Shown here one piece after another: positions 1 to 24,049 of a stretch of DNA of 24,049 nt. The stretch comes from a virus. The stretch lies in the IMG/VR virus record IMGVR_UViG_3300032284_002766, positions 1 through 24,049 of that record; one strand, given 5' to 3'. How positions within the stretch are numbered: position 1 is the first letter of the stretch; every line of letters begins with the position of its first letter. The notes beneath the pieces are model-generated. The model was not told where the DNA came from. It did no database searches and saw only the letters and a program-made list of their open reading frames with translations. The position numbers were made by a program, and so were the translations under genes.

Positions 1-150
1 GCCCCATTCCAGCACGCTGGGATTGGTATCACAGTACTTCATGAATTTAAATTCCCAGAGACTGCGATAGATTACATTGTTAGGGTTACCAGCATATTTG
101 CCGGGATTGACGACGCGATATCGTCCTTTATAGACATTATTAGAATACAT
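1..150 (-). CDS. 4: Head completion protein, gp4/gp50 type (partial)
   Basis: The first 50 codons of a leftward gene; its C-terminus lies beyond the window. The N-terminus reads MYSNNVYKGRYRVVNPGKYA, followed by GNPNNVIYRSLWEFKF, a Cys at residue 40, and a LEWG ending. This follows the pattern I recall for T4 gp4/gp50/gp65: a basic start, NPxKYxGDP, an I-x-YRSxWE motif, a short D-x-N-P stretch and a W-G. In T4 this family acts late in head assembly, finishing the DNA-filled head before tail joining; a nuclease-like fold has been suggested for it. The ATG (complement of 148-150) is the natural start, and the frame is open to the edge. A perfect late promoter lies 28 nt upstream on the same strand. 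There is no convincing Shine-Dalgarno. In T4, gene 4 lies directly upstream of 53 in the same direction; here it is divergent. Confidence 0.85.
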   Translation of the reverse strand, partial: MYSNNVYKGRYRVVNPGKYAGNPNNVIYRSLWEFKFMKYCDTNPSVLEWG

Positions 151-158
151 GATAAATA
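151..158 (+). promoter_or_regulatory. T4-type late promoter, rightward
   Basis: GATAAATA, one base from the T4 consensus TATAAATA and fitting the NATAAATA form reported for related cyanophages. It abuts the start codon of the leftward gp4-like gene and leaves 38 nt before the gp48-like ATG. It probably drives the six-gene hub operon. There is no -35-like element, as expected for sigma-gp55/clamp-dependent late promoters. Confidence 0.75.
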
Positions 159-178
159 TTAGATTAACTAGATATACT

Positions 179-186
179 TATTTATA
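179..186 (-). promoter_or_regulatory. T4-type late promoter, leftward
   Basis: The + strand shows TATTTATA, so the - strand reads the perfect consensus TATAAATA. It leaves 28 nt before the gp4-like start codon. It faces the rightward promoter at 151-158 and its last base touches the AGGA ribosome site of the gp48-like gene. It is the only minus-strand consensus hit I found in the window, and it sits exactly where the only minus-strand gene needs it. Confidence 0.8.
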
Positions 187-196
187 GGACCAGCTC

Positions 197-1429
197 ATGG
201 GCGCTAATAGTAGCGATATTTTACCTTCAGTACTATCCACGGCCAAAACACTTTTTGGTGTAGACCAGGCTCAAGCCGATAGCCAACAACAATATGGTTT
301 GTTTGGAACTCCAACACCAACACCATCCATACTTGTTTCTAAACCACCTAGCACCAATCCAGGACAAAGTGCCAGTGCTTTAGAACCAGCTAGCATTACT
401 AGTGCTGGTGGTTCAGCAGGTGGTTTAAAATACACGGTGGATCAATGGACCTACCCCTTGGCTGTTAGTGGCAGTGTAGATCTACAACACTATGTAGTAT
501 TCTTTATTAATGTACGAGGCAAGAGTCAGTTTATTAATAGCTATGGTCCTAAAACTGCTATAACAAAACCTGGATTAGGCAATGTAGGAACCACCAATGC
601 AGGTGCAGCTATAACCCTGGGTGGATTAAGCGCTGGGGCAGTTTTATCTGCCCTGGGTGGTGCCAGTGCAGTAACCAAGGCCATAGGCGCAACAGCTGCT
701 GCAGCCACTGCAGCCGATCTTAGCACCGCAGCCAATAATTCCACAGGATTTTTCCAACCCGATCAGAGTTTTAGAATCAGCAAAGCCATAATGCTGGCTG
801 TAAACGAAAAACCCAGTGTTACCTATGGCATGCAGTATGAAGGCAAAGATCTAGGAACCTTTGTGGGATTTGCATCTGGTGCATCCAGCATACAGGATCT
901 GTTATCCAATGGAGCAGCCAACAAAGATGTACTGCGTGTAGCAGCCATGAGTGCAGCTAAATTGCCCGGTGGCATAGCCAGTGCTTTTGGTTTTGATCTA
1001 GATGTAGCCGATGCCATACAGTTGGGTACTGCTACTACTCCTAACCCTTTCCGTGAGCAGATTTTCCGCAATGTAGATACCCGTGAATTTGTATTTAATT
1101 ATAAATTCCTGCCACGCAGTCAGGAAGAAGCAGCTCATGTACAGAACATCATCAGTGAATTTAAATTTCACATGCATCCTGAATTATCAGGCAGCAAGAT
1201 ATTCTATGTATATCCTAGTACTTTTGACATAGCCTATTACTACAAGGGTCAGCGCAACAACAGTGTGCATAGAATCAGTACCTGTGTGCTGGAAAAACTA
1301 AGTGTGGACTATGGTAGTGACAGTGGTTTCCATAGCTTTGCTGATGGATCGGCTACTGAAATTGACATCAGATTACAATTCAGAGAAATCGAAGTACTTA
1401 CCAAGAACAGAATTCAACAGGGTTTCTAA
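197..1429 (+). CDS. 48: Baseplate tail-tube cap protein, gp48-like
   Basis: 410 residues; T4 gp48 is about 364. In T4, gp48 sits on the finished baseplate with gp54 and starts tail-tube polymerisation. Residues 1-75 are low-complexity (Ser, Thr, Pro, Ala). A conserved-looking block (YPLAVSGSVDLQHYVVFFIN) follows at about 86-105, then an Ala/Gly-rich segment at about 128-175 that looks membrane-like but is probably structural. The C-terminal third carries the best match: FVFNYKFLPRSQEEAAHVQN from residue 298 corresponds to the T4 gp48 region with F-x-W-x-L-x-PRS, and the end reads RLQFREIEVLTKNR, like the T4 'MREIITLNR' tail. AGGA at 186-189 is 7 nt before the ATG and fixes this start. First gene of the hub operon; it ends 3 nt before gp53. 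gp54 is a possible but weaker alternative. Confidence 0.8.
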   Translation: MGANSSDILPSVLSTAKTLFGVDQAQADSQQQYGLFGTPTPTPSILVSKPPSTNPGQSASALEPASITSAGGSAGGLKYTVDQWTYPLAVSGSVDLQHYVVFFINVRGKSQFINSYGPKTAITKPGLGNVGTTNAGAAITLGGLSAGAVLSALGGASAVTKAIGATAAAATAADLSTAANNSTGFFQPDQSFRISKAIMLAVNEKPSVTYGMQYEGKDLGTFVGFASGASSIQDLLSNGAANKDVLRVAAMSAAKLPGGIASAFGFDLDVADAIQLGTATTPNPFREQIFRNVDTREFVFNYKFLPRSQEEAAHVQNIISEFKFHMHPELSGSKIFYVYPSTFDIAYYYKGQRNNSVHRISTCVLEKLSVDYGSDSGFHSFADGSATEIDIRLQFREIEVLTKNRIQQGF

Positions 1430-1432
1430 TAT

Positions 1433-1933
1433 ATGTATTTTAATAAATTTCCACAGATAGGGTATAGCCTAGACAATGGCAAGACCGTATTTAACATTGT
1501 TGATATCTTTCGTCGTGTAACCATAAGTTCACAGAATCTTTTAACCACTACCAGCTATTATAACTATCAGGTGCTGGATGGCGAAACTCCTGACATATTG
1601 GCCGACAGAATTTATTCGGACATAACCTTATACTGGGTCATACTAGTAGTAAACAACATTATAGATCCGCGCTGGGAATGGCCTTTAACCATCAATGCTC
1701 TAAACAACTACATAACCGATACCTATGGTGCAGGTCATGAATTAGACATACATCATTATGTAAACGAATATGGTGATATAGTTCATAGCAGCTATGCTGG
1801 CACCATAATTGCCATTAGCAATCTAGATTATGAAACCAGTCTAAATGAAGCTCGCAGAAACATAGTCATGTTGAAACCGGCCTTCATAGCTAATTTTGTC
1901 GACGGTTTTACAAGTCTGGTAACCAATGGCTGA
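1433..1933 (+). CDS. 53: Baseplate wedge protein gp53
   Basis: 166 residues; T4 gp53 is about 196. In T4 it joins neighbouring wedges to each other and to the hub, and contains a LysM-like domain. The diagnostic pattern is present: VDIFRRV near residue 24, then YYNYQVLDGETPDILADRIY, where a peptide resembling 'Y-x-I-x-x-x-x-x-P-x-x-LA-x-x-IY' precedes LYWVILVVNNIIDPRWEWPL. The T4 counterpart has QLYWVLLMCNDNYDPYYGW. After this come a Y-G-x-G-x-E/D linker and IHHYVNEYGDIV, like T4 'IVYHVNENGEKF'. The C-terminus is shorter than in T4. The ATG lies 3 nt after the gp48-like stop, with a weak AGGG at 1419-1422. The reading frame overlaps the next gene by 8 nt, suggesting coupled translation. Confidence 0.88.
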   Translation: MYFNKFPQIGYSLDNGKTVFNIVDIFRRVTISSQNLLTTTSYYNYQVLDGETPDILADRIYSDITLYWVILVVNNIIDPRWEWPLTINALNNYITDTYGAGHELDIHHYVNEYGDIVHSSYAGTIIAISNLDYETSLNEARRNIVMLKPAFIANFVDGFTSLVTNG

Positions 1934-3287
1934 TTCACAACAAATAACACATAATGCGGTCTTTGCTGCCGGTGATGTAGACATACAGGAAGTAACCATC
2001 ATCAACAATGCAGGCATTGAATATGACCTGCTGGCTGGCTATCTGGGCGAACTAAATCTATTCGAAGACATCTATAGTCCAGGATTGTATGGCAACATAG
2101 TTGTGTTTGACGCCAACAACATCAACCAGCTGTTAAGATTGCAGGGTGATGAAATGGTTCGCATAAAATTTGTTACACCCAGCATGCAGGGCACTGAGAT
2201 TTATAAAACCTTTAAAATCTACAGTGTGTCAGATAAACTCATGTATACTGACACAGGCAAACAGACCTATACTTTACACTTTTGCAGTCCGGAAATATTC
2301 CTGGATGCTCTACAACCCATATACAAAACCTTCAAGGGTTCGGCCAAAACCATAATTACCGAAATATTTTCCAAGAAGCTCAGCACCAGCCGCACTGGCG
2401 ATTCGGCTGATACACAGCTGACCATAGTAGGTGATAGTGTACATGAATTAAAATTTACCAGCCCGGGCTGGAGACCCAGTCGATGCATCAACTGGATAGC
2501 TTCAAAGATTCAGGAATCGGGCTATTTAAACCCTGGCTACATGTTCTACGAAAGCAACAAGCAATTTTACTTTGTTAACATAGAACATTTGTTTGATGCC
2601 TATAAAAAAGCCGGCAAGGTCTATCAGGAATACAAGTATGGTGCAGCCAATCTAGCCGACAATGCCGATGATAGTTTTTCACCTACAGTTGAACGAGACA
2701 TAGAGCTAGAATATCAGCGCATCATGGAACTAAAAGTAGTCGAGGCCTATAATAGTCTTAAAAATACCCAGACTGGTTATCTGTCCAATAGATTATATAC
2801 ATTTGATTTTGTAACCAAAAAGAACGAAGTGTTTAGCTATGATCACATAGCCAACTATGCACAATACAAGCATCTGGAAGACATAGGTGGAACTGCTCTG
2901 GCACCTTTCCCACCCAATGCACTAACAGCCAACACAGGTTATAATCAGGTGTATTTCAAGCACAGCCAGTTGTATACTGGTATAAGTAATAATGCTGCCG
3001 ACATCATTGAACAAGTATTGCCTCGCCGAACCAGTACACAGGCTGAGTTAAATAACTTTAAAATTGAAATTACTGTTCCGGGCCGAACCGACATGGAAGT
3101 GGGCAATGTAATCAAGCTGCATTATCCAGATGCTAGCCCCCGAGACGAAACAGATAAAAACAACAACAACGATGATACCTATTATTCAGGTTATTATCTG
3201 GTTACAGCAGTCAGACATAAAATCACTCATTTAAAACATGTCATGGTGTTGGAACTAACCAAGGATTCTTTAAGACAAGTTACATAA
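1926..3287 (+). CDS. 27: Baseplate hub protein, gp27-like
   Basis: 453 residues; T4 gp27 is about 391. In T4 a gp27 trimer forms the ring linking the gp5 spike to the tail tube and adapts threefold to sixfold symmetry. The N-terminal part (EVTIINNAGIEYDLLAGYLG, then ELNLFEDIYSPGLYGNIVVF at about 42-61) has the tube/hub pattern of a beta-rich domain followed by 'D-S-x-x-G-x-x-x-x-F-D-S/A-x-N-I'. WRPSRCINWIASKIQESGYL at about residue 181 and FYESNKQFYFVNIEHLF match the gp27 layout, in which a helix precedes a 'D-K-F-V-F' strand. A later EVGNVIKLHYPD and YYLVTAVRHKITHLKH near the C-terminus resemble the last hub beta domain. Identity to T4 is low, so the call rests on layout and on its place directly before the gp5-like gene. 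Confidence 0.75.
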   Translation: MADSQQITHNAVFAAGDVDIQEVTIINNAGIEYDLLAGYLGELNLFEDIYSPGLYGNIVVFDANNINQLLRLQGDEMVRIKFVTPSMQGTEIYKTFKIYSVSDKLMYTDTGKQTYTLHFCSPEIFLDALQPIYKTFKGSAKTIITEIFSKKLSTSRTGDSADTQLTIVGDSVHELKFTSPGWRPSRCINWIASKIQESGYLNPGYMFYESNKQFYFVNIEHLFDAYKKAGKVYQEYKYGAANLADNADDSFSPTVERDIELEYQRIMELKVVEAYNSLKNTQTGYLSNRLYTFDFVTKKNEVFSYDHIANYAQYKHLEDIGGTALAPFPPNALTANTGYNQVYFKHSQLYTGISNNAADIIEQVLPRRTSTQAELNNFKIEITVPGRTDMEVGNVIKLHYPDASPRDETDKNNNNDDTYYSGYYLVTAVRHKITHLKHVMVLELTKDSLRQVT

Positions 3288-3288
3288 T

Positions 3289-6200
3289 ATGGCAAATAAC
3301 GCAGACAATTTATACGCACCCGATGGGTTCTTTTGGTGGGTTGGTGTAGTTCTAGATCGCAAAGATCCACTTAAACTGGGTCGATGCCGAGTACGCATCA
3401 TGGGGTATCATACAGATAACACCAGTGAGATGCCACGCGAAGATCTACCCTGGGCCATGCCCTTGCAGCCCATACTAAGTGCAGCTATTTCGGGCAAGGG
3501 TCATACACCGCTGGGTCCGCTAGAAGGAACCTGGGTTGTTGGTTTCTTTGCTGATGGTCGTGATTGTCAGCAGCCCATAATCTGGGGAACTATTGGAGCC
3601 ATACCCACCAGCAGCAATGCCTGTGTGGTGCAACAACAGAGCAAAGTCAATGCCATTAATGCACAGCGTGATAGCCGAGGCAACATAGTCACTGATGGTG
3701 CTGGTGGCGCAGTTCAAAATACACCTCAGACCACCACGGCCAGCAATACGGCTAGCAACAGCATAAGCAATACCTTACCACCTCTAAACCAAACACAGAT
3801 TCAGAGTCTCATGGACGCGCTGGGTCAGCGAGAAAGCTCCAGTGTAGCAGGTGGTCAGCAAAACTATGGAACCGTAAACACCCTGGGCTATGTGGGCAAG
3901 TATCAGCTGGGTGCAGCTACTCTTCAGACTCTGGGCTATATTCGTCCACGCGTTGATGGCCGAGCCTATAGTAATGCTGACCTAAACAATCCCAACATCT
4001 GGACTGGTAAAAATGACGTAAACAGTGTAGGTGATTACCTGGCCAATAAAAACAATGTGCAGGAAACTGCCATGTTTGATAACATCAACTTTAACTATAA
4101 TGTTCTGGTTGGCAAGGGTGTCATAGATACCACCAATTCAGATCCAGCTCAGGTGGGCGGTTATCTGGCAGCTGCTCATATTGCAGGTGCTGGTGGTGCA
4201 GCTAATTATGCACTAACCGGAGCCAATCCAGCTGACAGCTATGGAACCCGAGCCAGTGAATATTATGCTCTGGGCAACACAGCCGTGGGCGGTAACAATA
4301 CTGGACCAGCTCAGGTTGCCAGTGCGCAAAATCCCAGCAGTTTCCTAAACACCGTAGCCGGCACACTTAATAGCTGGGCCGGCGGGTTGAATTCTTCTGC
4401 CATGGGAAATCCACCAGCTTATTCAGACCCCAACAGTGTATATCCCAAGTGTGATTATACCAATCGCCAGGATACCAATCAGCTAGCCACCAACAGTGAT
4501 AGTTTAAATGAAACTCCTCAGCCCGAAAAGACCACCAGTCGTGTAACCAAGATTACAACAGCCAATGAAGCAACTGGAACCTGGGATCAGCCAGCCAGTG
4601 CCTATAATGCCAAGTATCCCTACAACCATGTCAAAGAAACCGAAAGCGGTCATGTGGTTGAATTTGATGATACTCCCAATGCCGAACGCATTCATGTCTA
4701 TCACAAGAGTGGAACCTTTGTAGAGATTGATAAATTTGGATCCGTAAATTACACGGTCAAGGGCGATCATTATCAGTTACTGTCTCGCAATAACCGAGTG
4801 TATGTACAGGGCGTGGAAGACGTAACCATAGAAGGCGCCAAGACCCTGCAGGTTAAAAACACTCTGGATGTCGAAGTGTTTGGTAAAACCACCATAGTTA
4901 TTCGCAATGACTGCGACATCAATGTAGCTGGCGATCTAAACATCAAGGCTGCTAACATCAACATGGAAGCACAAAAGAACATCAACATCAAAACCGGTAC
5001 AGATCTAAACATCAACACAGGCAATTACTACAATGCCAAGGTTGCAGGTGAAGCCAACTGGTCTGTAGGTGGTGATGAAAATCATCAGATCTCAGGTGCA
5101 CTGAACGAAGACGCTTCCACTGTTAACATTAATTCAGGTGGCGCAGGTGGAGTAGGCAATGCTGTCTTGGGCTTTGCAGGCAACATTAGTTCTGGTCTGG
5201 ACAATGGTGTTCTAAGCAACATTAGCGCAGACGCTTTACCCATAGACTCATTTGAAACTGTGGGTACTGTTCCCTTTAATGTAGACTCAGCCAATCCATT
5301 TAACAGCATCAGCAAGTCTATTAGTAATTTTACAGGTAACTTTACAGCTGGATTAGTACCTGGCACACTAAATGGTGGCATCAACCTGGGCAGTGTATTA
5401 ACCTCGGGTGGTATTAGTTCACTGATTTCTGGCGTGGGCATACCACAATTTGATAGCATACTAAGTGGGTCAGGATTTACTGGTGGATTACAGGCATTGT
5501 TTACACAAAATGGACTGGGTGGTTTCAATGCAGCCAGCATATTTGCTAGCTCGGGCATAACCGGACTAGAACAGGTTGTTTCAGGTGCTGGATTAAACAG
5601 CATTGAAAATCTTGTTCGCATGGCTGGCATCAATGTCAATGGTGTCATTGGCAATGCTAGCAGCCCCATAGTAAACAGCATCATAGCCCGATTGAACTCT
5701 AGCAGTGATCTCTATGGCATGCAATTTGCTGCAGGTAACAGCATCATAGACAAGTTTAAAACTCTGGGTGCCAGCAACATAGACATCAGTGCAGGCAAGT
5801 TAATCAGCAGCCTGCCAGTTGATCCAAGCGAATTTAGTAGCTGGACTGAATTCCCTAGTGCAGCTCAGCTAAGCAAACATTTTAATCTGGGCGATCTGAC
5901 CGATGCCGTGCATGACGTAAAATATCAAAACTCATTGTATGCTCAGGCAGGTCTAAGCAAATACGAGATCATTAGCAATCTCAAGGACCTGGCAGTAAAT
6001 AGTCTGGACCCCATAAAGACTCAGTATCCGACTCTGCTCATAAACAATGCGTTTACACCAACCTTTGACAACATGCAAAACAATCTAACCGATAACAATG
6101 CAGTTGCTGCTCTGGTTGAAACCATACAGAATCTGGGTGATACCAGCAACAGCATTGCGGCTCATTTAGGAACAGCTACTCCTTATAACCGAGGACAGGC

Positions 6201-6447
6201 AGCTAATCTGCATTTTGCTGGATCCACACCAGCTGATTACTTTAGCCGAGCTCAGTGGATACGAGACAACGTGGCCTATGATCAGCTTAGATTAGAATAT
6301 ACTACTTTTGGCTCGGGTGAACCCTGGATCAGCATCATACATAGAGGTGCCAATAATCGTGGACCAGATACTGTAGATAAAATTGTCACCACCATGAATG
6401 GCCAGGTCATAGCCAATTATCTGGTAGACCTAACCAGTCTGAACTAA
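3289..6447 (+). CDS. 5: Central spike/hub protein, gp5-like, with lysozyme-like and M15-like domains
   Basis: 1052 residues, against 575 in T4 gp5. (a) OB-fold at about 12-110: WWVGVVLDRKDPLKLGRCRV, DLPWAMPLQPILSAA and GPLEGTWVVGFFADG match T4 gp5 closely. (b) Residues about 170-340 replace the T4 lysozyme with another lysozyme-like domain: candidate catalytic Glu182 in QRESS, TLGYVGKYQLGAATLQTLGY, and later AAAHIAGAGGAANY. (c) From residue 443, YPYNHVKETESGHVVEFDDT corresponds to the gp5 C-terminal fragment, followed by the beta-helix octads (VYVQGVED, VTIEGAKT, LQVKNTLD) to about 617. (d) About 620-940 is a Gly/Asn/Ser/Ile-rich linker. (e) About 955-1052 resembles an M15-type peptidase (RGQAANLHFAG, AQWIRDNVAYDQLRLEY). 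In T4 this protein punctures the outer membrane and cuts peptidoglycan. Start one base after the gp27-like stop. Confidence 0.9.
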   Translation: MANNADNLYAPDGFFWWVGVVLDRKDPLKLGRCRVRIMGYHTDNTSEMPREDLPWAMPLQPILSAAISGKGHTPLGPLEGTWVVGFFADGRDCQQPIIWGTIGAIPTSSNACVVQQQSKVNAINAQRDSRGNIVTDGAGGAVQNTPQTTTASNTASNSISNTLPPLNQTQIQSLMDALGQRESSSVAGGQQNYGTVNTLGYVGKYQLGAATLQTLGYIRPRVDGRAYSNADLNNPNIWTGKNDVNSVGDYLANKNNVQETAMFDNINFNYNVLVGKGVIDTTNSDPAQVGGYLAAAHIAGAGGAANYALTGANPADSYGTRASEYYALGNTAVGGNNTGPAQVASAQNPSSFLNTVAGTLNSWAGGLNSSAMGNPPAYSDPNSVYPKCDYTNRQDTNQLATNSDSLNETPQPEKTTSRVTKITTANEATGTWDQPASAYNAKYPYNHVKETESGHVVEFDDTPNAERIHVYHKSGTFVEIDKFGSVNYTVKGDHYQLLSRNNRVYVQGVEDVTIEGAKTLQVKNTLDVEVFGKTTIVIRNDCDINVAGDLNIKAANINMEAQKNINIKTGTDLNINTGNYYNAKVAGEANWSVGGDENHQISGALNEDASTVNINSGGAGGVGNAVLGFAGNISSGLDNGVLSNISADALPIDSFETVGTVPFNVDSANPFNSISKSISNFTGNFTAGLVPGTLNGGINLGSVLTSGGISSLISGVGIPQFDSILSGSGFTGGLQALFTQNGLGGFNAASIFASSGITGLEQVVSGAGLNSIENLVRMAGINVNGVIGNASSPIVNSIIARLNSSSDLYGMQFAAGNSIIDKFKTLGASNIDISAGKLISSLPVDPSEFSSWTEFPSAAQLSKHFNLGDLTDAVHDVKYQNSLYAQAGLSKYEIISNLKDLAVNSLDPIKTQYPTLLINNAFTPTFDNMQNNLTDNNAVAALVETIQNLGDTSNSIAAHLGTATPYNRGQAANLHFAGSTPADYFSRAQWIRDNVAYDQLRLEYTTFGSGEPWISIIHRGANNRGPDTVDKIVTTMNGQVIANYLVDLTSLN

Positions 6448-6448
6448 C

Positions 6449-6982
6449 ATGGCAGTATTATTACCAGTCACCCTGACTACTACTTTGGAGTATGTTGCTT
6501 TTTCTAGCACACATAATTTTTATAGTGATGCTCTAGGACTGACCAGCATCAGTGTGGTCATAAGCAGTGTTACAGTATATGCTCGCAACACCAGCCAGCT
6601 ATTGATTGTAGGTGGAGGAACTGCTACCAGCAGTACGGGGACCTTCATAGGTGCAGCAACCAGTCAGATTGTATTCAGTGGTAAACATTTAAACAATTTT
6701 GATCAGGAAAAATGGAAGTATCGCAACAGCAAGTATGACAGCAGTACCTATACGGTCATAAGCACAGATTTATTGCCCAACAGCTATTTTAGTCTCTGGA
6801 ATTTTACGCCAGATCTGAGACCAACTACCACCATAACCGTTGTAGTGGCCACGAGTGCAGGGTCATTTACGCTGACTCAACTGGTGTATAATAACTGGGA
6901 CTATGAGCGAGACCGCATCAAGACCTATATTAACAAGGGTAAAGTTGTTACCAAACAGATTGGCAAGTATCAGGGATATTAA
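6449..6982 (+). CDS. Uncharacterised beta-rich protein between spike and PAAR tip
   Basis: 177 residues, not recognised as a named family. The N-terminal two thirds alternates hydrophobic and Thr/Ser residues (SISVVISSVTVYA, TTITVVVATSAGSFTLTQLV), which suggests a beta-sandwich or beta-barrel. The C-terminal 30 residues are charged and probably helical (YERDRIKTYINKGKVVTKQI), ending QGY. There is no signal peptide or transmembrane helix and no Cys. The ATG lies one base after the gp5 stop, and the stop overlaps the PAAR gene start by one base (TAATG), so it is translated as part of the spike operon. Position suggests a spike-associated or tip-adaptor protein, but that is inference from context only. 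Confidence 0.8.
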   Translation: MAVLLPVTLTTTLEYVAFSSTHNFYSDALGLTSISVVISSVTVYARNTSQLLIVGGGTATSSTGTFIGAATSQIVFSGKHLNNFDQEKWKYRNSKYDSSTYTVISTDLLPNSYFSLWNFTPDLRPTTTITVVVATSAGSFTLTQLVYNNWDYERDRIKTYINKGKVVTKQIGKYQGY

Positions 6983-7269
6983 TGGCAGCTGCAGCTAGAC
7001 TAGGAGATTACTGTACCGGACATGGTTGCTGGCCGCCTCGCACAGGCATCAGCGCCAGCCCTAATGTATTCTTCAATGGCATACAGGCTCATAAGGTTGG
7101 TGATCCCTGGAATCTACACTGCTGTCCCCTGGATGGTTGTCACCCAGGCGTCATAGTCGAAGGCAGTGGATCAGTAAATATCAATGGCAGCCCTGCGGCT
7201 CGCATTGGTGATAGTGTGGCCTGTGGAAGTTTAATTGCCATGGGTAGTCCTAACGTAAACATTGGATAA
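6982..7269 (+). CDS. 5.4: PAAR-repeat spike tip protein (gp5.4-like)
   Basis: 95 residues, the usual PAAR length. PAAR proteins form a small metal-stabilised cone that sharpens the end of the gp5 or VgrG needle. It starts with AAAARLGDYCTGHGCWPPR (GD-x-x-x-x-G-H-x-C), followed by a V-F-F-N-G-I-Q-A-H-K-V-G-D turn, a Cys/His-rich loop (His46, Cys47, Cys48, Cys53, His54), and then the signature SVNINGSPAARIGDSVACGS with PAAR at 71-74. It ends in GSPNVNIG. Candidate metal ligands are His14, His37 and one of the loop or C-terminal Cys/His residues (Cys81). It is rich in Cys compared with its neighbours. It closes the hub operon; an 18-nt gap with a late promoter follows. Confidence 0.95.
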   Translation: MAAAARLGDYCTGHGCWPPRTGISASPNVFFNGIQAHKVGDPWNLHCCPLDGCHPGVIVEGSGSVNINGSPAARIGDSVACGSLIAMGSPNVNIG

Positions 7270-7273
7270 AACA

Positions 7274-7281
7274 GATAAATA
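7274..7281 (+). promoter_or_regulatory. T4-type late promoter before gp25
   Basis: GATAAATA in the 18-nt gap between the PAAR stop and the gp25 ATG. Only 6 nt separate it from the ATG. With the usual late-promoter spacing the transcript would begin at or almost at the start codon, giving a leaderless or near-leaderless message. It probably drives gp25-gp6-gp7. Confidence 0.65.
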
Positions 7282-7287
7282 ACTATT

Positions 7288-7677
7288 ATGGCAAATGTAA
7301 GCAGAACCTATACAGATCTAGACGCAGCTTTTAGCTTGAATCCCATTACGCGTGATGTGGCAGTTAAAACTGACGAAGCTGCCATACGCGGAGCTTTAAG
7401 AAACCTTATTAATACCAAACACTATGAACGACCATTTCAGCCAGATCTGGGCTGTCAGCTGGTCAATTTATTATTTGAAAACATGGATCCACTGACTTTA
7501 ATTTTGGCTGAGAGAATCATCAGTGATACCATAACCAAATACGAACCACGTATTTCCGTAACCAATGTTCAGGTAAGCAGTTTAGATGCCAATGATTTAT
7601 ACATTAGCATAGAATATCTGATTAAAAACACTCAAAAGCCTTCAATTTTTACAACAACATTTAGCAGAGTACGATAA
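7288..7677 (+). CDS. 25: Baseplate wedge protein gp25
   Basis: 129 residues; T4 gp25 is 132. This lysozyme-like-fold wedge protein starts sheath assembly and is conserved across contractile injection systems (TssE in type VI secretion). The match is clear: MANVSRTYTDLDAAFSLN against T4 'MANINKLYSDIDPEM', then RPFQPDLGCQLVNLLFENMD (T4 'RPFDPEFGCDLSDQLFENM'), PLTLILAERII and YEPRISVTNVQV. The EPR motif that contacts the sheath handshake is intact at residues 86-88. First gene of the wedge unit. There is no clear Shine-Dalgarno in the short leader, which fits a leaderless message or coupling to the PAAR gene. Its stop overlaps the gp6 start by one base (TAATG). Confidence 0.96.
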   Translation: MANVSRTYTDLDAAFSLNPITRDVAVKTDEAAIRGALRNLINTKHYERPFQPDLGCQLVNLLFENMDPLTLILAERIISDTITKYEPRISVTNVQVSSLDANDLYISIEYLIKNTQKPSIFTTTFSRVR

Positions 7678-9557
7678 TGGCAACTTCCTCATCAGTTCGT
7701 GTAACCGAATTAGACTTTGATCAGATAAAAACCAACATAAAAACCTATCTGAGAAATCAGAGTCAGTTTACGGACTTTGATTTTGATGCCAGTAACCTCA
7801 GTGTACTGCTGGACATTTTAGCCTATAATACACACTATAATGCTGTGCTGGCCAACATGGTAAGCAATGAAATGTTCCTGGATACAGCTTTAAAACGCAG
7901 CAGTGTAGTTAGCCTGGCCAAACAGCTAAGCTATACTCCTCGCAGTGCCAGATCAGCTCAGGCTACTGTGAACATTGCAGTAAAAAATATTCTAAGCAAC
8001 CCTCTGGTGTTGAATCTAGATCCTTATTTTGTGCTAACCAGCAACATTGATGGTGTAAACTATGCGTTCTATACCACACAGGCCTATTCAACCACCAGTG
8101 TAAGCGGAACCTATACCTTTAACAATGTAGTTGTTTATCAGGGACGTAAATTAGATTATTATTATACCGTGGAAGCTAATTCTAGTCCACGCTGGAAATA
8201 TCCCATACCCAATACCAACGTAGATACTACCACACTGCAGGTAAGTGTTCAGTATGGTGGTGTAGGTGGTTTTAGCTTACCTTATACTCTGGTTACAGAT
8301 ATTACAACAGTTGGTGCCACCGACAAGGTTTATTTCTTGCAGGAAAATACCGAAGGTTATTATGAAATATTCTTTGGTGACAATGTCATGGGTGCTAATC
8401 TTAACGCAGGTGATGTTGTAAAAATTACCTATCTGATTACCGATGGAACCAGTGGCAATGTTAGTACAACTGCCAATGTAAGCTGGAGCAGTTCCGATGT
8501 AGCTGGTGAAAGCACCGTGGACAGAACCATAACCACCATAAGCAAACCCTCAGGTGGTTCAGACAAAGAAGACATAGACAACATTAGATTCCATTCATTG
8601 CATAACTATGCAGCTCAGGGTCGAGCAGTTACTGGCAATGATTATGCTAGCATTATCAGTGCCGAAGTTCCAGGTGCTGAAAGCATCAATGTCTGGGGCG
8701 GAGAAAACAATGTTCCACCAAAATATGGTACAACATTTGTAAGCATCAAACCTAAAACAGGTTTTGTGCTAACTGACAACGAAAAAACTCGCATTATCAA
8801 TGAAGTGCTTAAACCTCGGGGCATAGTAACAGCTCAGCATGAATTTGTTGATCCTGAATACTGTTACCTGAGCTTTACAGTAGATGTTCGCTACAGTGCA
8901 AACCGAACCAATCTGGGCGCAGGCGATATCAGCAGCATGGTGCATGATACCATAGTCAACTTCATGGACACCAACTTGAATCGTTTTGGTGCAGCATTCT
9001 ATAAGTCTCAGCTCGAAGGCCAGATCATGGCTCTGGATGCCAGCATACTAAGCGTAAATGTCGTGTATAAACTACAGAAACGTCTGGATCTGGTGCCCAA
9101 TGTTAGATTTAATAAAACCGATACCCTATTTTTCCCAGGTAAAATTCACCCCAACACAGTACGAAGCAGTTACTTTTATAATGTATTGCCCAGTGCTGAT
9201 GGAACAGGTTTCCATTTAGCTCAGGTTAGAGACGTACCTAACCAAAGTCCTCCTGACTACAATGGCACAGGCCTGTTACAGGTCATTGACCTGGACAATG
9301 GTCAGGTCTTAGATGACAACATAGGCAGTGTTTTCTATGCAGACGGTAAAATTACTCTGGTGGCTACGGCTCTGCTGGTCATACATGGTTATGTAAGCAA
9401 TAATACCCAGTTCCTGGCCAATGTTGGTGTACAGGAAGATAGTGGCGATGTATTCCCAGCCTATAATGAAATCCTAACACTAGATGACAGTACTGCAGAT
9501 CCAACTGCAGGTGTAAACAATGGCATCATTATCAACGTTTATCCAGTAAATAATTAA
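7677..9557 (+). CDS. 6: Baseplate wedge protein gp6
   Basis: 626 residues; T4 gp6 is 660. gp6 dimers form the inner ring that joins the six wedges. The N-terminus TELDFDQIKTNIKTYLRNQS and then FDFDASNLSVLLDILAYNTH, YNAVLANMVSNEMFLDTALK and LSYTPRSARSAQ are the strongly conserved gp6/baseplate-J-type start. A baseplate-J-like core lies at about 315-410: GNDYASIISAEVPGAESINV, a W-G-G-E-x-N loop, and TRIINEVLKPRGIVTAQHEF. The C-terminal part (from about 470) is beta-rich. The gene begins on the last base of the gp25 stop and ends on the first base of the gp7-like start, so gp25-gp6-gp7 form a stop-start-overlapping chain. Complete, with no frame defects. Confidence 0.95.
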   Translation: MATSSSVRVTELDFDQIKTNIKTYLRNQSQFTDFDFDASNLSVLLDILAYNTHYNAVLANMVSNEMFLDTALKRSSVVSLAKQLSYTPRSARSAQATVNIAVKNILSNPLVLNLDPYFVLTSNIDGVNYAFYTTQAYSTTSVSGTYTFNNVVVYQGRKLDYYYTVEANSSPRWKYPIPNTNVDTTTLQVSVQYGGVGGFSLPYTLVTDITTVGATDKVYFLQENTEGYYEIFFGDNVMGANLNAGDVVKITYLITDGTSGNVSTTANVSWSSSDVAGESTVDRTITTISKPSGGSDKEDIDNIRFHSLHNYAAQGRAVTGNDYASIISAEVPGAESINVWGGENNVPPKYGTTFVSIKPKTGFVLTDNEKTRIINEVLKPRGIVTAQHEFVDPEYCYLSFTVDVRYSANRTNLGAGDISSMVHDTIVNFMDTNLNRFGAAFYKSQLEGQIMALDASILSVNVVYKLQKRLDLVPNVRFNKTDTLFFPGKIHPNTVRSSYFYNVLPSADGTGFHLAQVRDVPNQSPPDYNGTGLLQVIDLDNGQVLDDNIGSVFYADGKITLVATALLVIHGYVSNNTQFLANVGVQEDSGDVFPAYNEILTLDDSTADPTAGVNNGIIINVYPVNN

Positions 9558-12418
9558 TGACCATAACCAATCAAAAAATATCTTCGCTGGTTCCTGATCA
9601 GATACCAGGTTACATATTGGATTCATATCCATTGTTTGTGACCTTCATGGTCAAATATTTCCAGTATCTGGACAATAGCAGCTCAGGTGTACAGTATTCC
9701 CTGCAGAATCTCATACAGAATCGAGACATTGATACCACAGCTGAGAATCTACAGAATGAATTCCTCAACACCTACATGCCTGGATTTCCTAATACCAGTG
9801 CAGCCGATAAAACCATACTGGTCAAATACTTCAGAGAGTTCTATAAACTCAAAGGATCCGAAAAAAGCTTTAAATTTTTCTTTAGAGCATTCTTTGGCGA
9901 CGAAGATGCTGCAGTAACCTATCCACGCGATCATTTATTCAAACCTAGTTCAGGTCAGTATTATGTAGAACGTCGTCTGGAAGTTACCAGTGACAACACC
10001 GAAACTCATAACCTGGCCAGAACCTTAGTAACTGGTCAGACCAACGGAGCTACTGCTCTGGTAGAGTTTGTAACCAAGCCCGTGGGACTGGGCACTGATA
10101 ATACCTATAACCTGTTGATTCAACACGATGGTGTTACTGCCATAGCCTATGATGACAATGGCGATCCCATATACTTTACCACCGGCGAAACTGTCATAGG
10201 AAACAGCTGGGACTGGAACACCGGAGCCAGCAGCGAAGTCATCATGACCGTGGCTGAACCTCTGAATACCTTTGATGGTGTTTATTTAGACACCCATGGT
10301 CAGTTAAGTTCAGATCAGTTATTGCAGGACAGTTATTATTATCAGCAGTACAGCTATGTACTAAAAACTCGTGAAGATCGAGCTCTCTGGGCCGATACCA
10401 TTTTAAATTACATGCACCCAACTGGCACCAAGATGTTCAATGACATATATGTGCCAACTGCTCCAGGCAGCATACCTCATACCAACATAGTTGAAACCTC
10501 GGTAAGAATTCCTGTAATTAAAAAGTATCTGAGTTCACCTACATTTACCTTTGACCGAGTTGGCGATGTTATAACAGGAACCAGTACCACACAGATAGCT
10601 ACCAGCACAGGTTTTGCTACTGTTACCTATACTACAGCCAACAGTGTGCATTATGCCTATGCTGCAGGTTATGACTATCCGGGTTTAAACATTACCTGGG
10701 CCTTACAAAAACCCGGAGATACCAGTTTCCTTACCGAAATCACCACACAGGATGGTCCTAGTTTTGACAAGTTAAATCCTAGCGTGAGCCTGGATCAGCA
10801 GTTAATTGCCTATCCCCTGGATGTAAACACCAGTCTAGTTGTTACCAGATACATCACAGGCAGCAGTAATCTAGCAGCCAATACACTGCTAACCAGTTTT
10901 ACCACTAAAGTATTAACCTACAGCAGTGCATTATCCAATGCCACCAGTGTAGGCAGCATGATCATGCTCATAACCTGGGTCAAAACATCTCAGGGCAACA
11001 ATGCTGCTGGCGAAGGACAGAATGCCGTGGTCATAAGTTTTAGCAGCAACAACACCATTGTACCTTATTTTAACGATGAAACTCAACGCAACCTTAAACG
11101 CGTAGCTCTGGGTGAAAGTCTGGAATATAACAAATTAAACTATGTGCATAGTAGTAACAGCATAAGCAGCGCAGTTAGTTCAAATACACCATTCAGCAGC
11201 TATGCTGTAACAGGTCAGCCAGCTAAGATAGTATTTAAACCCTATAACTGGGAACGTGGTCAGACCTATGATCGAGTAGCCTTGCGCATAGAAATGGATA
11301 GGGCTCAGCAAATAAATACCAGTTTAACTGAAACATTTGCTAGTTCATCATTTAGCACCGTGGGATTAATCAGCAGCTATGGTTCAAGCAGTTTTACTAC
11401 TAGCTTTGGAGCCAATAGTTTTGCAGGTACAACCAGCAACACCTTGTACACATTCAGCAGCAACTGCATGGTATTCAATGGCAACACCAGTCAGACCAGA
11501 TTCGTACAGAGTATTCCATTGACTACCAGTAGCCTGGTCACAGGCCAAATTAGTTTTGTAGCTGGCGACGGATTCAATGGCGGGAACATACCCTATGCCA
11601 GTCAGGATCTGGAACTTCAATATAGCCTAAACAATGGTTCAACTTGGTTTAGTACTACCAAACTCTGGGCAGGATCAAGTTCTAACCTCTGGACCTATGG
11701 CACCACCAGCCTGAGCGGTCTGGCCTGGACCAAGGCAGGCAGCACTTGGTTGACCGGCATAGGAACACTGTTTGGAACTGTGTTAAATGTAGGCGATAGA
11801 TTGGTCTTGGCCTATACCAGCACTACTACAACCTATACGGTTACAGCCGTAACCAATAATAACTTGGTTCAGGTTACACCGGCTTTTGTAGACAACAACC
11901 TGAATCTACAACCACTATCTGGCACTGCAGCCGTGGGCGCAGGCAATGTAACCATTACGGGCTCTGGCAGTCAGTACACCAAACAATTATTGCTGGGTCA
12001 GAGCATTACCCTGACCAGTTCAAATACAGCTACCAGCTATGTAATTACAGGCATCATTGATGACAGCACCCTAACCATTAATCCTAGTCCGGTCGATAGC
12101 TATACCAGCACCACCATCTATGAAGTAACAGGCATACCTGTGTATTATAGAAAGCCAGCAGCTCAGCAGGTCAATACAACTAGCCTGACCGTTTATGGTG
12201 CAGCCGGCGGTCCAGCTACCAGCGTTCTGGTTCGCATCATACAGATTGGTCCAGTCGCACCCAATACCGTAAATTATGTGCTGAACACAGTACAATTAAC
12301 CAGCTGGCGCTATCAGGCCACCACTGGAACCGTGAACATAAGTGTAGCAGTTAGTTCAAATTCTACGCTAAATATAAGCGATAATGACTTTTTTACCGTA
12401 ACTACCATAGGTATCTGA
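9557..12418 (+). CDS. 7: Baseplate wedge protein, gp7-like with rearranged architecture
   Basis: 953 residues; T4 gp7 is 1032. In T4 it is the main wedge arm organiser, binding gp10, gp8 and gp6. Residues about 20-330 match what is the C-terminal part of T4 gp7: DSYPLFVTFMVKYFQYLDNS and GVQYSLQNLIQNRDID correspond to T4 'DSNFEAFCEAYIQYLSDG' and 'QYNNLRNLIRNQ'. REFYKLKGSEKSFKFFFRAF matches 'Y-x-T-K-G-x-x-x-S-Y-K-F-L-F', and ALWADTILNYMHPTGTKMF matches the T4 'SDVIRFVHPVGFGF'. The large T4 N-terminal region is absent. Instead, about 600 beta-rich, Ser/Thr-rich residues follow, including two tandem related modules at about 723-775 and 790-845. The ATG overlaps the gp6 stop. The gene ends in TGA, which itself overlaps the gp8 promoter. 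Confidence 0.85.
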   Translation: MTITNQKISSLVPDQIPGYILDSYPLFVTFMVKYFQYLDNSSSGVQYSLQNLIQNRDIDTTAENLQNEFLNTYMPGFPNTSAADKTILVKYFREFYKLKGSEKSFKFFFRAFFGDEDAAVTYPRDHLFKPSSGQYYVERRLEVTSDNTETHNLARTLVTGQTNGATALVEFVTKPVGLGTDNTYNLLIQHDGVTAIAYDDNGDPIYFTTGETVIGNSWDWNTGASSEVIMTVAEPLNTFDGVYLDTHGQLSSDQLLQDSYYYQQYSYVLKTREDRALWADTILNYMHPTGTKMFNDIYVPTAPGSIPHTNIVETSVRIPVIKKYLSSPTFTFDRVGDVITGTSTTQIATSTGFATVTYTTANSVHYAYAAGYDYPGLNITWALQKPGDTSFLTEITTQDGPSFDKLNPSVSLDQQLIAYPLDVNTSLVVTRYITGSSNLAANTLLTSFTTKVLTYSSALSNATSVGSMIMLITWVKTSQGNNAAGEGQNAVVISFSSNNTIVPYFNDETQRNLKRVALGESLEYNKLNYVHSSNSISSAVSSNTPFSSYAVTGQPAKIVFKPYNWERGQTYDRVALRIEMDRAQQINTSLTETFASSSFSTVGLISSYGSSSFTTSFGANSFAGTTSNTLYTFSSNCMVFNGNTSQTRFVQSIPLTTSSLVTGQISFVAGDGFNGGNIPYASQDLELQYSLNNGSTWFSTTKLWAGSSSNLWTYGTTSLSGLAWTKAGSTWLTGIGTLFGTVLNVGDRLVLAYTSTTTTYTVTAVTNNNLVQVTPAFVDNNLNLQPLSGTAAVGAGNVTITGSGSQYTKQLLLGQSITLTSSNTATSYVITGIIDDSTLTINPSPVDSYTSTTIYEVTGIPVYYRKPAAQQVNTTSLTVYGAAGGPATSVLVRIIQIGPVAPNTVNYVLNTVQLTSWRYQATTGTVNISVAVSSNSTLNISDNDFFTVTTIGI
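11720..12095 (+). repeat. Two tandem beta-modules within the gp7-like protein
   Basis: Residues about 723-775 and 790-845 share one pattern: a Gly/Thr strand (WLTGIGTLF / VTITGSGSQY), then L-x-x-G-D/Q-x-x-x-L (LNVGDRLVL / LLLGQSITL), then a T-x-Y-x-V/I-T-x-I strand and a final hydrophobic-plus-P turn (QVTP / TINP). Similarity is at the protein level, not DNA. Such small beta modules are common in phage structural proteins. Boundaries are approximate. Confidence 0.55.
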
Positions 12419-12424
12419 TAAATA
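12417..12424 (+). promoter_or_regulatory. T4-type late promoter before gp8
   Basis: GATAAATA sharing its first two bases with the TGA stop of the gp7-like gene. 25 nt lie between it and the gp8 ATG, with a good Shine-Dalgarno (GAGGA, 12438-12442) 7 nt before that ATG. This is the best-formed promoter plus leader in the window. Confidence 0.8.
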
Positions 12425-12449
12425 AAACATAGAATTCGAGGAATCAAGC

Positions 12450-13874
12450 ATGGCCATAGTCACAAGTAAATTCAGAGTTAGCGCAGCCTCAGGCTTTGCT
12501 AGCACCTTTTTAACCGATAATATCTATTTGGTTCTGGGTCGCCCTCAGAGCTGGGACAATAGCATTGGACCTAGTTTTCAGTCCCAGGCTTCAGGTACTG
12601 TTACTGATAATAACCCACCAAACCCTGTAGATAACAGTCTAAATGAATATGCTTTTTGGCGTGATGCCATGGCTGGCGTTAAGCTAACCTATAGTAACCT
12701 TAGATTGGTTACGGCTCGCAACAACTGGAGCAATGGTTTTAGATACGACATGTATCAGCATGACATCAGCAATGCCAATCCTACTCAGAGCAATGCCTAT
12801 ACACTAGACGATAGCAACTTCATAGTCTATGTTACTTCTACGGGCGCAGTCTACAAGTGCCTATACAATGGTAAAACAGCTGCCAACACCAGTGCAGCCA
12901 GCACGGTGCAACCAACTACAACCAGTGCTGCTCCACAACAGACCGCAGACGGTTATATCTGGAAATACCTGTATACCATTACCAGTGCAGATGCTGACTT
13001 TGTAACAGCCAACTACATACCAGTTCCCGTAACCACCAGTGTTAGCAATGTCAATGGCATTGATGTAATCTATGTCACTGGCGCAGGATCAGGATACACA
13101 GGTAATCCAAGCATTACCATCTATGGCGACGGTCAGGGTGCAACTGCTACAGCTACAACATCTGCTGGTAGCATCTTAAAAATTAACGTAACCAATTCAG
13201 GATCAGGTTATACCTGGGCCAAGGTAGAAATCAACGGTGGTGGTACTCCAACCACAGCCAATGCCATTGCAGTACTGGCTCCAGTAGGTGGGCATGGAGC
13301 TAACCTCGTCTACGAAGCTAATGCTCATAATGTCATGATAGCCGGAACCGTTAGTGGTTATGAGCAAAGTGACTTTCCAGTAAATCAGGATTTTAGAAGT
13401 GTGGCATTGATTAAAAATCCTAGTGCTTATACAACCGCTGGCGTGACCAGTTATGGTACTACATTTAGCATGACCTCGGGCCGTATTTTAAAAACACTGG
13501 TCATGACATCAACTGCTACCACAGCTCCAGCCAATGATACAACATTGGTGGGCAGTAACAGCGGTGCTCAGGGCGTGTTTGTATTCCAAAGTTCCAGCAC
13601 CATTAACCTACAGTACATACAACCAGTTGCATCTGATGTTCCAAGCAATATTTCTGATACACTTATTGATACTGGTGGTACAGGTAATTTAAAACAATTC
13701 GTAAACAACGAAACCATTACAGGTACGGCCTATGCTCAGGTCATAGCATCAACAACTTCGGTAACACCAGAAATACAGCCTTATTCAGGTCAGCTGTTGT
13801 ATCTGGATTATCGCCAACCAGTTACTCGTTCTGCAGGTCAAAACGAAAAGATAAATATAGTCATAAACTTTTAA
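12450..13874 (+). CDS. 8: Baseplate wedge protein gp8
   Basis: 474 residues; T4 gp8 is 334. gp8 is a dimer in each wedge, bound to gp7 and gp10. Both ends match T4. The start reads AIVTSKFRVSAASGFAST (T4 'RAIVTSKFRTE'), then YLVLGRPQSWDN and an ARNNWSNGFRYDMYQ stretch like 'IPRRDWGDTRY'. The middle carries ADGYIWKYLYTITSADADF (T4 'GDGYVWEYLFEI'). The end reads SGQLLYLDYRQPVTRSAGQN followed by EKINIVINF (T4 'SGEMIYMENR' and 'EEINILFTF'). The extra length comes from an insertion at about 195-290 with two GSGYT repeats and a GGHGAN loop. A GAGGA ribosome site and a dedicated promoter precede it. The last codons contain the promoter of the next gene. Confidence 0.94.
   Translation: MAIVTSKFRVSAASGFASTFLTDNIYLVLGRPQSWDNSIGPSFQSQASGTVTDNNPPNPVDNSLNEYAFWRDAMAGVKLTYSNLRLVTARNNWSNGFRYDMYQHDISNANPTQSNAYTLDDSNFIVYVTSTGAVYKCLYNGKTAANTSAASTVQPTTTSAAPQQTADGYIWKYLYTITSADADFVTANYIPVPVTTSVSNVNGIDVIYVTGAGSGYTGNPSITIYGDGQGATATATTSAGSILKINVTNSGSGYTWAKVEINGGGTPTTANAIAVLAPVGGHGANLVYEANAHNVMIAGTVSGYEQSDFPVNQDFRSVALIKNPSAYTTAGVTSYGTTFSMTSGRILKTLVMTSTATTAPANDTTLVGSNSGAQGVFVFQSSSTINLQYIQPVASDVPSNISDTLIDTGGTGNLKQFVNNETITGTAYAQVIASTTSVTPEIQPYSGQLLYLDYRQPVTRSAGQNEKINIVINF
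13086..13214 (+). repeat. Paired GSGYT motifs in the gp8 insertion
   Basis: GSGYT occurs at residues 213-217 and 251-255, 38 residues apart, each preceded by a V-T-x-(A/S/G) strand and followed by a short I-x-I/V-x-G-x-G element. This is a small tandem beta repeat within the region absent from T4 gp8. Confidence 0.6.
13850..13857 (+). promoter_or_regulatory. T4-type late promoter inside the gp8 3' end
   Basis: GATAAATA lies within the last codons of gp8, 30 nt before the ATG of the giant protein. A Shine-Dalgarno AAGG (13878-13881) follows at the expected spacing. The codons there spell Lys-Ile-Asn-Ile, a conserved gp8 ending, so the promoter is compatible with the protein sequence. Confidence 0.72.
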
Positions 13875-13887
13875 TTCAAGGTAAACC

Positions 13888-16800
13888 ATGGCACTTAAGT
13901 TTAGCATAACACCCTATTTCGACGACTTCGACGAAACCAACGAGTATTACAAGGTACTGTTCCGTCCCGGAGTAAGTGTACAGACCCGTGAAATGAACAC
14001 CATGCAGAGCATTCTGCAAAACCAGGTTAGTAAAGTTGGTGATCATTTATTTAAAAACGGAACCATGGTCATACCTGGTCAGGTCAACTACAATAATAAA
14101 TTAAACTATCTAAAAATTGCTTCGGTCAATCTGGGCTATGATCCAGATACTGGAGATCCAGTCATGCTAAGTGACCTGGAAGATTGTTATGTTACCCAAT
14201 ATGCTGATGGAACCGGTGTAAAAGCTCAGATTGTCAAGGCTCTGGATGCAGATCCTGCTTCAGGTGATCCTATAACATTACTGTTGTTATACACCAGCGG
14301 CAATGAAACTGCTGACCTAACCTTAACTGACAAGGTGTTTTCAGCAGGAGCAACACTATATGTGGCTTATCCAAATACAGCTAGCAGCCCAGATGCTACC
14401 CGAACCATTGTAGTTAGTTCAGGTTCAGGCATCAATGGTAGAGCCGCTGCTGCAGGTATTCAAAAGGGCGTGTACTATTGGAATGGTTATTTTGTAACAG
14501 TTCCAACAAGTAGCATTGTAGTTCAAAAATATGCCGATGATCTTACAACCATTAATGCTAAAATTGGTCTTAAATTTTCCGAGAGTGTTGTTACCGTAGA
14601 CAGCACCTATACACAACCAACCAGTACCATTACAGCTGTTACTCAGCTAACCTATAATGCCGGTGGCGATGAGGCCCTGTATGATAATGCAGCAGGTACT
14701 CCAAACTATGCAGCTCCTGGCGCACATCGCTATAAGATTACACCTAGCTTTGTTATAGTAGGACTGGATGAAAGTCCTGAAAACTTTTTTGAATTAATCC
14801 GCATAGCCGAAGGTGTATTACAGACTCAGGTCATTGGAACCGAATACAACATACTTAACGAAACACTGGCTCGCAGAACCTTTGAAGAAAGTGGTAACTA
14901 TGTTGTAGATGATTTTAAATTTGACATACGCGAAGCCAGAGCCAACAACCGAGGCACCTGGTCTGTAACACAGGCCTATCAGGTCAAGGATTATGTACAA
15001 AGCAGCATCAGCAGCTCAACCATTAGATACTTTGAATGTATTCAGGCTGGTGTCAGTGGCACTGGTGAACCAGCTCAGCTAAGCACTGCTGGCATTGACG
15101 AAACAACAGTTATTACCGACGGTTCAGTTAAATGGCGTTATACTGCTAATCCAGTAAGCAATCGTGGTGTTAGTAAAACAGGTTCAAGCAGCAACCTGGT
15201 GACTAGTTTTGGCGTAGGCCGAGCATTTGTACAGGGTTATGAAATCAGTAATACTGCCAACAGCTATGTAACCATTCCCAAGGCTCGTGATACCCGAACC
15301 GAATCTCATAGAAACATCAATGTACCTCAGGGCAATTACATCTATGTAAATAAAAATTATAGCTGGGGTTTCCCTGACATGAGCACAGCACCTCAGGTGT
15401 TGTTATACGATCGTTTTGCCAACAACAACCTAACAAAATTTGGTTTTGGTAACATTGTAGGTACTGCTCGTGTTAGCTGGATTGAAAATGATGTTCGAGG
15501 CGGTTTAAAAGTAAGCCTAAACAACATTAAAATGAATCCGGGCAAGGGTTTTGATCGCGATGTGAATCGTCTGATTGTACCTGATCCAACCACCAGCAAC
15601 GTAACCACAACCAGCTATCTGGCCACGGGTTTTGTTAAATATGCTGGCGCAAGTACCAGTTCATTCCTACAGGTAAGTGGTTCCATTAACTTTACTTCAA
15701 GTTCATACAGTGGTAACGGCACCATTGCAGTGACCGGAACCCTAACCGCGCTGGCTCAGGAACTACAGTTAGGTGACGTAATCACACTGGGTACAGCAGG
15801 TTATGCTACAACCAGCAGCTGGACAGTTACCAATATTCTAAGTCAAACTTCCATAACTATTTCAGGTCCCAGTGTGCCAGGTGGCGCAGCTGGCACCAGT
15901 TTACATGTAAGATTTGCTGCTGGAACAGTACTAGGAGTGGCTTCTGGTGCAGCAGTTTCAACCCGATTCCAAAGTGAATACCGCACCGGTGATATTATCT
16001 GGTTATATGCATCTAGCAATGCCAATACAGCAACAGTGCTGAGCATTACCAGTGAAAACCGCATGATAGTTAGCAGCACCATGAGCAGCATATCAACTAC
16101 TCAGCATGGTAACTATTATTCAGGACGAAACGCTGGTTTCTGTGCAGACATCTGGAGCAACTACCAGTTAGGTATCAATGCTCGTAAATACACAGGCCTG
16201 TTTACTCTCAGTGACTATTCAGGTGGTACAACCACAGTAAACCTGCATCAGGCAGTTCGTATCACAGGTACTAACGATGCCAAGTTGATTCAGGAAATGG
16301 CCATTAATGATTACTGCGACATAGGTGGTAATCGTTTATTCATTACTAAAATTTCTAGCAACACCATAGCCTATGGTGTATGTTTGGATACAACAGTTAC
16401 CACAGGCACCACACAGTATCCAGCCTTTAAGGTCAATGCTAACCTGCAGGAAACTTCAAGCAACACGCTATTGTTCCCAGTAGCCAACCTAAATGCTGTT
16501 AGCAGCATAGCCAACAATGTCTATACGGTCTACAAGTCTCAGGCTGCAGGTGGTGTAAGCCTAAGTGGTTCTACTCTTACCGTAACCTTGGCCAGTGCCA
16601 GTGGTACTGCTGCTGCCGAACAGGGCTTTATAGACCCCACCGTGTATCTGGTTAGCTCCGATGGTGCCAATGCTCCTACAACCAGTTATACTGTAACAAC
16701 CGTAAGCATTAGCAGCAATGTCATTACCTTAACCGTAAATGGTACATTTGCCAGCACAGCCATACGTGTATTATATCCAGTGCTTAAATCAAGCGCCAGT

Positions 16801-19800
16801 GTTTCAACTCTGGGCGGGTTAAAAACTAAAACCTTAACATTTAATCAGACCGATGATTTCCTTAGCAGTTCCGTAGCCAACGTAGCCAGATTACAGCTAA
16901 GCAAATCAGACATTTACAGAGTGGTCAAGGTTCTAATGTCCACTACGGGCTACTATAATATCTGGAATGCCACAGTTCAAAGCACTGCTCAGGATGTCAC
17001 CCAACGTTATCTGTTGGACAATGGTCAAAGAGATTGTTTCTATGACATTGGTGCATTAACACTTAAAGCAGGTTATCCATTACCAATTGGTAGTGTGCAT
17101 GTAGTCTATGATTATTTTGAACATGGCACAGGTGATTATTTTGCCAGAGCCAGCTATAACAGCCTGACCAATCCTTATGAAAACATTCCTACCTATAACG
17201 ATCGTAACCTGGGTGATTTCCTGGATTTCCGAAGCAAGATTGATCCAGCTACAGGCAATTTATTAAATTCAGCTCCGCCCAGATACAATACATTCTTTAA
17301 TGCTGACATCAGTTACTATCTGGGTCGCAAAGAAATGATATTCCTGGATCAGACCGGAACATTCTTCCACACCAGTGGTGTTTCAGATACCAATCCAGCT
17401 TTACCCAAGGTAGCCGACAACAATGGTTGTATTAACCTTTACAATCTGACCCTGAATCCCTATACCATTAGTTCACAATATCCAGACATTGGAGTAGAAC
17501 GCTTTGACAATCGTCGCTACACGATGCGAGACATAGGTCGTATTGAAAAACGCGTTGGCAATCTGGAAGAAACCACAGCTTTAAGTCTATTAGAAACCAA
17601 GGCAGCAGCTCTGCAGATTCGAGATACCCTGGATCCAACCCTGGAAAGATATAAAACTGGTTTCTTTGTAGACAGTTTCAAAGACAACAGCAATGCAGAA
17701 AACGACGGAGATGCTCGCTTCAGTCTAGACACTCTGGCTCAGACACTGCAAACCAATGTTAACTATCAGAGTATTCCTCTGGTAGAAAAAACCAATTATG
17801 TAAGTGCTACCTATACCAGCAGCGAATTAACTGCTCTGGCCGTGGCTCGAACTCAGGACAACTATACGGTAACTGGTGGACTATTAACCCTGAATTATAC
17901 AACTGCCACCATGATCAGTCAGACCCTGGCTACAACCAGCATAGCAGTTGCACCATTCCTGACCGCAACATTCATTGGTAGCCTTACCGTAAGACCAGAC
18001 ACTGACATCTATGAAGATGTTACCACTGTTGATCAAATTGTATCATTTAGCTCTAACCTTACAGCTGCTGCTTTAAACAAAGCCGTGGCTGATTTAAGAG
18101 CCTGGTGGAGCCGTCCATATCGAGTAGATACTCAGGTTGTAAACGTATATTTAGATACAACCCGCACAAGTACTTTAATACCCTGGTGCCGAGCCAACAC
18201 CATATTGCTCAAAGCAGTTGGCATGAAACCCAATAGTAAAGTTTATTCATTCTTTGATGATACTCCAATTGAACCCTACATGAGTGGTGCAGTTAAATTA
18301 ACCTTTGACGCCATGCCATTCCTGGATGTAGACAATCAAAGAGCAGCTGCTAATAGCGAATGGCCTCGTTGGAGACAATTATATGTAAGCGCAGACGTAC
18401 AGGAAGTTACACGCTGCTACCTGGTTCAGACCGGTCGACGCAGCTGGGCCTGGGCCTATGACTATGGTTGGTTCCATAGAACATTTAGACCCCTGGATTT
18501 TGAAACCAGCATTCCTAGTTCAGCAACTCGTGATGCCTTTAGATTGGCTCTGGGAGCAGGACCAGTAGTTTATTACTACGAGGGTTCAACCTGCGTGGGT
18601 TCAGGTGTCATAGGTCATCAAAACGGTAATACCTGCTACCTGGTAAATGCTCGTGGTAAACTGGCCAGCAACTATATACGCAGTGCAGGCAGCGTGGATT
18701 ACAGTGGTGGTAATTTTTATGTAAGCATCAACAATTCCGAAGTACGCAAAGTATATGCCAAGGCCACAGTAAGCAATGCATTAACTCAGGATAGTAATGG
18801 TAACCTGTATTCTGACGAATTTGGTGTAGTATTAGCTCTGCTTGACTTACCAAACACTGACACAACCAGATTCATTACTGGTAAAAAACCAGTTGTCATG
18901 ACCGATAGTGCAACCGATGATCCAGATACCTGGACCAGCCGAGCCGAGGCCAGCTATACAGTCCAGGGCTTTGATGTGTTGATCACCAACAATTATTCAG
19001 CCACTCAGAGCTATGTGCTAAGACCCTATGACCCCATTGCTCAGACCTTTGTGGTTCCAGATCAGTATCAGAACGGTGCATTTATTACTGACATTGATGT
19101 ATTCTTCCAGGCCAAACCAGCTCTGGAAAAAGCTCCAGTTAGCCTAGAGCTAAGAACCTGTGACAGCACTGGTCGTCCAAGCGGAACCGAAATGGTGCCT
19201 GGAACAGCAGTAACCAAGTATCCAGATGACATTACCATTGACAGTGCCTATGGCCAAACACCTACCAAGTTTACATTTAAACAACCTGTGTATCTGCAAC
19301 CTGGTAAAAACTATGCGTTTGTTCTTAGATCTGATACTAAAAACTACAGAGTCTGGATGGCCACTTTGGGCAAACAGGATGTGTATAACACCAATCAGAC
19401 CTATACCACAAACTATACTCTGGGTTCGTTGTTTAAATCTCAGGACGGTACTTTATGGACCGAGGATCAGCTAAGCGATCTTAAATTTAACATTAGCCGA
19501 GCTGTATTTAATACTGCCACACAGGGTGCTACATTCCGTGTAGTAAATCATCAGATTGAAACTGCTCAGCTTCCATCTAATCCATTATTGTTTACTCATG
19601 GCAGCAACAAGATCCGCATTGGTCATAAAAACCATGGATTTGCCAGCGGTGATACAACCCGATTGTACAGTGCTTATTATCAAAGTCAGTTTGCTATCAA
19701 CAACACAACTACTTTAAATGGTATACCAGTTGGCGAAATATTTGGTGCCTATACCAGTGCTTCTAGCATTAGTTATAGACCAGCTGATACAGATCCAAGA

Positions 19801-21063
19801 CAGTTTATTTCAGATGTGACCATGGACACCTATACCATTACGGTAAGCAGTGTGGCTAATCTGGGTGCAGCTGCTGTAACTGGATTAACTCAGGTTACAG
19901 GCGGTGGCTCAGACATTTATGGTAACAGCAACATACTTTATCATATTGTTAAACCAAGTGCTCGTGTATTAACCTTCCAACCAACTACCTTAAACTTTAC
20001 AGGTCAGCTGATGAAGGGCTTTACCTATGATACTGATAGTCAGGCACCAACAGTTCCTTATACCTGGTATAGCAAACCACTGAACATCAATAACTATAAC
20101 ATTCTGGATACCAGCTGCATTATTCTGGCCACAACCAATCAGTATGACCGATCCGATACCAGCCTAAACGTAACAGCCGGTGGTATTAGTCAGTTATGGA
20201 CCGATAGCTTCATAGGTACATTTAACCTAACCACAACTGATGATGCAGTTAGCCCAGCTGTTGACCTAACCAACATGTATCTGGATCTAACCACACACAG
20301 AATTGATAATCCAAGTTATACTACGCGTCTGGGCAATGTTTTACCTGCCATTGGTTCAACCAGTACCATACTGGTCATAGACACCCAGGTTTCAGGTAAC
20401 ACTACAGTAAGCTTTGATGGTAACTTTAAACAGATCAATACCACTACAGATAACCTGTTCCAGAACATTGTTCCAGGTCGTTATATCTCCGTAAGTGGTT
20501 CCACAGTTGCTGGTAATACCTATACCAGCCAGGGTCTGCTGGTAACCGCAGTAAGTTTAGGTGGTCGTCAGATCACAGTGTCAGGAACACTGGCAACTGC
20601 AGCTGCTGGTGATGCCATAACCATCAGACAATACAATGACTTTACCGAAGAGTTTACTAACCTGAACGCAGCAACCGAAGGTAAATATATCAGCACCATA
20701 GTTAATCTGAAAAACCCAGCTACTCAGCTTAAGTTGATCATTGAAAGTTGTGTGCCTAGTGCAGCAGATTTTGATGTCTACTACAAGACTGGCGCTGCAG
20801 GTGCAGACTTTACCACCATTAACTGGGTTCGATATGTGGCTCCGCTGCAAACCAATCAGTTAAGCAGCTATGCAACCATTGCTAAATCAGAACAACGCGG
20901 TGTTTATACCGATGTTACATTCAACATCAGTAACTATGACAGCACCTATACACCTGTGGACATTACTCCATTCACAGCCTTCCAGATCAAACTGGTAATG
21001 CGCAGTAGCAATGCAGCTAGAATTCCACAATTCAGGAACCTCAGAGTCATAGCTCATGCATAA
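13888..21063 (+). CDS. Giant DUF4815-type baseplate/fibre structural protein
   Basis: 2391 residues, the largest gene here. The start (FSITPYFDDFDETNEYYKVL, FRPGVSVQTREMNTMQSILQ, NQVSKVGDHLFKNGTMVIPG) is typical of DUF4815 proteins in marine T4-like phages. A second conserved block lies at about 1085-1285: YFARASYNS, DFLDFRSKID, then YTMRDIGRIEKRVGNLEETT and FFVDSFKDNSNAENDGDARF. Further recognisable blocks are GMKPNSKVYSFFDD at about 1445, a beta-sandwich at about 1725-1830 (ITDIDVFFQAKPALEKAPVS, PVYLQPGKNYAFVLRSDTKN), and a C-terminal cap ending in PQFRNLRVIAHA. Between the first two blocks, and again near 2193-2235, are small beta modules like those of the gp7-like protein. In T4 this locus holds gp9, gp10 and later genes, so it probably forms the outer baseplate or fibre-attachment layer; that role is inferred. 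It has its own promoter and AAGG site. The 3' end overlaps the next gene by 8 nt. Confidence 0.88.
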   Translation: MALKFSITPYFDDFDETNEYYKVLFRPGVSVQTREMNTMQSILQNQVSKVGDHLFKNGTMVIPGQVNYNNKLNYLKIASVNLGYDPDTGDPVMLSDLEDCYVTQYADGTGVKAQIVKALDADPASGDPITLLLLYTSGNETADLTLTDKVFSAGATLYVAYPNTASSPDATRTIVVSSGSGINGRAAAAGIQKGVYYWNGYFVTVPTSSIVVQKYADDLTTINAKIGLKFSESVVTVDSTYTQPTSTITAVTQLTYNAGGDEALYDNAAGTPNYAAPGAHRYKITPSFVIVGLDESPENFFELIRIAEGVLQTQVIGTEYNILNETLARRTFEESGNYVVDDFKFDIREARANNRGTWSVTQAYQVKDYVQSSISSSTIRYFECIQAGVSGTGEPAQLSTAGIDETTVITDGSVKWRYTANPVSNRGVSKTGSSSNLVTSFGVGRAFVQGYEISNTANSYVTIPKARDTRTESHRNINVPQGNYIYVNKNYSWGFPDMSTAPQVLLYDRFANNNLTKFGFGNIVGTARVSWIENDVRGGLKVSLNNIKMNPGKGFDRDVNRLIVPDPTTSNVTTTSYLATGFVKYAGASTSSFLQVSGSINFTSSSYSGNGTIAVTGTLTALAQELQLGDVITLGTAGYATTSSWTVTNILSQTSITISGPSVPGGAAGTSLHVRFAAGTVLGVASGAAVSTRFQSEYRTGDIIWLYASSNANTATVLSITSENRMIVSSTMSSISTTQHGNYYSGRNAGFCADIWSNYQLGINARKYTGLFTLSDYSGGTTTVNLHQAVRITGTNDAKLIQEMAINDYCDIGGNRLFITKISSNTIAYGVCLDTTVTTGTTQYPAFKVNANLQETSSNTLLFPVANLNAVSSIANNVYTVYKSQAAGGVSLSGSTLTVTLASASGTAAAEQGFIDPTVYLVSSDGANAPTTSYTVTTVSISSNVITLTVNGTFASTAIRVLYPVLKSSASVSTLGGLKTKTLTFNQTDDFLSSSVANVARLQLSKSDIYRVVKVLMSTTGYYNIWNATVQSTAQDVTQRYLLDNGQRDCFYDIGALTLKAGYPLPIGSVHVVYDYFEHGTGDYFARASYNSLTNPYENIPTYNDRNLGDFLDFRSKIDPATGNLLNSAPPRYNTFFNADISYYLGRKEMIFLDQTGTFFHTSGVSDTNPALPKVADNNGCINLYNLTLNPYTISSQYPDIGVERFDNRRYTMRDIGRIEKRVGNLEETTALSLLETKAAALQIRDTLDPTLERYKTGFFVDSFKDNSNAENDGDARFSLDTLAQTLQTNVNYQSIPLVEKTNYVSATYTSSELTALAVARTQDNYTVTGGLLTLNYTTATMISQTLATTSIAVAPFLTATFIGSLTVRPDTDIYEDVTTVDQIVSFSSNLTAAALNKAVADLRAWWSRPYRVDTQVVNVYLDTTRTSTLIPWCRANTILLKAVGMKPNSKVYSFFDDTPIEPYMSGAVKLTFDAMPFLDVDNQRAAANSEWPRWRQLYVSADVQEVTRCYLVQTGRRSWAWAYDYGWFHRTFRPLDFETSIPSSATRDAFRLALGAGPVVYYYEGSTCVGSGVIGHQNGNTCYLVNARGKLASNYIRSAGSVDYSGGNFYVSINNSEVRKVYAKATVSNALTQDSNGNLYSDEFGVVLALLDLPNTDTTRFITGKKPVVMTDSATDDPDTWTSRAEASYTVQGFDVLITNNYSATQSYVLRPYDPIAQTFVVPDQYQNGAFITDIDVFFQAKPALEKAPVSLELRTCDSTGRPSGTEMVPGTAVTKYPDDITIDSAYGQTPTKFTFKQPVYLQPGKNYAFVLRSDTKNYRVWMATLGKQDVYNTNQTYTTNYTLGSLFKSQDGTLWTEDQLSDLKFNISRAVFNTATQGATFRVVNHQIETAQLPSNPLLFTHGSNKIRIGHKNHGFASGDTTRLYSAYYQSQFAINNTTTLNGIPVGEIFGAYTSASSISYRPADTDPRQFISDVTMDTYTITVSSVANLGAAAVTGLTQVTGGGSDIYGNSNILYHIVKPSARVLTFQPTTLNFTGQLMKGFTYDTDSQAPTVPYTWYSKPLNINNYNILDTSCIILATTNQYDRSDTSLNVTAGGISQLWTDSFIGTFNLTTTDDAVSPAVDLTNMYLDLTTHRIDNPSYTTRLGNVLPAIGSTSTILVIDTQVSGNTTVSFDGNFKQINTTTDNLFQNIVPGRYISVSGSTVAGNTYTSQGLLVTAVSLGGRQITVSGTLATAAAGDAITIRQYNDFTEEFTNLNAATEGKYISTIVNLKNPATQLKLIIESCVPSAADFDVYYKTGAAGADFTTINWVRYVAPLQTNQLSSYATIAKSEQRGVYTDVTFNISNYDSTYTPVDITPFTAFQIKLVMRSSNAARIPQFRNLRVIAHA
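15721..16090 (+). repeat. Two related beta modules within the giant protein
   Basis: Residues about 612-661 (LQLGDVITLGTAGYATTSSW then TVTNILSQTSITISG) and about 691-733 (YRTGDIIWLYASSNANTATV then LSITSENRMIVSS) share the pattern x-x-G-D-x-I-x-L, a T-V/W-x-V/I strand and a closing I/V-x-S strand. The same pattern occurs in the gp7-like protein. It is seen by eye at protein level only. Confidence 0.45.
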
Positions 21064-21286
21064 TGATGATTTAATTCGTGTACAGGATCATGATAATCTA
21101 CGTCGTGATCCTGTATCAGGTGCTATCATTGACATTGATACCCGGGGCTACAACAACTATTTGAGTCAGCGTGAAGCTCGTCTTAAACAGCATCAGCGAT
21201 ATCAACAGTTAGAAGACCGTATAAATAACATTGACTCAGACCTTTCTGACATTAAAACTCTATTGACCAGATTATTGGAAAAGTAA
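21056..21286 (+). CDS. Small coiled-coil protein, unknown role
   Basis: 76 residues. The first 35 residues are polar with a D-P-V-S-G-A-I-I-D-I-D-T-R-G-Y-N-N-Y pattern; such 'D-x-x-S-G-A-I-x-x-x-D-x-x-x-Y' starts occur in small hypothetical proteins of T4-like marine phages, as far as I recall. The C-terminal half is strongly helical with heptad spacing (YQQLEDRINNIDSDLSDIKT then LLTRLLEK), a likely coiled coil. The ATG lies inside the last codons of the giant protein (8-nt overlap), so translation is coupled to it. Its 3' end holds the next late promoter. It could be an assembly chaperone or a trimerising connector for the adjoining fibre proteins; neither is shown by sequence. Confidence 0.82.
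   Translation: MHNDDLIRVQDHDNLRRDPVSGAIIDIDTRGYNNYLSQREARLKQHQRYQQLEDRINNIDSDLSDIKTLLTRLLEK
21220..21227 (+). promoter_or_regulatory. T4-type late promoter inside the coiled-coil gene
   Basis: Perfect TATAAATA, 59 nt before the ATG of the 112-residue protein. The codons across it spell Arg-Ile-Asn-Asn. It probably gives separate expression of the beta protein and the fibre. Confidence 0.65.
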
Positions 21287-21625
21287 ATGGCCATACAACA
21301 AAACCTCATACTAGAACAGGGTACGGACTTTCAGGCAGTTATCAAGCTATATTCCGATAACACTAATGCTCTGGATCTAACTGGTTATGGTGCAGCCGGC
21401 CAGATGCGTCGTAGCTATGACAGCGTAACTGCCAGTGCCATATTAACCGTAAGCATACCAATCCCTGCCAATGGTGAATTGTATCTGAGCCTAGCCGCAG
21501 CCAGCAGCATAGGTGTTAGATATGGTCGCTATCTATACGATGTAGTATTAACTCAGTCAAGCTCAGGCATCATTAGCAGAGCCGTAGAAGGTATAATCAC
21601 AGTAACACCACGCGTTACCAGGTAG
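21287..21625 (+). CDS. Small beta-sandwich protein, probably virion structural
   Basis: 112 residues. The layout is familiar from small phage tail proteins: a start of QNLILEQGTDFQAVIKLY (x-x-x-x-E-Q-G-x-x-F), then ALDLTGYGAAGQMRRS (x-x-D-L-T-G-Y-x-A-x-x-Q-x-R), a run of short strands, YGRYLYDVVLTQSSSG (G-x-Y-x-Y-D-x-x-L-T) and a closing SRAVEGIITVTPRVTR (x-x-x-x-G-x-x-x-V-x-P-x-V-T-R). This pattern is common beside tail-fibre genes and suggests an Ig-like or BppU-N-like fold; I cannot name the family more closely. Its ATG directly abuts the stop of the coiled-coil gene. It sits immediately upstream of the fibre-like gene, so a fibre-anchoring role is plausible. Confidence 0.83.
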   Translation: MAIQQNLILEQGTDFQAVIKLYSDNTNALDLTGYGAAGQMRRSYDSVTASAILTVSIPIPANGELYLSLAAASSIGVRYGRYLYDVVLTQSSSGIISRAVEGIITVTPRVTR

Positions 21626-21631
21626 GTTCTT

Positions 21632-24049
21632 ATGAGCATTCGTAAGATAGCCGGTCGCACATCAAGCCTAGCGGTCAGCGCTACTACTACCCAGCACGGA
21701 ATCTTCAAAGCAGCCCAGATCAGTAAACCTTTGGTTGCTCGCGCCGCCATTTCTGGTGGCTTATTAATTAACAAAGCCGCTCTTAGCAGTCTAGACCGAA
21801 TTCGTCGTCTGAGCTTTGACCCAGATGGTCAGGGACTGCGTCACATCTATGATTATCTGGGCTTTACCGAAGCTACTAAATTATTCATCAACAAAGCAGT
21901 TGATGACCGTCTAGAAGTACTGAGCCTGGCTGACGTAGCCATAGCACAATTTGTATTAGGTCGCAATCCTGCTGATACCATTACAGCAGCAGATGTCTAT
22001 AAAACTCTGATACGAGCCTATAGAAACTTTCCTGACAGCATAGCTCCAAAAGAAAACAAGGCTCTGGGAGCTCTTAAAGCTGCCAAAGACACACAGAGTT
22101 TCCTGGACAGCATATTCATAGCTCGTGTTAAAAACTTCTATGACACTGCTAACACCAACGATACATTTAAACCTTTATTTACCAGCTTTAGACGCTTTGA
22201 TGACAGCGTGGGCATGCTGGACAACTTCTACATAGGCGATGGCATAACCTATGAAGAAATTAAAACATTCCGAGACACTGTATTAATTGGATCTGGTGTC
22301 ACTGGTGCTGTCAGAGCAGCCGGAGATGGCCTAGAAAACTTCAGTGTGGTGTTTAACAAGTATCTGGATCCAGATGCTGTTATATTAGACACAGTGAGCC
22401 AGTTAAATCTCAAGAGCATTGCTGACCTGCCCATCATATTAGATAGTGATAGACTATACACTATCAAACCTTTTGTTGATGTACTGGATCCTGTAACAGA
22501 TAGCAAAAACTTTGTAGCCAACAAAGCTCTTCCTGAAACTCTAAACTTAATTCTTACCAATCCTATATTATTTCTGGATAAAGAATTTGCTGATATTAGC
22601 ACCATGCTGGACAGCATGGATTTTGGTGATCATTTAACCTATGGAACCACCAAGTTAATCACCGAATATCTGACCCAGGTTGATGCTAACCAATTACTGG
22701 TGGCCAAACCTCTGACCGAAACCAGCATAGCCGCTGATGCAAACGTCAAATACATTAACAAGTCTCAGATTGAAGTATTAACTGCTGCTGAAAGCAATGT
22801 TAAATTTGCGGGTAAACAACTCACAGATGCTCAGCTCTTGGCTGACTTCTTTGCGCTGCTTAGACCTTATAATTTTGCCGATAACTTTATAGCTGCGGAT
22901 CGCAAATACTTCTGGCTTAACAAGGCCGTGGCCAGTGATGTAACTGCTCAGAGCAACATGATCAGTTTATTTGATAATGGCATAGGCGTCTACAACATTA
23001 AACCAGTATTTGATACCGAACCCATAACTGATTACTTTGCTCGTAAGGTATTATTCATCAGATATCCTTTTGATTTCTTCCTGGATGATGAAGCTCCGAC
23101 AGATCGCATTCAAAGCAAAGTTGTTACCATGGATGCCAAGGCAGGCGCCCTAAATGTAGTTCCCATATTACGCAGCAACGTCATAGCCTATTCGGAACAG
23201 TTTGATTATACACCTTATTGGCAAAACACCGGACTGAATATTGTTCCCAATGCTCTAACTGCGCCAGCAGCTGTGGTAAAAAGTCCTAGCCCCAGCTATG
23301 ATGCAGCTCAGCTACAGGAATTGTTCTACAACAAACAGCTGGATCCCTATGGTAAGAATTGGTTCCAGTTGGTCCCTGGAAGATTTGTAGCCAGTTCAGA
23401 TGCAGATTTAATTGTTCAGACCACCAGCAACAGCATACACAAGATCAACACACCCAATATTCCAGAGCTAAGTCTGCGCAGTAACTTTAGCTTTAGCATA
23501 TTCATAAAACCCGCTGGCACCAACAAGGTTAGATTGTATGCAGTTGATCAGGTCTATGCAGACTTTGATCTCAGCACCAATAGCATAATTCTTAAAAATT
23601 GCGAAGACGCCTGGATTAACCTGCTGCCCGATGGCTGGAGAATCATAGGCATACGTAACCGTATCAGTACCTTTGGTACAGCACCTCAGTTACAGACTCT
23701 GGAACAGATCCTCTACAACAACATCAATTCTCCTTTTGGTACTGATCAGTACAACCTAGTTCCAAGCAACGCCAATCAGGCTGCTCATATCTACCTGCTG
23801 GACAACACAGGTAATTCAAGCTTTACAGGCGATGGTGTAAGTGGTGCCTATATCTGGGGAGCGCAGATTGAATTTGGCGAACAGGTCGAACAGGAACACA
23901 GTGCGCTAAACTATATTCGTACAGCGGGTGGTCCAGCCAGTAAAATAGGTTACAGAGTTACACCAGCAGATCATGACCGTGTATATGTAGGTAGTCTAGA
24001 ACGTACAGGATTTACCAACAGACTCAGCAATGATGCCTATGAAAATGTA
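21632..24049 (+). CDS. Tail-fibre-like protein with carbohydrate-binding-like domain (partial)
   Basis: 806 codons, open from ATG 21632 to the window end, so the C-terminus is missing. An AGG at 21624-21626 supports the start, 6 nt after the preceding stop. Residues 1-500 are helix-rich and contain a degenerate recurring N-K-A element (Asn47, Asn87, Asn297, Asn430; weaker at Asn376, where A is S), each in a hydrophobic-N-K-x context. Residues about 516-758 look like the carbohydrate-binding-like domain found in many phage fibres: NVIAYSEQFDYTPYWQNTG, NIVPNALTAP, ADLIVQTTSNSIHKI, FSFSIFIKPAG, GWRIIGIRNR, AAHIYLLDNTGNSSFTGDG, then YIWGAQIEFG at 740-749 and a YIRTAGG end. Two stretches that do not belong to that pattern interrupt it. 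Likely virion fibre or adhesin; the receptor is unknown. Confidence 0.88.
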   Translation, partial: MSIRKIAGRTSSLAVSATTTQHGIFKAAQISKPLVARAAISGGLLINKAALSSLDRIRRLSFDPDGQGLRHIYDYLGFTEATKLFINKAVDDRLEVLSLADVAIAQFVLGRNPADTITAADVYKTLIRAYRNFPDSIAPKENKALGALKAAKDTQSFLDSIFIARVKNFYDTANTNDTFKPLFTSFRRFDDSVGMLDNFYIGDGITYEEIKTFRDTVLIGSGVTGAVRAAGDGLENFSVVFNKYLDPDAVILDTVSQLNLKSIADLPIILDSDRLYTIKPFVDVLDPVTDSKNFVANKALPETLNLILTNPILFLDKEFADISTMLDSMDFGDHLTYGTTKLITEYLTQVDANQLLVAKPLTETSIAADANVKYINKSQIEVLTAAESNVKFAGKQLTDAQLLADFFALLRPYNFADNFIAADRKYFWLNKAVASDVTAQSNMISLFDNGIGVYNIKPVFDTEPITDYFARKVLFIRYPFDFFLDDEAPTDRIQSKVVTMDAKAGALNVVPILRSNVIAYSEQFDYTPYWQNTGLNIVPNALTAPAAVVKSPSPSYDAAQLQELFYNKQLDPYGKNWFQLVPGRFVASSDADLIVQTTSNSIHKINTPNIPELSLRSNFSFSIFIKPAGTNKVRLYAVDQVYADFDLSTNSIILKNCEDAWINLLPDGWRIIGIRNRISTFGTAPQLQTLEQILYNNINSPFGTDQYNLVPSNANQAAHIYLLDNTGNSSFTGDGVSGAYIWGAQIEFGEQVEQEHSALNYIRTAGGPASKIGYRVTPADHDRVYVGSLERTGFTNRLSNDAYENV
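23309..23380 (+). repeat. Insert element copy 1 in the fibre domain
   Basis: Codes residues 560-583: starts QLQELFYNKQLDPYG and ends QLVPG. It aligns over 24 residues without gaps with copy 2 (8 identities by my count, at L, Y, N, P, G, L, V, P). It lies between the TAP and ADL strands of the carbohydrate-binding-like domain, where such a segment is not expected. Confidence 0.5.
23696..23767 (+). repeat. Insert element copy 2 in the fibre domain
   Basis: Codes residues 689-712: starts TLEQILYNNINSPFG and ends NLVPS. It lies between the G-W-R strand and the IYLLD strand of the same domain. It is preceded by TAP, as copy 1 is at a greater distance. The DNA of the two copies is diverged, so any duplication is old. 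Confidence 0.5.

Follow-up and report, generated by a model that had tools for sequence, protein, structure and literature searches.

Does a phage tail-fibre domain that looks broken by two related extra segments owe them to insertion, or are they a regular part of the domain? The question is raised by the last gene of the window, i.e. the whole stretch of DNA analysed, a 24,049-base virus record that stops short of its own second domain copy. The original prediction, derived from the sequence, described a fibre carbohydrate-binding-like domain interrupted twice by segments that carry similar units, and regarded these as a duplicated loop element, possibly a spreading peptide-coding insert or a receptor-specificity cassette.

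The fibre gene and its relatives

Among the T4-like baseplate proteins encoded in the window is a gp8-type wedge protein, whose closest isolated relatives, pelagiphages and cyanophages among them, are about 30% identical to it. The features of the fibre gene and its surroundings are collected in Table 1. Neither plain blastn against phages nor scanning of viral contigs with single sequences gave a match, and no Pfam family matched the fibre, its domain included. Relatives were found via the neighbouring gp8-type gene, and the nearest 21 were then searched over their whole records. In L084 and L085, the fibre matches of two sister phages (G021 and G010), one TAG was counted inside the fibre match; it terminates the short gene upstream, immediately ahead of the fibre start, and does not interrupt the fibre.

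Table 1. Position of the features discussed in the text, in window coordinates.
Feature	Position	Strand	Remarks
gp8-type wedge protein	12450-13874		used to reach relatives
L-shaped-fibre-assembly-like ORF	21287-21625		precedes the fibre gene
Tail-fibre gene, last in the window	21632..24049	+	open at the window end
Shaft repeats (fibre residues ~101-221)	21932-22294		strongest internal similarity of the protein, scores to 61
CBM-like beta-sandwich fibre domain, residues 520-775	23189..23956	+	profile match, AF2 model, VIA-align
Segment 1, 44 aa, residues 546-589	23267..23398	+	in clade copies, missing from contiguous homologues
Segment-1 predicted helix	23303-23329	+	AF2
Segment-1 unit LQELFYNKQLDPYGKNWFQLVP	23312-23377	+	inside segment 1
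Segment 2, 44 aa, residues 675-718	23654..23785	+	in intact clade copies, missing from contiguous homologues
Interval where sister copies break (profile positions 168-200)	23675..23773	+	inside segment 2
Segment-2 predicted helix (model residues 171-181)	~23684-23716	+	both AF2 runs
Segment-2 unit LEQILYNNINSPFGTDQYNLVP	23699-23764	+	inside segment 2
TPADHDRVYVG motif	23960..23992	+	by-eye likeness to the motif after free-standing segment-1 units in G006

Domain identity and fold

The domain is of a known phage fibre beta-sandwich type, that of the RcGTA head spike and E217 gp45, with a CBM4/CBM16-like fold. By profile it matches the head spike fibre of RcGTA (E 1.6e-54) as well as E217 gp45, Pa193 gp46 and a tail fibre gp17. 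Sequence membership in the Rcc01080/gp45-type family is given by E-values of 1.6e-54 and 2.3e-25 with a 51-row profile, and the family match persists with the insert-bearing rows alone (E 1.8e-17). The fold is the same according to VIA-align, with Z 21.4 for Pa193 and 19.3 for E217 (rmsd 2.2-2.4 over ~178 residues); CBM4 and CBM16 modules are the next best solved structures (Z ~10-12), and have the beta-sandwich in common with the window domain but only ~10% identity.

The first AF2 run yielded a beta-sandwich core with pLDDT >90 and one short helix per segment, predicted at low confidence (pLDDT ~50-60). A second run, on insert-bearing rows only, was poorer (pLDDT 58.7 overall and ~33-47 inside the segments); it kept the segment-2 helix and showed a weaker segment-1 helix.

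Concerning function, capsular polysaccharide is the ligand of the RcGTA head spike fibre (PMC10218006), which makes sugar binding the likely function of the window domain; by analogy, a cell-surface sugar is likely bound by its sandwich. This head spike fibre, Rcc01080 (PDB sequence 6tb9), belongs to the same domain family by profile, but is a 325-residue protein that is contiguous over the match and has neither segment, whereas the window domain has both. E217 gp45 and Pa193 gp46 (8env, 9b45) share the fold at detectable sequence homology, but theirs is a contiguous domain within a baseplate triplex protein, with a ~195-residue match that is too short for both extensions. In E217 the baseplate triplex protein anchors the fibre (PMC10329688).

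Inheritance of the two segments

Alignment with ~150 contiguous relatives from diverse phage records bears out the predicted domain skeleton and domain call, as well as the presence of two extra segments: the relatives have the same skeleton but are shorter by ~40 residues at site 1 and by ~30 at site 2. Likewise, 69-75 residues separate the Gly-Trp strand from the WGAQ motif in the window clade, vs mostly 31-49 in contiguous copies.

The picture within the clade, sampled as eight distinct intact copies only, window included, is uniform. In all seven other distinct intact copies, found in sister phages (G006, G021, G010, G011, G007 = L120 = L122, L118 and G012), both segments occupy the same alignment columns, and segment 1 is also present in half-domain copies of the clade. 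The insertion event that had been proposed is hence abandoned, since both segments are regular and aligned in every intact clade copy, an outcome that the prediction itself had named as its refutation. Judged from these alignments, the segments are standard inherited parts of the domain in one uncultivated T4-like phage group, not fresh insertions.

Both segments are under mostly purifying selection, with omega 0.03-0.32 for most non-saturated comparisons, segment 2 being looser than segment 1 (omega up to 0.72 in one pair). At the DNA level, comparison of the two segments gave nothing beyond one 15-base near-match. Both this lack of DNA-level similarity and the mostly purifying selection speak against a mobile insert, and likewise against a rapidly evolving specificity cassette; the value of 0.72 in segment 2 qualifies this argument. 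Nor was presence in some and absence in other close relatives, as expected from a mobile peptide-coding insertion, seen among the intact clade copies.

A variable, receptor-contacting face formed by the two extensions is an unlikely reading. Both do extend loops on a glycan-binding fold type, and the variability of segment 2 is higher in some pairs, but the conservation of segment 1 exceeds that of the skeleton itself (amino acid identity 0.75 vs 0.53, window vs G006) and the obvious variable part of the clade is the adjoining Mtd_N genes described below.

Likeness between the two segments

The predicted relatedness of the units in both segments passed a shuffle test in the window: segments 1 and 2 give an ungapped 22-residue match with a score of 49, which 0 of 20,000 shuffles reach (maximum 47), and the DNA pattern for YNx4P[FY]Gx5LVP has exactly two occurrences in the window and none in shuffles. 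The score is modest for this protein, whose own shaft repeats reach 61, and the exact pattern is absent from all other viral contigs searched. In the profile comparison, the segments form the best window pair in the domain, in the same register (P = 0.0014).

Among the eight copies tested, the likeness is significant only in the window and in its closest relative, G006 (p <0.001), being weaker in the latter, and it is absent in the other six (p 0.19-0.92), so that an ancestral duplication is probably not its origin. The duplicated loop element originally put forward, i.e. one ancestral loop element copied to a second loop, is improbable on this count, even with the profile match and the helix plus extended LVP predicted for both segments in its favour. 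Behind the best-pair profile match there may be a faint common origin, or convergence on one helix-plus-LVP shape.

Segment 1 as a recurring fibre module

A profile grown from segment 1 detects it ten times in G006 fibre genes, six times outside any domain copy (for example LDADQIQEIFYN...NPYKKAWYQLAPYY); since it was iterated on the same sequences, its E-values are optimistic. The search did not recover segment 2. The module, of which segment 1 is an example and which these fibre proteins also use elsewhere than in the domain, follows the pattern DA-x-Q-[LI], a likely helix, and then W-[YF]-x-L-[AV]-P. The suggestion that the unit be sought in related fibres proved productive for the segment-1 type.

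Sister copies split at the segment-2 loop

In the sister phages, the next domain copy keeps its first part (profile 1 to ~171), mostly near the end of a gene that we call gene A. The rest of the domain is missing in cis in every such copy found, and the missing part (profile ~200-262) is the start of a separate gene, gene C. This arrangement is known from the relatives and not from the window's own second copy.

Receptor-binding (Mtd_N) genes stand between the halves. Two lineages have one such split each, and a third has three, which appear to be nested. In the independent assemblies L120:1-3185 and L122:4624-9152 there is one gene between gene A and gene C, with an Mtd_N domain (PF18454, E 3.9e-10). 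In G021 (L123, ORFs 8558 to 17221) the halves are separated by four genes, the first of which carries Mtd_N and a Peptidase_S74 chaperone domain. G006 (L103 and L104, reverse strand; reverse-complement coordinates 786-22375) holds three N-parts and as many C-parts; their arrangement is N N C C N C, and other fibre genes lie among them. The place of its gene A tail was obtained in 0 of 3,000 shuffles; this order and tail place apparently fit one split nested in another.

Gene C adjoins the same downstream gene in L204 and L207. In the more distant G013-G016 the fibre reaches that same gene as one long ORF, and the domain copy of G016 is contiguous. Searches of isolated phages matched neither half-gene C nor the half-domain end of gene A; a specific literature account of split fibre domains was not found within our incomplete coverage of the literature.

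The halves have their own starts, two of them with a clear TAAGGAG site, and omega is low in both (0.11-0.22 for gene C and 0.14-0.15 for the N-part). Its own start, the purifying selection and its recurrence indicate that gene C is not debris; a decayed gene as the source of the split copies is unlikely for the same reasons, the recurrence being in independent assemblies. It should be noted that the splits in different phages may share one ancestral event, and hence do not count as separate lines of evidence for a special site.

Since segment 2 covers exactly the interval where the sister copies split, it could be a scar, the window copy having once been split like the sister copy and later re-fused. 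We consider this very unlikely, as the half-gene tails have no recognisable remnant in segment 2, and segment 2 is found in all intact copies, including that of G012, a phage without a split copy in its fibre gene. Least probable, and refuted in its simple form, is a double insertion of a spreading peptide-coding element into the domain: the two units are alike in the window and the segment-1 unit recurs in G006 fibres, but the positions are the same in all intact clade copies, DNA-level similarity is absent (best local match 15 bases), the exact pattern occurs in no other viral contig searched and, in the loci examined, the recurrence stays within this fibre family.

Interpretation and significance

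The explanation that we regard as probable is that the window domain is a glycan-binding beta-sandwich of the known phage fibre type which, in an uncultivated T4-like clade, has two inherited and probably helical loop extensions. Rather than being mobile sequence, these extensions would dock the domain against neighbouring fibre parts. Segment 2 would correspond to the link between two sandwich strands, which most phages keep short, which is long in this clade and which is cut in the sister copy; it would be a peripheral connection that can be extended or severed without destroying the fold.

As for the split copy, the simplest functional reading is that the halves join in trans, with host-recognition genes placed between them; from the gene arrangement, such trans-assembly is plausible. 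A fuller version, which we put forward tentatively and hold to be possible but doubtful, is that the two half-genes flank interchangeable receptor-binding genes and that their products complete one sandwich in trans, as a domain joining two fibre parts. The pair would then act as a host-range landing site in which cassettes can nest.

The host recognition cluster of pelagimyophages and cyanomyophages is a hypervariable block of fibre/Mtd-type genes in the T4-like structural region, before gp14 (PMC7029224). The Mtd_N genes of the sister phages are in that structural-region position, and the window itself ends before it. The split arrangement is consistent with the hypervariable host recognition cluster of pelagimyophages; the cluster described in PMC7029224 consists of gene blocks, whereas the sister-phage block sits between the halves of one fibre domain.

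In themselves, the two segments amount to ordinary elaboration of loops in a phage glycan-binding-type domain, and the real surprise is not in them but in the neighbouring domain copy, split inside the segment-2 loop. If trans-assembly of the halves is true, T4-like phages could in this way add and swap host-recognition genes inside a fibre gene while the fibre stays unbroken, and the architecture of the hypervariable host recognition cluster would become testable.
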